Shown one piece after another: positions 1 through 64,000 of a stretch of DNA of 64,000 nt. Below the pieces are notes generated by a model, which was given only the letters and a program-made list of their open reading frames with translations, was not told the origin of the DNA and ran no database searches. Made by a program: the position numbers and the translations under genes. Source of the stretch: Mariniflexile litorale (GTDB taxonomy: Bacteria > Bacteroidota > Bacteroidia > Flavobacteriales > Flavobacteriaceae); assembly GCF_031128465.2 (NCBI RefSeq), contig NZ_CP155618.1:815501-879500 (forward strand), written 5' to 3'. Each line of letters begins with the position of its first letter. Within the stretch, counting starts at the first letter, position 1.

Positions 1-1019
1 AGCGATTTATCAGATGGCACATCCACATTTATATAAAGAAAAGAAGGTTCTTTTGTAAATGGAGAATAAGACCAAATATTCGATGCCTTTTTACCATCAA
101 TTAAAGCCTTATACAATCTCCCTGAAGGCTGATCTGTTAATACTTCTTCTGCAATAGCGAGTACTGCATAATCCTCATGAGAACCTGCGGGGATATGGTA
201 CAATGCAGATAAAATTTGTAAATCGCCTACCCTACTTAAAATTACGCGTTTTTCACCGTCTTGAGCAGGTTCTACAGTGGGAATATCTCTTAAAGGTAAC
301 TCGGGATTTTTAATTCCCGTAAACTTTTCCTCAATAAGTGCTAACGTTTTATCGGTTTCAAACTTACCTGTTATCATTAAAATCGCATTATCTGGGCGGT
401 AATATTTTTTATAAAAAGCTTGTAAATTCTCAATAGGCACACGTTCTATATCAGAACGATTGCCAATAGTAGATTTTCCATAGTTATGCCATAAATAAGC
501 ACTATTTATAACTTTTTGCATAAGAGTTCTTGATGGTGAATTTTCACCCATTTCAAACTCATTTCTAACTACTGAAAATTCAGATTCCAAGTCTTTTTTA
601 GCTATAAAGGAATTCACCATTCTATCTGCCTCTAGATCTAAAGCCCAGTCTAAATTTTCCTCTGTAGCATTAAACGTTTCATAATAATTTGTTCTATCAT
701 AATAGGTCGTTCCGTTTGGTCTAGCGCCGCGTGCTGTTAGCTCATTAGGGATATCTGGATGCTTAGGTGTTCCTTTAAAAACCATGTGTTCGAGTAAATG
801 TGCCATTCCTTTTTCTCCGTATCCTTCATGGCGGGACCCTACTAAATAGGTTATATTTACGGTGATGGTTTGAGAAGAATTATCAGGAAATAATAATACC
901 TTCATACCGTTATCCAGCCTATATTCTGTAATACCTTCTACACTAACCGTTTTTTCAATTTGAGCGTAAGAACTTGTTCCTAAAACAATTAGAAACACAA
1001 AAAACATTAATTTTTTCAT
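1..1019 (-). CDS. M16 family zinc peptidase, N-terminal part (runs off the left edge)
   Basis: Reading leftwards from the ATG at 1017-1019 gives a signal peptide (MKKLMFFVFLIVLGTSSYAQ) and then an insulinase-like domain. The inverted zinc motif HLLEH lies near residue 81, in GMAHLLEHMVFKGTP, which is diagnostic of M16 peptidases. The frame stays open to base 1, so about 340 residues are visible and the rest lies outside the window. Such proteins are secreted to the periplasm or outer membrane and degrade peptides, often as pairs or long fused chains. The gene diverges from parA across a 234-bp spacer. The family is certain; the substrate is unknown. Confidence 0.9.
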   Translation of the reverse strand, partial: MKKLMFFVFLIVLGTSSYAQIEKTVSVEGITEYRLDNGMKVLLFPDNSSQTITVNITYLVGSRHEGYGEKGMAHLLEHMVFKGTPKHPDIPNELTARGARPNGTTYYDRTNYYETFNATEENLDWALDLEADRMVNSFIAKKDLESEFSVVRNEFEMGENSPSRTLMQKVINSAYLWHNYGKSTIGNRSDIERVPIENLQAFYKKYYRPDNAILMITGKFETDKTLALIEEKFTGIKNPELPLRDIPTVEPAQDGEKRVILSRVGDLQILSALYHIPAGSHEDYAVLAIAEEVLTDQPSGRLYKALIDGKKASNIWSYSPFTKEPSFLYINVDVPSDKS

Positions 1020-1253
1020 AAATAAATAATTTTTGGTTTTTGTAAATATACAATTTACAACTTTATAAAAATGTTAAATATCTAAAATTTATACGAAAAT
1101 ACTTTCGACAAATATGTGTTATGTGTTTACTAAATTTCATCTAAATAATAAAGATTTACCTTATAAACTTTCATTTCAACTAATGTTTTTATTTAGGGTT
1201 TTTATTACTCATAAATAATTGTATTTTTACCATTCACAAAACCAAATCATTTA

Positions 1254-2018
1254 ATGGGTAAAATCATTGCAATTGCAAATCAAAAGGGAGGCGTTGGAAA
1301 AACAACAACGTCCATAAATTTAGCCGCTTCACTAGGCGTTCTGGAAAAAAGAGTATTACTTATCGATGCTGACCCTCAAGCAAATGCAACTTCTGGAATA
1401 GGAATAGACGTAGACTCCATAGAGATAGGAACCTACCAACTTTTCGAGCATTCTATTTCTGCAAAAGATGCTATTATGAAAACAGAAACGCCCAATTTAG
1501 ATCTTATTCCGGCTCATATTGACTTAGTCGCTATCGAAATAGAACTCGTTGATAAAGAGGCTAGAGAATACATGCTAAAGAAAGCATTGTTAGAAATTAA
1601 AGACGATTACGATTATATTTTAATCGATTGTGCACCCTCTTTAGGACTATTAACGTTAAACGCCTTAACCGCTGCCGATGCTGTAATAATACCCATTCAA
1701 TGTGAGTATTTTGCGCTTGAAGGCTTAGGTAAGCTTTTAAATACGATAAAAAGTGTTCAAAAAATACATAATCCGGAATTAGATATAGAAGGTTTATTAC
1801 TAACTATGTACGATTCCCGTTTAAGATTGTCAAACCAAGTAGTAGAAGAGGTGCAAAAACATTTTAACGATATGGTATTTCAAACCATTATACAGCGAAA
1901 TGTAAAATTAAGTGAGGCTCCAAGTTTTGGAGAAAGCATTATTAATTACGATGCCGCTAGTAAAGGCGCTACCAATTATTTAAGTTTGGCTAAAGAAATC
2001 ATCAATAAAAATGCTTAA
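1254..2018 (+). CDS. parA: Chromosome partitioning ATPase ParA (Soj)
   Basis: A deviant Walker A motif KGGVGKTT sits at residues 11-18, followed by LLIDADPQAN (about 35-44) and the Walker B region ILIDCAPSLG (about 122). This is the standard ParA/Soj arrangement at the usual 254-residue length. It is an ATP-dependent, nucleoid-binding partner of ParB that positions replicated origins. parB starts 2 nt after its stop, so the two are co-transcribed. An AT-rich upstream element TATTTTTA near 1220 may be the -7 box, but it lacks the final G of the Bacteroidota consensus. Confidence 0.97.
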   Translation: MGKIIAIANQKGGVGKTTTSINLAASLGVLEKRVLLIDADPQANATSGIGIDVDSIEIGTYQLFEHSISAKDAIMKTETPNLDLIPAHIDLVAIEIELVDKEAREYMLKKALLEIKDDYDYILIDCAPSLGLLTLNALTAADAVIIPIQCEYFALEGLGKLLNTIKSVQKIHNPELDIEGLLLTMYDSRLRLSNQVVEEVQKHFNDMVFQTIIQRNVKLSEAPSFGESIINYDAASKGATNYLSLAKEIINKNA

Positions 2019-2020
2019 TT

Positions 2021-2938
2021 ATGGCTAAGGCAATTAAAAAACAAGCTTTAGGAAGAGGTTTATCAGCACTTTTAAAAGACCCAAGCAACGACATTCAATC
2101 GGCACAAGACAAAAATGCCGATAAAGTTGTGGGTAATATTATTGAGTTAGATATTGCTTTTATTGAAGTAAATCCGTTTCAACCACGTACTAATTTTAGC
2201 GAAGAATCACTGCTTGAATTAGCATCATCTATAAAAGAATTAGGCATCATTCAGCCTATTACAGTTAGAAAATTAGGTTTTACCCAATACCAATTAGTTT
2301 CTGGGGAGCGTCGTTATAGAGCATCCAAATTATTAGGTTTAGAAACCATTCCTGCGTATATACGTATTGCAAACGACCAAGAGTCGTTGGAAATGGCATT
2401 GGTTGAAAACATTCAACGTCAGGATTTAGACCCTATAGAAATAGCTTTATCCTACCAACGTTTGATTGAAGAAATCAACTTAACACAAGAGCAAATGAGT
2501 GAGCGCGTTGGTAAAAAACGCTCCACTATTACAAACTATTTACGTTTGTTAAAATTAGACCCTATTATTCAAACAGGAATACGAGATGGTTTTATTTCGA
2601 TGGGACATGGTCGTGCTTTAATTACAATTGAAGACACAACCATTCAACTAGATATCTACGAAAAAGTACTTTCAAACGAATTATCAGTAAGAGATACCGA
2701 AAACCTAGTGCGTAACTACAATACTACGCAAGAAGTAAAAGTAACTCCAAAAAAAGAAGGAGGAGCAGTAGAAGAAACTCCAAAACTCATTAAAGACGGC
2801 ATTACGGCTTTTTCAGAATACTTTGGGCAGAAAATAGACGTTAAAGTCTCTAAGAATGGAAAAGGGAAAATTACGATTCCTTTTCATTCTGAAGAAGATT
2901 TTAATCGTATTAAAAAATTAGTCGAAGGTGCCAAATAA
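2021..2938 (+). CDS. parB: Chromosome partitioning protein ParB (Spo0J)
   Basis: The N-terminal ParB/Srx CTPase fold carries NPFQPR (about residue 51), GERRYRA (about 95) and ENIQRQDLDPIE (about 129). A helix-turn-helix follows (SERVGKKRSTITNYLRLL, about 159-176), then a short C-terminal dimerisation segment. It binds parS sites and loads as a CTP-dependent clamp that stimulates ParA. Its end overlaps the next gene by 11 nt, indicating translational coupling. I saw no clear parS-like palindrome in the window. Confidence 0.97.
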   Translation: MAKAIKKQALGRGLSALLKDPSNDIQSAQDKNADKVVGNIIELDIAFIEVNPFQPRTNFSEESLLELASSIKELGIIQPITVRKLGFTQYQLVSGERRYRASKLLGLETIPAYIRIANDQESLEMALVENIQRQDLDPIEIALSYQRLIEEINLTQEQMSERVGKKRSTITNYLRLLKLDPIIQTGIRDGFISMGHGRALITIEDTTIQLDIYEKVLSNELSVRDTENLVRNYNTTQEVKVTPKKEGGAVEETPKLIKDGITAFSEYFGQKIDVKVSKNGKGKITIPFHSEEDFNRIKKLVEGAK

Positions 2939-3542
2939 ATTATTTATAGTAAGCATATACTCACTATTATTTTGCTGCTTTCTGTCTGCTCAAGAAAAAA
3001 ACAAAAAAAAAAAAGAGCTACCTGAAGCCCTAGTAGTTGATTCTATTATAGAAATTAGAAATCCTTACAATCCGCTTTCTCCAGCAAAAGCCGCATTCTA
3101 TTCGGCGGTTTTACCTGGTTTGGGGCAAGCTTATAATAAAAGGTACTGGAAAATCCCCATTGTTTATGGTGGATTAGCTACTGGTATTTATTTTTATTCC
3201 ACCAATAATAAAGAATACAACCGATACAGAGATGCCTACAAAAGCAGACTTGCAGGTTTAAAAACCGATGAGTTTTATTTTGATACTGAAGGCAACCAAT
3301 TAACTACACCACGAGTTTCTACTGATGGTTTAGAACGCGGACAAAAATTCTATCGAAAAAACAAAGAAATTTCGCTTTTGGTAACACTGGGTATTTACGC
3401 ATTAAACATTATTGATGCCAATGTTGATGCACATCTAATGCAATATAATGTAGATGAAAACCTATCTTTGGCACCACATTTTAAAATCAATGAGATTGAT
3501 GCAACAAGCAATCTTGGATTAACTTTAAATTTTAAATTTTAA
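2928..3542 (+). CDS. DUF5683 domain membrane protein
   Basis: A signal peptide (MPNKLFIVSIYSLLFCCFLSAQ) is followed by a lysine-rich stretch encoded by a long A-run near 3001-3018. The conserved NPLSPAKAAFYSAVLPGLGQAYNKRYWKIP block of DUF5683 follows, then hydrophobic segments. Function is unknown. The position between parB and dapB with no free spacing places it in the parAB-dapB-lepB operon. The start overlaps parB by 11 nt and is the only start that keeps the signal peptide. The poly-A tract inside the gene is a plausible slippage site. Confidence 0.88.
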   Translation: MPNKLFIVSIYSLLFCCFLSAQEKNKKKKELPEALVVDSIIEIRNPYNPLSPAKAAFYSAVLPGLGQAYNKRYWKIPIVYGGLATGIYFYSTNNKEYNRYRDAYKSRLAGLKTDEFYFDTEGNQLTTPRVSTDGLERGQKFYRKNKEISLLVTLGIYALNIIDANVDAHLMQYNVDENLSLAPHFKINEIDATSNLGLTLNFKF

Positions 3543-3544
3543 TT

Positions 3545-4249
3545 ATGAATATTGCTTTACTTGGATACGGAAAAATGGGAAAAACCATTGAGCAAATTGC
3601 TATTAAACGCGGCCACACTGTTGTTTTAACCGTTGATAAAGATGACAAAGGTTACGATATTACAAAAGCAGATGTTGCCATCGATTTCAGTATTCCAAGC
3701 GTGGCTTTTAATAACATTTCAAATTGTATAAACAACGGGGTTCCTGTAATTTCTGGAACTACTGGTTGGCTAGACAATTATGATAATGCAGTCACTTTAT
3801 GTAAAGAAAAGAAAGGTGCTTTTATTTATGCTTCAAATTATAGTTTAGGCGTTAACATCTTTTTCGAGCTTAATAAAACATTGGCTAAAATGATGAGTAC
3901 TCTAAAACAATACAATGTGTCTATGGAAGAAATTCACCATACACAAAAATTAGACGCCCCTAGTGGAACTGCCATTTCTTTAGCTAATGATATTATTGCA
4001 AATAATTCCAATTTTGAAGCTTGGAAATTAAATGAACCTGCAGACAGAACCATTCCTATTGTGGCAAAACGTATTGAAGATGTTCCGGGAACGCACACCG
4101 TAAATTACGAAAGTGAAGTAGACACCATTACCATAGAACACGTGGCACATACCAGACAAGGTTTTGCTTTAGGCGCAGTTATTGCTGCCGAATGGATTGT
4201 TGGTAAAACTGGCGTATTCACCATGAACGATGTGTTAAATATTGGTTAA
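3545..4249 (+). CDS. dapB: 4-hydroxy-tetrahydrodipicolinate reductase
   Basis: It reduces HTPA to tetrahydrodipicolinate with NAD(P)H in the diaminopimelate/lysine pathway, supplying peptidoglycan precursors. The nucleotide-binding motif GYGKMG is at residues 7-12, GTTGW is near 91, and the catalytic/substrate region EIHHTQKLDAPSGTA is near 129-143. At 234 residues it is shorter than the roughly 270-residue proteobacterial enzyme but contains all core motifs. It follows the DUF5683 gene by 2 nt in the operon. Confidence 0.95.
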   Translation: MNIALLGYGKMGKTIEQIAIKRGHTVVLTVDKDDKGYDITKADVAIDFSIPSVAFNNISNCINNGVPVISGTTGWLDNYDNAVTLCKEKKGAFIYASNYSLGVNIFFELNKTLAKMMSTLKQYNVSMEEIHHTQKLDAPSGTAISLANDIIANNSNFEAWKLNEPADRTIPIVAKRIEDVPGTHTVNYESEVDTITIEHVAHTRQGFALGAVIAAEWIVGKTGVFTMNDVLNIG

Positions 4250-4312
4250 GAGATACAAAACACGTAACAAGAATAGTAAGTTTAGGTACTAAAACAATAA
4301 AAAACTCCGATT

Positions 4313-5887
4313 ATGACATTAATGCAATGGTTTATTTTCATCTTAATTATTCAAGTAATTCACGGTTTAGGTACTTGGAAATTATACATTAAAGCAGGAA
4401 GGCAAGCATGGGAAGCCTTTGTTCCTGTGTATAATGGAATTATTTTAATGAAAATTATCAATCGTCCGTGGTGGTGGGTTATCCTATTATTTTTACCAAT
4501 TGTAAACCTTATTATGTTTGCTGTAGTTTGGGTAGAAACCGCAAGGAGTTTTGGTAAAAACACTAATTTAGATACGTTTTTAGCGGTAATTACTTTAGGT
4601 GTTTACAACTATTATTTAAACTATTTTACCGATGTTAAATACGTAGAAAACAGAAGTTTACACCCTAAATCGGCTACTGGTGATTGGGTGAGTTCTATTT
4701 TATTTGCCATTGTAGCCGCTACCATTGTACACACCTATTTTATTCAACCATTTACCATTCCATCATCATCTTTAGAAAAATCGTTATTAGTAGGCGACTT
4801 TCTATTTGTAAGTAAGTTTCATTATGGAGCAAGAGTACCTATGACTACTGTAGGCGCCCCTATGGTACATGATACCATTCCCGTATTAAAAAATAAATCG
4901 TATTTGTTTGATGACCATAAAGGAAGTCATTCTTGGAAAAACAAGCTACAACTACCTTACCTTAGAATCCCTGGTTTTGAAAACATCAAACGAAATGAAA
5001 TTGTAGTGTTTAATCAACCTGCAGATACGTTGTTGGATATGAACGACTTTCATCCAGACAGAAACTATTACAAGCCTATTGACAAAAAAACCAATTTAGT
5101 TAAACGTTGTGTTGGTGTTGCTGGTGATTCTTTAGAAGTTCGAAACGGCTATGTGTACATAAACGGAAAACAAAATGTACTACCAGATAGAGCACATTTA
5201 CAATTTAGCTACCATGTACAGCCAAAAACATCGCAATTTAACCCTGCATATCTTAAAGAACGCTATGATATAACAGATGGTTTTGGTATTATAAATGATA
5301 AAAACACCTATTATTTTTCTGCTATTTCTGATGAAGCGTTATCAAAATTTAAAGACAACCCTAATGTTGTAAGCATCACGCCTGTTAAAGCTGAAAAAGG
5401 TGTTAGAGACCCAAATATTTTTCCTCACGACCCAAACTATAATTGGAACATTGACTTTTTTGGCCCCCTTTACATTCCTGAAGCGGGAAAAACAATTGAT
5501 ATAAATTTAAAAGTATTACCTCTTTACAAACGTGTTATAACCGAATACGAAGGCAATACACTACAAGTAAATGGCAATCAAATTTTAATAAATGGACAAG
5601 TAGCCACTAGCTACACTTTTAAACAAAACTATTATTGGATGATGGGAGACAACCGTCATAACTCGATAGATGCACGCTCTTGGGGCTTTGTTCCTTTTGA
5701 CCACGTTGTTGGAAAACCAGTATTCATTTGGATGAGTTGGGATGGTAAAAAACCACGTTGGGATCGTTTCTTTACTACGGTTGGAGGTACAGGTAAAGCA
5801 ACTTCATTCTTAATTCCTTTTCTGGTTTTAATGTTGGCTTGGTTTGGATTTAATAAATGGAGAGCAAGGAAGAAAAAGAATAGTTAA
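4313..5887 (+). CDS. lepB: Signal peptidase I with N-terminal membrane extension
   Basis: This is a type I leader peptidase of the S26 family. The Ser region is IPSSSLEKSLLVGD (about residue 149), followed by EIVVFNQP, the Lys-containing box LVKRCVGVAGDSLEVRNG (about 262) and box E, GDNRHNSIDARSWGFVP (about 443). At 524 residues it is about 200 longer than the E. coli enzyme. The extra length comes from a multi-pass N-terminal membrane domain (residues 1-110) and an insertion of about 130 residues between the Lys box and box E, both of a kind seen in Bacteroidota. A final C-terminal membrane segment ends in a basic tail. Confidence 0.93.
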   Translation: MTLMQWFIFILIIQVIHGLGTWKLYIKAGRQAWEAFVPVYNGIILMKIINRPWWWVILLFLPIVNLIMFAVVWVETARSFGKNTNLDTFLAVITLGVYNYYLNYFTDVKYVENRSLHPKSATGDWVSSILFAIVAATIVHTYFIQPFTIPSSSLEKSLLVGDFLFVSKFHYGARVPMTTVGAPMVHDTIPVLKNKSYLFDDHKGSHSWKNKLQLPYLRIPGFENIKRNEIVVFNQPADTLLDMNDFHPDRNYYKPIDKKTNLVKRCVGVAGDSLEVRNGYVYINGKQNVLPDRAHLQFSYHVQPKTSQFNPAYLKERYDITDGFGIINDKNTYYFSAISDEALSKFKDNPNVVSITPVKAEKGVRDPNIFPHDPNYNWNIDFFGPLYIPEAGKTIDINLKVLPLYKRVITEYEGNTLQVNGNQILINGQVATSYTFKQNYYWMMGDNRHNSIDARSWGFVPFDHVVGKPVFIWMSWDGKKPRWDRFFTTVGGTGKATSFLIPFLVLMLAWFGFNKWRARKKKNS

Positions 5888-5901
5888 TTCGTTGATTTGA
5901 A

Positions 5902-6024
5902 ATGTATGCTTATAGCTTTGAAAAATTAGAAGTTTGGATTGAAGTTAAAAAGCTTTCAAAAGATATTTATTATACACTTACTAGTAAATTGAATGCGTTA
6001 AGAAACTACCAAATTAACAAATAA
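5902..6024 (+). pseudogene. Deleted four-helix-bundle (S23-type) protein remnant
   Basis: A 40-residue frame begins MYAYSFEKLEVW, the usual start of four-helix-bundle proteins of the 23S-rRNA intervening-sequence/S23 family, and ends KLNALRNYQINK, their usual end. The roughly 80 central residues expected in between are missing and the join is in frame. It lies directly downstream of lepB and 12 nt before the WbqC gene. The match to both ends is by recall of the family, so the call is good but not certain. The product could not form the helical bundle. Confidence 0.65.
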
Positions 6025-6036
6025 ACGCATCAACAA

Positions 6037-6660
6037 ATGAACATTTTAATTCATCCAACATATTTTCCAAGCATAGCACATTTTGTAGCTATTACTAGTG
6101 CTGAAAATGTTATGTTTGAAGTTGATGATAATTTTTTAAAACAAACCTACAGAAACCGAGCTTACATATATGGCGCAAACGGTAAACTGGCATTAAACAT
6201 ACCTGTAATTCATACACAGAAAAACAGGCAGAAGTATCGGGATGTTAAAATTTTCAATGAAACCAATTGGCAGGATTTACATTGGAAATCATTACTTTCA
6301 GCATATAGAACCTCGCCTTTTTTTGAGTTTTACGAAGATGAATTACATACTTTATTCAATATAAGAGCTAATTATATTTTAGATTATAATTTAAAATGTT
6401 TCGAAGTTATTTGTGATTGTTTGCAATTAGATTTGAACACTTCAAAATCTCAAATTTATCAGAAAACCATTGAAGACACAACCGATTTTAGACACTTGGT
6501 GATCGCAAAAAAAGAACCAGCACAACCATTTGACAATTACACTCAAGTATTTAGCGACAAACACGGTTTTATACCAAACCTTAGTATTTTAGATTTGTTA
6601 TTTAATGAAGGACCAAATGCCTTAAGTTATTTAGAATCTCAAACTTTGATACCTCACTAA
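6037..6660 (+). CDS. WbqC family protein
   Basis: The protein begins with the WbqC signature (MNILIHPTYFPSIAHF), and about 60 residues on shows the typical NWQDLHWKSLLSAYRTSPFFEFY block. These proteins are common near lepB in Flavobacteriia. Their precise function is unsettled; some are linked to polysaccharide or glycolipid synthesis loci. Length is 207 residues, normal for the family. The stop shares its last base with the start of the next gene (TAATG), showing coupling. Confidence 0.9.
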   Translation: MNILIHPTYFPSIAHFVAITSAENVMFEVDDNFLKQTYRNRAYIYGANGKLALNIPVIHTQKNRQKYRDVKIFNETNWQDLHWKSLLSAYRTSPFFEFYEDELHTLFNIRANYILDYNLKCFEVICDCLQLDLNTSKSQIYQKTIEDTTDFRHLVIAKKEPAQPFDNYTQVFSDKHGFIPNLSILDLLFNEGPNALSYLESQTLIPH

Positions 6661-6968
6661 TGCTACAAACTATTGCACATTACGGTTGTCATTTTGTAAT
6701 CCCGTTAATCATTGCATTGATTTTTTTTAAATCGAACTGGAAATTTGCTTACCTAATTATGATTTTAGGGATGCTGATAGATTTAGATCATTTGTTAGCA
6801 ACCCCTATTTTCGACCCAAACAGATGTAGTATAGGCTTCCATCCACTACACTCCTATTATGCCGTTGGTGTTTATCTATTGCTTTTAATTCCGAAGAAAA
6901 CCAGGTTGATTGGTTTAGGTCTCGTTATACATATTTTTGCTGATTTGGTAGATTGTACACTCATGTAG
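6660..6968 (+). CDS. DUF6122 family small membrane protein
   Basis: This 102-residue protein has three or four predicted membrane segments and histidine/aspartate-rich loops: HYGCHF near the start, DLDHLLATPIFDPNRCS in the middle and HIFADLVDC at the end. That pattern matches DUF6122, which resembles small YdjM-like integral membrane hydrolases with metal-binding His/Asp residues. Function is unproven. It overlaps the WbqC gene by one base and is the last gene of the rightward operon. Confidence 0.8.
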   Translation: MLQTIAHYGCHFVIPLIIALIFFKSNWKFAYLIMILGMLIDLDHLLATPIFDPNRCSIGFHPLHSYYAVGVYLLLLIPKKTRLIGLGLVIHIFADLVDCTLM

Positions 6969-6993
6969 AGTTCGTTTTTTTGTAGTAACAAAA

Positions 6994-7017
6994 TTTCAAA
7001 GATGCAAAGCTTCAAAG
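6994..7017. repeat. 8-nt-phased CAAAG repeat between convergent genes
   Basis: Three consecutive octamers each end in CAAAG: TTTCAAAG, ATGCAAAG and CTTCAAAG, followed by TTAAG. The same phasing occurs at 12174-12213 and, inverted, at 12255-12294, so this looks like one member of an intergenic repeat class. It lies between the convergent DUF6122 and EEP genes. Confidence 0.55.
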
Positions 7018-7037
7018 TTAAGATAACAGGTATGAGA

Positions 7038-8063
7038 CTAATCCACTAAACTCAAAGTAGCCATGATAGGATAATGATCGGAATAATGTTGATTATACGC
7101 CTTGAACCCATTAACAGTAAAGACTTCATCTGAAAAAATATAATCTATACGCACGGGAAAAAATTTGAATTCATAAGTGCGTCCAAAACCATTGCCAGCT
7201 TCTTTAAAAGTATCATTTAAATCTCCTTTAATTTTTCGGTATACGTACGAATACGCTGTATTATTAAAATCACCACAAATAATCGTTTTATAATGACATT
7301 GTTTTTTATGTTTTAAAAATATCTCCGATTGAAACTGTTGTCTCATAAAGGTATTTTCAACTTTCTTAAAAATACGTGATGTACTTTCTTGTTTAAGCTT
7401 TTCTACATCGGTATCGATTTTCAAGGATTGTAAATGAATATTATAAACTCTTATTGTATCTTTTCCTTTTACTACATCGGCAAAAATGGCGTTATTATGA
7501 GTGTTTGGAAACTCTAAAGATCCCGAATTTATTATTGGAAACTTAGATAAAATAATTTGCCCATTATGTATTTTTTTTCCTGAAATTTTTTCAAATTTAT
7601 ACTTAAAAAAAGAAAAATCGACACTTGGACTTGGTCGATAATCTTGAATACATAAAATATCGGGAGCTTCGGTTTTAATAAAACCTACTATTTTAGTATC
7701 AATATTTTTTTGAGGAATCCAGTCATACAAATTAAACAACCTTACATTGTAATTCATCACTTTAATATTATTTGTGCTTTCAATTTTTTTTGAAGACGAA
7801 AATCTATATAACGACCCAAATACCATCTGTCCAATTAAAAGCACCAGTAACGATGCTATGAGTTGTTTTCTAACCCTAAGTAACCAGTATAAAAAGAACA
7901 GCACATTACATAAAATCAAAAAAGGCACCCCTAAACTAAGTACAGATAATACAGAAAAGGTTCTGGGTGGTAAAAAAGGTAAAGCATAAGCTAATAACAG
8001 AACAACAGCAACCAAAATATTGATAACGTAAATAATCTTATTTATAGTGCTTAATTTTTTCAT
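7038..8063 (-). CDS. Endonuclease/exonuclease/phosphatase family membrane protein
   Basis: Three N-terminal hydrophobic segments (residues about 10-85) precede an EEP fold. Its motifs are MNYNVRLFN, the glutamine/aspartate metal site PDILCIQDYR, YNIHLQS, the catalytic CGDFNN, DYIF and the terminal SDHYPI. Metal-dependent phosphodiester or phosphomonoester cleavage is expected, with the active domain outside the membrane. It is 341 residues long. The substrate cannot be told from sequence. It follows the rhomboid gene at 8065 by 1 nt in a (-) strand operon that begins upstream of mutL. Confidence 0.88.
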   Translation of the reverse strand: MKKLSTINKIIYVINILVAVVLLLAYALPFLPPRTFSVLSVLSLGVPFLILCNVLFFLYWLLRVRKQLIASLLVLLIGQMVFGSLYRFSSSKKIESTNNIKVMNYNVRLFNLYDWIPQKNIDTKIVGFIKTEAPDILCIQDYRPSPSVDFSFFKYKFEKISGKKIHNGQIILSKFPIINSGSLEFPNTHNNAIFADVVKGKDTIRVYNIHLQSLKIDTDVEKLKQESTSRIFKKVENTFMRQQFQSEIFLKHKKQCHYKTIICGDFNNTAYSYVYRKIKGDLNDTFKEAGNGFGRTYEFKFFPVRIDYIFSDEVFTVNGFKAYNQHYSDHYPIMATLSLVD

Positions 8064-8064
8064 A

Positions 8065-8934
8065 CTATTTCCCTGCCCTGAATAAAAATTCTTTTTCTTC
8101 TACCGTTAAACTATCGTAACCGCTTTTGCTTATTTTATCTAAGATAACATCAATTTTCTTTTGATTATTAAACTCGTTAAAATCTGATTTAGTATATCCT
8201 CCAACTTTACTCTTATTTTTATGAACCGTTTTCAAAGGCCCTTTTTTTGATGGTTTAAACAGGCTAACAACCAAGTCTACTAGATGTTCGAAACCTTTTC
8301 CTATATCGTCACCCTTTAATAATTGTTTTGCATAAAAATAGCCCAATAAGGCGCCTCCTAAGTGTGCCAAATTCCCACCCGCATTACCTACTTCAGGATT
8401 ACGAATGCCTGTAAAAACACCTAACACATCTAGTATTATGATTGCTAATCCAATATACCAAAGCTTTAAGTTAAACATAAAGAATCGCACCTCTTGATTG
8501 GGCATATAAGCACAAAGAAAAATCAATAAGGCTCTTACTGCTGCCGATGCCCCAACTAAATTAGAATTAGCACCAAATACACTTGGAAACAGGGTATAAC
8601 ATAACATAAACAACAATCCGCCAGACATGGCTCCAAGAAAGTAAATATTCAAAGCCATTTTTGCACTAAATAAATTTAAAAACATACGTCCAATAACATA
8701 TAACCAAAGCATGTTAAAAAGAATATGTAAAAAATCATAATGTACAAAAGCATAGGTAATTAGTGCCCAAGGCTTCAATATAAAATTACCTAAATCACTA
8801 GGTAATTCAAACCAATTTAAATTTAGCAACAATGCTAGAATATATACAGCTAGGTTAGCCACTATAATTTTTTCTAAAACATTCAGGTTGGCGAATTTAT
8901 ATTTTATGTCGTTTGTTAAACTCATTAATCCCAA
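8065..8934 (-). CDS. Rhomboid family intramembrane serine protease
   Basis: Six membrane segments carry the HxxxN-type motif HILFNMLW, the nucleophile motif GASAAV and the catalytic histidine in NLAHLGGALLGY. A cytoplasmic C-terminal tail of about 90 charged residues follows. It cleaves transmembrane substrates within the bilayer; the substrate is unknown. It overlaps the upstream rhomboid gene by 10 nt. The two differ in nucleophile context (GASA here, GASG in the neighbour) and in the tail, so they probably have different substrates. Confidence 0.93.
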   Translation of the reverse strand: MGLMSLTNDIKYKFANLNVLEKIIVANLAVYILALLLNLNWFELPSDLGNFILKPWALITYAFVHYDFLHILFNMLWLYVIGRMFLNLFSAKMALNIYFLGAMSGGLLFMLCYTLFPSVFGANSNLVGASAAVRALLIFLCAYMPNQEVRFFMFNLKLWYIGLAIIILDVLGVFTGIRNPEVGNAGGNLAHLGGALLGYFYAKQLLKGDDIGKGFEHLVDLVVSLFKPSKKGPLKTVHKNKSKVGGYTKSDFNEFNNQKKIDVILDKISKSGYDSLTVEEKEFLFRAGK

Positions 8935-9692
8935 CGATTTCTGTTAAACTGATTTTTCTTCCAATACCACATAATAAAAAAGCCTGTAAGTGCTCCACCA
9001 ACGTGTGCCATATAAGCGGTGTTACTTGGACTAAAGAAAGACTGACCTGTAATACCCGATACTAAATCTAAAATAATAATTCCAGGAATAAAATATTTCG
9101 CTTTTATAGGAATGGGTAAAAATATAAGCATCAATTCTGCATTAGGGTTCATCATACCAAATGCTGCCATGATACCCATAATACATCCGGAAGCACCAAC
9201 CATAGACGCATTAAACACTGGAAATATATTTTGTAATTCCATAAGTTGCGATTGCGAAACACCTTCAAATACTTTATTAGTAGTAAGCATTTGAGTTATT
9301 TGCTCTGAACTCAACCCTGAAGCTATTAAAGAATTATAGTTTGGCAGGTATTGAAAATAATAATACCCTACTTGCAAAGCAACAGCCCCTAATCCAGCTG
9401 AAAAATAAATAAACAAAAAGCGTTTTGAACCTAAAACCTGCTCCACAGGAGAACCAAACATCCATAAAGCAAACATATTAAAAAGAAGGTGCATAATGCT
9501 TAAATTATCTAAATAAGCCCCACCATGCATAAACATATGCGTAATAATTTGCCATGGTTTAAACAAATCATTTTTTGGAAAATACATAGCAAACCATTCA
9601 TAAAAAGCACCATTTGCTACAAATAGTGTTCCTATAAACATAACTACGTTAATAATTATTAAATGCTTAACGGTTTCAGAAATTCGCATCAT
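8925..9692 (-). CDS. Rhomboid family intramembrane serine protease
   Basis: The rhomboid motifs are complete: HLLFNMFALWMFG, the nucleophile motif GASGCIMG (about residue 170) and the catalytic histidine in AHVGGALTGF (about 230). Between the second and third membrane segments there is a loop of about 55 residues containing a YYFQYLPNYN stretch. The protein is 255 residues long. It is tandem with a second rhomboid gene (10-nt overlap) and sits 3 nt after mutL, so it is co-transcribed. Confidence 0.94.
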   Translation of the reverse strand: MMRISETVKHLIIINVVMFIGTLFVANGAFYEWFAMYFPKNDLFKPWQIITHMFMHGGAYLDNLSIMHLLFNMFALWMFGSPVEQVLGSKRFLFIYFSAGLGAVALQVGYYYFQYLPNYNSLIASGLSSEQITQMLTTNKVFEGVSQSQLMELQNIFPVFNASMVGASGCIMGIMAAFGMMNPNAELMLIFLPIPIKAKYFIPGIIILDLVSGITGQSFFSPSNTAYMAHVGGALTGFFIMWYWKKNQFNRNRWD

Positions 9693-9695
9693 AAT

Positions 9696-11549
9696 TTATA
9701 TAAATTTTTTATCTAATTCGTCAACACTCATGGTTATAAATGTTATTCGGTTAGTAGGTGATACATTGGGTTCTTTACATGCAAATAGTTTATTTACTAA
9801 ATGCTCTTGCTCATCTTTTTCTAGTGATTGCCCTCTTTTTATAGCTAAACTTTTAGCCATCGATTTCGCTAATAAATCGGTGGCACTAAAATGCGTATCG
9901 GGTACTTCATTTTCAACATCACCAATTAATTGTTCTAAAATAATAGACACTTCGCTTTCTGGTACAGACACAGGAACTCCTGTAATTTCAATAGCTTCAT
10001 TAGTAACGTTTGAAAACACAAAACCAGTATGTTCTAAGTCTTCTTTTAATTGGCTAATAATTTGAATTTCCTGTGAAGAAAAATGCAATTCTAACGGAAA
10101 CAGCAATTGTTGACTCATACCTTCCTTAATTGTTAAATTCTTAAGAAAATCTTCGTACAGAATTCGTTGATGCGCGCGGTGTTGATCGATAACCAACATA
10201 CCCGATTTTATAGTGCTTACAATATACTTATTATGAAGTTGATAGGTGGTTTTTGTTTGTTCTATTTTATTATCATCGCTAAAAGCCGATATAGTTGTTT
10301 CTTCACTTTCAAAATGAACTTCGCTAAAATTGTGATTGGTTTTAGTTCCTTTCGATTCTAAACCCACATACAAACCATCCCAGTTAGATGTAGATTGCTT
10401 TTTGAAAGTGGGTGTTTGTTTTACATCTGTATAGTTATTCTCCTTAAATGGATTATAACTTCTATCTACTTCAATAACTGGTATGTTTGATTCTTTATTA
10501 CTAAAATTGTATGGCGTATCTAAATTGGCATCCCGCTCAAAATCAAGCACGGGCGCAATGTTAAATTGTCCCAAACTATGTTTTACTGCCGAACGCAACA
10601 AGGCGTACAAAGTGTGTTCATCATCAAACTTAATCTCTGTTTTTGTGGGATGAATATTGATATCTATAGTTTGTGGATTCACCGCTAAATTTAAAAAATA
10701 ACTGGGATGATTCCCGCTCTTTAACAACCCTTCAAAGGCAGATGAAATAGCATGATTTAAATACGGACTTTTTATAAATCTATCGTTCACAAAAAAATAT
10801 TGCTCGCCTCTGGATTTCTTCGAGTATTCTGGTTTCCCAACAAAACCTGAAATTTTTAAAACTTCGGTTACTTCTTCAACAGGTACTAATTTTTCATTTG
10901 TTTTATTTCCGAAGATATTCACAATACGTTGTCTGTAATTACTAATAGGAAGATTAAAAGATTCACTTCCGTTGTTATACAAAGCAAAACTAATAGTAGG
11001 ATGTGCCAAGGCTACCCTATGAAACTCATCGAAAACATGGCGCAATTCTACCGTATTCGATTTTAAAAAATTACGTCGCGCAGGAATATTAAAAAAAAGA
11101 TTTTTTACAGAAATTGAAGTCCCGGTTGGTGTTACTACAACCTCTTGGGATACAATAGTACTACCTTCTATAACAATACAATTGCCAACTTCGTCTTGTT
11201 CTTGCTTTGTTTTTAATTCTACATGTGCAATAGCCGCAATACTAGCCAAAGCTTCACCGCGAAACCCTTTGGTGTTTAGATGAAATAAATCGTCGGCTGT
11301 ACGAATTTTAGAAGTGGCATGACGCTCAAAACTTAATCGAGCATCAGTAGTACTCATACCTTTACCATTATCAATGACTTGAACGAGTGTTTTACCAGCG
11401 TCTTTTATGATAAGTTTAATTACTGTAGCATTAGCATCTATAGCATTTTCCAATAGTTCTTTAACTACCGAAGCAGGACGTTGTACAACTTCTCCAGCAG
11501 CGATTTGGTTTGCTACATGATCTGGTAATAGCTGTATAATGTCTGCCAT
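9696..11549 (-). CDS. mutL: DNA mismatch repair protein MutL
   Basis: The N-terminal GHKL ATPase shows ENAIDANAT (about 36-44), DNGKGM and TKGFRGEALASIAA (about 92-105), which are MutL hallmarks. It couples MutS mismatch recognition to downstream repair. The C-terminal endonuclease motif, usually DQHA(x)2E(x)4E, reads DQHRAHQRILYE here, so its first glutamate is glutamine, and no CPHGRP-like zinc site is visible near the end. Nicking activity is therefore doubtful. Length 617 is normal. It leads the operon with the two rhomboids and the EEP protein. Confidence 0.96.
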   Translation of the reverse strand: MADIIQLLPDHVANQIAAGEVVQRPASVVKELLENAIDANATVIKLIIKDAGKTLVQVIDNGKGMSTTDARLSFERHATSKIRTADDLFHLNTKGFRGEALASIAAIAHVELKTKQEQDEVGNCIVIEGSTIVSQEVVVTPTGTSISVKNLFFNIPARRNFLKSNTVELRHVFDEFHRVALAHPTISFALYNNGSESFNLPISNYRQRIVNIFGNKTNEKLVPVEEVTEVLKISGFVGKPEYSKKSRGEQYFFVNDRFIKSPYLNHAISSAFEGLLKSGNHPSYFLNLAVNPQTIDINIHPTKTEIKFDDEHTLYALLRSAVKHSLGQFNIAPVLDFERDANLDTPYNFSNKESNIPVIEVDRSYNPFKENNYTDVKQTPTFKKQSTSNWDGLYVGLESKGTKTNHNFSEVHFESEETTISAFSDDNKIEQTKTTYQLHNKYIVSTIKSGMLVIDQHRAHQRILYEDFLKNLTIKEGMSQQLLFPLELHFSSQEIQIISQLKEDLEHTGFVFSNVTNEAIEITGVPVSVPESEVSIILEQLIGDVENEVPDTHFSATDLLAKSMAKSLAIKRGQSLEKDEQEHLVNKLFACKEPNVSPTNRITFITMSVDELDKKFI

Positions 11550-11552
11550 GTA

Positions 11553-11840
11553 TTATTTAGAAAAGAATATAGATAAATCGAATTCGATGATTGCTAAAAA
11601 TATAAAAACTAACACTGCAACAATAATTAAAATACGTTTGTCAGCTTTTTTATCTGGGTTGTTTTTTAAATCGTCTAAAGCATTATTCAGTTTTGTTTTA
11701 AAACCTACATTGCCTCCCACAGTTTTTCTATGTTCGTCAAATTTATGTTTAATTTCAAACGGATTACCTTCACCTTTATCGTCAAAATACCGTGGTGTAT
11801 AACTAAACTTTTTATTTTTTCGCAGTTTTAAAATTCCCAT
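11553..11840 (-). CDS. Small membrane protein with C-terminal TM anchor
   Basis: I chose the internal ATG at 11838-11840 (MGILKLRKNKKFSYTPRYFD), giving 95 residues; the longer frame adds 17 residues without family-like character. A basic and acidic soluble part is followed by one hydrophobic segment (ILIIVAVLVFIFLAII) at the C terminus. Relatives in Flavobacteriia have, as I recall, been labelled riboflavin synthase subunit beta because ribH is nearby; nothing in the sequence supports that activity. Function unknown. It sits 3 nt before mutL in the transcription direction. Confidence 0.75.
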   Translation of the reverse strand: MGILKLRKNKKFSYTPRYFDDKGEGNPFEIKHKFDEHRKTVGGNVGFKTKLNNALDDLKNNPDKKADKRILIIVAVLVFIFLAIIEFDLSIFFSK

Positions 11841-11857
11841 GATTTCTAAATTTTTGG

Positions 11858-12112
11858 TTACATATATTTGTTTTCTAACAAATACATGCAAATCAATAAT
11901 AATACCAAAACAATAATGAGTGTTCGTATTGGCATAGCGCCTTTTACTTTTCGGCTTCTTTCGCTATTACGCTTCCACTTAGAAACAAATTCTATTTTCT
12001 TAGAATCTTCTAAGTTAGCATCTGAATCCTTTTCTTTTGAAAAAGAGGATTGATAATTAAAGGATTTATGTTTGTGTTGTTTTAACAAAGTGAATACGTT
12101 CTTATCCCTCAA
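11858..12112 (-). CDS. Small tail-anchored membrane protein, TTG start
   Basis: The 84-residue product has a charged N-terminal part (KQHKHKSFNYQ near the start) and one C-terminal hydrophobic segment (RTLIIVLVLLLICMYLL). Its plan matches that of the next gene downstream, so the two may be distant paralogues. An in-frame stop lies 9 nt before the TTG at 12110-12112 and no ATG precedes the conserved-looking N terminus, so TTG is the only reasonable start. Function unknown. Confidence 0.6.
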   Translation of the reverse strand: MRDKNVFTLLKQHKHKSFNYQSSFSKEKDSDANLEDSKKIEFVSKWKRNSERSRKVKGAMPIRTLIIVLVLLLICMYLLENKYM

Positions 12113-12173
12113 AAATACTTAAAAATAGGCAGAAACGAAGAATAGAATTACTAAAAAATGTTAACATTTGAAG

Positions 12174-12294
12174 TTACGAAGACTCAAAGAAACAAAGCTT
12201 CTAAGTTAAAAAGGATGTTATAACGAAAATTCTCTATAAACTACAAAGTTTTAGCTTAGAAACTTTGCATCTTTGTAGCTCTGGAACTCTTCCT
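12174..12294. repeat. Inverted, 8-nt-phased AAAG/CTTT repeat element
   Basis: The left arm at 12174-12213 is five exact octamers ending in AAG (TTACGAAG, ACTCAAAG, AAACAAAG, CTTCTAAG, TTAAAAAG). The right arm at 12255-12294 is five octamers starting with CT (CTTAGAAA, CTTTGCAT, CTTTGTAG, CTCTGGAA, CTCTTCCT). The arms are partly complementary: 12193-12205 pairs with 12255-12267 at 12 of 13 positions, and CTACAAAG (12241-12248) pairs with CTTTGTAG (12271-12278). The element fills the gap after the ribH stop codon and touches its end. Confidence 0.65.
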
Positions 12295-12779
12295 TAACTA
12301 TTTTTTCGCAGTTCAGCCATTTTAATAGCGGCGATAGCAGCTTCTGTACCTTTGTTCCCATGTTTACCACCAGAACGATCTATAGATTGTTGCATGGTAT
12401 TATCAGTAAGCACACAGAAAATTACAGGGGTTTCATGTACCACATTCAAATCTTTAATTCCTTGTGTAACACCTTCGCATACAAAATCGAAATGTTTGGT
12501 TTCTCCTTGAATAACACAACCAATAGCAATAACTGCATTTACCATTTGTTGCTGCATTTTTTTACTTCCATAGATAAGTTCGAAACTTCCAGGAACGTCC
12601 CAACGGATGATATTACTTGGCAAGGCACCGTTTTCTACAAGCGCATCATAAGCCCCTTGAAACAGCCCTTCAGTAATGGTATCATTCCACTCTGAAACAA
12701 CAATCCCAAACCGAAACTTATTCGCATTTGGGATTGTTGTTTTATCGTAATCAGATAAATTTTTATTTGCCGTAGCCAT
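12294..12779 (-). CDS. ribH: 6,7-dimethyl-8-ribityllumazine synthase
   Basis: It condenses 5-amino-6-ribitylaminouracil with 3,4-dihydroxy-2-butanone 4-phosphate in riboflavin synthesis. Family motifs are visible: VVSEWND, VPGSFEL (about residue 67), AIGCVIQGETKHFDFVC with the catalytic histidine (about 93-98), and GGKHGNKGTEAA near the C terminus. Length is 161 residues, as expected for an icosahedral-type subunit. It starts 1 nt after the stop of the TPR gene, so the two form one transcript. Confidence 0.96.
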   Translation of the reverse strand: MATANKNLSDYDKTTIPNANKFRFGIVVSEWNDTITEGLFQGAYDALVENGALPSNIIRWDVPGSFELIYGSKKMQQQMVNAVIAIGCVIQGETKHFDFVCEGVTQGIKDLNVVHETPVIFCVLTDNTMQQSIDRSGGKHGNKGTEAAIAAIKMAELRKNS

Positions 12780-12780
12780 A

Positions 12781-13551
12781 TTATTTATTTGTCAATACTT
12801 GAGCTTTACCAATAAACACTTCGATAGAGGTAGCTTCAGACGAATTTGGAAATTCATCTTTAATTTTGTTAAAATAAGTAAGCGCTTTATCTGCTTTACC
12901 TAAATCTAAAGCAATAATCCCCGCTTTGTATAAATACATAGGTGTAGTGTATTCATTATTACGTAATTCTGCAGCTTGCTCGTAATAATCTAAAGCATCT
13001 TCAGATTGATTTAATTGTGCAAACGCATCACCAATATTTCCTTTAGCTAAAGGTGCTAATATTTCATCCTCACTTTTAAAATCACTTAAGTGCTCTATAG
13101 CATTCTTGTAATCTTTTAAATGTAAATAAGCAGTACCAGCATAGTAATTAGCTAAGTTAGCAGATGGTGTACCACTATGCTCCTTAATAATATCCAACAT
13201 ACCAAATTTACCTTCTCCTCCTTTTAAAGCTAAGGTATAAAGCGAATCTTTAGCAGTACCATTTACAGCATCATTAAAATATTTTTGAGCTTGAAACATA
13301 TCGTTCATAGCCGTAACTTGTTTTGGCTTGGACACAAACTCATTATAACCTAAATAGCCTAACACAACTACAGCAACAATACCTACAAGAATAAAGATGT
13401 ATTTTTGATTCTTTTCTACAAAAGCTTCTGTTTTTGATGCTGACTCATCAAGTGTATTAAAAACTTCGGCTGTAGTAGAATGTTGTTCTACGTCCTCTAT
13501 CTTTTCTTCTTTTGTTTTAGGTTTGTATCCTCTTTTATTATAAGTAGCCAT
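12781..13551 (-). CDS. Tetratricopeptide repeat membrane protein (YfgM-like)
   Basis: A cytoplasmic N-terminal stretch of about 50 residues precedes one membrane segment (YIFILVGIVAVVVLGYLGY, about 49-67). A periplasmic region with TPR-like helices follows (LANYYAGTAYLHLKDYKNAIEHL, PLAKGNIGDAFAQLNQSEDALDYY). This resembles YfgM, an ancillary factor of the Sec translocon, although here it is linked to ribH. An exact TATTTTTG -7 box lies on the (-) strand at 13578-13585. Confidence 0.85.
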   Translation of the reverse strand: MATYNKRGYKPKTKEEKIEDVEQHSTTAEVFNTLDESASKTEAFVEKNQKYIFILVGIVAVVVLGYLGYNEFVSKPKQVTAMNDMFQAQKYFNDAVNGTAKDSLYTLALKGGEGKFGMLDIIKEHSGTPSANLANYYAGTAYLHLKDYKNAIEHLSDFKSEDEILAPLAKGNIGDAFAQLNQSEDALDYYEQAAELRNNEYTTPMYLYKAGIIALDLGKADKALTYFNKIKDEFPNSSEATSIEVFIGKAQVLTNK

Positions 13552-13577
13552 GTATTTTATCTAAAATTAATGCGTCG

Positions 13578-13585
13578 CAAAAATA
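13578..13585 (-). promoter_or_regulatory. Bacteroidota -7 element upstream of the TPR/ribH operon
   Basis: Read on the (-) strand the sequence is TATTTTTG, an exact TAnnTTTG match 27 nt before the start codon at 13551. A TTTT-containing stretch about 20 nt further upstream could be the -33 element. Confidence 0.6.
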
Positions 13586-13691
13586 TAATTTTTCTTCATA
13601 ACTAAAAGGTTATTTATTTGATATTTTTCAATAATTTGCACATCCTTTTAAAGAGTCGCATTTTCTGTGTACCTTTTAAGTTAATTTTTTT

Positions 13692-14771
13692 ATGATTTTA
13701 AAATCACTTTCATTACTAAATTACAAGAATTTTGACAGCAAGTCATTCATTTTTAGCGAAAAAATAAATTGTATTGTTGGTAATAACGGTATTGGAAAAA
13801 CAAATGTTTTAGACGCTATTTATCATTTATCTTTTGGAAAAAGTTATTTTAACCCTGTTGCTTCACAAAACATAAAGCATGATGAAGATTTTTTTGTGAT
13901 TAATGGTGATTATGAAAAAGAAAACAAAACCGAAAAAGTAGTGATTAGTTTAAAACGCGGACAAACCAAAGTTATTAAACGCAATGGCAAGCCTTATGAA
14001 AGATTTAGCGAACATATTGGCTTTTTACCTTTAGTAATTATTTCCCCTGCCGACAGAGACTTAATCATTGAAGGCAGCGAAACCCGCCGAAAGTTTATTG
14101 ATAGTGTCATTTCACAAAGTGATAAAACGTATTTAAGCAACCTCATAAGTTACAATAAAATACTAGCGCAACGCAACGCCTTATTAAAGTATTTTGCATT
14201 AAACCACACCTTTAATAAAGATACTCTAGACGTTTACAATACTCAATTAAACGATTTTGGCGCCGTAATTTTTGAAAAACGTGATGCTTTTTTACAAACA
14301 TTCATTCCCATATTCAAAGCACGTTACGAAGTAATTAGTAATGGTAATGAAATAGTAGAATTGAACTACCATAGCGATTTATTTGAAGACAACCTAAATA
14401 CGCTGCTGCAGAAAAATATTAATAAAGACAAAGCGTTACAATATACTAGTGTGGGCGTTCATAAAGATGATTTACATTTTAATATTGAAAGCCATCCTAT
14501 TAAAAAATTTGGTAGTCAGGGCCAACAAAAATCTTTTTTAATAGCTTTAAAATTGGCTCAATTCGATTTTATAAAAGCTCGAAGTAACGTAAACCCGATT
14601 TTATTACTTGATGATATTTTCGATAAATTAGATGAAAATCGAGTGGCTCAAATAATTAAATTAGTTGATAACGAAGATTTCGGGCAACTTTTTATAAGTG
14701 ACACACACCCTGAACGCACTGAAAATGTTGTAAAACAAGTGCACCAATCGTATGAAATTTTTAAGTTGTAA
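13692..14771 (+). CDS. recF: DNA replication/repair protein RecF
   Basis: This SMC-like ABC ATPase has Walker [10 protein letters not shown] (about residues 30-38), a signature region [18 protein letters not shown] (about 272-289) and Walker [15 protein letters not shown] (about 303-316). It acts with RecO and RecR to load RecA at single-strand gaps. Length 359 is normal. The DUF721 (DciA-like) gene follows 61 nt later, a pairing common in bacteria. Confidence 0.96.
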
Positions 14772-14832
14772 ATGAGACAAGATAAAGATATAAAAATCAC
14801 AACACCCAAACGTCTACAATGAAGAACCAAAC

Positions 14833-15129
14833 ATGGCAAAACGCAACAACGAACATATAAGCATATCTGACGCCCTTAAAGAATTTGTTGAAACCAATAA
14901 ATTAGAGAAAGGCTTAAACAAGGTAAATGTAGCCGATGCTTGGGCTAACCTTATGGGCAATGGTGTTAACAATTACACGACCGCTGTAAATTTAGAACGC
15001 GACACTCTTTACATACAACTTAATTCAAGTGTTTTACGTGAGGAATTAAGTTATGGGAAAGAAAAAATAATTAAGATGCTTAATGAAGAATTAGGAAAAG
15101 AAATTATTAAAAAATTGATTCTAAGATAA
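14833..15129 (+). CDS. DUF721 (DciA-like) protein
   Basis: The 98-residue protein shows the DUF721 pattern: an N-terminal helix (ISDALKEFVETNKL), a central VADAWANLMGNGVNNYT and the LYIQLNSSVLREELSYGKEKIIKMLNEELG block. The family includes DciA, which helps load the replicative helicase in bacteria lacking DnaC. The position directly after recF supports a replication role, but helicase loading is inference. Confidence 0.88.
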   Translation: MAKRNNEHISISDALKEFVETNKLEKGLNKVNVADAWANLMGNGVNNYTTAVNLERDTLYIQLNSSVLREELSYGKEKIIKMLNEELGKEIIKKLILR

Positions 15130-15166
15130 TTGACAATTAAATTTAAAATAAAAAAAACAATAAAAA

Positions 15167-15198
15167 TTTACAATCTATAAAAAATTATACTACCTTTG
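15167..15198 (+). promoter_or_regulatory. Promoter of the first cold-shock gene
   Basis: An exact TACCTTTG -7 element lies at 15191-15198, with TTTAC at 15167-15171 as a plausible -33 element about 20 nt upstream. The start codon is 27 nt downstream of the -7 box. Confidence 0.65.
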
Positions 15199-15225
15199 TT
15201 CCTTAATTTTTTATAAACAAACATA

Positions 15226-15417
15226 ATGAGTAAAGGTACCGTAAAATTCTTCAATGATTCTAAAGGTTTTGGATTCATCACTGAAGATGACAACAACAAA
15301 GAACATTTCGTACACATTTCAGGACTTATCGATGAAATTCGTGAAGGTGATGCAGTTGAATTCGATCTACAAGAAGGTAGAAAAGGATTAAACGCCGTAA
15401 ACGTAAAAGTAATCTAA
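15226..15417 (+). CDS. Cold-shock domain protein, copy 1
   Basis: This 63-residue single cold-shock domain has RNP1 KGFGFI (residues 13-18) and RNP2 HFVHIS (about 27-32). These small OB-fold proteins bind single-stranded RNA or DNA and melt RNA structure. The protein is nearly identical to copy 2; the visible differences are Q/E and R/K near LQEGRKG. The two genes share a near-identical 3' UTR and terminator, so the whole cassette was recently duplicated. It has its own promoter and terminator. Confidence 0.95.
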   Translation: MSKGTVKFFNDSKGFGFITEDDNNKEHFVHISGLIDEIREGDAVEFDLQEGRKGLNAVNVKVI

Positions 15418-15442
15418 TACATATACTTTAACAATTACAATT

Positions 15443-15473
15443 AAAAGTCTATCAATCAATTTGATAGACTTTT
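15443..15473 (+). terminator. Intrinsic terminator of cold-shock gene 1
   Basis: A perfect 13-bp stem (AAAAGTCTATCAA with TTGATAGACTTTT) closes a 5-nt loop and is followed by TTT. The same stem recurs after copy 2. Confidence 0.9.
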
Positions 15474-15538
15474 TTGTTGAATTTCACTTCAAAATAAAAT
15501 TAACTGAAAAATATATGGTATTTAATGATATTTAGCGG

Positions 15539-15546
15539 TACTTTTG
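15539..15546 (+). promoter_or_regulatory. -7 element of the second cold-shock gene
   Basis: TACTTTTG is an exact TAnnTTTG match 27 nt before the start codon, the same spacing as for copy 1. The upstream DNA differs from copy 1, so the two copies may respond differently. Confidence 0.65.
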
Positions 15547-15573
15547 AAGTAATTAATAATTAATATTTATAAC

Positions 15574-15765
15574 ATGAGTAAAGGTACCGTAAAATTCTTC
15601 AATGATTCTAAAGGTTTTGGATTTATCACTGAAGATGACAACAACAAAGAACATTTCGTACACATTTCAGGACTTATCGATGAAATTCGTGAAGGTGATG
15701 CCGTAGAATTCGATTTAGAAGAAGGCAAAAAAGGTTTAAACGCCGTAAACGTAAAAGTAATCTAA
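15574..15765 (+). CDS. Cold-shock domain protein, copy 2
   Basis: This 63-residue cold-shock domain differs from copy 1 only near LEEGKKG. The nucleotide sequences are almost identical through the coding region and the 3' UTR, up to and including the terminator. Roles and motifs are as for copy 1: KGFGFI and HFVHIS for nucleic-acid binding. Its promoter DNA is unrelated in sequence to that of copy 1 apart from the -7 box, so the duplicated unit appears to begin at or near the start codon. Confidence 0.95.
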   Translation: MSKGTVKFFNDSKGFGFITEDDNNKEHFVHISGLIDEIREGDAVEFDLEEGKKGLNAVNVKVI

Positions 15766-15789
15766 TACATATACTTTAACAATTACATT

Positions 15790-15820
15790 AAAAGTCTATC
15801 AATCATTTTGATAGACTTTT
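15790..15820 (+). terminator. Intrinsic terminator of cold-shock gene 2
   Basis: A perfect 13-bp stem, identical to the terminator of copy 1, has a TCATT loop followed by a T-run. It shows that the duplication included the terminator. Confidence 0.9.
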
Positions 15821-15907
15821 TTATTTTTATAAACTTTCTAAAAAAAACATTTTTTTTTTAATATTTTTTTATATTACATTTATACTATTAATTTAATAAT
15901 TTTAAGT

Positions 15908-16099
15908 ATGAGTAAAGGGACAGTTAAATTTTTCAACGACTCCAAAGGGTTTGGATTTATAGTTGAAGATGGTTCAAAAAAAGAACATTTTGTTCACATT
16001 TCAGGTTTAATTGACGAAGTTCGTGAGGGCGACGAAGTTGAATTTGAATTAAAAGAAGGTAAAAAAGGATTAAACGCAGTAAATGTAAAAGTAATTTAA
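15908..16099 (+). CDS. Cold-shock domain protein, copy 3 (diverged)
   Basis: This is a third 63-residue cold-shock domain with KGFGFI and HFVHISG intact. It has more protein changes than copies 1 and 2 (IVEDGSKKEHF, DEVREGDEVEFELKEG) and many synonymous changes, so it is an older duplicate. Upstream is a very AT-rich stretch with TACATTTA at 15875-15882 as a possible -7 box. Its terminator (16131-16159) is unrelated to the other two. Confidence 0.95.
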   Translation: MSKGTVKFFNDSKGFGFIVEDGSKKEHFVHISGLIDEVREGDEVEFELKEGKKGLNAVNVKVI

Positions 16100-16130
16100 T
16101 AAATACTATTTAATTTTTTTAAGACACAAA

Positions 16131-16159
16131 AAAATCCCGCAACTATGTTGCGGGATTTT
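16131..16159. terminator. Bidirectional terminator between csp copy 3 and ndk
   Basis: A perfect 12-bp stem (AAAATCCCGCAA with TTGCGGGATTTT) closes a 5-nt loop. An A-run lies on its left and T-rich sequence on its right, so it can serve both convergent genes. Confidence 0.85.
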
Positions 16160-16185
16160 CTATTTATAAACTTGTTTATGAGGTT

Positions 16186-16605
16186 TTAAAACATCTCTCT
16201 TCCTGAAAAATGAAAAGCGCTTTCAATTACAGCATTTTCATCACTATCACTTCCATGTACAGCATTTTCACTTATAGAAACTGCAAATAATTTTCTAATA
16301 GTACCATCAGCAGCATCAGCTGGATTTGTAGCTCCTATTAAAGTTCTAAAATCTTCAACAGCATTATCTTTTTCCAAAACTGCAGCTACTATCGGGCCAC
16401 GTGTCATATATTCAACTAAGTCTGCAAAAAATGGACGCTCATTATGTATTGCGTAAAAAGTTTGAGCATCTTTTGTGGTCATTTGTGTTAATTTCATTGC
16501 AACAATTTTAAACCCTGAAGCTGAAATTTTTTCTAATATTGCGCCTATATGCCCTTTTTCTACAGCATCTGGCTTTAGCATTGTAAATGTTCTATTTGTT
16601 GCCAT
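16186..16605 (-). CDS. ndk: Nucleoside diphosphate kinase
   Basis: It transfers the gamma phosphate from ATP to NDPs through a phosphohistidine. The N-terminal [13 protein letters not shown] is typical, as is the active-site block NAVHGSDS (about residues 115-122) carrying the catalytic histidine. Length is 139 residues, usual for bacteria. It is monocistronic, with its own promoter (16717-16746) diverging from nrnA. Confidence 0.97.
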
Positions 16606-16716
16606 TGTCTTATTTTAATTTTATTCAGTTATAATAATTTGATAAATAGGTCTTCATGAGCTTACAAAAAATAATTTTTCAGAAAACAAACTAACAAACC
16701 TCTTGTAATTTCGGTG

Positions 16717-16746
16717 CAAAAGTAAGGTATTATCATTAAAAAACAA
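16717..16746 (-). promoter_or_regulatory. ndk promoter
   Basis: On the (-) strand TTG (16746-16744) is followed after 19 nt by TACTTTTG (16724-16717), matching the Bacteroidota -33/-7 arrangement. The 5' UTR to the start at 16605 would be about 105 nt. Confidence 0.7.
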
Positions 16747-16750
16747 GTCA

Positions 16751-16777
16751 TTGAATTTTAAAAAAATTGTATCTTCG
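16751..16777 (+). promoter_or_regulatory. nrnA promoter, suggesting an almost leaderless mRNA
   Basis: TTG at 16751-16753 is followed by TATCTTCG at 16770-16777 as a near-consensus -7 box. The chosen start codon at 16784 lies only 6 nt beyond it, about where transcription should begin. The alternative upstream ATG at 16751 falls inside the promoter, which argues against it. Confidence 0.6.
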
Positions 16778-16783
16778 CCATCT

Positions 16784-17803
16784 ATGAATAAACAAGATAT
16801 TTCAAATATAAAACACCTATTATCAATCCCAAAAAAGATAGTAATTGTACCCCATAAAAACCCTGATGGTGACGCTATTGGCTCCACATTAGGACTGTAT
16901 CATTATCTCACAAAAAACAATCATCAAGTACAAGTTATAACACCTAACGATTACCCGTTTTTTTTAAAATGGATTCCGAGTGAACAAAACATATTAAAAT
17001 ACGATTCACAAACAGAAGCTTGTGATAGTTTAATAAATGATGCCGATATTATTTTTACTTTGGATTTTAATGCATTGCACAGAGCTGGAAATATGGAAAC
17101 CATTCTAGCTGCAAGTAAAGCTATTAAAATAATGATTGATCACCACCAAGCACCAGATGATTATGCTACATATGTGTTTAGCGACGTAAGCATGAGTTCT
17201 ACTTGCGAAATGGTGTATCATTTTATTGATATGTTAGGTGATTTAAGCCTTATCGACACCAACATTGCTACATGTTTATATGTAGGTATTATGACCGATA
17301 CAGGTTCGTTTAGATTTCCTTCAACCTCTAGTGAAACACATCGAATTATAGCCGATTTAATTGATAAAGGTGCTAATAATTCGGTAATTCATAATAACAT
17401 TTATGACACAAATAGTTATAAAAGCTTGCAATTATTAGGCTGTGCTTTAACTAATTTAAAAGTTATTCCAGAATCTAAAACTGCTTACATAACACTATCT
17501 CAAGAAGAATTAAACCGGTACGATCACAAAAAAGGAGATACTGAAGGTATTGTGAATTATGGCTTATCATTAGATAATGTTGTTTTAGCTGCAATTTTTA
17601 TTGAAGACAAACAAGAAGGTATTATCAAAATCTCTTTGCGTTCTAAAGGCAGTTTTTCTGTAAACGAAATGTCTCGGTCTCATTTTGAAGGTGGTGGCCA
17701 TATAAATGCAGCTGGCGGAAAAAGCTCTTTATCTTTAAAAGATACCGTTGAAAAATTTATTAGTATATTGCCTAGTTATAATAAAGCCCTAAACAATGAA
17801 TAA
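16784..17803 (+). CDS. DHH family phosphoesterase (NrnA-like)
   Basis: The DHH domain has NPDGDAIGS (about residues 24-32), DFNALHR and the DHH motif in MIDHHQAP. The DHHA1 part ends with GGGHINAAGG (about 302-311). Such proteins degrade nanoRNAs and/or dephosphorylate pAp; which activity dominates here is not visible. I use the ATG at 16784 because the longer reading from 16751 would translate through the promoter, giving 339 residues. The end overlaps gldI by 8 nt. Confidence 0.92.
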   Translation: MNKQDISNIKHLLSIPKKIVIVPHKNPDGDAIGSTLGLYHYLTKNNHQVQVITPNDYPFFLKWIPSEQNILKYDSQTEACDSLINDADIIFTLDFNALHRAGNMETILAASKAIKIMIDHHQAPDDYATYVFSDVSMSSTCEMVYHFIDMLGDLSLIDTNIATCLYVGIMTDTGSFRFPSTSSETHRIIADLIDKGANNSVIHNNIYDTNSYKSLQLLGCALTNLKVIPESKTAYITLSQEELNRYDHKKGDTEGIVNYGLSLDNVVLAAIFIEDKQEGIIKISLRSKGSFSVNEMSRSHFEGGGHINAAGGKSSLSLKDTVEKFISILPSYNKALNNE

Positions 17804-18344
17804 ATTAGTCCTACTTGTTTTAATCTTACTAGCCGTTATTAGCTGTAAACAACCAGAAGCCAGACGCCCTGTTTCTGTAAGTTCCGGTTCTTTTATTAAT
17901 GCTTCCGTAGAACGAAACAAAAAATTATATGCTCACGAACAATCTCAAATAGAGAAAATCATGAAGCAGCATAAAGACAATAACTATATCGCATCAGAAA
18001 GTGGTTTTTGGTATTACTACAATACCAAAGTTGAAATTGATTCATTTGAAACTCCTGAATTTGGAGACATCGTGAACTACGATTACAATGTAAAAGCACT
18101 AAACGGTAGCTTAATATATTCTAAAGAAGAACTTAAAACGCAAACCTATGCCATGGACAGAGAAGAGTTATTTACCGGACTTCGCGAAGGCTTAAAACTT
18201 TTAAAAACGGGTGAAACAGCTACTTTTTTATTTCCTTCTCAAAAAGCCTATGGTTATTATGGTGATGAACATAAAATAAGAAGCAACACCCCTTTAATAT
18301 GTGAAGTTACCATACATTCTATTAATCAAAATCAAACAAATTAG
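17796..18344 (+). CDS. gldI: Gliding-motility-associated peptidyl-prolyl isomerase GldI
   Basis: A lipoprotein signal peptide ends at the cysteine in LLAVISCKQPEA (about residue 17). An FKBP-type domain of about 100 residues follows, with DIVNYDYNVKALNG and FTGLREGLKLLKTGETATFLFPSQKAYGYYG. Order and length match flavobacterial GldI, which is thought to assist folding of gliding/T9SS components in the periplasm. It overlaps nrnA and is followed 2 nt later by another isomerase gene. Confidence 0.88.
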   Translation: MNKLVLLVLILLAVISCKQPEARRPVSVSSGSFINASVERNKKLYAHEQSQIEKIMKQHKDNNYIASESGFWYYYNTKVEIDSFETPEFGDIVNYDYNVKALNGSLIYSKEELKTQTYAMDREELFTGLREGLKLLKTGETATFLFPSQKAYGYYGDEHKIRSNTPLICEVTIHSINQNQTN

Positions 18345-18346
18345 TA

Positions 18347-19474
18347 ATGACTCCTTTAAAACATTTTTTTAAAGCTTTATTAGTTACTGTTGTAATAGTA
18401 ATTACATCTTGTAAAGCACAATACCCCGACCTAGAAGATGGTATTTATGCTGAATTTGTTACCACAAAAGGCATTATGGTAGCTAAATTAGCTTACGATA
18501 AAACACCTATTACTGTTGCCAATTTTGTGTCGCTTGCAGAAGGTACCAACACAATGGTGGACAGTGCTTTTAGAGAGAAAGATTTCTACAACGGTCTTAT
18601 TTTCCATAGAGTAATGGACAAATTCATGATTCAAGGTGGAGATCCAACTGGTACGGGTAGCGGAGGTCCTGGCTACCTATTTATGGATGAATTTCATCCA
18701 GATTTAAAACATGACAAACCAGGTATTTTATCTATGGCCAATTCGGGACCCAAAACAAATGGCAGTCAATTTTTTATTACTGAAGTCCCTAAGCCACATC
18801 TAGATAATGTTCATTCTATATTTGGTGAACTTGTCATTGGTTTAGATATTCAAGATAGTATTTCTAATGTAAAAACAGGTCCAGGAAACAAACCCATTGA
18901 AGATGTCGTTATTGAAGAACTAAATATTATAAGAAAAGGGAAATCTGCTAAAAATTTTGATGCTCAAGATGTTTTTGTTAATCATTTTGCTAAAGCTGAA
19001 AAACTTGAAAAAGAAAAAATAGCTAAAGCCGAAGCTCTTTTAAAAGACACAAAAAAAAGATTTACAAAACAACAAGAACAAGCAACTACTTTAGCCTCTG
19101 GTTTAAAATATATTGTTACTAAAAAAGGTACTGGTAAAGATTTAAAAGAAACTAGTAAAGTTTTAACCAACTACTCGTTGTATTTAGAAGACGGAAAAAT
19201 ACTTGATACCAACCAATTAGATATAGCTGAAATTTTTGGCATTGTTAATAATCATAGAAAAGAAGCCAATCAATACCAACCTATAGTGGCAGATTTAAGT
19301 CCTAATGCACAAATGATTGCTGGCTTTAAAGAAGGCTTACAACAATTACGGGAAGGTGATAAAGCGACACTATTTATTCCATACCATTTAGGTTATGGTG
19401 AAACAGGAAACAGGTCCATCCCACCTAGAACAAATTTAATTTTTGAAGTAGAAGTATTAAAACTTCAAAAATAA
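18347..19474 (+). CDS. Cyclophilin-FKBP fusion lipoprotein
   Basis: This is a lipoprotein (ITSCKAQYP, cysteine near residue 22) with two different prolyl-isomerase folds. The N-terminal cyclophilin domain (about 30-195) shows FHRVMDKFMIQGGDPTGTG and NGSQFFITE. The C-terminal FKBP domain (about 250-375) shows GFKEGLQQLREGDKATLFIP and IPPRTNLIFEVEV. A lysine-rich linker lies between. It is a probable periplasmic folding factor, translated with gldI. Confidence 0.92.
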   Translation: MTPLKHFFKALLVTVVIVITSCKAQYPDLEDGIYAEFVTTKGIMVAKLAYDKTPITVANFVSLAEGTNTMVDSAFREKDFYNGLIFHRVMDKFMIQGGDPTGTGSGGPGYLFMDEFHPDLKHDKPGILSMANSGPKTNGSQFFITEVPKPHLDNVHSIFGELVIGLDIQDSISNVKTGPGNKPIEDVVIEELNIIRKGKSAKNFDAQDVFVNHFAKAEKLEKEKIAKAEALLKDTKKRFTKQQEQATTLASGLKYIVTKKGTGKDLKETSKVLTNYSLYLEDGKILDTNQLDIAEIFGIVNNHRKEANQYQPIVADLSPNAQMIAGFKEGLQQLREGDKATLFIPYHLGYGETGNRSIPPRTNLIFEVEVLKLQK

Positions 19475-19521
19475 TTTTATAAAAAAGCATACTAATAAAA
19501 AACGCTGTAAATTATAACTCT

Positions 19522-20451
19522 ATGTACCTATTAAAATTTGATTGGAATCCCATAACAGGCATCGACATTATTGGAAATTTCAAACTACACTTCTACAGCC
19601 TCATGTGGGTGGTAGCCTTTGTTTTAGGCTGGTATATTATGAAGCGTATATTTACTAAAGAAAAAATATCTTTAGAATATCTAGACCCTTTATTTATATA
19701 CACGGTTTTAGCAACTATGATTGGAGCACGTTTAGGGCATGTGTTATTTTATCAATCTGAATTAATATCTGAAGATTTTTTTAGCATCTTTCTACCTTTT
19801 AAGTTTAAAGGCGGTTTTGAATTTACAGGTTTTCAAGGACTTGCAAGTCATGGTGCTGCTATAGGTATTATTATAGGTATGTACTTGTACCGTAAAAAAT
19901 ACAACTATAAATCCTTACTTTGGATTTTAGACCGTGTGGTGATATCGGTTGCTTTGGGCGCTATATTTATTAGAATTGGAAACTTTATAAATTCTGAAAT
20001 TATTGGAAAAATCACTGATTCTTCTTTTGGCGTTCGTTTTATTCAAGATGAATACTATAAAAACCAAATTGTACAATTAACAGGTATTAATGATATTCCA
20101 AAAGCTTACAATGCTGTTACTAATAATCCGCAATTTGCAGAATTATTGAATGCTGTTCCATACCGTCACCCTGCACAATTATACGAATCATTCTGTTATA
20201 TTTTTGTATTTTTAATTTTATGGTATTTCTATTCTAAAACAACAAAAAGAGACCAAACTGGATTTCTTTTTGGATTGTTTTTAATTCTATTATGGACTGT
20301 ACGTTTCTTTGTTGAATTTGTAAAAGAACCTCAAGGAGAAGAATACATCAATTGGTTCGGGTTAAATACGGGGCAATGGTTAAGCATTCCTTTTATAATT
20401 ATTGGTCTCTATTTTATGTTTATCTATAAACCTAAAACTACAGTTAAATAA
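19522..20451 (+). CDS. lgt: Prolipoprotein diacylglyceryl transferase
   Basis: It transfers diacylglycerol to the lipobox cysteine of prolipoproteins at the inner membrane. Seven membrane segments carry GARLGHVLFYQ (about 73-83), the catalytic HGA in LASHGAAIGI (about 112-121) and the Lgt signature RIGNFINSEIIGK (about 152-164). The C-terminal RHPAQLYESF is also typical. It is 309 residues long, in a cluster that encodes several lipoproteins it would modify. Confidence 0.96.
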   Translation: MYLLKFDWNPITGIDIIGNFKLHFYSLMWVVAFVLGWYIMKRIFTKEKISLEYLDPLFIYTVLATMIGARLGHVLFYQSELISEDFFSIFLPFKFKGGFEFTGFQGLASHGAAIGIIIGMYLYRKKYNYKSLLWILDRVVISVALGAIFIRIGNFINSEIIGKITDSSFGVRFIQDEYYKNQIVQLTGINDIPKAYNAVTNNPQFAELLNAVPYRHPAQLYESFCYIFVFLILWYFYSKTTKRDQTGFLFGLFLILLWTVRFFVEFVKEPQGEEYINWFGLNTGQWLSIPFIIIGLYFMFIYKPKTTVK

Positions 20452-20452
20452 G

Positions 20453-20929
20453 ATGTTTATTAAACATATTACATTAATTTCTATTTTGACTTTAAGTGTT
20501 TTTGCTTGTAAAGAAGATAAAAAGCCTATTAAACAAACTGATATTTCATTTAAAAAAGAAGGTGAGCTTAGTATTTTTAAATTGGTAGATTCTACCAGTT
20601 TGAAAATAGATATTGAAATAGCTGACACCGATTTTGACATCCAAACCGGATTAATGTATCGCGATTCCATGAAAAAAAACCAAGGCATGTTATTTGTTTT
20701 TGATGATGAAACTGAACGGTACTTTTACATGAAAAACACTAAAATAGCATTGGATCTTGTGTATATTAACGGAGCAAAAAAAATAGTTAGCTTTCAAAAA
20801 AATGCTAAACCATTTGATGAAACTTCACTCCCATCAAACGAGCCTGCAAAATATGTTTTAGAAGTTAACGCTGGTTTAACAGATGAATGGTCTCTTACCG
20901 TGGGCGATAGTATCAGCTATAGCGAATAA
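20453..20929 (+). CDS. DUF192 domain lipoprotein
   Basis: I use the ATG at 20453, one base after the lgt stop. The 17-residue upstream extension lacks a signal sequence, whereas this start gives MFIKHITLISILTLSVFAC, a clear lipoprotein signal peptide. The DUF192 core has GLMYRDSMKKNQGMLFVFDDE and RYFYMKNTKIALDLVYI. It is secreted and of unknown biochemical role. At 158 residues it is standard for the family. Confidence 0.9.
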   Translation: MFIKHITLISILTLSVFACKEDKKPIKQTDISFKKEGELSIFKLVDSTSLKIDIEIADTDFDIQTGLMYRDSMKKNQGMLFVFDDETERYFYMKNTKIALDLVYINGAKKIVSFQKNAKPFDETSLPSNEPAKYVLEVNAGLTDEWSLTVGDSISYSE

Positions 20930-20958
20930 ACTTCAACCTTATACTATACCACAAGCTA

Positions 20959-21630
20959 TTAAAAAAACTCTTTATACTGCATCACTCGAAAATCGAAGGT
21001 GTTAAATTGATGATTTTTAGCTTTTAAATGTTTGTATAAAGGTAGTTTACTTATTGAAATATTTGCAGCACCAGAACTCGAAGTTAGTGAAACGGTTTTA
21101 ATAATTCTGGAGGAAGAGTCCAAATTACCCTTTAATTTAAATTGGTGTATTCTAGGCACTTCAGAAGAAATAACTTCTAACTTTAAGTCAAAGTTTTTAA
21201 GATGTTTTCTAAAGAAATATTCGGGTCCATTTTTGCTATTTCCACCAGTAAACAGAAGCGTATCAATATTTGGAAATGCCTTTAAATAGCCTATCAAATT
21301 TCTTAGTTTTATGTTTTTCATACCCAAATCTGAAGCGTCAATTTTATCACGTTCACAACTTTCAACAATATCACAAACGCCAATTTTATAATTTATCAAA
21401 AATGATTTGCGTTCATTGACTGCTTCTTGAGAATTATCATACCTTAAATTGAGATTATAAATTTTATCGATAAAAAACCACAGCGAATTATAATAACTTC
21501 CATAACAAAAATCAACATCTTTTTCTAAAAGCTGTCCCATTGAAAAACGTGGAGGAGGCAGTGTGCCCACAATTAACTTGGTAGTATCTGGTTGAATGAA
21601 TGGTTGATATGGATGCTTATGTACAAACAA
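20959..21630 (-). CDS. Uracil-DNA glycosylase superfamily protein
   Basis: The start (HKHPYQPFIQPDTTKLIVGTLPP) and the later LLFTGGNSKNG and SLTSSSGAANIS segments match the UDG-like superfamily. Its members remove damaged bases from DNA or are uncharacterised. The length is 223 residues. The only reasonable start is TTG at 21628-21630, since the frame closes about 39 nt upstream and no ATG lies between. The exact glycosylase class and activity are not resolved. Confidence 0.75.
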   Translation of the reverse strand: MFVHKHPYQPFIQPDTTKLIVGTLPPPRFSMGQLLEKDVDFCYGSYYNSLWFFIDKIYNLNLRYDNSQEAVNERKSFLINYKIGVCDIVESCERDKIDASDLGMKNIKLRNLIGYLKAFPNIDTLLFTGGNSKNGPEYFFRKHLKNFDLKLEVISSEVPRIHQFKLKGNLDSSSRIIKTVSLTSSSGAANISISKLPLYKHLKAKNHQFNTFDFRVMQYKEFF

Positions 21631-21693
21631 CTTTTTTACTTTGATTTTTATATGAATTTTTGTATTTTATGGCTATTAAAAATAGATTAAATT

Positions 21694-21828
21694 ATGGGAA
21701 AAGGAGATAAAAAAACAAAACGAGGTAAAATAAATCGAGGTACTTTTGGTGCTAGACGCCCTAGAATAAAAAAGAAACCTTCTATTGAAAGTAAAATTAG
21801 CATTGATAAAAAAGCCATTGTAAAATAA
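21694..21828 (+). CDS. 30S ribosomal protein bTHX
   Basis: This 44-residue basic protein starts MGKGDKKTKRGKINRGTFGA and continues with RRPRIKKKP, the characteristic THX sequence that seats in the head of the small ribosomal subunit. It is short and easily missed. The gene stands alone on the (+) strand, ending inside a terminator stem shared with the convergent TPR gene. Confidence 0.93.
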   Translation: MGKGDKKTKRGKINRGTFGARRPRIKKKPSIESKISIDKKAIVK

Positions 21829-21835
21829 TGGCTTT
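21811..21835. terminator. Terminator overlapping the bTHX stop codon
   Basis: A perfect 9-bp stem (AAAGCCATT with AATGGCTTT) with a 7-nt loop contains the last codons of bTHX and reaches the stop codon of the convergent gene at 21835. One hairpin therefore ends both transcripts. Confidence 0.75.
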
Positions 21836-22560
21836 TAGCTAAGTTCTACCAAAAGTTTTTCAACCTCCTGAACCGTGGTTCTATAAATGCGTTTATTTGC
21901 ACTTGTCATGTTTTGAGATTCAATCTTTATTTCTTCTAATATTTCTTTAGCATCAGTTGCTTTATCTTTGCTTATTAAAAACTTAGCAAGTGCTAAACGC
22001 TCATTGTAAAAGGAATAGCGAATGTCTATTTTTCTTAAATTCGCCTCTGCTGCTTCAAAATTCCCTAATTTCTCTAAAGCTAAACCATATAAAAATTGAG
22101 CTCTCGATTTTTTAAATTCAGATTGATTTTGAATTTTTTCAGCAAATAAAATAACTTTATTATAATCTTTAAGACCATAATATGCCTCTATTAATTTATT
22201 GGTAACATAAAAATCGTTTTGAGAGCTATCTTCCAACGCCGCTAAATAATGTGGTATGGCATTTTTGTAATCCTTAATATCTAATAATGCATCGGCTAAA
22301 TTAACTCTGTTTTGGTAAGTCTCAGTAAATTGGAGTCGCTTTTCTAAATCTTTAATCTTTTTTGTAGGATTGATAACTGAAACTATTTCCTCTTGAATCT
22401 TTTCTGCATCCTGTTTGTTATAAACTTGAGTTATTAGATAAATAATGGAACCTATAACAGGTATAAACATGATTAAAAAATACCAGTAATAGGCATTTCT
22501 GTTTTTATACGCATGATAAATACAATAGCCTTGAAGTAATAGAATTAAATAATATGGCAT
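21835..22560 (-). CDS. Membrane-anchored TPR protein
   Basis: Two N-terminal hydrophobic segments (MPYYLILLLQGYCIYHAY and YWYFLIMFIPVIGSIIYLI) resemble the N-terminal domain of cardiolipin-synthase/PLD-like membrane proteins. TPR-like helices follow over residues 75-220 (LADALLDIKDYKNAIPHY, QFLYGLALEKLGNFEAAEANL). No catalytic motif was found, so a scaffold role is likely. It lies 3 nt downstream of yaaA and is probably co-transcribed. Confidence 0.82.
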   Translation of the reverse strand: MPYYLILLLQGYCIYHAYKNRNAYYWYFLIMFIPVIGSIIYLITQVYNKQDAEKIQEEIVSVINPTKKIKDLEKRLQFTETYQNRVNLADALLDIKDYKNAIPHYLAALEDSSQNDFYVTNKLIEAYYGLKDYNKVILFAEKIQNQSEFKKSRAQFLYGLALEKLGNFEAAEANLRKIDIRYSFYNERLALAKFLISKDKATDAKEILEEIKIESQNMTSANKRIYRTTVQEVEKLLVELS

Positions 22561-22563
22561 AGG

Positions 22564-23322
22564 TTATCTAATAAAAGTTAATTCGGTATCTGTAGACATA
22601 GGTTCACTAAAATTATAACCTTGGTAATTAAACCCTTTAATATCGTCAATTGTTTTTGCATCGGTATCTATAACATAGCGAGCCATTAAACCTCGGGCTT
22701 GTTTGGCAAAGGTCATTATCATTTTGTATTCCCCATTTTTGAAATCTTTAAAATTAGCTGTAATGACGGGCGCTTTTAAAACTTTAATATCTATCGCTTT
22801 AAAGTATTCATTACTTGCTAGATTTAATAGCAATTCTCCTTCTTCCAATTCGTCATTTAAAGCTTCAGCAATAGCTTTTTTCCAGAACTCATATAAATTT
22901 TTGTTTTTTCCAACAGGAAATTTAGTTCCCATTTCTAAACGGTAAGGCTGTATTAAATCTAAAGGTTTAAGCAAACCGTATAATCCAGAAATAATACGCA
23001 GGGTGTTTTGTGTCGCCTCTATTTTATCTTCAGCTATATTAAAGGCGTCTAAGCCTCTATACACCTCGCCGTTAAAGGCATACATAGCGGGTCTTGCATT
23101 GGCTACCGTAAAAGGTAATTGCCACTCTTGGTTACGCTCGTAATTTAATTGTCCCAACGCATCAGAAATACGCATAAGTATAGACAAACTTTTAGCCGAT
23201 TTCTTTTTAAGTAATTTATTTAAACGCTCTGACTGCTCTAAAAACTGCGGCTGTGTATATTGTGTTGTGGGTAACTTAGTTTCAAAATCGAGTGATTTTG
23301 CTGGTGACAATAGTAATTTCAT
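22564..23322 (-). CDS. yaaA: Peroxide stress protein YaaA (DUF328)
   Basis: The start MKLLLSPAKSLDF and the internal MYAFNGEVYRGLDA, SGLYGLLKPLDLIQPYRLEMGTK and ANFKDFKNGEYKMIMTFAKQARG blocks are diagnostic of YaaA. In E. coli this protein lowers intracellular iron and limits damage during peroxide stress. Length 252 is typical. It is co-oriented with the TPR gene after it. Confidence 0.94.
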   Translation of the reverse strand: MKLLLSPAKSLDFETKLPTTQYTQPQFLEQSERLNKLLKKKSAKSLSILMRISDALGQLNYERNQEWQLPFTVANARPAMYAFNGEVYRGLDAFNIAEDKIEATQNTLRIISGLYGLLKPLDLIQPYRLEMGTKFPVGKNKNLYEFWKKAIAEALNDELEEGELLLNLASNEYFKAIDIKVLKAPVITANFKDFKNGEYKMIMTFAKQARGLMARYVIDTDAKTIDDIKGFNYQGYNFSEPMSTDTELTFIR

Positions 23323-23418
23323 TATCTCATTTTTTTATAATCTCAAAGTTACAACTACAATCTAATAATTAAAACTTAGACAACAACTATTTGTTAATAC
23401 AGCAATAAGATAAATTAA

Positions 23419-23868
23419 TTATGATGAAGCTTCAAAAACATACAGCTTTTCTTCTACCCCATTATTATATAAAGATTTTATAGGTTGAAATCCGTTTTTC
23501 ACATAAAAAGCATCCAAGTTTAAATCTTCAATAGTTAGCCAATAATTTTGCTTGGGATGTATTTTTTTTAATTCATTCAACCAAAGCGATCCTAAATTCT
23601 GACCTCTTTTTTCTTCTAAAACATAAATAAAACCTAAATATAGATACCCTTTTTGAAACCATGAGTTTGCTTCTTCTACAGCATATAGCATATCGGGAGG
23701 GCATGTTGAAAACACCAACCCGCCTGCAATAATTTGGTTGCCGTCTATAAACACATAACACTTTATAGTTTTTTTATATGTTTCCAAAAAAGGCAACAAA
23801 GCTTCTTGCCAATCTTCGGGCAGAATTTTAAAAAAACCCGAAACTTCTTCGCTGAGTTTGAAAGTCAT
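23419..23868 (-). CDS. GNAT family N-acetyltransferase
   Basis: This 149-residue protein has the GNAT layout: GGLVFSTCPPD strands, LGFIYVLEEKRGQNLGSLWLNEL as motif A (acetyl-CoA binding, RGQNLGS about residues 95-101), and a C-terminal LDAFYVKNGFQPIKSLYN segment with the usual Y..GF. The acetyl acceptor is unknown. It is isolated between yaaA and the ATP-grasp gene. Confidence 0.85.
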   Translation of the reverse strand: MTFKLSEEVSGFFKILPEDWQEALLPFLETYKKTIKCYVFIDGNQIIAGGLVFSTCPPDMLYAVEEANSWFQKGYLYLGFIYVLEEKRGQNLGSLWLNELKKIHPKQNYWLTIEDLNLDAFYVKNGFQPIKSLYNNGVEEKLYVFEASS

Positions 23869-23927
23869 TTATGAATGGATTTAATATGAATTAGTTATTA
23901 TATTGAAAATCTCTGTATTACTGAAAA

Positions 23928-23960
23928 GAAAAGTCTTCGACAAGCTCAGACTGACTTTTC
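23928..23960. repeat. REP-like hairpin containing CTTCGACAAGCTCAG
   Basis: A perfect 8-bp inverted repeat (GAAAAGTC at 23928-23935, GACTTTTC at 23953-23960) encloses the word TCGACAAGCTCAGACT. I recognise close variants of CTTCGACAAGCTCAG as short interspersed repeats in many bacterial genomes. It sits in the 130-bp gap after the ATP-grasp gene. Confidence 0.6.
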
Positions 23961-23998
23961 GGTATCAATTGACTGAAAATTTGATTCAAAATTTAATT

Positions 23999-25294
23999 TT
24001 ATAATAAGCCCCACGACCAAAGCTTATCTGAATCTTCAGTCCATCGATCTCCAATATCGGTTCTGTAATACCCATTATTGATAATTACATTACTAATCCT
24101 ATTATACATCATTTTCTGAGCATCTTTCATTGTATTTCCTATACCTGTAACTAAAACGGCAATACCTGTATTACCTGTAATTAACCATTCGTCGTTTACT
24201 TTCTTTAAATGCATGGCGTGCACACCATCTTTACCGTTTTTTTTGAATACCACTACGGCATCTTTAGAAAACAAATTGAATGTTTTTTTGTCATCGTATG
24301 GAAACGGGGGCACTACAATAAAAGCACCTACCTGAAATCCCTTTTTTACATTAATTTTGAATTGTTTTTTAGTTGCTAATTTAAAAAACAATTCCCCTAT
24401 AGGTTCAGTAATACCTGCCCTTTGTATAAATATTTGAGGATACCCAAAACGCGACGTAAACTCTAACGGGTAAATACCATGGCCGTTTACGATACAGTTA
24501 ATATCAATATGTCCAATAAAATTATGTTTGGCTAATGTGCTTTGGAATTTTAATAACGTAGCTTCAAAAATAGGCGAATCTTTGGTCCAAAACATACTGG
24601 TTCCCATTTCTCCGGTAGAAACACCTAATTCTTTAGGGAACAATTTTTTGTGTTCGAAAGTGATGTTGATTGGGTAAATAAATTCAGTCCCATTAAAAAA
24701 TGCTGCGACCGATACTTCTACACCTTTTACTTTTCGCTGCAATTGAAAATTGCCAAAATTGTTACCCCATGATTTTTCGTAGGCTTTTAAAACTCGAATA
24801 ACATCCAAACCCTCATCATCACTACCCACAAATAAGAGTTGTTTAAGCTCTTGTGTTTCACCACAAGGTTTAATTACATATGTATTGGGGTGGGATTGAA
24901 TGTAATTTATGGCATCATTAAATGATGTAAATTCTTTAGAAGGAATGACCTTAATTTTATGCTTTTCTAATTCCGCTTGTCCAAAATTTCTGTCTAGTTC
25001 TAACTTATCGGTATATTCGGTACCACCAATCACTAATTTACCGGCTGCTCTTAATTCACTAGCAACTTTGCCATAACCAGTGTAATCAAACACAATAATA
25101 TCAGCCCAATCTATATGCTTTTCCCATTGTGTTATTTTACTAACAAAACCAAAACCAATTTCTTTGGAGGCTTTATCTTCGATAAACATTTTAACGTCGT
25201 TACCTTCTAATTTAATAGTATTTATAATATCTAAAGATTCGCCCCAGCGCGATACAAAAAGAAACTTTTTGCTCAAGGGATGTTTTGTTTTCAC
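23999..25294 (-). CDS. ATP-grasp protein resembling phosphoribosylamine-glycine ligase
   Basis: The 431-residue protein has an N-terminal Rossmann-like part (KKFLFVSRWGESLDI) followed by an ATP-grasp fold. Motifs are ELDRNFGQAEL, VIKPCGETQELK (about 136-147), QRKVKGVEVSVAAFFNG, IGHIDINCIVNG (metal-binding acid) and LEFTSRFGYPQ. It is PurD-like but lacks the canonical PurD N-terminal GGREHA, and it stands outside a purine operon. Its substrates are therefore uncertain. Confidence 0.75.
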   Translation of the reverse strand: MKTKHPLSKKFLFVSRWGESLDIINTIKLEGNDVKMFIEDKASKEIGFGFVSKITQWEKHIDWADIIVFDYTGYGKVASELRAAGKLVIGGTEYTDKLELDRNFGQAELEKHKIKVIPSKEFTSFNDAINYIQSHPNTYVIKPCGETQELKQLLFVGSDDEGLDVIRVLKAYEKSWGNNFGNFQLQRKVKGVEVSVAAFFNGTEFIYPINITFEHKKLFPKELGVSTGEMGTSMFWTKDSPIFEATLLKFQSTLAKHNFIGHIDINCIVNGHGIYPLEFTSRFGYPQIFIQRAGITEPIGELFFKLATKKQFKINVKKGFQVGAFIVVPPFPYDDKKTFNLFSKDAVVVFKKNGKDGVHAMHLKKVNDEWLITGNTGIAVLVTGIGNTMKDAQKMMYNRISNVIINNGYYRTDIGDRWTEDSDKLWSWGLL

Positions 25295-25399
25295 TAGTAA
25301 TACATATGGGTTTTAAATGATTGAAATATTTATCAAATGTATTTAAATTAGTTGTTTGTTGTATATACGATTATTATTAAAATATGGGATAATATAAAA

Positions 25400-25436
25400 C
25401 AAAAAAAAAGCCTATTAACAGCTTGTTAATAGGCTT
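25400..25436 (-). terminator. secDF terminator
   Basis: A perfect 13-bp stem (25408-25420 with 25424-25436) has a 3-nt loop and, on the (-) strand, runs into at least eight U residues. It is a textbook intrinsic terminator located 20 nt after the secDF stop codon. Confidence 0.93.
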
Positions 25437-25455
25437 TAATAAAAAATATTTTGAG

Positions 25456-28446
25456 TTATTCTTTTATTTTCTTTTTGTCTTCTTCTCTTTTTACTGTATC
25501 ATACATTAAAGGTGTTGCAATAAATAACGATGAATAAGTACCAACTATAATACCTACTATTAATGCAAACATAAAGCCTCTAATGGATTCACCTCCAAAA
25601 ATAAAGATGGATAATAATACTACTAAAGTAGTAGACGATGTATTTAAGGTTCTGCCTAAAGTACTACTTAATGATACATCAACCACTTTATCAAAATTCC
25701 AATTAGTATGCTCGTTTACATATTCTCTAATTCTATCGAATACAATTACGGTATCATTTAACGAGTAACCAATTACCGTTAAAATAGCCGCGATAAATGC
25801 TTGATCTATTTCCATACTAAATGGCATAAATCGGTATGTTAATGAGAATACACCTAATACCATTAAAACATCATGAAATACTGCAGCAACAGCTCCTAGC
25901 GAGAATTGCCATTTTTTGAAACGAAATAAGATATAAAGGAACACAACTATTAAAGATCCTAAGATTGCCCAAAAAGATGCTTGTTTAATATCATCAGCAA
26001 TCGTTGGACTTACTTTAAAAGATTGCATTAGGCCTACTTGCTTATTTTCATCGTTTAAGTCTATAAATTGCTCATAACTCAAGCCAGCCATATAAGGCTG
26101 TAACGTATTAAATAATTTTAATCTTATTTCCTCATCTACCTCAGTTCCAGTTTCATTAACTTTATATTTAGTAGTAATTTTCAATTGATTATCTCCACCA
26201 ACTGTTTTAGCATCTGCACTTCCAAAAGCACCTTTTAAAACGTCGGCTATTTCTGAAGCATTTACATCTTGCGCAAAACGCACTTGGTATGTTCTACCTC
26301 CAACAAAATCGACACCTTGGTCTAATCCATTTGTAAATAACGAACCTAAACTTACTAAAATAAAAGCTCCAGAAATAACATAAGCAATTTTACGTTTCTT
26401 TAAGAACTCAATACTTAAATTTCTAAATAAATTTTTAGTAATTGCTGTAGAGAATTCTAATTTACCTCCTCTGTTTACGTACCAATCAACTAATAATCTA
26501 GTAATAAAAATAGCCGTAAATAACGATGTACCAATACCAATTAATAAAGTAGTAGCAAACCCTTTAATAGGACCTGTACCAAAAATAAATAAAATTAAAG
26601 CGGTTAAACCTGTAGTTATATTGGCATCTAAAATAGATGATAATGCATTACTAAATCCGTCTTGAATCGCCTCTTTTTGTCCTTTACCTTTAGCTATCTC
26701 TTCTCGAATACGTTCAAAAATAATTACGTTCGCATCAACCGACATACCTATGGTAAGTACTATACCCGCAATACCAGGCAATGTTAATACAGCTCCTAAG
26801 CCTGATAAAATACCGAAGATTAATAAGATATTTAAAGCCATGGCAACATCAGCAAAACCACCTGCTTTTCCGTAGTAAAGTATCATCCAAACAAGTACTA
26901 ATACTAAAGCAATTAAGAAGGACATAGTACCACTATCGATAGCTTCTTGACCTAAAGATGGTCCTACCACTTCGCTAGATATAATATCTGCCGATGCTGG
27001 TAATTTTCCCGCACGTAATACGTTTGCTAAATCGACAGCTTCATTTAATGTGAAGTTTCCTGAAATTTCAGAATTCCCACCAGAAATAGGCCCTGTAGTT
27101 ACACCTGGAGCAGAATATACAATGTTATCTAAAACAATCGCTATTTGAGTTCCTTGGGCATACGCTTTTCCAGTCATTTCTTCCCAAATCTTAGCGCCTT
27201 TAGCATTCATTTGCATAGACACAGTTGGCTTATTGGTTTGTCCAAAATCGTTACGTGCATCTGTTACAACAGCACCGCTTAATTGTGGAACATTATCTCT
27301 ATTACCAACTAAAGCATATAAATCTACTATTTCACTATCTTTTTCTGGCTTTCCAAAAGCAAATTTAGTGTAACGCATTTCAGCAGGAAGCAATGCTCTT
27401 ACTTTAGGTGAATTCAAGTAATTAAGAACTTTTGTTTTGTCTTTAATTTCGAATTGAGCAATCACTGGACCGCCTTGATACCCTTGTCCGCGAATTAAAT
27501 CGAAAAGTGGGTTTACCGTTTGTACTGCTGTAGAATCAGTAGCTGCTTCACCTAACAAATCATCAATAGTTGAATCGGTGGCATTCTCTTCATCTTGTGG
27601 CTCTGCTGTAAGGGTATCTTTTTTAACCTCAGCAGTTTCTTTTAAAACATCATTAGCTTGTGCTAAAAAGTTAAAAAATTGTTCGCCTTTGTAAGCATCC
27701 CAGAATTCTAATTGCGCAGTACTTTGTAGTAAACTTGTAGCACGTTCTACGTCTTTAACACCTGGTAATTCTACTAAAATACGACCAGAAGATCCTAAAC
27801 GTTGAATATTTGGAGATGTTACACCAAACTCATCAATACGTTTACGCAATACTTCGAAAGCTGAAACGATAGATTCATCAATTTTGGTTCTGATAACTGC
27901 TTTAACATCGTCATCAGACATGTTTCCTTCAATCTCACCATCTAATGCTTTGGTATAAAATATATCTGGAGACGCTAATTTAGTATCGCCTTTAATTTTA
28001 TCAAACGCTAAGAAAAAATCTTCTAAATAAGTATTTTGACTGTTCTTTTGAAGCTCTTCCGCATCGTTTAAAGCCTTATTAAATACAGGATTTTTAGTAT
28101 TGTTAGCTAATCCTTTTAAGATGTCTTTTACTGAAACTTGAAGAATCACGTTAATACCACCTTTTAAATCTAGACCTAAATTCATGGCTTTTGATTTCAC
28201 ATCGTTATAAGTGAATTTAGCAATACCAATGTTAAATACAGTATCTGTAGCTACAGATTGTAAATAGTTTGCTTCTTCAGCGCTTCGCTTAGCACGGAAA
28301 TCTGGATCTGATTCTGGAATTTTATTAATGGCTACTTCTTGAGCGGCCTTTTCTACTTGATTTGCTTTGAATGTGAATGATAATTGGTAGATACTTACCA
28401 AACCAAACAAAAGAGCAAATAACTTTACGAGTCCTTTATTTTGCAT
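25456..28446 (-). CDS. secDF: Fused protein translocase subunit SecDF
   Basis: SecD and SecF are joined in one 996-residue chain, as is usual in Bacteroidota. The SecD half has an N-terminal membrane segment, the large periplasmic P1 domain (VTSPNIQRLGSSGRILVELPGV) and the GGNSEISGNF region, then six membrane segments (SVDANVIIFERIREE). The SecF half starts near residue 670 (GVDFVGGRTYQVRF) and ends in NDTVIVFDRIREY and further membrane segments. It uses the proton gradient to pull exported proteins through SecYEG. A strong terminator follows. Confidence 0.97.
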   Translation of the reverse strand: MQNKGLVKLFALLFGLVSIYQLSFTFKANQVEKAAQEVAINKIPESDPDFRAKRSAEEANYLQSVATDTVFNIGIAKFTYNDVKSKAMNLGLDLKGGINVILQVSVKDILKGLANNTKNPVFNKALNDAEELQKNSQNTYLEDFFLAFDKIKGDTKLASPDIFYTKALDGEIEGNMSDDDVKAVIRTKIDESIVSAFEVLRKRIDEFGVTSPNIQRLGSSGRILVELPGVKDVERATSLLQSTAQLEFWDAYKGEQFFNFLAQANDVLKETAEVKKDTLTAEPQDEENATDSTIDDLLGEAATDSTAVQTVNPLFDLIRGQGYQGGPVIAQFEIKDKTKVLNYLNSPKVRALLPAEMRYTKFAFGKPEKDSEIVDLYALVGNRDNVPQLSGAVVTDARNDFGQTNKPTVSMQMNAKGAKIWEEMTGKAYAQGTQIAIVLDNIVYSAPGVTTGPISGGNSEISGNFTLNEAVDLANVLRAGKLPASADIISSEVVGPSLGQEAIDSGTMSFLIALVLVLVWMILYYGKAGGFADVAMALNILLIFGILSGLGAVLTLPGIAGIVLTIGMSVDANVIIFERIREEIAKGKGQKEAIQDGFSNALSSILDANITTGLTALILFIFGTGPIKGFATTLLIGIGTSLFTAIFITRLLVDWYVNRGGKLEFSTAITKNLFRNLSIEFLKKRKIAYVISGAFILVSLGSLFTNGLDQGVDFVGGRTYQVRFAQDVNASEIADVLKGAFGSADAKTVGGDNQLKITTKYKVNETGTEVDEEIRLKLFNTLQPYMAGLSYEQFIDLNDENKQVGLMQSFKVSPTIADDIKQASFWAILGSLIVVFLYILFRFKKWQFSLGAVAAVFHDVLMVLGVFSLTYRFMPFSMEIDQAFIAAILTVIGYSLNDTVIVFDRIREYVNEHTNWNFDKVVDVSLSSTLGRTLNTSSTTLVVLLSIFIFGGESIRGFMFALIVGIIVGTYSSLFIATPLMYDTVKREEDKKKIKE

Positions 28447-28544
28447 TATGATTTTTTTATGATTGTAATTATGAATGTTGACAGCTTTAAAACTACTAGT
28501 GAAAGCTATGTTTTGATACGTATTTTTGTTGAGAAAGATTCTCT

Positions 28545-29162
28545 TTAACAGCTAGGTCCTGCTCTAACTTCGGGAATTTTATGTGGCGTATTATCTATTC
28601 CAATAGCACTGTTTTTTCGGAATTTATAAATCTCTTTTTCAAGACGCTCTATACTTTTTATATCTATTTCTTGAGCAGGAACAGACGCAATAGGAATGAA
28701 AAATCGGTTGTAATCAAATTTTAACTCTAAAGCACATTTACCACCAAAACCATTATCTATTTTCTGTTTTTGTATCTCAAATACATCTAAATTGTATGTG
28801 GTAGATTGTTTTTCAGTTGGTGATTTAGGTGGATTTTCTTCTTTATGAGAAGATACGCTACCTAATACCAATTCTTTTGTTTCTGAAAAGATTTTCTTAA
28901 CATGGGCCACATCAGTCTCGCTATAATAAGAGATGATATAACTTCCATCTTTTTGTTCCTCTACTTTAATATTATAAACACCAATCGTTTGTAATTGGTC
29001 TTTAACAATGGTAATGGTATTTTGAGCTTGATGAGATGAGGCTTCTAGGTGGGCAAACTGCAAAACAATTTCTTGATTAGGCACAGGATCTTGTTGGTGA
29101 CTAACAACACCTAACAACGTAAATATAAAAATCAAAGTGCTAACGCACCATTTTGCCTTCAT
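28545..29162 (-). CDS. Secreted protein of unknown function
   Basis: The 205-residue product starts with a signal-peptide-like segment (CVSTLIFIFTLLGVVS). A predicted alpha/beta region with VKDQLQTIGVYNIKVEE and SYYSETDVAHVKKIFSE follows, then a lysine- and proline-rich middle and a charged C-terminal part with a final cysteine. No family was recognised. The position just upstream of secDF, separated by 98 nt, may be chance. An 87-nt inverted element lies before its start. Confidence 0.65.
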   Translation of the reverse strand: MKAKWCVSTLIFIFTLLGVVSHQQDPVPNQEIVLQFAHLEASSHQAQNTITIVKDQLQTIGVYNIKVEEQKDGSYIISYYSETDVAHVKKIFSETKELVLGSVSSHKEENPPKSPTEKQSTTYNLDVFEIQKQKIDNGFGGKCALELKFDYNRFFIPIASVPAQEIDIKSIERLEKEIYKFRKNSAIGIDNTPHKIPEVRAGPSC

Positions 29163-29196
29163 GCGCCAAATATATGATATTAAAATTATAAATGCT

Positions 29197-29283
29197 TAAA
29201 GTATTTAAAGTTAAAAGTGTCTAAAATTGTAGTTTAAATACAACTTTAGACACTTTAGTACTCTTATAACTTTAAATACTTTA
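29197..29283. repeat. Nested inverted repeat with phased AAAGT units after mdh
   Basis: The outer arms (TAAAGTATTTAAAGTT at 29197-29212, AACTTTAAATACTTTA at 29268-29283) are perfect complements of 16 bp. The inner arms (AAAGTGTCTAAA at 29214-29225, TTTAGACACTTT at 29245-29256) add 12 bp. The words recur with spacing of 7-9 nt, as in the 12174-12294 element. It starts 5 nt after the mdh stop and may act as a terminator or mRNA end structure. Confidence 0.7.
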
Positions 29284-29287
29284 TGTA

Positions 29288-30208
29288 TTACAATAAATCG
29301 TTAACCGCTTTAACACCTTTAGCACTTTCTGCCATGTTTGCTTTTTCAGCATCATTCAAAGTGATAGTAATAATTTCTTCAATACCATTTTTTCCTAAAA
29401 TTACTGGTACACCAAGACAAATATCACTAAAACCATATTCGCCTTCTAATAGAGCAGAACATGGAAAAACTTTTTTAGTATCGCAAACAATGGCTTGAAC
29501 CATTCCAGACACAGCTGCTCCAGGAGCATACCAAGCAGAGGTACCTAATAATTTGGTTAATGTAGCACCACCAACTTTAGTATCTTCTTTTACTTGGTTT
29601 AATCTGTCTTCACTTAAAAATTCAGAAACTGACACGCCATTTCTAGTAGCTAAACGTGTTAAAGGAATCATACCCGTATCACTATGACCACCAATTACCA
29701 TACCATCTACATCGCTAATTGGACCACCCAAAGCTTCTGCTAATCTGTATTTAAAACGTGCTGAATCTAAAGCCCCACCCATACCAATAATTCTGTTTTT
29801 TGGTAAGTTAGTAGACTTATGTACTAAATAAGCCATCGTATCCATTGGGTTACTCACTACTATAACAATAGTTTTTGGCGAATGTTCAATTAAGCTTGAA
29901 GAAACAGCTTTAACAATTCCTGCATTAATACCAATTAATTCTTCGCGAGTCATTCCTGGTTTACGTGGAATCCCAGAAGTTATTACACACACATCACTAT
30001 TAGCTGTTTTGCTATAATCGTTTGTGACACCTGTTATTTTAGTATCAAAACCATTTAATGAAGCTGTTTGCATTAAATCCATAGCTTTACCTTCTGCATA
30101 GCCTTCTTTAATGTCTAATAAAACAACTTCTGAAGCGAAATTTTTAATGGCAATATATTCTGCACAACTTGCGCCTACTGCTCCTGCACCTACTACTGTT
30201 ATTTTCAT
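29288..30208 (-). CDS. mdh: Malate dehydrogenase
   Basis: The enzyme interconverts malate and oxaloacetate with NAD in the TCA cycle. The Rossmann motif GAGAVGASCAEYI is at residues 7-19, and the substrate loop GIPRKPGMTREEL about 79-91 carries the arginines. VSNPMD is near 118 and the catalytic histidine occurs in IGGHSDTGMIP (about 172-182). At 306 residues it belongs to the LDH-like (type 3) group common in Bacteroidota. It is apparently monocistronic. Confidence 0.97.
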   Translation of the reverse strand: MKITVVGAGAVGASCAEYIAIKNFASEVVLLDIKEGYAEGKAMDLMQTASLNGFDTKITGVTNDYSKTANSDVCVITSGIPRKPGMTREELIGINAGIVKAVSSSLIEHSPKTIVIVVSNPMDTMAYLVHKSTNLPKNRIIGMGGALDSARFKYRLAEALGGPISDVDGMVIGGHSDTGMIPLTRLATRNGVSVSEFLSEDRLNQVKEDTKVGGATLTKLLGTSAWYAPGAAVSGMVQAIVCDTKKVFPCSALLEGEYGFSDICLGVPVILGKNGIEEIITITLNDAEKANMAESAKGVKAVNDLL

Positions 30209-30471
30209 TTTTTAGTTTTTAATAATTTTTTTAATATACTTCTGATATTTTTCCTTTTGAAATATGAAATTATGTATTCACATATTACAAAAGGTTAATT
30301 TAAATGCTTTTAAGCATGCTAAATTACGAATTAAAATACACTAAATAAAAAAAGTACGATATTAAATCTTGCACTTTTTAATTAACTAAACATTTTTAAA
30401 ACTTACTAAAACTAAACAATTATATATTTAGAAATTTTCAAATTCTTAGATTTTATTTAAAATTCAAAAAA

Positions 30472-31509
30472 TCATCTAAATCCAAAATTTATACCCACTG
30501 AAAAGGCATTAAATTCAGCTAAATGATATTCAGCATTTAATCTAAAAAAGCCTAATTTTAATTTTGTTCCAATGGTTCCTCTTACCGATGAAACTTCACT
30601 TGAAACCGAGAAAGGATTAGTAATCGTCTGAGAAAACAAAGGCCCATTCGATACAATATATGTTCCTAATAAATCGGATTCTGATTTTCCTTTGATATAA
30701 CCAATACCTCCATAAAAATTAATTACAGGTAATTTAGTAGAAGCTATTAACTGAAATAACCAAGTATTCGTATCATTTTCAAGTCTTTGATTATCACCAT
30801 TAATACCCGAAGAATCTGTCAAATCATATGATCCATCTAAATGTGTATACGCTACCAAACCAGAAACAGCTACAGGTAATAATTTATCCGCAGGCAACCA
30901 TTTTGTGAATTCAACTTGTAAACCCGCTCCATACATACTGAAATCAATGTCTTCCGTATTAATTTTAGGAACGAAACGTGCTTTTATTTCTATGCCTTTG
31001 CTTAGTCCCAAGGCTCCTTGGATAAAAGCTGTTGGTAACAAATTAGCCGTTTGCGAACCTATTCCACTAGGTAAAGTAATTGTTTCTTGTTGTTCTCCTG
31101 GTAAAAGAGGATCATCATACTTGACAATAATATTTACATCTGGATTGTTTTCTCCAAATGCAGAAGCCACTTTTTTTGAAGCCATCCCATCTGCAAATTC
31201 TATCGTAAAATCTTGATCTGGATCGCTGTTATAATCTGCTATATTCATTAAAAAAGATTTATGTTCTTTTTTAATAGTTGCAGCATTAGCTATTACTGAA
31301 ATTTCGAAACCTCCCAATGGCTTTGCTTCGGCTGTATTAAACCAGTTGGCATTCATACTATGTATTAAACCATTTGTTCCTGGTTTTAAATAATCGTTAG
31401 CAAAACGTTCCGCATTTTTTACGCCTGCTACTAAAAGTGCATCAATATCTTGAGCTTGTGAAAAAATTGTTGAAAAACACAACAACATCAATATAATTAT
31501 CCTTTTCAT
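30472..31509 (-). CDS. DUF6588 family outer-membrane-like protein
   Basis: The start at 31507-31509 gives a signal peptide MKRIIILMLLCFSTIFSQAQ; ten further upstream codons add nothing. The protein opens with DIDALLVAGVKNAERFANDYLKPGTNGLIHSMNANWFNTA, typical of DUF6588. It continues with amphipathic strands ending in an aromatic residue plus arginine (FGFR), as in beta-barrels. Probably an outer-membrane barrel of about 345 residues; its substrate is unknown. Confidence 0.8.
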   Translation of the reverse strand: MKRIIILMLLCFSTIFSQAQDIDALLVAGVKNAERFANDYLKPGTNGLIHSMNANWFNTAEAKPLGGFEISVIANAATIKKEHKSFLMNIADYNSDPDQDFTIEFADGMASKKVASAFGENNPDVNIIVKYDDPLLPGEQQETITLPSGIGSQTANLLPTAFIQGALGLSKGIEIKARFVPKINTEDIDFSMYGAGLQVEFTKWLPADKLLPVAVSGLVAYTHLDGSYDLTDSSGINGDNQRLENDTNTWLFQLIASTKLPVINFYGGIGYIKGKSESDLLGTYIVSNGPLFSQTITNPFSVSSEVSSVRGTIGTKLKLGFFRLNAEYHLAEFNAFSVGINFGFR

Positions 31510-31602
31510 TCTTTTAAATTTTAAATTAAACATATACATAAAATTAAATAGATATTTATATGGTAAAAAATATCTTTTAACGATAATTCTTATTTTAAAT
31601 TA

Positions 31603-34146
31603 CTAAAAATCAACCCTAAAACTCACATTAGGTGTTAAGCCTAATGACGTATTATTTATTTGAATGGCCGTATTAGAATCGTTTGGGTTTACTTTATAAT
31701 AACGATTTATTATATTTTTAGTATTGGTGATATTAATGACCCCAATTTTTAAAGAGGCATTTACTAATTGATAAATGTTGAATTTATAACTTAAAGACGC
31801 ATCTAAACGTTTAAATTCATCGAGATTCTTACTATTGGGCGCATCGTAATTAACATAAGTTACATTTCCTGATTCTACAGTTTCATTCCCAACAACTGGC
31901 GATGTATAAGGCTGTCCAGAGCGCCAAATACCCCCAACCGATATTTTTAAATTCTCTAAAATATCGTAATTAAAACCAATAGAAACAGAATGTCTAATAT
32001 CTACATTATTTGGAAAGGCTGAAGGTGTAAAGGTTTCAAATTTGTAATCGTTAATTGAATAGGTATAACTTAGCCAAGTACTATAATTATTGGCTGTTTT
32101 ATTTGCTAAAAACTCTAAGCCCTTTACGGTGTAATTACCAATAGCATTATTGTATTGAAAATTATTATAAAACCCTTGATTACTAGCTGTAATACCTTCC
32201 ACTGTTTTATAAAACCCCGAAGCGTCAATATTTAAATTATTTTGATTGAACTCGAACCCAAATGAGCCTTGTTTGCTTTCTGAAATTGGTATCGATTTTT
32301 CATTAGCCAAAATCCATCGTCGGTTTTCAACACCTAAAAAATCGTCTTGAAAATCAATTATTTGTGTTGCAGATTGATTTTTAAACTCGCCTTCCCATTT
32401 TAAAGCGAATTGATTCGATAGCTTCTGTCTTACATTCAACCGAGGCTCTATTAACAACTTTTCAAACTTTTGAAAATAATTAGCTCTCACACCTATTCTA
32501 AAAAAAGTAGTGCCTTTATTATATTCTGCTTGCGTGTAAAGTGCGTGATTTAACAATACATCTTTTTTAGTTTTATCGTACGAAGGTTTTGTAACTGTAG
32601 TTTCATTAAGAATACCTGTTTCATTAAACTGATATCCGTTTAAAACCGTTAAAAAGTCAGACACTTCATAATAAGTGTTTAATTTAAAACCGGTTTCTAA
32701 CACTTCATTAGCTTGAGTTAATAACTGATCCGATTCAATTCTATAATCATTTGCATCTACGTTATACTTTGAATAATAGGCTGAAAATTGAGAGCTTAAT
32801 TTAGAATTCCAGTTAGCCATCCAATGTCCGCCAAACCCTAAATTATTTTGGGTTAAATTGCTTGATTTAGATGTTGTTTCGTTTGCATTAGCAATACGTT
32901 CATAATACTCTAAATTATTATCGATGCTAATTACATTGGCTCTAAACTTATGTTGTTTGTTTAGATTGAATAACACTTTAGCCGTATAATCATAAAACAC
33001 AAAATTGGATGTTGTGGTTTGGTTTTCTATAGTCTCACTGTTGGTTTTTATATCACTATCCTGAAAACTTCTATCAAAATAATTGTCGTAAGTTGGTGTA
33101 TTAAAACCATCGGTTATGGATCTTCGTCCAGAAACATGAAACTCTAATTTTTTGTTGATAGGAATTTCTAAAAAAACATCAGCACTTATTAAGTTTGCTC
33201 CTGCTCCGCCAGAAAAATTTCCTGATAATTCATTTTTAGTAAACATATTTATGGTACTGGAAACACCATCACTATACTCACTACTTGTACCATTTTTAGA
33301 TACCACAACTTTATTGGTTAGGTTCGGATTGTAAGCCGAAATCAATCCAAAAAAATGTCCTGAATGATACATTTTAATACCATCCCAAAGCATGAGGTTT
33401 TGGTCGTTCGTACCTCCTCTCACATTAATATTTGCAATACTTTCATTCGTGCTTTCAACTCCAGGAAGCACTTGTATGGATTGTAAAATATCGGGATCTG
33501 TTAAACCTGGCAAAATACCAAAGGCTTTTGTATTTAAAACCGTACTTCCGTCTAACAACTTTTGAAAACCTGTAGTTAGGAATTTAGTTATGAGTACTTC
33601 ATTTAACGCTTCTTTATTTTCAACCAAGACAATTTGTTTGCAATTATTAATTTCTGAAAAAAGATATTTTGCATTTAATTCTTGACTTTTAAACCCGAGA
33701 TACGAAATAGTAATCATCGCATTTAGAGGCACTTCATTTAGCTGAAATTTTCCTTTATCGTTTGTAATCACTCCTTTTCTGCTATCATTCACAACAACTG
33801 AAGCACCAAATAAAGGGTCATTATTTTCCGAAGCAAACACAAAACCACAGATAGAAATAGTTTTCTCTATAACAGAAACAGTAACATATCTATTATTCAA
33901 AATTTTAAAATTTAATAGGGTTTTAGAATTAAGATACTCGATGGTTTCCTCTAGGTTAAATTCAGGGTTTGGTTGTTCAATAAATACACTAGAAAGATCA
34001 TCAAAAGCATATGAAAACTTGAGATCAAACTTTTGTTCCACTGTTTCTATTATTTCTGTCAGCGGTTTTTTATTCGAATTATTTTGAGAAAAACAGACAT
34101 TAACAATACATAGAACTATATAAATAACGCTTCTGCTATTTTTCAT
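31603..34146 (-). CDS. STN-domain TonB-dependent receptor
   Basis: This 847-residue outer-membrane receptor contains, in order: a signal peptide; an STN (secretin/TonB short N-terminal) signalling domain (residues about 28-90); a carboxypeptidase-regulatory-like beta domain (CGFVFASENNDPLFGASVVV); a plug (ILPGLTDPDILQSIQVLPGV, NVRGGTNDQNLMLWDGIKMYH); and a long barrel. The STN domain is the transducer that talks to the FecR protein encoded next to it. The substrate is unknown. It overlaps fecR by 11 nt. Confidence 0.92.
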   Translation of the reverse strand: MKNSRSVIYIVLCIVNVCFSQNNSNKKPLTEIIETVEQKFDLKFSYAFDDLSSVFIEQPNPEFNLEETIEYLNSKTLLNFKILNNRYVTVSVIEKTISICGFVFASENNDPLFGASVVVNDSRKGVITNDKGKFQLNEVPLNAMITISYLGFKSQELNAKYLFSEINNCKQIVLVENKEALNEVLITKFLTTGFQKLLDGSTVLNTKAFGILPGLTDPDILQSIQVLPGVESTNESIANINVRGGTNDQNLMLWDGIKMYHSGHFFGLISAYNPNLTNKVVVSKNGTSSEYSDGVSSTINMFTKNELSGNFSGGAGANLISADVFLEIPINKKLEFHVSGRRSITDGFNTPTYDNYFDRSFQDSDIKTNSETIENQTTTSNFVFYDYTAKVLFNLNKQHKFRANVISIDNNLEYYERIANANETTSKSSNLTQNNLGFGGHWMANWNSKLSSQFSAYYSKYNVDANDYRIESDQLLTQANEVLETGFKLNTYYEVSDFLTVLNGYQFNETGILNETTVTKPSYDKTKKDVLLNHALYTQAEYNKGTTFFRIGVRANYFQKFEKLLIEPRLNVRQKLSNQFALKWEGEFKNQSATQIIDFQDDFLGVENRRWILANEKSIPISESKQGSFGFEFNQNNLNIDASGFYKTVEGITASNQGFYNNFQYNNAIGNYTVKGLEFLANKTANNYSTWLSYTYSINDYKFETFTPSAFPNNVDIRHSVSIGFNYDILENLKISVGGIWRSGQPYTSPVVGNETVESGNVTYVNYDAPNSKNLDEFKRLDASLSYKFNIYQLVNASLKIGVINITNTKNIINRYYKVNPNDSNTAIQINNTSLGLTPNVSFRVDF

Positions 34147-35047
34147 ATTTATACAACGTAACTTGATTACCTTCTATTTTATAACTCAATTTTAAAGGAA
34201 TAGTGATTGATTGCAAAGCAATATTTTGGTCTTTATGGGTAAAGGCTCCAGTGAATAATTGAGAAGCATCTACACCTATTAAGGTTACTTTTAATTCGTA
34301 TTGTCTTTGAAATTCAGCTATAACTTGACTTAACGGAATCTTATCAAAACTAGTCTCTGCTTGCATCCAAGATGGATTTTCTGCATTAAACGCTTTAACC
34401 GATTCAATAGCACCATTTACAACTCTAAACGATTTACCCTTGGGTAATTTAACCGTTTCATCATTAAAAGTAACACTTACTAAACCCTCATAACATTGTA
34501 CTTCAAAATAGTTATCCCGTTCTTTAACATTAAATTGTGTACCTAAAACCTGAACTGTTCCAACATTGGTTGTTACAGTAAACTTTTTTCCTTTACTTAC
34601 TTTAAAAAAGGCTTCCCCATCTAATTGAAGATTCCGTTTATCTTTCCAAGTTTTTTTATTATACTTTAATTTTGATTTAGCATTTAAAATCACTTCTGAA
34701 TTATCAGGTAATGTTAATACTTGGTTTTGAGCTACTTGCGTTTCAAAAGTCATATTATTATTAAAAAACAAAAAATATGAAGATGTAAGCATCACCAAGA
34801 AAACAGCAGCTATTTTCATAAACATTTTAAAATTAAGCGGTATCACTTTAGCTTCATTCTTTGTAAGCTTTCTTTCTCTAAAATCTAACAACGCTTTTTG
34901 CACATCTACTTCAGGCGCTTGCATTTGTTTGGCATAAAAAGCTATTTTCTCTAGAGTTTCAATATTTTCAGATCGTTTTAAATCTTGAATTTGCTCCTCA
35001 TTAAGCTCATTATCAAACCACTTTAATATGTTATTTACGTTTTTCAT
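34136..35047 (-). CDS. FecR-type anti-sigma/sigma regulator
   Basis: A cytoplasmic N terminus (NILKWFDNELNEEQIQDL) is followed by one membrane segment (about 76-92). A periplasmic FecR domain comes next, with LTLPDNSEVILNAKSKLKYNKK and VQVLGTQFNVKERD, then the C-terminal STN-like domain (FDKIPLSQVIAEFQRQYELKV). It passes the receptor signal to the ECF sigma factor. A promoter-like motif lies 19 nt upstream of its start, so it may be transcribed separately from the sigma gene. Confidence 0.93.
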   Translation of the reverse strand: MKNVNNILKWFDNELNEEQIQDLKRSENIETLEKIAFYAKQMQAPEVDVQKALLDFRERKLTKNEAKVIPLNFKMFMKIAAVFLVMLTSSYFLFFNNNMTFETQVAQNQVLTLPDNSEVILNAKSKLKYNKKTWKDKRNLQLDGEAFFKVSKGKKFTVTTNVGTVQVLGTQFNVKERDNYFEVQCYEGLVSVTFNDETVKLPKGKSFRVVNGAIESVKAFNAENPSWMQAETSFDKIPLSQVIAEFQRQYELKVTLIGVDASQLFTGAFTHKDQNIALQSITIPLKLSYKIEGNQVTLYKYEK

Positions 35048-35065
35048 TTTTTATCACTTCAACTT

Positions 35066-35095
35066 TAAGACAACTTAAAATATATTTACCCTACC
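35066..35095 (-). promoter_or_regulatory. Candidate ECF-sigma promoter upstream of the FecR gene
   Basis: On the (-) strand GGTAGGGTA (35095-35087) is followed after 12 nt by GTTGTCTTA (35074-35066). The same two blocks with identical spacing occur twice on the (+) strand at 35655 and 35823. Confidence 0.65.
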
Positions 35096-35100
35096 TGACT

Positions 35101-35610
35101 TTAAATATTTTCGATATGTTCTCGTAAAATTTTTAAAGCTCCAGACATTCTTTTTTCTACAGCCTTCTGAGAAATATCTAATAAATCGGCTATTTCTCTA
35201 TATTTTTTACCTTCGATTCTATTTAATAAAAACACTTCGCGTTGTGCATCGGTTAATAGTGAAATGGCGTTTTGAAGCTTCTTTTTAAACTCTTCTTCCT
35301 CTAAAATATATTCGGGACTTTCATTTGTTCTATCTAAATAAGGTGACGCTTTTGCATATTCTAAAACTACCTTATTATGTTTTATGGTATTTAAAAACAA
35401 ATTATTAATGGTAGTAAATAAATAGGTTTTGGCTTTTGTAAAATCTATTTTAGAACAATTCTCCCAAATTTTAGAAAATGCATCCTGCACAAAATCTAAA
35501 GCACCATCTTTATCTCCACATTTATAATAGGCAAAATTGCTAGCCGATTGTATATGTTCCAAATAAAAAGTATTAAAATAAGTTTCCTCACAAAGTTTAT
35601 TCGCATCCAT
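35101..35610 (-). CDS. ECF RNA polymerase sigma factor (FecI-like)
   Basis: Region 2 (DGALDFVQDAFSKIWEN, TYLFTTINNLFLNTIK) and region 4 (LTDAQREVFLLNRIEGKKYREIADLLDISQKAVEKRMSGALKIL) are clear in a 169-residue protein, standard for Bacteroidota FecI-type factors. It is expected to transcribe the local TonB-receptor operon when released by FecR. fecR starts 54 nt downstream. Confidence 0.94.
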   Translation of the reverse strand: MDANKLCEETYFNTFYLEHIQSASNFAYYKCGDKDGALDFVQDAFSKIWENCSKIDFTKAKTYLFTTINNLFLNTIKHNKVVLEYAKASPYLDRTNESPEYILEEEEFKKKLQNAISLLTDAQREVFLLNRIEGKKYREIADLLDISQKAVEKRMSGALKILREHIENI

Positions 35611-35654
35611 TTATATAGGTCTTTTTATGCCTTTAAAATAAAAAAACCACAAAA

Positions 35655-35683
35655 GTAGGGTAAAAATATTTTAAGTTGTCTAA
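35655..35683 (+). promoter_or_regulatory. Candidate ECF-sigma promoter copy A
   Basis: GTAGGGTA (35655-35662), 12 nt, then GTTGTCTAA (35675-35683). It points away from the sigma gene towards 35916. It matches the (-) strand copy at 35066-35095, including ATTTTAA before the second block. Confidence 0.6.
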
Positions 35684-35822
35684 ATGATGTAAGATAACAC
35701 AAGTAAATAATTATGGAACAAGATTGCGTTTATAAAATTTTAAAAATAATTATAATCATCCTTTTGACTTTTTCCATTTTAACAGTTACATTCTTAAATT
35801 TACAAATAATTTTTAAATTTAG

Positions 35823-35851
35823 GTAGGGTAAAATAAAATGTAGTTGTCTTA
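35823..35851 (+). promoter_or_regulatory. Candidate ECF-sigma promoter copy B
   Basis: GTAGGGTA (35823-35830), 12 nt, then GTTGTCTTA (35843-35851), 64 nt upstream of the lipoprotein start at 35916. The same blocks and spacing as the copy upstream of the FecR gene suggest joint control. Confidence 0.65.
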
Positions 35852-35915
35852 CTAAAACAAAGGCGAAAAGAATCGCTATGAAAAAGAAAATATTATAACC
35901 CAAAAAATTATTATC

Positions 35916-36968
35916 ATGAAAAATTTAAAATTTATTACAAGTTTAGTTTTAACAGCATTATTAACTTTTACATCGTGTCAAGATGAAATTGATAGTGAAA
36001 ACGGACAAAACCCAAACACAAATAATTCTGAATCTGAAACAGCAAGTAACCTAGAACGCACCTCTATGTATGATGGTAGTTTTGACGACTTTTTAGATGG
36101 CACCTCTTGTTCTTCTATATTATTACCAGTTGTTGCAACGGTAAATGGCACACAAGTAAGTATTATATCGCAGTCTGACTACCAAGTTGTTTTAAACATT
36201 TTAGGTGAATTCACTAACGATAACGACACTGTAACACTACAATTCCCTTTAAGTGTTCGATTAAGTAATTATACCGAAGTTGTAGTTGCAAACCAAAGCG
36301 AATTCAATGCTATTATTGATGCTTGTGAAACTGCTGAAGCAACTGGTAAAGATGCCATTTCTTGTCTAGATATTGATTTTCCCATAACCATTTTAACCTA
36401 TAGTTTAAATTTTGAGCAAACAGGTAGTGTGGTTATCGAAACCGAACAACAATTATATGCGTATGTAAATAATATGGACAACACTCAATTATTCGCAGTA
36501 AACTATCCTATAACTGCTACGTTGTCAGATAGCACAACGGTAACACTTACAAGCGATTTAGATTTAAAAGCTAGTATTAATGACTGTTTAGGTATTGAAG
36601 ATACTGAAGCAGAAGCAGAAACTCAAGCAAATAACTTAGAAACTATTTTAATTAACGGAAGCTTTAAAGTGCAATCCTTTATAAATACAGGTATAAATAA
36701 AACTTCAGATTATGCCAATTATACTATTGATTTCGCAAACGATTTATCGTGTGTAGCCAAAGACAAAGTGAATACACTAGCAAACAATATTGAAGGTACT
36801 TATAAAGTTACATCTGAAACGGAAGTATATTTAAACCTAACTTTTGCAGGAAATGCTACTTTTAACTTGCTAAATAGTAAATGGGAAGTAACTAGTTTTA
36901 GTAACACATCCATTTCATTAAAAAGCACAACGAATGCTGCAGCAACATTAGTTTTGTCTAAAATTTAA
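35916..36968 (+). CDS. Lipoprotein of unknown function, likely in the ECF regulon
   Basis: A lipoprotein signal peptide (LVLTALLTFTSCQDE, cysteine near residue 21) is followed by an acidic, asparagine-rich stretch. Two similar domains come next, each with a QSDYQVVLNIL- or EQQLYAYVNNM-like helix, an FPLSVRLSNYTEVVV- or YPITATLSDSTTVTL-like strand pair and a NAIIDACE or ASINDCLG ending. This internal duplication is visible by eye. The C-terminal quarter looks like a lipocalin-like domain. Surface location is likely; function unknown. The GTAGGGTA-N12-GTTGTC motif lies upstream. Confidence 0.8.
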   Translation: MKNLKFITSLVLTALLTFTSCQDEIDSENGQNPNTNNSESETASNLERTSMYDGSFDDFLDGTSCSSILLPVVATVNGTQVSIISQSDYQVVLNILGEFTNDNDTVTLQFPLSVRLSNYTEVVVANQSEFNAIIDACETAEATGKDAISCLDIDFPITILTYSLNFEQTGSVVIETEQQLYAYVNNMDNTQLFAVNYPITATLSDSTTVTLTSDLDLKASINDCLGIEDTEAEAETQANNLETILINGSFKVQSFINTGINKTSDYANYTIDFANDLSCVAKDKVNTLANNIEGTYKVTSETEVYLNLTFAGNATFNLLNSKWEVTSFSNTSISLKSTTNAAATLVLSKI

Positions 36969-37014
36969 AAACCTACTTGATTTTTGGTTGATCCATTGCT
37001 ATTATCTCTCTGAT

Positions 37015-37050
37015 GAAGCGGCTGTTGGGAAACTAGCAGCTGCTTCTTTT
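37015..37050 (+). terminator. Hairpin between lipoprotein and metalloprotease genes
   Basis: GAAGC-G-GCTG (37015-37024) pairs with CAGC-T-GCTTC (37037-37046), with one G-T pair and a 12-nt loop, followed by TTTT. It would act as a terminator or partial terminator inside the exported-protein cluster. Confidence 0.6.
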
Positions 37051-37148
37051 AAAAACAGATTATGAAATGCATATTAAAATTAAATTGGAACCAACCAAAA
37101 CATCTACAAGTTGCATGCATGCGACCTAAAAAAAACAAACAGGAACAG

Positions 37149-37916
37149 ATGAAAAAAATAATAACATTACTAGTGATTCTCGGCTTTTTGGTTTCTTGCT
37201 CAAAAGAAGATACTACCGAAGTTAATAATTCAAACATAAAATTAGCAAATCAAAAAGGGACAGGAAGCTCTTCAAACGATTTGTTATCAGATACCACTTT
37301 TAAAAGTATGGTAATTGAACTAGTATATGTTGAAGGGTTTGAACCTAGCCAAAATAGCATTAGTAATTTTGTGAATTTTTTAAATTCTAGAACATTTAAA
37401 CCAAATGGGATTACTGTTGAAAAGAGAGCCATTCCTTCTCCAGGAAATGCTCCTTATTCCAATCAAGAAATTATAGACATAGAAGATGCCAATCGCTCTA
37501 AATACAATACAAGCAATCAAGTAGCTGTTTGGGCTTTTTTTGCCGATGGTGAATCTGAAAACAACACCAATTCCGGAATTGTTTTAGGAACAGCCTATAG
37601 AAACACCTCATTTGTAATTTATGAAGCAACCATTCAAGATTTAAGTAACAGTGCTTTTGAACCGAATCGAACTGTTTTAGAAACTACGGTAATAACCCAT
37701 GAATTGGGTCATATTTTAGGTCTTACAAACTTAGGAACAACTATGGTTAATAATCATGAAGATACCGAACACGCTAAGCATTGTAATATTGAAAGTTGCC
37801 TTATGTATTGGGCTGCCGAAAGCGGTTCTGATTTAAGCAACTTAATGGGATCGAACACAGCACCTCAACTAGACGCTCAATGTATTGCCGATTTACAGGC
37901 AAATGGCGGTAAATAA
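37149..37916 (+). CDS. Lipoprotein zinc metalloprotease with metzincin-like motif
   Basis: I take the start at 37149, which gives a lipoprotein signal (LVILGFLVSCSKED, cysteine near residue 17); the upstream frame lacks one. The catalytic motif HELGHILGLTN occurs near 188-198. Further on comes HCNIESCLMYW, a C-x4-C-x-M arrangement like that following the zinc site in archaemetzincins. Length is 255 residues. Substrate unknown. It is followed 29 nt later by the beta-barrel gene. Confidence 0.85.
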   Translation: MKKIITLLVILGFLVSCSKEDTTEVNNSNIKLANQKGTGSSSNDLLSDTTFKSMVIELVYVEGFEPSQNSISNFVNFLNSRTFKPNGITVEKRAIPSPGNAPYSNQEIIDIEDANRSKYNTSNQVAVWAFFADGESENNTNSGIVLGTAYRNTSFVIYEATIQDLSNSAFEPNRTVLETTVITHELGHILGLTNLGTTMVNNHEDTEHAKHCNIESCLMYWAAESGSDLSNLMGSNTAPQLDAQCIADLQANGGK

Positions 37917-37945
37917 CTATGGTATAACCAAAACAAATTATCAAA

Positions 37946-38524
37946 ATGAAAACAATCTTTAAAATCTTATTCATATTTACTATCGCATTAACTTCAAATG
38001 CACAAACAAATAAATCGAACGCAGGACTAAAAGGTGGTTACAATTTAGCTGCCGTAAGTTTTGATGGCGAAACAGAAACCGGACAAAGACACTCTTTTCA
38101 TATCGGTTTTTATGGTGAATCGTTTTTATCGGAAAGTGTCGCGTTACAAGTAGAATTGCTTTACTCGCAACAAGGTTATGAATTAAAGGATAACAGCGGA
38201 ACTTTCACGCAAAAATTAGATTACGTCAATCTTCCATTAATGCTAAAACTTTATCCTGATGAAGCATTCTTTTTAGAAGTTGGTCCCCAAGTTGGATTAG
38301 CAGTCTCTCACAAAGAAGAGTTTGATAGCAGTTTCGGTTTGTTTGACACCTCACAAGAATTCGACCCTCAAAGTTTTGACTGGGGCGTAAACTTTGGTAC
38401 TGGTTTTAAAACTGAATCTGGTGTTTCATTAGGCGTTAGATACCATTTAGGATTAGGCAACGTTTATGACGAAGGCAACCCAAAAAATCGTGTGTGGCAA
38501 TTTTCAATAGGATTTGATTTTTAA
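37946..38524 (+). CDS. Small outer-membrane beta-barrel (porin family)
   Basis: A signal peptide (MKTIFKILFIFTIALTSNAQ) is followed by GLKGGYNLAAVSFDG, the usual start of the 8-stranded PorT-like/OmpW-like barrel family in Bacteroidota. Alternating strands follow (LDYVNLPLMLKLYP, FFLEVGPQVGLAVS) with a terminal aromatic residue in IGFDF. The length is 192 residues. Its last codons form half of an 18-bp terminator stem. Confidence 0.85.
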   Translation: MKTIFKILFIFTIALTSNAQTNKSNAGLKGGYNLAAVSFDGETETGQRHSFHIGFYGESFLSESVALQVELLYSQQGYELKDNSGTFTQKLDYVNLPLMLKLYPDEAFFLEVGPQVGLAVSHKEEFDSSFGLFDTSQEFDPQSFDWGVNFGTGFKTESGVSLGVRYHLGLGNVYDEGNPKNRVWQFSIGFDF

Positions 38525-38540
38525 TCAAATCCTATTGAAA
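38502..38540. terminator. 18-bp perfect terminator overlapping the barrel gene
   Basis: The stem 38502-38519 pairs perfectly with 38523-38540 around a 3-nt TTT loop. The left half encodes the last residues of the barrel protein; the hairpin ends 3 nt before the convergent phosphoesterase stop. It serves both strands. Confidence 0.85.
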
Positions 38541-38542
38541 TA

Positions 38543-39796
38543 TTAATTTTTATTCATTGTAAAAGAATCTAACACGACACCTCCAATAGTTGAAATGGCT
38601 TGTAAATGCAGCTTTTTACCTTCTACCGTTAACAAAGAAAAATGTCCTGTATGCGCCACTGCTGCCACAACATTTTTATCACACTCTCCTGGGATTTGGG
38701 GTTGCCAATTTTTATTAAGTTTTCCCCCTGCTCCTGTAGTAATTTGAATAAAGCCATTTGAAATTTCTGGATATGCATCAGTATTAGCGCGATGTTTTTC
38801 AAGAACATTTCCATTAGAATCATATGGATGAAGCCTTTCATAAGTATGTGCATGCCCATTTAGCACCACATCTACATTATATTTTGAAAACAACGGATAC
38901 AAAGCTATAACTGCCTTTTCATCTTTTTTATAGGTACAAGTTCTTCCATTATGATGGAAATACACAAAAATCCAATCGTGTTTCCCTTGGACTTGAATTA
39001 AATCGTTTTCAAACCATTTAACTTGATTTTCAACATCAAACAACTCGCCGTTTCTAGTATCTAAAGCTATAAAGTGCGCATTACCATAATCATAAGAATA
39101 ATAATGCTCATTATTTGGCAATTTCCATTCTTTCTCAAAATTAAGATCGGGATCTGTTTTCCAATCATGATTTCCTAAAGCTGGATAAAATGGAATATTT
39201 CTCAAAATTGCTTCCATGGGTTTAAACAAATATTCATCGGCATACAGACTTTCTCCATCAGGATAAATAATATCACCCAAACCTATTCCGAAATTTGGTT
39301 TTTCCTTTAAACTATTAATTTGATAGCTTGTAATTTGCGGAAACCCTCCTTTTTCTACAGGTTCTCCAATATCACCCATCGCATAAAATGAAAACTTACT
39401 ATTTTTATCTAAAGGCTCTACTCTAAAATAATAATCATCACCAGAAGCCAATAATTGATCATCTGAATAAATAGCATAGAAATATTTCTCTCCCCTATCT
39501 AAACCTTTTAAAGTAACTGTATGTCTTAAAAAATCGCCATCCTTTTCTGCAACGCTATAACTTGTACTATTTAAGTCTTTTGTTTTCCCATATTTCACAA
39601 AAGATTTTTCACCAGCATTCGTTTTCCATAAAATACTAATACTATCCGCAAACGAATTTTGCAAATAAGGTTCACGTAAAAGCTCTACTTTAATTTGATT
39701 ATTAACCACTGCCTCTGATTTCATCGTACCACACCTAACAAAAAACAACACTAATACAATTAGGAATATGAGACGGTTTTTAAGTTTATTCATCAT
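38543..39796 (-). CDS. Metallophosphoesterase (purple acid phosphatase-like) lipoprotein
   Basis: A lipoprotein signal (LVLFFVRCG, cysteine near residue 22) precedes a fibronectin-like N-terminal domain typical of purple acid phosphatases (YLQNSFADSISILWKT). The metal motifs follow in order: MGDIGE, GLGDIIYPDG, GNHDW and LNGHAHTYER. It probably releases phosphate from organic esters in the periplasm or at the surface. The length is 417 residues. It lies between gyrB and a convergent barrel gene. Confidence 0.9.
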   Translation of the reverse strand: MMNKLKNRLIFLIVLVLFFVRCGTMKSEAVVNNQIKVELLREPYLQNSFADSISILWKTNAGEKSFVKYGKTKDLNSTSYSVAEKDGDFLRHTVTLKGLDRGEKYFYAIYSDDQLLASGDDYYFRVEPLDKNSKFSFYAMGDIGEPVEKGGFPQITSYQINSLKEKPNFGIGLGDIIYPDGESLYADEYLFKPMEAILRNIPFYPALGNHDWKTDPDLNFEKEWKLPNNEHYYSYDYGNAHFIALDTRNGELFDVENQVKWFENDLIQVQGKHDWIFVYFHHNGRTCTYKKDEKAVIALYPLFSKYNVDVVLNGHAHTYERLHPYDSNGNVLEKHRANTDAYPEISNGFIQITTGAGGKLNKNWQPQIPGECDKNVVAAVAHTGHFSLLTVEGKKLHLQAISTIGGVVLDSFTMNKN

Positions 39797-39849
39797 AACA
39801 CAAAGTATTTTATTATATACACTTGATTTTATATTTTATAAAAATATAA

Positions 39850-39880
39850 AAAGCCATGATATTAAATATATCATGGCTTT
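39850..39880 (-). terminator. gyrB terminator
   Basis: A perfect 13-bp stem (AAAGCCATGATAT with ATATCATGGCTTT) closes a 5-nt loop and on the (-) strand is followed by a T-rich tract. It lies 27 nt beyond the gyrB stop codon. Confidence 0.85.
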
Positions 39881-39907
39881 CTTTTAAAAAATTTTAAACA
39901 GAATTAC

Positions 39908-41881
<1,974 letters not shown>

Positions 41882-41897
41882 CTATTTTTTGTTACAC

Positions 41898-41920
41898 AAA
41901 AAAAGATGCGCTTTTGCATC
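41898..41920 (-). promoter_or_regulatory. Terminator-like hairpin in the gyrB leader
   Basis: On the (-) strand GATGC (41920-41916), loop AAAAGC, GCATC (41909-41905) is followed by seven U residues (41904-41898), about 40 nt before the start codon. The promoter-like box is just upstream, so the hairpin would form at the 5' end of the mRNA. Confidence 0.5.
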
Positions 41921-41934
41921 CTTCTGAATACAAA

Positions 41935-41942
41935 CAAATATA
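41935..41942 (-). promoter_or_regulatory. gyrB -7 element
   Basis: TATATTTG on the (-) strand exactly matches TAnnTTTG, about 78 nt upstream of the gyrB start codon. Confidence 0.55.
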
Positions 41943-42460
41943 CGAAATTATCACTCCTTTAAAAAGCATTTCATCAAATGAAACACATAATTATCAACAT
42001 TTGTTAATTACTCAAAAGTGTCTTAAATCGCTTAAAAAGTGCCTTAAAATTCATTTTATCACTTTTTAATAATTTTAAAAAAAGCAAAAACTAAAAAGTC
42101 GTTATAAAGCGATGTTTTGATGTGAATGGTACCTTTACATATCATACCATCTTCACAAAAAATGGATCAAGTCTCATCGTTGTGTTTAAATAAAAATGGG
42201 ATCCAGTCAAATTATTGGACACTAAACTATATATGCGTATCATTTAGTTAGTTTAAATTCAGAAAGCACCTCACAAGTTCTTACACCTCTGAACAGACTT
42301 TTAAACACTTTTATTTTAGTATTAAACAACTTTACAAAAGCGTTGCATTACTATAACCAACACACATAAAAACAACGCGCATTCCTCAACTATTATGTGC
42401 GAAAATAAAGCGAAATTCTCATAAAAATCGATGAAATGCACAAATTCCCGAAATATCTTG

Positions 42461-42540
42461 TTCGACATTCCTTCGAGGATTGTTCGAGAATCCTTCGTAA
42501 AATAAGGGTTTTCTCGAAGGATTCCCGAAGGAATGTCGAA
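42461..42540. repeat. 80-nt imperfect palindrome rich in CCTTCG/CGAAGG
   Basis: The outer arms TTCGACATTCCTTCG (42461-42475) and CGAAGGAATGTCGAA (42526-42540) are perfectly complementary over 15 bp. The inner arms GAATCCTTCG (42488-42497) and CGAAGGATTC (42515-42524) add 10 bp around a 17-nt loop. A 12-nt bulge lies on the left side. TGTCGAAG is repeated directly at 42545-42552. Confidence 0.75.
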
Positions 42541-42818
42541 GAAGTGTCGAAGGAAACTACTTTTAAGCCATCAATAACCTGTAAATGCCGGTTGAAAACA
42601 TGCCTTTTTGCCAGTGCCTATTTATGAATATGCGCAGGTGCATAATACGGATTTAAACAATGGATGATAATACATTGGTGTGAGTGAGTAATAAAAGTAT
42701 CCCTTCCATATTTACATGGTACTATTTTAATAAAACCATCTTCAAATGTGTACAAAGATATTTTTTACAAACATCTAAAAATTGACAAACATCCTAATAT
42801 GGTTTTAATTAATATACA

Positions 42819-42854
42819 GCTTTTTGGATGGATTCCAAAAAACGTCCAAAAAGC
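42819..42854. repeat. Three-way TTTTTGGA/TCCAAAAA repeat with alternative hairpins
   Basis: TTTTTGGA (42821-42828) can pair with TCCAAAAA at 42834-42841 or, extended to 10 bp, GCTTTTTGGA (42819-42828) with TCCAAAAAGC at 42845-42854. The two pairings exclude each other. The element is about 235 nt upstream of gatC. Confidence 0.6.
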
Positions 42855-43089
42855 ACTGCATACAAACCAAAAACCTACCCTCTTAAAAAGAATGGAGAAA
42901 CTATTTAAAGGTTGGTTTTGATGAAATTTTCATTCATATATGCTTAAAAGTATCAATAATGTAATTAAAATAAAGGGTTGTTTAAAAGATGACAAGCTAT
43001 TAAAGTTTCAGTGTTTTAAGCACCAAACTCCATGAAAACTTTCGTAATTTTACCAGCTTAAAAGTTTAACTAGTTAATAAACAAAAGAC

Positions 43090-43359
43090 ATGAGTAAAAT
43101 TATGACGGTCGACGTATTGTCGAGTATTAAAGGAGCACAACCCAGTGAGGCGGTGAATAAATTATTTGATGTGATTAAAAATGCACAACCTACAAATAAC
43201 AACTCTTTTAATGATAATCATAATAATGGCGTGTCGTTAAACGATTTAAGAGACGATGTGGTCATTGAAAGTTCTGCCATCGAGAAACAAATCATTATCG
43301 AAAATTTTCCAAAATCAAAGAATGGTTATTTGGTAGTTTCTAAAGTGATAGAAGAATAA
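43090..43359 (+). CDS. gatC: Divergent amidotransferase subunit GatC
   Basis: The 89-residue protein ends LRDDVVIESSAIEKQIIIENFPKSKNGYLVVSKVIEE. This aligns with the C-terminal GatC signature LRED(E/D)V...APDxxxGYFxVPKVIE. The N-terminal half does not show the usual helical GatC sequence and contains an Asn/His-rich stretch (TNNNSFNDNHNN), so it is unusually diverged. GatC acts as the belt that stabilises GatA on GatB. The position 2 nt before gatA and the C-terminal match support the call; a general search would likely list it as hypothetical. Confidence 0.72.
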   Translation: MSKIMTVDVLSSIKGAQPSEAVNKLFDVIKNAQPTNNNSFNDNHNNGVSLNDLRDDVVIESSAIEKQIIIENFPKSKNGYLVVSKVIEE

Positions 43360-43361
43360 TT

Positions 43362-44762
43362 ATGGATTCTCAAATAAAACAACTTCATCAACAATTGGTG
43401 AACAAAGACATTTCTTGTACCACTTTAATTCAAGAAAGATTAGATGCCTTAAAAACAAATACCAACAACACCGTAAACTCTTTATTGGATACGTTGGCGC
43501 TAGAATTAGCTGCCAAAGTAGATGCCAAAATAGCCAATGGAGAAACAATTGGCTTATTGGAAGGTATTCCGTTTGGCATTAAAGATGTGTACATGGTACA
43601 AGGTACATACACAACGGCGAGTTCTGATTTACTTAAAAATTACAAATCGGCATACACAGCAACAGCCATTCAAAAATTATTGGATGCGGGAGCTATTCCT
43701 TTAGTAAAAGAAAACTGCGATAGTTTTGGTCATGGCTCTTCTAGTGAAAATACCATTTTTGGTGCTGTAAAAAATGCGATCAACCCCGATTTAGTGGGTG
43801 GTGGCTCTAGTGGTGGCTCTGCGGTAAATGTAGCTAAAGATTATACGGTATTTTCTATAGGTGGTGATACAGGAGGTTCCGTACGCCAACCGGCAGGTTA
43901 CAATAACGTGTATGGTTTAAAACCGACTTACGGACGTATTTCGCGTTTTGGTTTGATGGCGTATGCATCATCTACCGATTGTGTTGGGCCTATTGCAAAA
44001 TCGGTTGAAGATATTCGGATTGTGTTGAATGTGATGAGTGGTAAAGACGGTAAAGATCAAACGACCTACGCTTCCACAGAAATAAGCGAAGAAAATATTT
44101 CTAATTCAAGAGATATTAAAACCATTGGATATTTCAAAAATTTCATTGAAAGTGAAGCGATTGACCCAAAAATAAAAGACGACTTTTTAGCAACTATTGA
44201 AAAAATAAAAGCCAAAGGCATTGAAGTAAAAGAACTGGATTTCTTTAAATCGGATATTTTGGTTTCTACCTACTATACTTTGGCAATGGCTGAAACGGCT
44301 TCCAATCTATCACGCTTGGATGGTAGTAATTATGGCAACAGAATTGAAGATAAAAACTTAAAAGAATCTTATGCAGTAACGCGTTCGGAGAATTTTTCAG
44401 AAGAAACCAAACGTCGTATTGTTGGTGGCAATCAAGTGTTATCTCAAGGATTTTCAGATGAAATTTATTTAAAAGGCTTGGCATTACGAGATTCTATTTC
44501 AGCCAATTTTGAAAATGATTTTAAAGAGGTTGATATCATTTTATCTCCGGTAACACCCAGCACACCTCCAAAAATTGGAGATAGCTTAAAAGATCCACAC
44601 GCGATGTATTTAAGTGATGCCTATACGGTTGGTTTTAGCTTAGGGCAATTACCCACGCTAACCGCACCACAAGGCACAGAAACTGGCTTACAAATTACAG
44701 CCGCTAAAAATAACGACGAACTTGTTTTGAAGTTTGCTAACTTCTTAAAAGACACATTATAA
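43362..44762 (+). CDS. gatA: Asp-tRNA(Asn)/Glu-tRNA(Gln) amidotransferase subunit GatA
   Basis: This amidase-signature enzyme hydrolyses glutamine to supply ammonia to GatB. The catalytic triad is visible: Lys in PFGIKDVY (about residue 72), cis-Ser in GGGSSGGSA (about 146-154) and the nucleophile Ser in GGDTGGSVRQPAG (about 171). GLKPTYGRISRFGLMAYASS is characteristic of GatA rather than other amidases. The length is 466 residues. Its stop overlaps the next start by one base. Confidence 0.94.
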   Translation: MDSQIKQLHQQLVNKDISCTTLIQERLDALKTNTNNTVNSLLDTLALELAAKVDAKIANGETIGLLEGIPFGIKDVYMVQGTYTTASSDLLKNYKSAYTATAIQKLLDAGAIPLVKENCDSFGHGSSSENTIFGAVKNAINPDLVGGGSSGGSAVNVAKDYTVFSIGGDTGGSVRQPAGYNNVYGLKPTYGRISRFGLMAYASSTDCVGPIAKSVEDIRIVLNVMSGKDGKDQTTYASTEISEENISNSRDIKTIGYFKNFIESEAIDPKIKDDFLATIEKIKAKGIEVKELDFFKSDILVSTYYTLAMAETASNLSRLDGSNYGNRIEDKNLKESYAVTRSENFSEETKRRIVGGNQVLSQGFSDEIYLKGLALRDSISANFENDFKEVDIILSPVTPSTPPKIGDSLKDPHAMYLSDAYTVGFSLGQLPTLTAPQGTETGLQITAAKNNDELVLKFANFLKDTL

Positions 44763-47700
44763 TGGATTTAGAGCAATTAGATGCTGCATTAAAAGCGCAC
44801 GAGTTAGAATTGGTTATCGGACTGGAAACACATGTTCGGTTAAATACTAAAACCAAATTATTTTGTTCTTGTCCGAATCAAGAAATAGAAACTCCAAACC
44901 AAAACATCTGTTCGGTTTGTACAGGGCAAATGGGCGTTTTGCCTGCTCTAAATAAAGAAGCAATTACGAAGGCTATTTATTTTGGAAAAGCAGTAAAATC
45001 GACTTTTGAAAATGAAGTGATTTCTTGGGACAGAAAGCATTATGAATACCCAGACAACCCGAAAAATATTCAAATTACGCAGTTTCACAACCCAGTGATT
45101 CCTGACGGACAAGTATCTTGTTTCCGTAATGATGGATCTCAGTTTACGGTTAATTTAACACAAGTGCATATTGAAGAGGATGCCGCTAAATTGATGCACG
45201 AAAAAACCGTTTCGTTAGTCGATTTTAATAAAGCCGGTGTGCCTTTAATTGAAATTGTTACCGAACCTTGCATCCGACATATAGAAGATGCTTCTACCTA
45301 TGCACAGTACATCCAACGTATTGTTCAAAATTTAAAAATATCAGAAGCCAATCTTGAAAAAGGAGAATTTAAATCGGATGTTTCGGTATCACTTCGCAAA
45401 AAACATACTTACGATTTAAATCCGCGAACCGAGATTAAAAACTTGAACTCGTTTAAGTTTATGGTCGATGCGTTGAAGGAAGAAGTTGAAAAGCAACTCA
45501 ACTATTTTATAGAGCATAAAGAGTTTAGACCCGACCAAACCACGGTTTTATGGGATGCCGATTTAAAGCAAACCAAAACCATGCGTAAAAAGGAATTTGA
45601 AGCCGATTACCGTTTCATATCCGAGCCCGATCTACCGTTTGTAAACATAAAAGACGCCGTTGCTGCTATTACAGTAGACACAAGAACCCTTCCGTTTGCA
45701 GTAGAATCTATTTTGATAAACGGTGGTGTGTTACCACAGGATGCCAAATTTTTTACTGCGGATTCATTACGTTCAGAAACCTTCGTTGCGATTCATAATG
45801 AATTGAACGATGCGTCGTTTGTGGCGAAAACATTATCAAATAATATAAAACCTGAGGAATACGCTCAAATTCAAAATATTCAAGACTTTATTGAAATTTT
45901 TAAAGGTTTCAAAGAAGAAAAAGTAACGGTTGTATTGGTTCAAAATGCGATTAAATCATTGTTAGCCGATGCTTCGTTTGATTATAAAACCTATTTTGAA
46001 GCCAACACCATTTCCGAAGAAAAAATTTACGATGCGATTGCTAAAGTCATTTCAGAAAATGAAGCAACAGCCAACGAGATTAAAGCTGGAAACCAAGGAA
46101 AAGCAGGTATTTTAGTTGGAAAAATCATCGCGATTATTGGTAAAGGCGCTTCGGGAAAAGTGATTCGCGAAGGGATTTTAAATCAGTTGCAAAGTTCAGA
46201 GTTAAAAGTTGAAAGTTCTTCTGAAGCAACTAAACAACAAACACCTCAACAACAAACTTCTAAAACACAGGAAGAAGTATTACCGCAAATTCCGATCATC
46301 ATCAAAGAAGAGTACAGAACCCATGTGATTACCGCTATTTCTGAAGCTAATATTTCAGAAACAGTCACATTTGCAGGTTGGGTCTCTAGTGTGCGCGATC
46401 ATGGTGAATTGATATTTATCGATTTACGTGATTCAAGTACCGAAATTTTTCAAGTGCGTTTAAGTAGAGAATCCTTCCCTAATTTAGACGAACTAGTAAA
46501 ACTAAAGCCAGAATCGGTTATTACCGTGTCAGGAACCATTGTTCAACGTAAAGAAGACGATTACAACACCGCTTTACGAACTGGAAAAATAGAATTAGAA
46601 GCTACCGATTTAGATATTTTAAACCTATCAAGAACGCTGCCTTTCGAAATAAAACGTGCAACTAAAACCAACGAGAACACCCGTTTTCAATACAAGTATT
46701 TAGACCATAGAAATGACGATGTACGTCGCGTGATTGTTAACCGCCACAAGGTGATTAAATTACTGCGTGACATTTTAGATAATGAAGACTTTTTAGAAAT
46801 TGAAACGCCTATTTTAAGTGCAGGAACCGATGAAGGCGCACGTGAATTCATTGTACCAACACGTAAACAAGCAGGTGCATTTTACACCTTGCCACAAGCA
46901 CCTCAACAGTTTAAACAAATGTTGATGGTAAGTGGTTATGAAAAGTATTTCCAAATTGCACGTTGTTTTAGAGATGAAGATTCTCGTGGCGACCGTCAAC
47001 CAGAATTTACCCAATTAGATATTGAAGTTGCCTATGCGAGTATGCAACAAATCATCGATTTAAACACCAACATGTTTAATGAAGTGGTAAACAAAATATA
47101 TGGTAACAAATGGATATTGCGTCCGTTTGAAATCATTACCTATCAAGATGCCATGGCATTTTATGGTTGTGATAGACCCGATTTACGTTTCGGCTTAAAA
47201 CTTCAAGACATTACAAATATTGTAAAAGATACCACCTTCCAAGTATTTAGTAAACCTATTGAAGAAGGCGGTATTGTAAAATGTATTAAAGTATCGGCCG
47301 AAGAACAAGGCAGCAAACGTATGTCTAAAGGGCAAATTGAAAAATTAACAGCGATTGCACAACAACACGGTTTGGGTGGTTTGGCTTATATTATTGTAAA
47401 TGAAAACGATTTACAATCGCCTATCATTAAATTTTTAGGTAAAGATATAGCTGCTGGCATTATTAAAGCCACCAACGCACAAGTGGGTGATATCGTATTT
47501 TTCTCAGCTGCCGATTACGCCACAGCAAATAAAGCTTTAGATGCGGTGCGTCAAGAATTAGGTGCGATGTTGAAATTAATCAACCCTAAAGAATTACGCC
47601 CTGCCTGGGTAGTCGATTTCCCGATGTTTGAAAAAACAGATGAAGGCCGTTGGACCTTTACCCACAACCCATTTTCAATGCCTGCCGTTGTTGATTTAGA

Positions 47701-48094
47701 CAAACACATGAATGGCAAAGAAGAGGAAATAGGAAGCATTATTGCCCAACAGTATGACTTAATATTAAACGGTTACGAAATTGGTGGTGGTTCGGTGCGT
47801 GCACACAAACCTGAAATTTTAGAAGCGACCTATAAAAACATGGGGTACAATAAAGAAGAGATGCTGAAAAGTGTGGGCACCATGTATAAAGCCTTCCATT
47901 ATGGTGCACCGCCACACGGGGGTATTGCTTGGGGCGTTGATCGTTTGATGATGATTTTAGAGAAAAAAGCATCGATACGTGAAGTGATGGCGTTCCCAAA
48001 AACAGGGACTAGTGAAGATTTATTATTTGGTGCTCCTTCCCTACTTTCTGACAAGAAAATTGAGGAAATGAATGTGCGCGTTATGAAGAAATAA
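44762..48094 (+). CDS. gatB-aspS: Bifunctional GatB - aspartyl-tRNA synthetase fusion
   Basis: One 1110-residue frame contains a complete GatB (residues 1 to about 476) and a complete bacterial-type AspRS (about 518-1110). GatB shows GLETHVRL, the zinc cysteines FCSCPN and CSVCTGQMG, the cradle domain and the C-terminal YqeY-like tail (KAGILVGKIIAIIGKGASGKV). AspRS begins YRTHVITAIS, has the OB-fold anticodon domain (RDHGELIFIDLRD), class II motif 2 (RCFRDEDSRGDRQPEFTQLD), the GAD insertion and motif 3 (GIAWGVDRLMMIL). The Ser/Gln/Thr-rich linker of about 41 residues joins them. The chain could charge tRNA with Asp and then amidate misacylated Asp-tRNA(Asn). His in RDHGE matches the non-discriminating type; a second reported specificity position appears to be Asp, so specificity is open. 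Confidence 0.93.
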   Translation: MDLEQLDAALKAHELELVIGLETHVRLNTKTKLFCSCPNQEIETPNQNICSVCTGQMGVLPALNKEAITKAIYFGKAVKSTFENEVISWDRKHYEYPDNPKNIQITQFHNPVIPDGQVSCFRNDGSQFTVNLTQVHIEEDAAKLMHEKTVSLVDFNKAGVPLIEIVTEPCIRHIEDASTYAQYIQRIVQNLKISEANLEKGEFKSDVSVSLRKKHTYDLNPRTEIKNLNSFKFMVDALKEEVEKQLNYFIEHKEFRPDQTTVLWDADLKQTKTMRKKEFEADYRFISEPDLPFVNIKDAVAAITVDTRTLPFAVESILINGGVLPQDAKFFTADSLRSETFVAIHNELNDASFVAKTLSNNIKPEEYAQIQNIQDFIEIFKGFKEEKVTVVLVQNAIKSLLADASFDYKTYFEANTISEEKIYDAIAKVISENEATANEIKAGNQGKAGILVGKIIAIIGKGASGKVIREGILNQLQSSELKVESSSEATKQQTPQQQTSKTQEEVLPQIPIIIKEEYRTHVITAISEANISETVTFAGWVSSVRDHGELIFIDLRDSSTEIFQVRLSRESFPNLDELVKLKPESVITVSGTIVQRKEDDYNTALRTGKIELEATDLDILNLSRTLPFEIKRATKTNENTRFQYKYLDHRNDDVRRVIVNRHKVIKLLRDILDNEDFLEIETPILSAGTDEGAREFIVPTRKQAGAFYTLPQAPQQFKQMLMVSGYEKYFQIARCFRDEDSRGDRQPEFTQLDIEVAYASMQQIIDLNTNMFNEVVNKIYGNKWILRPFEIITYQDAMAFYGCDRPDLRFGLKLQDITNIVKDTTFQVFSKPIEEGGIVKCIKVSAEEQGSKRMSKGQIEKLTAIAQQHGLGGLAYIIVNENDLQSPIIKFLGKDIAAGIIKATNAQVGDIVFFSAADYATANKALDAVRQELGAMLKLINPKELRPAWVVDFPMFEKTDEGRWTFTHNPFSMPAVVDLDKHMNGKEEEIGSIIAQQYDLILNGYEIGGGSVRAHKPEILEATYKNMGYNKEEMLKSVGTMYKAFHYGAPPHGGIAWGVDRLMMILEKKASIREVMAFPKTGTSEDLLFGAPSLLSDKKIEEMNVRVMKK
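46190..46217 (+). repeat. Four tandem AAAGTT-type heptamers in the fusion linker
   Basis: CAAAGTT, CAGAGTT, AAAAGTT and GAAAGTT follow each other with an exact 7-nt period. They encode QSSELKVES at the GatB/linker junction. Similar AAAGTT words make up intergenic repeats elsewhere in the window. Confidence 0.8.
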
Positions 48095-48130
48095 AGTACT
48101 TTTTGAGTAAATACCATGGTTAAATAAATT

Positions 48131-48163
48131 AAAAAATCCCGATAAAAATTATCGGGATTTTTT
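48131..48163 (+). terminator. Terminator of the gat operon
   Basis: A perfect 15-bp stem (48131-48145 with 48149-48163) with an AAA loop ends in a T-run, 36 nt after the gatB-aspS stop codon. Confidence 0.93.
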
Positions 48164-48538
48164 ATTTGTTATAGAAATAATCAACCATATATACGGGGTG
48201 AGGAATAACAAAACCTAATAATAGCATAATCTATTTAAGTTTTCTAATTCAACAACTCAAATATGAGTCGCAAATTAATTTTTAGCTATATTTTGAAAAC
48301 AGCATTAAACTATAAATAATTTAACCCTGAGTTTTTAAGTTAGATACTTTTCGCCTCTATCCTTATAAATCTTCACTCATACCCTGCAGTGGTCTTTGCA
48401 CTACTATCCTTAGCTCAGAAAGAGGGTTTTCTTAAAAAAGTAAAACGCCCTTAAGCAAGTGTCTTTTTTATAAAATTCAAGGTCAATAATACGCTTCAAA
48501 TCATTAACTTTGCAATTCTTAAAATTTCAATAAAAATT
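48164..48538. other. Gene-free stretch between the gat operon and ffh
   Basis: No reading frame or recognised RNA was found in this 375-bp stretch. A weak hairpin (AGGGTTTT at 48423-48430 with AAAA-cg-CCCT at 48442-48451) precedes a T-rich tract and could end a small transcript. I checked for SRP RNA because ffh is adjacent and did not see its conserved GGAAG tetraloop helix. Confidence 0.5.
48505..48512 (+). promoter_or_regulatory. ffh -7 element
   Basis: TAACTTTG is an exact TAnnTTTG match 26 nt upstream of the ffh start; no good -33 TTTG was seen. Confidence 0.6.
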
Positions 48539-49867
48539 ATGTTTAATAATTTAAGCGATAAATTAGATAAAGCCTTTCATGTACTTAAAGGGCACGGAAG
48601 TATTACCGAAGTAAATGTAGCCGAAACTTTAAAAGAAGTACGTCGTGCTTTATTAGATGCCGATGTTAACTTTAAAATAGCAAAAGACTTTACCGTAAGA
48701 GTTAAAGACAAAGCTCTTGGTCAAAACGTTTTAACAACATTACAACCAGGACAATTAATGGTTAAAATTGTTAAAGACGAACTAACCGAACTTATGGGTG
48801 GCGATGCTGAAGGTATTAACCTTTCGGGTAACCCGAGTGTTATTTTAATGTCTGGTTTACAAGGTTCTGGTAAAACAACCTTTTCGGGGAAGTTAGCAAA
48901 TTACCTTAAAACTAAAAAATCAAAAAAGCCTTTATTAGTTGCATGTGATGTTTACAGACCAGCAGCGATAGATCAGTTACATGTAGTTGGAGACCAAATA
49001 GGTGTTGAGGTATTTAGTGATAGAGGCAACACTGATCCTGTAGCTATTTCAAAAGCAGGTATCGCACATGCGAAAGCCAATGGTTATAACGTCGTTATTA
49101 TAGATACGGCAGGTCGTTTGGCTGTTGATGAGGTGATGATGTCCGAAATATCGAATATTCATAAAGCCATTCAACCACAAGAAACCCTTTTTGTGGTAGA
49201 TTCTATGACAGGGCAAGATGCTGTAAATACAGCAAAAGCCTTTAATGATGTCTTGAATTTTGATGGTGTTATTCTTACTAAATTAGATGGAGATACCCGT
49301 GGTGGAGCTGCAATTTCTATTAAATCGGTTGTAAACAAACCTATTAAGTTTATTGGTACAGGTGAGAAAATGGAAGCTATTGATGTGTTCTATCCGTCAC
49401 GTATGGCAGACCGTATTTTGGGTATGGGAGATGTTGTTTCGTTGGTAGAACGTGCCCAAGAGCAATTTGATGAAGAAGAAGCACGTAAACTCCAAAAGAA
49501 AATAGCCAAAAACCAATTTGGGTTCGACGATTTCTTAAAACAAATTCAGCAGATTAAAAAAATGGGGAACATGAAAGACCTTATGGGTATGATTCCTGGC
49601 GCTGGAAAAATGTTAAAAAACATAGATATTGATGATGATGCTTTTAAAGGCATTGAAGCCATCATACATTCTATGACACCAAAAGAACGAAGCAATCCAT
49701 CGGTTATAAATGCGAGTAGAAAACAACGTATAGGTAAAGGTTCTGGTACTTCGGTACAAGCGGTAAACCAATTGCTAAAACAATTTGATCAAATGAGTAA
49801 AATGATGAAAACGATGCAAGGTGGTGGTGGCAAAAAAATGATGCAGATGATGAAAGGAATGCGTTAA
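48539..49867 (+). CDS. ffh: Signal recognition particle protein Ffh
   Basis: The N domain comes first, then the G domain with GLQGSGKTT (about 104-112), DTAGR (about 187-191) and TKLDGDTRGG (about 245-254). The methionine-rich M domain (MGNMKDLMGMIPGAGKM) ends in a glycine/methionine tail. It binds signal peptides of membrane proteins on the ribosome and docks with FtsY. The length is 442 residues, as expected. Confidence 0.97.
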   Translation: MFNNLSDKLDKAFHVLKGHGSITEVNVAETLKEVRRALLDADVNFKIAKDFTVRVKDKALGQNVLTTLQPGQLMVKIVKDELTELMGGDAEGINLSGNPSVILMSGLQGSGKTTFSGKLANYLKTKKSKKPLLVACDVYRPAAIDQLHVVGDQIGVEVFSDRGNTDPVAISKAGIAHAKANGYNVVIIDTAGRLAVDEVMMSEISNIHKAIQPQETLFVVDSMTGQDAVNTAKAFNDVLNFDGVILTKLDGDTRGGAAISIKSVVNKPIKFIGTGEKMEAIDVFYPSRMADRILGMGDVVSLVERAQEQFDEEEARKLQKKIAKNQFGFDDFLKQIQQIKKMGNMKDLMGMIPGAGKMLKNIDIDDDAFKGIEAIIHSMTPKERSNPSVINASRKQRIGKGSGTSVQAVNQLLKQFDQMSKMMKTMQGGGGKKMMQMMKGMR

Positions 49868-49942
49868 CTTAGTGTGTAGTTGATGTTTTAAATGAAAAAA
49901 AATCATATTCGTAAATTCGTAACGAATAAATAAAATAACAAA

Positions 49943-50818
49943 ATGACTATTTTAGACGGTAAAAAAGTAAGTAACGATATTAAAGATGAAATTGCAGTAC
50001 ATGTAACTGCCATGATTTCTAATGGAGAGAAAGTACCTCATCTTGCAGCAATTCTTGTTGGAACCGATGGTGCAAGTATGACTTATGTAAACGCCAAAGT
50101 AAAAGCGTGCGAAAAAATAGGCTTCAAATCAACTTTAATAGACTTACCCGATTATACGTCAGAAGAAGAATTATTATCTAAAATAAATGAACTCAATACC
50201 AACGATGCAATTGATGGGTTCATAGTTCAATTACCTCTACCAAAACATATAGATGAGCAAAAGGTTTTAATGGCAGTCCATCCCGATAAAGATGTAGATG
50301 GATTTCATCCAACTAACGTTGGAAAAATGGCTTTAGATTTGCCTACTTTTTTACCTGCAACACCCTATGGAATTCTTGAATTATTAGAACGCTACCAAGT
50401 TGAAACATCAGGCAAGAATGTCGTGGTGATGGGAAGAAGTCATATAGTGGGACGCCCTATGAGTATCTTAATGAGTCAAAAGCGAAAAGCAGGCGATGCT
50501 ACTGTAACAGTGGTTCATAGCCGTTCAAAAAACTTAACAGAAATAACAAAAAAAGCGGATATCATTGTTGCCGCTATTGGTATTTCAGAATTTTTAACTG
50601 GAGATATGGTTAAAGATGATGTTGTGATTATCGACGTGGGTATTACCCGGGTTCCAGATGCAACCAAAGCCAACGGATACAGACTTGCAGGCGATGTGCA
50701 TTTTGAAAGTGTAAGCAAAAAAGCTAGTTATATTACACCCGTTCCTGGTGGTGTTGGTCCTATGACCATTGCTATGTTATTAAAAAACACATTATTAGCT
50801 CGTGAACGATGTGGTTAA
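49943..50818 (+). CDS. folD: Methylene-THF dehydrogenase/methenyl-THF cyclohydrolase
   Basis: It interconverts 5,10-methylene- and 10-formyl-tetrahydrofolate. Seen are the substrate lysine motif [13 protein letters not shown] (about 50-62), the QLPLPKHI loop (about 98-105), the NADP site [13 protein letters not shown] (about 161-173) and the terminal [11 protein letters not shown]. The length is 291 residues. The gene follows ffh by 75 nt, possibly in the same transcript. Confidence 0.96.
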
Positions 50819-50823
50819 AAAAT

Positions 50824-50845
50824 GATATAAAAGTTTTATCTTTTT
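50824..50845 (+). terminator. Possible folD terminator
   Basis: GATATAAAAGTTTTATC can form a short A/T-rich stem and is followed by TTTTT, 5 nt after the folD stop codon. The stem is weak. Confidence 0.4.
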
Positions 50846-50863
50846 CATTTAAAATGAAGCTTT

Positions 50864-51055
50864 CTACTCATTAATTATTGGTTCGTCTTTTCTGTATTTA
50901 AGCATAGAAACGCCTGCGATAAAGAAAATACTACCTAAAATAGTTAATGCCCACGGGCTAAGTGCTACTAAGTTGTTTCCAAAAACTCCTAAAACACCTA
51001 TTATTAAGGATATCATGCCTCCAATAGTCAAAATGAGTGCTAATATTCGTATCAT
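50864..51055 (-). CDS. Small two-TM membrane protein
   Basis: The 63-residue product consists of two hydrophobic segments (ILALILTIGGMISLIIGVLG and LSPWALTILGSIFFIAGVSM) joined by a short loop and ending in a charged tail (KYRKDEPIINE). The composition and the ATG start with a clean upstream gap suggest a real gene, but no family was recognised. Confidence 0.6.
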   Translation of the reverse strand: MIRILALILTIGGMISLIIGVLGVFGNNLVALSPWALTILGSIFFIAGVSMLKYRKDEPIINE

Positions 51056-51175
51056 AATTTCAAAATTTATTTTGAAGCCAAATTACAACTAAAGACAACC
51101 AAGATTATTACAAAATTAACTGAGAGTGTTTTAAAATTCCCATATTAATAAGGAGTTTGTTTTGGTATTTATAAA

Positions 51176-51931
51176 TTACTTCCGACGCACTTTTTTGGCA
51201 TTATATACTTTATTTGAATCACTAAGCAGCCTATTTAATTCTATAAATTCTTCTTTCGTTAGCTCTCGATATTCACCAAGTGGCATATCGAGTTTAATAT
51301 TCATGATGCGTACACGTTTCAGAGTTTCAACCTCATAAGTTAAGTACTCGCACATTCTACGGATTTGTCGGTTTAATCCTTGAGTTAAAATAATTCTAAA
51401 CTCATAAGTATTTATCTTTTCAACCAGACATTTTTTAGTAACCTTATCCAATTCTTCTAAAGGAATCCCACTAGACATGCGTTCTATAAAGGTTTGAGAA
51501 ATTGGTTTATCAACTTTAACAATATATTCTTTTTCGTGATTGTTACTAGCACGAAGAATTTTATTTACAATATCTCCATCATCAGTTAAAAGAATCAAAC
51601 CTTCACTAGGCTTATCTAATCGTCCAATTGGAAAAATACGTTTTGGGTAATTTATAAAATCGATGATATTATCTTTTTCTACACTGGTATCGGTAGTACA
51701 AACAATTCCAACAGGTTTGTTAAAAGCAAGATAAACAAAGGATACATTTGAATTAATAATTTCTTTTCCATCCACATGAACCACATCATGAGCTGCTAAT
51801 TTGGTGCCCATTTCAGGGATCGAACCGTTTATGGTTACTCTACCAGCTTCAATAAGTTTATCGGCTTCCCTGCGTGAACAATAACCCACTTCACTTAAAA
51901 ATTTATTAATACGCTTCAATTCTGTTTCCAT
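51176..51931 (-). CDS. rluF: 23S rRNA pseudouridine synthase (RluF-like)
   Basis: An N-terminal S4 RNA-binding domain (INKFLSEVGYCSRREADKLIEAGRVTING) is followed by a RsuA/RluF catalytic domain. The active aspartate lies in IGRLDKPSEGLILLTDDG (about 99-116), with KEYIVKVDKPI and the terminal GLNRQIRRMCEYL. The overall match is to RluF (position 2604 of 23S rRNA), though RluB/E-type activity cannot be excluded. The length is 251 residues with a basic tail. Confidence 0.88.
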   Translation of the reverse strand: METELKRINKFLSEVGYCSRREADKLIEAGRVTINGSIPEMGTKLAAHDVVHVDGKEIINSNVSFVYLAFNKPVGIVCTTDTSVEKDNIIDFINYPKRIFPIGRLDKPSEGLILLTDDGDIVNKILRASNNHEKEYIVKVDKPISQTFIERMSSGIPLEELDKVTKKCLVEKINTYEFRIILTQGLNRQIRRMCEYLTYEVETLKRVRIMNIKLDMPLGEYRELTKEEFIELNRLLSDSNKVYNAKKVRRK

Positions 51932-52033
51932 TTGAATAAAAAATCAAAAACCATTTAAAATCAATCAAGATATATATAATAGTTTTGTTGCTAAATGCCC
52001 ATTATGGACTCCAGGTTCAAAAGTACAACAAAT

Positions 52034-52858
52034 CTATGCGTTTAAAAACTCCAAAATATGGTTGTAAACTTGTTGGCTTTTTAAACCATGACCAAGACCT
52101 ACCGTTTTTATAAGTTTAGAATCATGGTAATGTCGAGAAATATCTAAAGCATCTCTATAGGATATAATTCTATCTTTTTTATCGTGAATAATGAGTCCTT
52201 TTGCTTGAATATCTTTGAGGAAATTTTTAGCAGAAAAATAATCTGGCTCATGATCATAATGTTTTAAATAATATTGATTCATGGCATCTGAAACGCGTTT
52301 ACTATACCCCATCATGAGTCTATAATTATTAATAATACCAGCAAAGTTTGAAGGCGCCCCTAACGACACGAGCTTTTTAATAGGAGAATGGTAATTATGT
52401 AATGAAATAGCTGAAGCTGTAGCACCGACAGAATGCCCTATAATGGCATCAATTTCAAAATGAGATGCCACAGCATGAATACACTCGGAATATATAAAAA
52501 CATTGAATATTTTATTCCCAGAGTTACCGTGTGCAGGTGCGTCTATGGCTATAATATTATAATCTTTGGATTGCAACATTTCGATGAGGTCTTTCCATCT
52601 AAACGCATTACTTTCCCAACCGTGTACTAACAAAATAGTTTCTTTATTGCCCCTCCAATGATAGGTTGCAATGGGTATATTTTGATAAAAAACAGTTTCT
52701 TTTGTAGCTGTATTTAAAAAAGGAGCTTCATTCTCTTTAATTTTTCCTTTTTTTGGTTTTGAAAATAAAAAGACAGCTAAATGTGCTGCATAATTTGGAG
52801 AAAAGTAGCTAATGAAGTTTATAAAACCTCCAATAATTTTCATAAGATACGCTTTCAT
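52034..52858 (-). CDS. Alpha/beta hydrolase
   Basis: This is an alpha/beta-hydrolase fold with an oxyanion region LLVHGWESNAFRW (about 76-88), the nucleophile elbow IGHSVGA (about 140-146) and the catalytic histidine in VGLGHGLKSQQVYNHI near the C terminus. The aspartate is probably in IIHDKKDRIISY. A short N-terminal hydrophobic patch may associate it with the membrane. The substrate is unknown. It directly follows the cupin gene on the same strand. Confidence 0.88.
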   Translation of the reverse strand: MKAYLMKIIGGFINFISYFSPNYAAHLAVFLFSKPKKGKIKENEAPFLNTATKETVFYQNIPIATYHWRGNKETILLVHGWESNAFRWKDLIEMLQSKDYNIIAIDAPAHGNSGNKIFNVFIYSECIHAVASHFEIDAIIGHSVGATASAISLHNYHSPIKKLVSLGAPSNFAGIINNYRLMMGYSKRVSDAMNQYYLKHYDHEPDYFSAKNFLKDIQAKGLIIHDKKDRIISYRDALDISRHYHDSKLIKTVGLGHGLKSQQVYNHILEFLNA

Positions 52859-53227
52859 CTAATCCTCTCTATTTACTAAATTCATAGAAAAAGCAGGCAT
52901 GCAAATAGCAAGATATTCGCATACTTCAGTAAACGGATTGGAATATTGAACACGGGTATTCTTTAAAATTTTAATAGATTGACCAGCTTCCAAAACAATA
53001 GTTTCATCTTCTATTACAAACTGTTTTCTACCTCTAATTATAAATGTGTATTCGTCGAATTCAGGAGTTTGAAAAGGTTCACTCCAGCCAGCGGGTGCTT
53101 TCATGTGGGCAATACTAATATTAGAGTTACCATTGGTTGCAACTCCAAAATGCTCTTTTATTATTTTTCCATCGGTTGTTGGGACAACAAAGGGATTGTT
53201 TTGTATAATGTATTTTTTTTGTGACAT
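52859..53227 (-). CDS. Cupin domain protein
   Basis: The 122-residue single cupin has the motif-1-like DEYTFIIRGRKQFVIEDE and the motif-2-like AGQSIKILKNTRVQYSNP, though the classical histidine pairs are mostly lost (AHMKAPAGWSEPF). A metal-free or altered site is possible. It is the first gene of a pair with the hydrolase; no spacing separates them. Confidence 0.8.
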   Translation of the reverse strand: MSQKKYIIQNNPFVVPTTDGKIIKEHFGVATNGNSNISIAHMKAPAGWSEPFQTPEFDEYTFIIRGRKQFVIEDETIVLEAGQSIKILKNTRVQYSNPFTEVCEYLAICMPAFSMNLVNRED

Positions 53228-53255
53228 TATTTCATTTTTTTCTACCGTCTAAAGC

Positions 53256-54227
53256 CTATTTCAAAGGTTTCTTCTTAATCATTCCACCTTTTAAATCTTT
53301 AACAATACCCATAATAATAAAGGCATTTTTGTCAATTTTGTCAATTTCTGTCTGTAATTTGGCAAGTTCTAAACGGGTAACAACAGTGTAAATAATATCT
53401 TTATCATAACTATCTCCACTTTTTCCAAAACCACCTTTGCCAGCATAAATCGTGCAGGCTCTCTGCAATTTTTCGGTAACCATGATACGTAAATCTTCAT
53501 GCTTATTAGAAATGATGGTAACACCCACATATTCTTCAACACCATCTACTACAAAATCGACTGTTTTTGCTGCTGCTAGATAAGTTAAAATAGCATAAAG
53601 TGCTGTTTCAATAGATAGAATATACGCACCAACAGAAAATATGAATATATTGATTAATAACAAGACATCCCCAATGGTTAACGATAATTTTCTGCTTAAA
53701 AATATGGCTAAAACTTCGGTGCCATCGATAACACTTCCACCTCGCATAGACATACCAATTCCTAAGCCTAAAAAGAAACCACCAAAAACAGAAATTAATA
53801 ATTTATCTTCTGTAACGGTTGGATATTCCACAAAATGCACGACGAAAGCTAAAAGTGCAATGGCAGCCATACTTCTAATCGCAAATTTAATACTAAAGGT
53901 TTTAGACGCTAATATTAAGAACGGTAGGTTTACAATAATTAAAAAGTAACTTAAATCTAAAGAAGTTACGTTTTGGAGTAACAGCGAAATGCCTGTAGCT
54001 CCTCCATCAATAAAACGGTTTGGCAGCAAAAAACCTTTCAAACCAAATCCTGCAGAAAACACACCTATTATAATAAAAACATATTCTTTAATAGCATGAG
54101 ATATTTCAACCTGAAACCGTCTAACTAAAGGAACTATTTGTTTTTTGCTTACTTCTTGATTTTTTTGTTTAGATTGAATTCGTTTTCGGGCGAGATCAAC
54201 CAATAGTTTTGATAAGAATGGATTCAT
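53256..54227 (-). CDS. YitT family membrane protein with DUF2179 domain
   Basis: Five or six membrane segments (residues 50-205) contain GGATGISLLLQN and the SMRGGSVIDGTEVLAIFLSRK block typical of YitT/YpjC. The C-terminal DUF2179 soluble domain follows (GVTIISNKHEDLRIMV, KDIIYTVVTRLELAKL). Transport or ligand-sensing functions have been suggested for the family but not proved. The length is 323 residues. Confidence 0.88.
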   Translation of the reverse strand: MNPFLSKLLVDLARKRIQSKQKNQEVSKKQIVPLVRRFQVEISHAIKEYVFIIIGVFSAGFGLKGFLLPNRFIDGGATGISLLLQNVTSLDLSYFLIIVNLPFLILASKTFSIKFAIRSMAAIALLAFVVHFVEYPTVTEDKLLISVFGGFFLGLGIGMSMRGGSVIDGTEVLAIFLSRKLSLTIGDVLLLINIFIFSVGAYILSIETALYAILTYLAAAKTVDFVVDGVEEYVGVTIISNKHEDLRIMVTEKLQRACTIYAGKGGFGKSGDSYDKDIIYTVVTRLELAKLQTEIDKIDKNAFIIMGIVKDLKGGMIKKKPLK

Positions 54228-54260
54228 TAATTATTCCAGTTTTTAAAAGTTATAATCAAC

Positions 54261-55802
54261 TTATTTCTTCATCACTTTAGTTAAAATACCAAAAACGCTA
54301 CGAATAAAAGTGGCACTGGTAAGTACTTTAATAATAGGATTCATTGCTGTACTTTTTCTTCTAGAAGTTGTAGAACGTTGTTTTGATTGGGCTTTTTCAA
54401 GAGCTTCTTTTTCTAATCTAGCTTTTTCTTTTGCTTCTTCTGCTTCAGATTGCTCTATTTTTTTATTAAGTAGTTCGTAAGCACTTTCTCGGTCTATAGT
54501 TTCATTGTATTTCTTGACTAATTTCGATTTTGAATTCAAGGTTTTTAATTCCTCATCAGATAAGATATCCATTCTACTCATGGGCGCCCGCATCATGGTA
54601 GCTGCGAGAGGCGTTGGGCGTCCTTTTTCATCAAGAGCGGAAACCAACGCTTCTCCTGTTCCAAGCGATGTTAATACTTCAACCGTATTATAATATTCGG
54701 AATCGGGATAATTTTGTGCAGTTAATTTTATAGCTTTTCTATCTTTAGCAGTAAAGGCTCTAAGAGCATGTTGAATTTTTAAACCTAACTGACTCAACAC
54801 AGCTTCGGGTACATCGGTTGGATTTTGAGTTACAAAATACAAACCAACACCTTTACTACGGATTAATTTAACGATGCTTTCAATTTGATTAAGTAAAGCC
54901 TTGGAAGCTTCATTAAAAATTAAATGTGCTTCGTCTATAAAAATCACTAATTCAGGTCGGTCGCTGTCTCCTTGTTCTGGGAATGTGGAATATATTTCGG
55001 CAAGCAAACTCAACATAAATGTTGAGAATAACTTGGGTCGATCTTGAATATCGGTTAATCTTAAAATATTAATATAACCTCTTCCGCTATTGTCTACACG
55101 TAATAAATCATCTACGTCAAACGAGGTTTCTCCAAAAAACAAATCGGCACCTTGTTGTTCTAATTCTACTATTTTGCGTAAAATAGCACCTGTGGAAGCG
55201 GTTGAAATACGTCCATAGGCCTCATCAAATTCTGCTTTACCTTCTTGAGTAGCGTATTGTAATATTTTTTTGAAATCTTTTAAATCGAGAATAGGAAGTT
55301 TGTTATCGTCACAATATTGAAAAATAACAGCTACAACACCCGATTGTGCATCCGATAAGTCTAAAATTCTGGATAGTAAAACTGGACCAAATTCGCTAAC
55401 AGTTGCTCTAAGACGTACTCCATCTTGTTCAGATAATGTTAAAATTTCAACAGGAAAACTTTTGGCTTCAAACGGCAAGCCAATTTGAGCATGGCGTTCA
55501 TCAATTTTGGGATGTCCAGGACTAGCATGTGCAATACCACTTAAATCCCCTTTAATATCCATGAGCAATACAGGAATTCCTTTGTCGCTTAAATTCTCAG
55601 CCAGCACCTGTAACGATTTTGTTTTTCCTGTACCTGTGGCACCAGCTATTAAACCATGACGATTGAGTGTTTTTAAAGGAATATTCACTAAAGCATTGGG
55701 TATGGTTTCACCACTTAGCATGGCAGCACCAACAGATATAAATTCACCTTTACAAACATTCCCTTCGGTGATATAATTAAAAAAAGCCTCCTTCTTATCC
55801 AT
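54261..55802 (-). CDS. HerA-like helicase C-terminal domain protein (DUF853)
   Basis: I use the ATG at 55800-55802 (MDKKEAFFNYI), which removes a 9-residue extension of no clear character, giving 513 residues. The Walker A motif is GATGTGKTKS (about 51-60), and IFIDEAHLIF is Walker B (about 289). A C-terminal coiled stretch rich in Glu/Lys precedes a basic region. Related ATPases handle DNA ends or translocate DNA; the role here is unknown. Confidence 0.88.
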   Translation of the reverse strand: MDKKEAFFNYITEGNVCKGEFISVGAAMLSGETIPNALVNIPLKTLNRHGLIAGATGTGKTKSLQVLAENLSDKGIPVLLMDIKGDLSGIAHASPGHPKIDERHAQIGLPFEAKSFPVEILTLSEQDGVRLRATVSEFGPVLLSRILDLSDAQSGVVAVIFQYCDDNKLPILDLKDFKKILQYATQEGKAEFDEAYGRISTASTGAILRKIVELEQQGADLFFGETSFDVDDLLRVDNSGRGYINILRLTDIQDRPKLFSTFMLSLLAEIYSTFPEQGDSDRPELVIFIDEAHLIFNEASKALLNQIESIVKLIRSKGVGLYFVTQNPTDVPEAVLSQLGLKIQHALRAFTAKDRKAIKLTAQNYPDSEYYNTVEVLTSLGTGEALVSALDEKGRPTPLAATMMRAPMSRMDILSDEELKTLNSKSKLVKKYNETIDRESAYELLNKKIEQSEAEEAKEKARLEKEALEKAQSKQRSTTSRRKSTAMNPIIKVLTSATFIRSVFGILTKVMKK

Positions 55803-55923
55803 GAATATTAATTTTGCATAAAAATACACGAAAAAAAAAGAAGAAAAAAATATGCTTTTAACTTAAATAACCTAAGCCTAATCTAAAATAACCGGTATTA
55901 AGTAATCTTTTTTATGTAAAAAA

Positions 55924-56616
55924 TTAATTTAATTTTGTTATCCCTATGTTGGCAAATGCTGCATTTAAAGTACTGCCATTATTGTTTACTACATATTGTA
56001 ATTTTACGACATCATTAGTATGGATAGGATAGATTATATTACCACTGGCACCCCAATAATCTGTACTCGGCAAACTGGTATGACCTCTGGTTAAGTAGCC
56101 AACAAGACTACCGTTTACATAAAGTGCTATAATGTATTTTTTAGTTCCACTAGGCATATTACTTACAGATAGTGAAGCGCTAAATAGGTAATTTCCTGTT
56201 TCTTTAATTGTTATTGTACCATTAGCAGTAACATTATAAACATCAGGATTTGTTATTAATATATTAGAAGGACCAATTGGGTAATCGAAATACGTGTCAT
56301 TTGTTGTGGAAATGGCATTGTTTGCTCCACCAAAACTTCTGTTTATAACTAGAGTACTATTGTCAAGGTTTGACCATATACCATTTTTAAATATATAGTA
56401 AGAGTTTCTAGTTGTGTTATAAACCATAGCACCATCAAGAGGTGTTGGTATTGATAGCATTTGGGTAGCTGTCATTCTTGGAGGAACAAGCGCCCCTGTT
56501 GTACTATCTATTTGCAGTATAGAGCCATCATCTGGATTGGTGGTACCAATACCAACTTGAGCTGACATACAAAAATGAGAAAGTAATATTGTTAAAAGTG
56601 TAAGTTTTATATTCAT
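55924..56616 (-). CDS. Secreted VGIGTT-type surface protein A
   Basis: A signal peptide (LLTILLSHFCMSAQ) is followed by VGIGTTNPDDGSILQIDSTTGALVPPRMT, a head motif common in Bacteroidota secreted proteins. A beta-rich C-terminal domain of about 110 residues follows (YIIALYVNGSLVGYL, VKLQYVVNNNG), reminiscent of C1q/TNF-like or tail-fibre heads. No enzyme motif is present. It lies 58 nt beyond its relative at 56675 in the transcription direction. Confidence 0.75.
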   Translation of the reverse strand: MNIKLTLLTILLSHFCMSAQVGIGTTNPDDGSILQIDSTTGALVPPRMTATQMLSIPTPLDGAMVYNTTRNSYYIFKNGIWSNLDNSTLVINRSFGGANNAISTTNDTYFDYPIGPSNILITNPDVYNVTANGTITIKETGNYLFSASLSVSNMPSGTKKYIIALYVNGSLVGYLTRGHTSLPSTDYWGASGNIIYPIHTNDVVKLQYVVNNNGSTLNAAFANIGITKLN

Positions 56617-56674
56617 GAGAGAGACATCAATTTACATTATTATATTTAATCCTGAGGTAAGTTTAATTCTAGAA

Positions 56675-57451
56675 TTATCTAAAAGCTTCATAAACTACAA
56701 CAATGTTTTCAGTGTGATTGACTACATTAATAGTAAATCCATTGGTGTCAAAGCTGGAGAGAGAAGCTACGGTTAATCCTAAAGAAGTTCCATTTTGGTT
56801 GCAATAACGAATTCCAATGCAATTGTTATCGGATGCATACCTAGAAATATTATTAATTGAATTTCCACTTCCTCCGATAAAAATAACCTGTTGATTTATA
56901 ACATTGCTGTAATTTGTAGCAAATCCAGACATGGTGCCAAATGTGTTTTGTAAGGTGTTATTATTGTTTCCAACCCCGTTATCAGCATTTAAATTATAGG
57001 TTTCAATATTGGCATGAGCTGTAAATTTTATTTGACTAGGTTTAAATGGTAACCCAGAAACGATTTGATTGCCTGTACCTGTAATAATTAATTTTCCCAT
57101 GTAGGTCGTTGTTGACAAATAGACCCCTGAGTCTGTTCCTGTAGACAAAATATTACCAGAATCGGTACTTACAAGAGGGGTTGAACTTAAAGATGACCAA
57201 ATAGGTGTAGAAGGAATACCAGAATTATATTCAAACTTATTTGCATTTACATTGAAAATTAGTAATCCTTTGGATGGAGAGCTAATACCGTTTCTTTGTA
57301 TCGTTGTTAAGCGAGGTAACAAAACTCCTTGGTTAGTTGATTCAATATCCAAGATAGAGCAACTGCTGGGTGTGGTTGTACCTATGCCAACCTGCGAAAA
57401 AGTATAATAATGACATAATACCATCATTATAAGGGTTAATTTTTTTTTCAT
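56675..57451 (-). CDS. Secreted VGIGTT-type surface protein B
   Basis: I use the ATG at 57449-57451 (MKKKLTLIMMVLCHYYTFSQ), a clean signal peptide, instead of the longer frame. It shares VGIGTTTPSSCSILDIESTNQGVLLPRLTT with its neighbour but has a different, serine/asparagine-rich middle and C-terminal part (NADNGVGNNNNTLQN). The two probably arose by duplication and swapped their distal domains. Function is unknown; surface adhesion is one possibility. Confidence 0.75.
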   Translation of the reverse strand: MKKKLTLIMMVLCHYYTFSQVGIGTTTPSSCSILDIESTNQGVLLPRLTTIQRNGISSPSKGLLIFNVNANKFEYNSGIPSTPIWSSLSSTPLVSTDSGNILSTGTDSGVYLSTTTYMGKLIITGTGNQIVSGLPFKPSQIKFTAHANIETYNLNADNGVGNNNNTLQNTFGTMSGFATNYSNVINQQVIFIGGSGNSINNISRYASDNNCIGIRYCNQNGTSLGLTVASLSSFDTNGFTINVVNHTENIVVVYEAFR

Positions 57452-57595
57452 AGAGAGAGAGAACAATTTACATTTATCGACCAAATGTATAAAAAAAAAG
57501 TTTAAAAGCAAAATTATTCGACAAAATGCACATTTATTATATTCTTGCCGATTGTCAATAGTTTTTAAAATGAACCGAATTTCTTTAAATAAATG

Positions 57596-57603
57596 TACCT
57601 TTG
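57596..57603 (+). promoter_or_regulatory. queE -7 element
   Basis: TACCTTTG is an exact TAnnTTTG match 17 nt upstream of the queE start codon. Confidence 0.6.
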
Positions 57604-57620
57604 TGGTTTAATTTTTTAAA

Positions 57621-58250
57621 ATGAATAAAGAGCTATTAAGCTTAGTTAATAAAGGTGAAATGTTACCATTAATGGAAGAGTTCTACACCATACAAGGTGA
57701 AGGCTTTCATAAAGGAACTGCTGCCTATTTTGTTAGAATAGGTGGTTGTGATGTGGGGTGTCATTGGTGCGATGTAAAAGAAAGTTGGAATGCTAATTTA
57801 CATCCACCTACAGCTATTTCAAAAATTGTTGAAAATGCAAAAAAATACAGTAATACCATAGTGGTTACAGGTGGTGAGCCTTTAACTTGGAATATGACAC
57901 CGCTTACTACACAATTAAAAGCAGAAGGATTACAAATACATATTGAAACCTCTGGAGCTTATAAATTAACAGGCGTTTGGGATTGGATTTGTTTATCTCC
58001 CAAAAAAATGAAACTTCCTACTAAAGAAGTTTATGCAAAAGCTCATGAACTTAAGGTAATTATATATAATAAAGACGATTTTCGCTTTGCGGAAGAACAA
58101 GCAGCCAAAGTAAATGAAGAATGTATTTTGTATTTACAACCAGAGTGGAGCAAACGCGATAAAGTAATTCCAGAAATTGTAGATTATGTGATGACAAACC
58201 CAAAATGGAAAGTATCACTACAAACACATAAATATTTAAATATTCCTTAA
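57621..58250 (+). CDS. queE: 7-carboxy-7-deazaguanine synthase
   Basis: This radical SAM enzyme converts carboxytetrahydropterin to carboxydeazaguanine in queuosine synthesis. The cluster motif is GCDVGCHWC (CX3CX2C, about residues 47-55), VVTGGEPL is near 94, and the N-terminal YTIQGEGFHKGTAAYFVRIGG is diagnostic of QueE. The length is 209 residues. A small membrane-protein gene follows 21 nt downstream. Confidence 0.95.
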   Translation: MNKELLSLVNKGEMLPLMEEFYTIQGEGFHKGTAAYFVRIGGCDVGCHWCDVKESWNANLHPPTAISKIVENAKKYSNTIVVTGGEPLTWNMTPLTTQLKAEGLQIHIETSGAYKLTGVWDWICLSPKKMKLPTKEVYAKAHELKVIIYNKDDFRFAEEQAAKVNEECILYLQPEWSKRDKVIPEIVDYVMTNPKWKVSLQTHKYLNIP

Positions 58251-58271
58251 ATTAGTAACTAATTAATTATT

Positions 58272-58409
58272 ATGGAAAAATTATTAAGGATTATTGGAGC
58301 CGCTTGGGGCGCAAAAAAAATAGGAGGAGGCAAATGTGGCTGTTTCGGAACCATCTTTGTTTTCTTAATTTTATATTGGCTTTTGGGTTACGTATTTAAA
58401 GTTTTATAA
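58272..58409 (+). CDS. 45-residue glycine-rich membrane protein
   Basis: The frame from the ATG at 58272 encodes a cationic amphipathic stretch (LLRIIGAAWGAKKIGGGKCGC) and then a single hydrophobic segment (FGTIFVFLILYWLLGYVF). It lies between queE and a strong bidirectional terminator at the normal distance for an operon member, which supports its being real. Two cysteines two residues apart are unusual for a membrane peptide. No family was recognised. Confidence 0.6.
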   Translation: MEKLLRIIGAAWGAKKIGGGKCGCFGTIFVFLILYWLLGYVFKVL

Positions 58410-58416
58410 ATAAAAT

Positions 58417-58454
58417 AAAAAAGCATGGTTTTAACGTTAAAACCATGCTTTTTT
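58417..58454. terminator. Bidirectional terminator, 38-bp palindrome
   Basis: The 19-nt halves (58417-58435 and 58436-58454) are perfect complements with A and T runs at the outer ends. It serves the queE transcript and the convergent DUF2911 gene. Confidence 0.92.
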
Positions 58455-58473
58455 ATTTAAACAGTAAACTAAT

Positions 58474-59016
58474 TTATTTTGTAAAAGGAACAACAACTCT
58501 AATAGTTCCCCAGCCTAGATGCATTTTTATGGTATTTCCATCTTCGGTAAAAGCAATTGAAAAGGCATCAAGTGCATCTCCTGATGTAACAGGAACGTTC
58601 AAACGTGCTACATCATTTGCTTCCTTATAAAAATAAGAACCCCAAACGTTTAAATCTTTACTAACAATCGCTGTCCATTCTTTATCACCTGGAATCACAT
58701 AAAAAGTATAAGTACCTGTTTTTATAGTTTTACTTCCTAATTTCATGTCTCTGTATAGTGTTAACTCCGCAGCTTCATTAGCACCTGTACGCCATACTTC
58801 ACCGTTTTTAGCCAAATCACTAACTTCTCGTCCATTTAATTGTGGTCTACTATAAACAATCTTAATAAGTTTATTGGCATCTTTATAGCTTGTTGGAAAT
58901 GAAGCCGCATCCATTGGACTTTTATCTAACTTAGCAAAATCCTGTGCATTGATGTTAGTCGAAACTAATAAAGTTAGCACAAAACTAATCATGGTAATAA
59001 AGGTTGATTTTTTCAT
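58474..59016 (-). CDS. DUF2911 domain secreted protein
   Basis: A signal peptide (FVLTLLVSTNINAQ) precedes the DUF2911 domain. It has IVYSRPQLNGREVSDLAKNGEVWRTGANEAAELTL and YTFYVIPGDKEWTAIVSKDLNVWGSY, both strongly characteristic. The length is 180 residues. These periplasmic proteins occur widely in Bacteroidota without an established role. Confidence 0.92.
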   Translation of the reverse strand: MKKSTFITMISFVLTLLVSTNINAQDFAKLDKSPMDAASFPTSYKDANKLIKIVYSRPQLNGREVSDLAKNGEVWRTGANEAAELTLYRDMKLGSKTIKTGTYTFYVIPGDKEWTAIVSKDLNVWGSYFYKEANDVARLNVPVTSGDALDAFSIAFTEDGNTIKMHLGWGTIRVVVPFTK

Positions 59017-59225
59017 TGGAATTGTGTTTTTAAATTTCCACGAAAGTGAAAATTGAGTATTGTTTTAGTTATATGGTTAAATATAAGTCTAAAAAATCTT
59101 AAAGTTTTTATAAAACTCGGTAAGGAATGTTAAAGTTTGCAATTAGAGAATCAAAATACAGATAAATAAAATGTATAATTTTTCATAAACATTTTAAGTT
59201 TATAATTGTCTTTTTACTGATTCTC

Positions 59226-59549
59226 TTATACTTGATTATATTCTAATAAGACACTCATAAACAATGCATTAAATGCATCACTTGAATACGGATTTTGACT
59301 TGTTACTAAATATCTATCTTTAATTGAAAAGTTAGGTTTTGGAAATACGCTTTTATATTTCAAACCTAATTTTCTTAATTTTTTTGCTATTTTTCTATTT
59401 TCGGGTTTACCTTTCATAATAAAATTTTCAATGAAGGCTGTAAAGTATACCATTTCTTTTTTGAAGGGAATAATATTTGGTAGCATCAAAGTCATACCAT
59501 TTGTAAATATAAAATAACCTAATGCTGTAAATAATAACATTACGGACAT
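59226..59549 (-). pseudogene. DoxX-like N terminus joined to a DJ-1/PfpI-like C terminus
   Basis: The first 40 residues (FIFTNGMTLMLPNIIPFKKEMVYFTAFIE) look like the beginning of a DoxX-type membrane protein. The last 40 (DRYLVTSQNPYSSDAFNALFM) look like the C terminus of DJ-1/PfpI proteins, with their TGQNPxSS-type motif. Neither is complete; the middle of both is absent. The frame also reaches upstream of the first ATG to about 59579. I read it as a deletion fusing two decayed neighbouring genes. The family matches are by eye. Confidence 0.55.
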
Positions 59550-59609
59550 TCCAATACGAGCAGAAAAGGCAACGTTATATTTACCCTATATAAGTTTTAA
59601 AGTTAATAG

Positions 59610-59628
59610 TGTTACTGTAAATGTAACA
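59610..59628. promoter_or_regulatory. Dyad TGTTAC-N7-GTAACA
   Basis: This perfect 6-bp inverted repeat with a 7-nt spacer lies upstream of the DoxX/DJ-1 remnant. Such dyads are typical operator sites for dimeric regulators; the regulator is unknown. Confidence 0.4.
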
Positions 59629-59660
59629 AGTAGCACAATAAGTGGTTTCCTCTTTTTTTT

Positions 59661-59672
59661 TGACAAATGTCA
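59661..59672. promoter_or_regulatory. Dyad TGACA-AA-TGTCA
   Basis: This perfect palindrome, 33 nt beyond the TGTTAC dyad, may be a second operator upstream of the same remnant. Confidence 0.35.
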
Positions 59673-59835
59673 GAAGATGAATTTATCTAAACAATGAACC
59701 TAAGTTAAGAAATTCGTTTTCAAATTCGGCTTAATGCTTGATTCATTCTAAATTTTACGGGATTTTGTTATTACGAGAAGCTCATATAATAACAGTTGGA
59801 TCTTTATTTATAAGATTTTATGCACCCTAAGTTTT

Positions 59836-60255
59836 TTATTCCATAAGTTGAATTATTATTCCCAATATTCCGATTATTAAACATAGAGGAGAAAAGAGTT
59901 CTGTATCCAGTTTTCCGAAATCAGTTTTTTTTATACTTTTAAAAAAACCAACATATTTAAATTCTCCTATTGCTCGTAAAAGAAATATTATTGGAATTAT
60001 CCAACTTCCGTATTTCATAATCCATTCAGGTGAATTATAATCAATAAACCCAGATTTAAGAAGATAAAAAATTCCGAATGCTATAAGTCCAATTCCAACT
60101 ATAGCACTGTCAATTTTTTTTGGATTCAATACTCTTTCTCCATTTTCTTTGGTTGGTAACGATTCCGAAAATCCAAATTCACCTCCCATTAACCAATTGA
60201 AATGAATGATTCCAAGTACCATTAGAATCAAGCTTAGTAAAATTGATAAAATCAT
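59836..60255 (-). CDS. DUF3995 family membrane protein
   Basis: This 139-residue protein has four membrane segments and the family layout: LMVLGIIHFNWLMGGEFGFSESLPT at the start, IGLIAFGIFYLL in the middle and IGEFKYVGFFKS before the last segment. The function is unknown. It sits in a region of decayed genes but is itself intact. Confidence 0.8.
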   Translation of the reverse strand: MILSILLSLILMVLGIIHFNWLMGGEFGFSESLPTKENGERVLNPKKIDSAIVGIGLIAFGIFYLLKSGFIDYNSPEWIMKYGSWIIPIIFLLRAIGEFKYVGFFKSIKKTDFGKLDTELFSPLCLIIGILGIIIQLME

Positions 60256-60679
60256 AACTTAAGTTGTTTGCTTTCAAATTAGTACTATTCTGAATAGTAA
60301 CATATTTACTCATATTTCTCGCACAAACCGGAATACTGTAAGCCTTTAGTTGCTATTGTTCTGTAAATATAATTAATTTTTCCTACATAAAAACAAAAAA
60401 AAGCCCGAGAGAAACTCATCGGCTTTTCTTACGAATGTCTGTTCATATAAGATGATTAAAAATCACTTCTCTCTAAAAACAAATCATTATGAGTATCACT
60501 CATAGATTCTGTCATGGTCAATGGTAATTCTTACAACTCTGTTAAATACAATAAGTTTTTCTGCTTTGATAATACCATCTAAATCACAGCTTAAACCAAC
60601 CTAAATCTTATTTAGTCTTAATCCTTGAATTAATTAGCTATTCGTTGACTTTATAGATATTATCATAAAATTATATAAT
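60256..60679 (-). other. 424-bp stretch with coding remnants and a terminator
   Basis: No intact gene was found. On the (-) strand an open stretch at 60496-60600 reads protein-like (DLDGIIKAEKLIVFNRVV) and a 19-codon frame at 60456-60515 (MTESMSDTHNDLF) overlaps it in another frame, suggesting a frameshifted remnant. The terminator at 60399-60427 lies after them. I could not assign a family. Confidence 0.4.
60391..60427 (-). terminator. Terminator downstream of the araC-type gene
   Basis: AAAAGCC (60399-60405) pairs with GGCTTTT (60421-60427), with a partial inner GAG/CTC stem. On the (-) strand a T-run interrupted by one G follows. It is about 250 nt beyond the AraC stop, so something transcribed lies between. 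Confidence 0.7.
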
Positions 60680-61546
60680 TCAAAAATTCTTGAATTTTTC
60701 TAAATATTGTGAAGGTGTTAAATCCATAATGCTTTTAAACTGCCTGTTAAAATTTGATATATTATTAAAACCAGACTCGTAACAAACACGAGAAACATTG
60801 TATTTATTTGTAATTAATAATTTACATGCATATCCAATTCTCAACTCATTCAAATACTTCGAAAATGTTTTGTTATGCATTTTTTTAAAAAAACGACTAA
60901 AAGCAGAAGCATTCATATTAGCTATATCTGCTACAGCATTTAAAGAAATAGGCTGTGCAAAATTCTTAAAAAGATATTCATAAATTTTATCTAGTTTTTT
61001 ATTTTCTGTCTGTTGAAAAGTGTTTAAAAAACCAGCACTAGACAATAATTTATAGTCTTTATGTTTTGCTAACTCATGTAGTATTTTAAGTAAAGCTAGT
61101 ATCTTTTCAAAACCCTCAAGAAGTAATATTTTTTTTATTCTTTTAGTTAATTTAGTATTTACATTTTTAAATTTGATACCATAACAAGATTTCTTGAAAA
61201 GTTTAAGTAGGTGAAACATTTCTGGAGTTTCAAAAAACGGAACACCTAAAAAGTCATTTTTAAAATGTATTGCAATGGCTTTGGTTTTAAGTAACGTATT
61301 TTTCTCAAAAAAAATTTCATCATTTAACCACATATGAGGCAAATTTTCACCTATTAAAACAAGATCACCATCCTCAAATTTCTCAATGCCATCACCGACA
61401 AAAAGAGTTCCTAAACTTTTTATAACAAAAATCAATTCTAATTCTGGATGGTAATGCCATGTTTTTATAAAATGAGGTTCATGGTGCATTTTCACAGAAA
61501 AAGAACTGCTATTGATAGTACTTCGATCTAATAAATGGAGTTTCAT
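60680..61546 (-). CDS. AraC family transcriptional regulator
   Basis: An N-terminal cupin-like sensor domain (HYHPELELIFVIKSLGTLFVGDG, about 32-54) is followed by a linker. A C-terminal double helix-turn-helix comes last (LNAVADIANMNASAFSRFFKK and SRVCYESGFNNISNFNRQFK, then TPSQY). Such regulators usually respond to a sugar or other small ligand. No obvious target gene is adjacent, apart from the decayed region downstream. Confidence 0.92.
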   Translation of the reverse strand: MKLHLLDRSTINSSSFSVKMHHEPHFIKTWHYHPELELIFVIKSLGTLFVGDGIEKFEDGDLVLIGENLPHMWLNDEIFFEKNTLLKTKAIAIHFKNDFLGVPFFETPEMFHLLKLFKKSCYGIKFKNVNTKLTKRIKKILLLEGFEKILALLKILHELAKHKDYKLLSSAGFLNTFQQTENKKLDKIYEYLFKNFAQPISLNAVADIANMNASAFSRFFKKMHNKTFSKYLNELRIGYACKLLITNKYNVSRVCYESGFNNISNFNRQFKSIMDLTPSQYLEKFKNF

Positions 61547-61616
61547 TAAATTTTTATTTCATATTATGGATATGTAGTACTTATGATAAAATACTAGACT
61601 ATTTATCACAACTAAA

Positions 61617-63110
61617 CTACCTATTCCGCCAGAAGAATGGGGTGAATAAAATAAGTACCGTAAATAATTCTAATCGTCCTATAAGCATTAAAAATGATGA
61701 CCACCATTGTGCCAAAGGTGGTAACGCGGCATAGTTATTTACTGGTCCAAAATCACCAAGTGCAGGCCCTACATTACCTAAACTGGAAGCGGACAAACCT
61801 ATGGCCGATTCAAAATCTATATTGAACATAGAAAACACCAAAGCTCCTACAATAAACGATAGCATATACAGTATAAAAAATGCCAACACGTTAAATACAA
61901 TAAACCTATTTATGGCTTTATTATTATATCTTACTGGCACGATAGCATTCGGGTGAAGGGTTCGTTTAAACTCAAGAAACCCATTTTTAATAAGTATTAA
62001 GTGACGTACTACTTTTACTCCCCCCGCTGTACTACCAGCAGAGCCACCAAGAAACATGAGTCCAAAAAAGAAAACCACCAAAAAAGGCGTCCATAAGGTA
62101 TAATCTGCACTTATAAAACCCGTAGTTGTAATAACAGATAATACTTGAAACAGAGCATGCCTAAAAACACTTTCGCCTTTACCCCAAACCATAGGGTGGT
62201 TTATGGTCGATTTTGACATATCTGCCTGAAAATAAATAACAAGTGCTGCTATAATGGTAAAAACAACCACAAACTTAAAGTAGAGTTTAAACTCCTCATC
62301 TTTAATTATTTTTTGAACTTTTCCTTTAAATGCAAAATAACTTAATACAAAGTTTGAACCTGCCAAAAACATAAATAGTATGATTATGTATTGGATAATT
62401 GGCTGATTATTCCAATAAGCTACACTTGCATTTTTTGTTGAAAACCCACCTGTAGATAAAGTTGCCATAGAGTGGTTTATGGCATCGAAAAAAGACATAC
62501 CTGCCCATTTAAGCAACAAAGTTTCAGCTGCAGTGTATCCAAAATAAATAAGCCACAAACGTTTGGCTGTATCTGTAATTCTAGGGTGTAGTTTATCGCC
62601 ACTAGGTCCTGGAGCTTCGGCAGCAAAAAGCTGCATCCCTCCTATACCCAATAATGGTAAAATAGCAATGGCGAGTACAATAATACCCATACCCCCTATC
62701 CAATGCGTAGTACTTCGCCAAAACAAGATGCCTTCTGGCATTACTTCTATATCATTTAAAATAGATGCACCCGTGGTCGTATACCCAGACATGGTTTCAA
62801 AAAACGCATTCGTAAAATTCGGGATACTATCTGTTAACACATACGGCAACGTTCCAGACAAAGACATAACAACCCAACCAAAAGCCACTACAATGTAACC
62901 TTCACGTTTGTTTATTTCTTTTTTATGCTTTGTGGTAAGAAGCATGGTTACCATACCAACTATGATAGTAAAAAGACCTGCAAAAAATATTTGCAATGTA
63001 ACACCATCATTATAAATATAACTTACAAGCGATGACAATAGCATAAAACCACCGTTAAACACGAGTAATAACCCCAAAAAATGAAAAATGATTTTATAGT
63101 TAAGTTTCAA
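61617..63110 (-). CDS. trkH: Trk-type potassium uptake protein TrkH
   Basis: This ten-membrane-segment K+ channel subunit has four filter loops: TMSGYTTTGASIL, MATLSTGGFSTKNA, SVITTTGFISADY and SASSLGNVGPALGDFG. The glycines in each loop form the selectivity filter. It requires the cytoplasmic TrkA ring for gating, and trkA lies 24 nt upstream in the same operon. The length is 497 residues. Confidence 0.95.
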   Translation of the reverse strand: MKLNYKIIFHFLGLLLVFNGGFMLLSSLVSYIYNDGVTLQIFFAGLFTIIVGMVTMLLTTKHKKEINKREGYIVVAFGWVVMSLSGTLPYVLTDSIPNFTNAFFETMSGYTTTGASILNDIEVMPEGILFWRSTTHWIGGMGIIVLAIAILPLLGIGGMQLFAAEAPGPSGDKLHPRITDTAKRLWLIYFGYTAAETLLLKWAGMSFFDAINHSMATLSTGGFSTKNASVAYWNNQPIIQYIIILFMFLAGSNFVLSYFAFKGKVQKIIKDEEFKLYFKFVVVFTIIAALVIYFQADMSKSTINHPMVWGKGESVFRHALFQVLSVITTTGFISADYTLWTPFLVVFFFGLMFLGGSAGSTAGGVKVVRHLILIKNGFLEFKRTLHPNAIVPVRYNNKAINRFIVFNVLAFFILYMLSFIVGALVFSMFNIDFESAIGLSASSLGNVGPALGDFGPVNNYAALPPLAQWWSSFLMLIGRLELFTVLILFTPFFWRNR

Positions 63111-63134
63111 TAGCTAATTAAATTTATTTAGTTT

Positions 63135-64000
63135 TTAAAGAAATAATTTTTCCACTCTTTTTATAGATTTAAGTAAACAGCATACCACCACACGATCGCC
63201 TTCTTGAATTTTAAAATCACCTAAAGCAATCATACCAACACCATCTCTTATCACACCACCAATAATAGCAGACCTAGGAAAATCAATCGATTTAATTGTT
63301 TTATTACATACTGCCGATGTACCATTTACTTGAAACTCCAATAATTCTGCATTTAAATTATTAAGTTTGGTCATGGCAACAACTTCACCGCGACGTATAT
63401 ATCTAAAAATATTATTGGCCGCTAACAACTTTTTATTTACGAGAGTATCAATTCCTATAGAATGCGAGAGTTCAAAATAATCCATATTTTCAACTAAAGC
63501 AATGGTTTTTTTTATACCTTTAGATTTAGCCACCAAACAAGACATAATATTAGTTTCCGAATTTGCATCAACGGCAATAAAGGCATCCATGTCTCTAATA
63601 TTTTCTTCTTCTAGCAAATCCACATTACGTCCGTCGCTATTAATAACCAAAACCTTTGATAGAACTTCTGCAAGTTCGAATGCTCTATCTCTATTACCCT
63701 CTAACAGTTTTACATTAAACCCTTTTTCACTTAAATCTCTAGCGGTTTTAAACCCTATTTGACTTCCACCTAAAATCATTACGTTTTTTAAGGCTTTGTT
63801 TGGTTTTCCCGTAAGCCTGCAAAGTTCATCACCACCACCTTCCGATGTTATAAACACCACATTATCACCACGTTTAAACTTCGTATCTCCACGAGGAATA
63901 ATGGTATATTGGGTACCAAACCGCTGGATAGCAATGGGTACAAAATGTAATTCCGGGAAAATTTGGGCAGCTTCTTTAACCGTTTTCCCAACAAATGATG
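63135..64000 (-). CDS. trkA: Trk system potassium transporter TrkA, C-terminal part (runs off the right edge)
   Basis: The frame is open to the right window edge, so the start lies beyond it. Visible from the edge inwards are an RCK_C domain (GKTVKEAAQIFPELHFVPIA), then an RCK_N Rossmann domain (VMILGGSQIGFKTARDL, VINSDGRNVDLLEEENI). A second RCK_C follows (GDRVVVCCLLKSIKRVEKLF). TrkA binds NAD(H)/ATP and gates TrkH. A GTG near 63860 could be misread as a start, but the upstream codons continue the domain. Confidence 0.94.
   Translation of the reverse strand, partial: SFVGKTVKEAAQIFPELHFVPIAIQRFGTQYTIIPRGDTKFKRGDNVVFITSEGGGDELCRLTGKPNKALKNVMILGGSQIGFKTARDLSEKGFNVKLLEGNRDRAFELAEVLSKVLVINSDGRNVDLLEEENIRDMDAFIAVDANSETNIMSCLVAKSKGIKKTIALVENMDYFELSHSIGIDTLVNKKLLAANNIFRYIRRGEVVAMTKLNNLNAELLEFQVNGTSAVCNKTIKSIDFPRSAIIGGVIRDGVGMIALGDFKIQEGDRVVVCCLLKSIKRVEKLFL

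Follow-up and report, generated by a model that had tools for sequence, protein, structure and literature searches.

A conserved GatB-AspRS fusion in Mariniflexile litorale and its relatives, probably a covalent transamidosome in place of asparagine synthetase

In other bacteria, AspRS and the amidotransferase GatCAB meet non-covalently, and PDB entry 4wj3, which we take to be the Asn-transamidosome of Pseudomonas aeruginosa with tRNA, is such an assembly of separate chains. According to the excerpted text of PMC4206432, Bdellovibrio bacteriovorus has a non-discriminating AspRS together with AsnRS, GlnRS and GatCAB and lacks AsnA and AsnB, and its pathway was demonstrated by two E. coli assays and by in vitro aminoacylation. 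The same excerpts describe Thermus thermophilus and Deinococcus radiodurans as having, besides AsnRS, GlnRS and GatCAB, a second AspRS through which asparagine is made on tRNA(Asn), and report genera of the Deinococcus-Thermus phylum without asparagine synthetases; among 547 genera surveyed there are 18 such genera, Bacteroidetes included, with a second AspRS only in five of Deinococcus-Thermus (PMC4206432). A gatC-gatA fusion, found by forward genetics in M. smegmatis, causes mistranslation, according to the title of PMC7541841. No report of a GatB-AspRS fusion was found in titles and abstract openings, in a search covering journals other than subscription titles.

We analysed a stretch of 64,000 nucleotides from M. 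litorale, hereafter the window, for which a first-pass annotation had reported complete GatB and AspRS in one 1110-residue frame behind gatC and gatA. This operon is intact at 43090-48094 (Table 1), with fusion residues 14-477 matching GatB (NF004012, 386 bits against a cut-off of 338) and residues 517-1110 matching bacterial AspRS (NF001750, 708 bits against a cut-off of 443). The gatA stop and the fusion start share one base, as they also do in 46 of the 47 relatives that could be parsed by script from 80 named. Since 66 genomes keep the same frame open (1115-1130 codons, zero stops), the frameshift or sequencing error at the junction that the annotation had named as grounds for refutation is excluded, and chance or an assembly error is likewise ruled out by these matching genomes. 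AspRS and GatB are therefore physically joined in the predicted chain, in one open frame.

Table 1. Features of the fusion operon and of its chromosomal neighbourhood (positions in the window)
Feature	Position	Strand	Remarks
gyrB	39908..41857	-	landmark; asnB adjoins gyrB in most asnB-bearing relatives read
gatC	43090..43359	+	89 aa; open-reading-frame call
gatA	43362..44762	+	466 aa; amidase subunit
gatB::aspS fusion	44762-48094	+	1110 aa, ATG start, uninterrupted
GatB part of fusion, residues 1-477	44762..46192	+	Pfam, NCBIfam and PDB comparison
linker, residues 478-516	46193..46309	+	hydrophilic; sequence variable, length similar
AspRS part, residues 517-1110	46310..48094	+	bacterial type: OB-fold, class II core, GAD insertion
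queE-like gene	57612..58247	+	second landmark of asnB neighbourhood
DUF2911 gene	58477..59022	-	third landmark of asnB neighbourhood; PF11138, 133 bits

The linker, put at about 41 residues in the first-pass annotation, measures about 40 in the window protein; across 94 distinct relatives it ranges from 36 to 50, with 77 falling at 38-42, and its mean majority residue reaches 51% compared to 83-95% in the flanking domains. Being variable and probably flexible, it would therefore be accessible to proteases, and the fusion might not be used whole, with an internal start or linker cleavage yielding GatB and AspRS as individual proteins that associate non-covalently. We regard this as quite improbable, given that every copy keeps the frame open across the linker and that the last 45 codons ahead of the AspRS part hold no conserved start: in the 94 rows parsed (16 more were unparsed), ATG occurs in 11, GTG in 12 and TTG in 30, and a motif resembling a ribosome site precedes such a start in only one. 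The predicted structure was too poor to use (mean pLDDT 50, pTM 0.30), which we think reflects an alignment whose 40 rows are all close fusions.

The remaining subunits differ in how readily they are recognized. The gatC product, aligned in 46 relatives at 88-90 aa, fits GatC by its position in the operon and by its C-terminal half, the only recognizable part, although the profile matches are weak and below cut-off (21.2 bits in Pfam, 20.2 in NCBIfam); the N-terminal 35 or so residues are unusual yet conserved, and a search of the PDB with this product found no GatC match. GatA scores 375 bits against the Pfam amidase profile PF01425, above cut-off, 433 bits against the curated TIGR00132, under its cut-off of 481, and 311 bits against 4wj3_A. 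It is an amidase carrying GIKD, GGSSGGS and GGDTGGS, presumably the Lys and Ser motifs of the amidase family. GIKD is found in 46 and GGSSGGS in 47 of the 47 parsed relatives, while GGDTGGS served as the string by which these relatives were selected and is hence uninformative as a test. The GatB part comprises the catalytic domain and a YqeY-like tail slightly below the Pfam cut-off, and Cys35, Cys37, Cys50 and Cys53, which we take to be the functional Cys motif of GatB, are invariant in 40 sequences.

A non-discriminating AspRS has His at the first specificity position and Gly at the second. In the fusion these positions hold His547 and Asp599, matching the sites of P. aeruginosa H31 and G83. 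The architecture, bacterial with a GAD domain, fits a bacterial-type non-discriminating enzyme, and the His that the annotation had read in the RDHGE motif is borne out in all 94 distinct fusions (an earlier count of 110 rows included 16 duplicates) and is present in 0 of 21 separate AspRSs, all of which have Lys at both positions. Its reservation that Asp replaces Gly at the second position, making specificity uncertain, stands as well: Asp occurs in 93 of the 94, Glu in one and Gly in none. Because Gly is missing, we describe the fused AspRS as working like a non-discriminating enzyme rather than filing it as a typical one; its charging specificity would include tRNA(Asn), and the separate AspRS is probably discriminating and serves tRNA(Asp). 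The fused AspRS scores alike against 21 family AspRSs (413-441 bits) and against the nine top-scoring bacterial AspRSs in the PDB (419-445 bits), which we take to include the enzymes of T. thermophilus, P. aeruginosa, E. coli and mycobacteria. It thus shows no special closeness to its own family, and these scores lend no support to its origin by recent duplication of the aspS of the host.

The complete host genome encodes separate AspRS, AsnRS, LysRS, GluRS and GlnRS. The asnS, glnS and second aspS genes for which the first-pass annotation had suggested a search are thus all present, so that neither translation step needs GatCAB in the host, and loss of AsnRS is ruled out as the reason for the operon there. 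Neither asparagine synthetase A nor B was found in this genome, where the sole match to an AsnB domain is weak and belongs to MnmA. The host therefore shows the pattern of tRNA-dependent asparagine formation, with AsnRS, GlnRS and GatCAB present and AsnA and AsnB absent. A tRNA(Asn) with a U1-A72 acceptor pair also belongs to this pattern; no tRNA genes were found in the window or in 60 loci scanned.

To compare fusion-bearing with non-fused relatives, as had been proposed, we surveyed 395 genomes of the family. The fusion is a conserved family found in some marine bacteria, present in 66 genomes at 79-100% identity, and unfused GatB occurs in 0 of 395, every GatB being fused. Housekeeping AsnB scored above cut-off in 0 of the 66 fusion genomes versus 297 of the 329 others (Fisher p 4.8e-51, relatedness ignored). 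This count uses NF006949 because the broad TIGR01536 mixes in paralogues; genomes under the TIGR01536 cut-off number 61 by hand, the figure tabulated, versus 60 in an automatic tally, the extra one probably being G295 with a split gene. AsnA was found in 0 of the 66 fusion genomes and in 11 of 14 AsnB-less non-fusion genomes tested (14 out of 29). Since an AsnB-like gene over the broad cut-off remains in 27 of the 66, the host not among them, the fusion need not be the sole asparagine route in some carriers. AsnRS was not found in 4 of the 66, including Flavicella marina, and in these no way to Asn-tRNA(Asn) other than the fusion is apparent; one of the four genomes consists of a single contig, and its separate AspRS carries Lys at both specificity positions.

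These counts bear on a reading in which the fused AspRS charges tRNA(Asp) only, GatCAB serves Glu-tRNA(Gln) or nothing and the fusion is incidental. The Gly-to-Asp change and the AsnRS and GlnRS already in the host would suit it, but a separate Lys/Lys AspRS and GlnRS already do those jobs there, the fusion excludes AsnB with AsnA absent too, and four carriers are without detectable AsnRS, making it very unlikely.

Exclusion of AsnB could also reflect clade inheritance rather than functional replacement, given that branching among the fusions is for the most part by genus and that no correction for relatedness enters the Fisher test. This is countered by genera g6, g45, g98 and g118, each of which contains genomes of both states, as g112 probably does (GatB in G537 and G583, frame length not listed; AsnB in G111, G270 and G377); a quick gyrB tree also has 11 state changes, at least seven on starred branches. 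In most loci read, moreover, both states share one slot. Of 40 asnB regions, 32 place asnB upstream of gyrB, and 58 of 80 fusion loci place the fusion there; the other 8 and 22 show no gyrB in the stretch covered, some of the latter lying on short contigs. Inheritance alone is thus extremely unlikely; in many carriers the operon sits next to gyrB, in the slot used by asnB elsewhere, with at least seven exchanges on the gyrB tree. In the window, the queE and DUF2911 landmarks lie about 10 kb past the operon, with ffh, folD and others in between; the queE-like gene reaches a best QueE score of 122 bits, under the cut-off of 200, and has no Pfam match at 1e-10. On the fusion tree, a locus from a Lentimicrobium bin (L113) nests within Flavobacterium and is probably a misbinned contig.

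Taken together, with AsnA and AsnB missing from the host and the fusion excluding asnB, the covalent transamidosome for tRNA-dependent asparagine proposed in the first-pass annotation is the best-supported genomic reading, and very probably constitutes the host's asparagine route, exchanged with asnB often at one slot. Replacement of asparagine synthetase by the operon, a point beyond the annotation, is likewise the best reading. The fused AspRS would load aspartate onto tRNA(Asn), and tethered GatB with GatC, and GatA as ammonia donor, would amidate Asp-tRNA(Asn) to Asn-tRNA(Asn), the tether presumably channelling the intermediate. Separate AspRS would handle tRNA(Asp), AsnRS would re-use free asparagine and GlnRS would cover glutamine, and across the family the operon would stand in functionally for asparagine synthetase B (and A).

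More tentatively, the fused AspRS may be dedicated to tRNA(Asn) rather than simply relaxed, a possibility we consider somewhat doubtful and for which GluRS2 enzymes charging only tRNA(Gln) offer an analogue (PMC9976931, in part). If so, permanent attachment to GatB would allow a strict tRNA(Asp) AspRS to be retained, with Asp-tRNA(Asn) never released, and the operon would form a single-piece module for asparagine that swaps places with asnB at one slot. This bacterial family, a common one, would also illustrate clearly how asparagine synthetase can be swapped for a tRNA-based route, several times and often at one locus, and carriers without detectable AsnRS, such as F. marina, would be cells in which translation should depend on the fusion.

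Compared with 4wj3, the window operon shares a bacterial-type AspRS with His in RDHG (Asp/Asn in the PDB annotation), and GatB aligns over residues 15-355 and GatA over 12-445; RKED here replaces an RPEG motif with Gly, and AspRS and GatB form one chain. If our reading holds, this would be a natural covalent form of a complex otherwise known with its partners as separate molecules, so that cutting or lengthening a single linker would show what channelling is worth. A named model already joins AspRS to a GatCAB subunit (AspRS-GatC, NCBIfam NF009460, PRK12820), but with another subunit in another order, and the window fusion matches it only in the AspRS part (465 bits against a cut-off of 1379). 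The M. smegmatis case likewise fuses a GatCAB subunit, although the fusion lies inside the amidotransferase and its title names no synthetase (PMC7541841). As far as the excerpts of PMC4206432 go, Thermus and Deinococcus resemble the host in having AsnRS and GlnRS alongside GatCAB and a second AspRS, which is archaeal-type and separate there but bacterial-type with GAD and fused here. Bdellovibrio, in the same excerpts, resembles the host in combining AsnRS, GlnRS and GatCAB without AsnA or AsnB, but relies on a single, unfused AspRS, whereas M. litorale has two, one of them fused to GatB.

The operon comprises gatC, gatA and a single gene in which GatB is joined to aspartyl-tRNA synthetase (AspRS). 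As the first-pass annotation had proposed, both enzymes are intact within one 1110-residue frame: residues 14-477 match GatB and residues 517-1110 match bacterial aspartyl-tRNA synthetase, each over the curated NCBIfam cut-off. Pfam places the GatB catalytic domain, an OB-fold, the class II core and the GAD insertion, with the GatB/YqeY tail scoring slightly below its cut-off. The ATG of the fusion overlaps the gatA stop codon by one base, as it does in 46 of 47 relatives parsed from 80 named loci. The linker (host residues 478-516), which had been put at about 41 residues, spans 36-50 residues across 94 distinct fusions and is variable, with a mean majority residue of 51% versus 83-95% in the conserved domains; it looks like a flexible tether with its length under selection. 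The N-terminal ~35 residues of GatC (43090-43190) are strongly conserved among relatives, mostly beyond the GatC-model match, and may be an adaptation to the fused partner. Upstream of the operon lie consecutive receptor-like, anti-sigma-like and sigma-factor-like genes (31603-35610), named from sequence appearance only.

Features of the operon and its neighbourhood in the window
Feature	Position	Strand	Remark
gyrB	39908-41857		
gatC	43090-43359	+	
gatA	43362-44762	+	
GatB-AspRS fusion	44762-48094	+	1110 codons
queE + DUF2911	57.6-59.0 kb		about 10 kb past the operon

Among 395 Flavobacteriaceae genomes of at least 90% completeness, 66 encode the full-length fusion at 79-100% identity in open frames of 1115-1130 codons, which rules out the frameshift or sequencing error at the junction that the first-pass annotation had considered. 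The next-best family matches listed share ~40% identity over the AspRS part only, and a GatB domain search returned the same 66 genomes, with a single copy in each, always within the long frame. In the wider Bacteroidota, GatB was found in 222 of 266 sampled genomes; its frames are 475-621 codons in all of the ~150 best-scoring matches listed, and the host's own match scores lower and falls outside those listed. Four genomes of this sample (G502, G543, G555 and G578) gave only very weak GatB domain matches (E about 1e-45 to 1e-47), compared to 1e-109 to 1e-128 in the other genomes outside the family. The fusion loci that make up the best 80 of 574 loci matched in named genomes are nearly all from Flavobacteriaceae, including Confluentibacter, Mariniflexile, Algibacter, Tamlana, Flavivirga, Polaribacter, Lutibacter, Flavobacterium, Flavicella and others. 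One fusion, on a contig binned as Lentimicrobium (L113), nests within Flavobacterium and is probably contamination of that bin.

The host genome (a single contig of 4,521,428 bases, 99.77% complete) encodes separate AspRS, LysRS, AsnRS, GluRS and GlnRS, each over cut-off; the asnS, glnS and second aspS that the earlier reading had proposed to look for are thus all present. Since AsnRS and GlnRS are available, GatCAB is dispensable for loading tRNA(Asn) and tRNA(Gln), given free asparagine. AsnA was not found in the complete genome, no AsnB-like gene exceeds the cut-off of the broad AsnB model TIGR01536, and the AsnB domain is matched only by MnmA, which acts in tRNA thiolation (20.9 bits). Without GatCAB, the host would have no means of making asparagine. 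The host GlnRS (L010:511-2541) scores 817 bits on PRK14703, a GlnRS/YqeY fusion model, which is over cut-off, and this second synthetase may bear the same kind of tail as GatB.

Across the family, the distribution of AsnB and the fusion amounts to a natural complementation test. The housekeeping AsnB model NF006949 was over cut-off in 297 of the 395 genomes: none of the 66 with the fusion and 297 of the 329 without it (Fisher p 4.8e-51, uncorrected for relatedness). The remaining 32 comprise three genomes with only AsnB fragments or split genes and 29 with a weak or no match. Of these 29, 14 were searched for AsnA and 11 carry it (G020, G188, G216, G223, G237, G306, G006, G030, G048, G053 and G353), while it was found in none of the 66 fusion genomes; AsnA is a third alternative within the family. 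AsnB-like genes over the broad TIGR01536 cut-off occur in 27 of the 66 fusion genomes and count against a strict reading of the fusion as the only route. These genes score well on the broad model and poorly on the housekeeping one (best NF006949 E-value 3.6e-79), and we take them for putative polysaccharide-cluster paralogues.

In most loci read, the fusion operon and asnB also share a chromosomal slot. Of 40 hand-picked regions from AsnB-bearing genomes (20, six of them from genera also holding fusion carriers, and 20 more), 32 have asnB upstream of gyrB and on its strand, and 32 contain DUF2911. Of the 80 named fusion loci, 58 have the operon upstream of gyrB (43 on the opposite strand, 15 on the same), 65 contain one or more of the genes gyrB, mdh, queE and DUF2911, and none contains asnB. 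On a quick gyrB protein tree of 77 sequences (50 fusion, 27 asnB), in which the direction of change is unreadable, the two states require 11 changes, at least seven of them forced by starred branches, against a shuffled mean of 22.6. Both states occur inside genera g6, g45, g98 and g118, and probably g112. The nearest relatives of the window's gyrB are from Mariniflexile and Confluentibacter. Loci L085, L086 and L108 are close to the window in gyrB (93-94%) but distant in the fusion (84-85%), which suggests that some copies moved by transfer; gyrB could have been co-transferred with the neighbouring operon, blurring the gyrB-tree test. The fusion tree runs mostly along genus lines, and much of the distribution is thus inherited.

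AsnRS (E 1e-50 or better) was detected in 62 of the 66 fusion genomes; at this threshold it was not found in G203, G195, G153 and G325, which leaves these cells no visible source of Asn-tRNA(Asn) other than the fusion. Identical DNA identifies G203 as Flavicella marina 2A-7, and G325 is a single-contig genome whose separate AspRS has the two-Lys signature. All four fused enzymes keep His at the first specificity position, with Asp at the second in three and Glu in Flavicella.

These two positions correspond to His31 and Gly83 of the P. aeruginosa enzyme, which we take to be marks of a relaxed AspRS, Lys at the second presumably marking a strict one. The His and Asp noted initially in the host recur in 94/94 and 93/94 distinct fusions, respectively, the exception having Glu at the second position. 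All 21 separate AspRSs read (eight from fusion genomes, 13 from others) have Lys at both positions and therefore look strict. By these residues, the fused AspRS is distinct from the separate enzyme, yet does not fully match the known relaxed enzymes; its specificity may be relaxed, or else confined to tRNA(Asn). In the most likely scheme, tRNA(Asn) would be aspartylated by the fused AspRS, its 3' end would then shift to the tethered GatB, and GatA would supply ammonia for amidation. Aspartylation and amidation would follow the known pathway, and it is the tether that suggests retention of the misacylated tRNA without release.

Transamidosomes and relaxed AspRSs are already known, and an AspRS-GatC fusion has a named NCBIfam model; for the GatB-AspRS fusion, no report was seen among the titles and abstract openings listed in searches outside subscription journals. 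In the relevant passage of a 2014 survey, among genera with AsnRS, GlnRS and GatCAB and no asparagine synthetase, a second AspRS is recorded only in Deinococcus-Thermus (PMC4206432). In its inventory the host matches Thermus, Deinococcus and Bdellovibrio, where tRNA-dependent asparagine synthesis is reported (PMC4206432).
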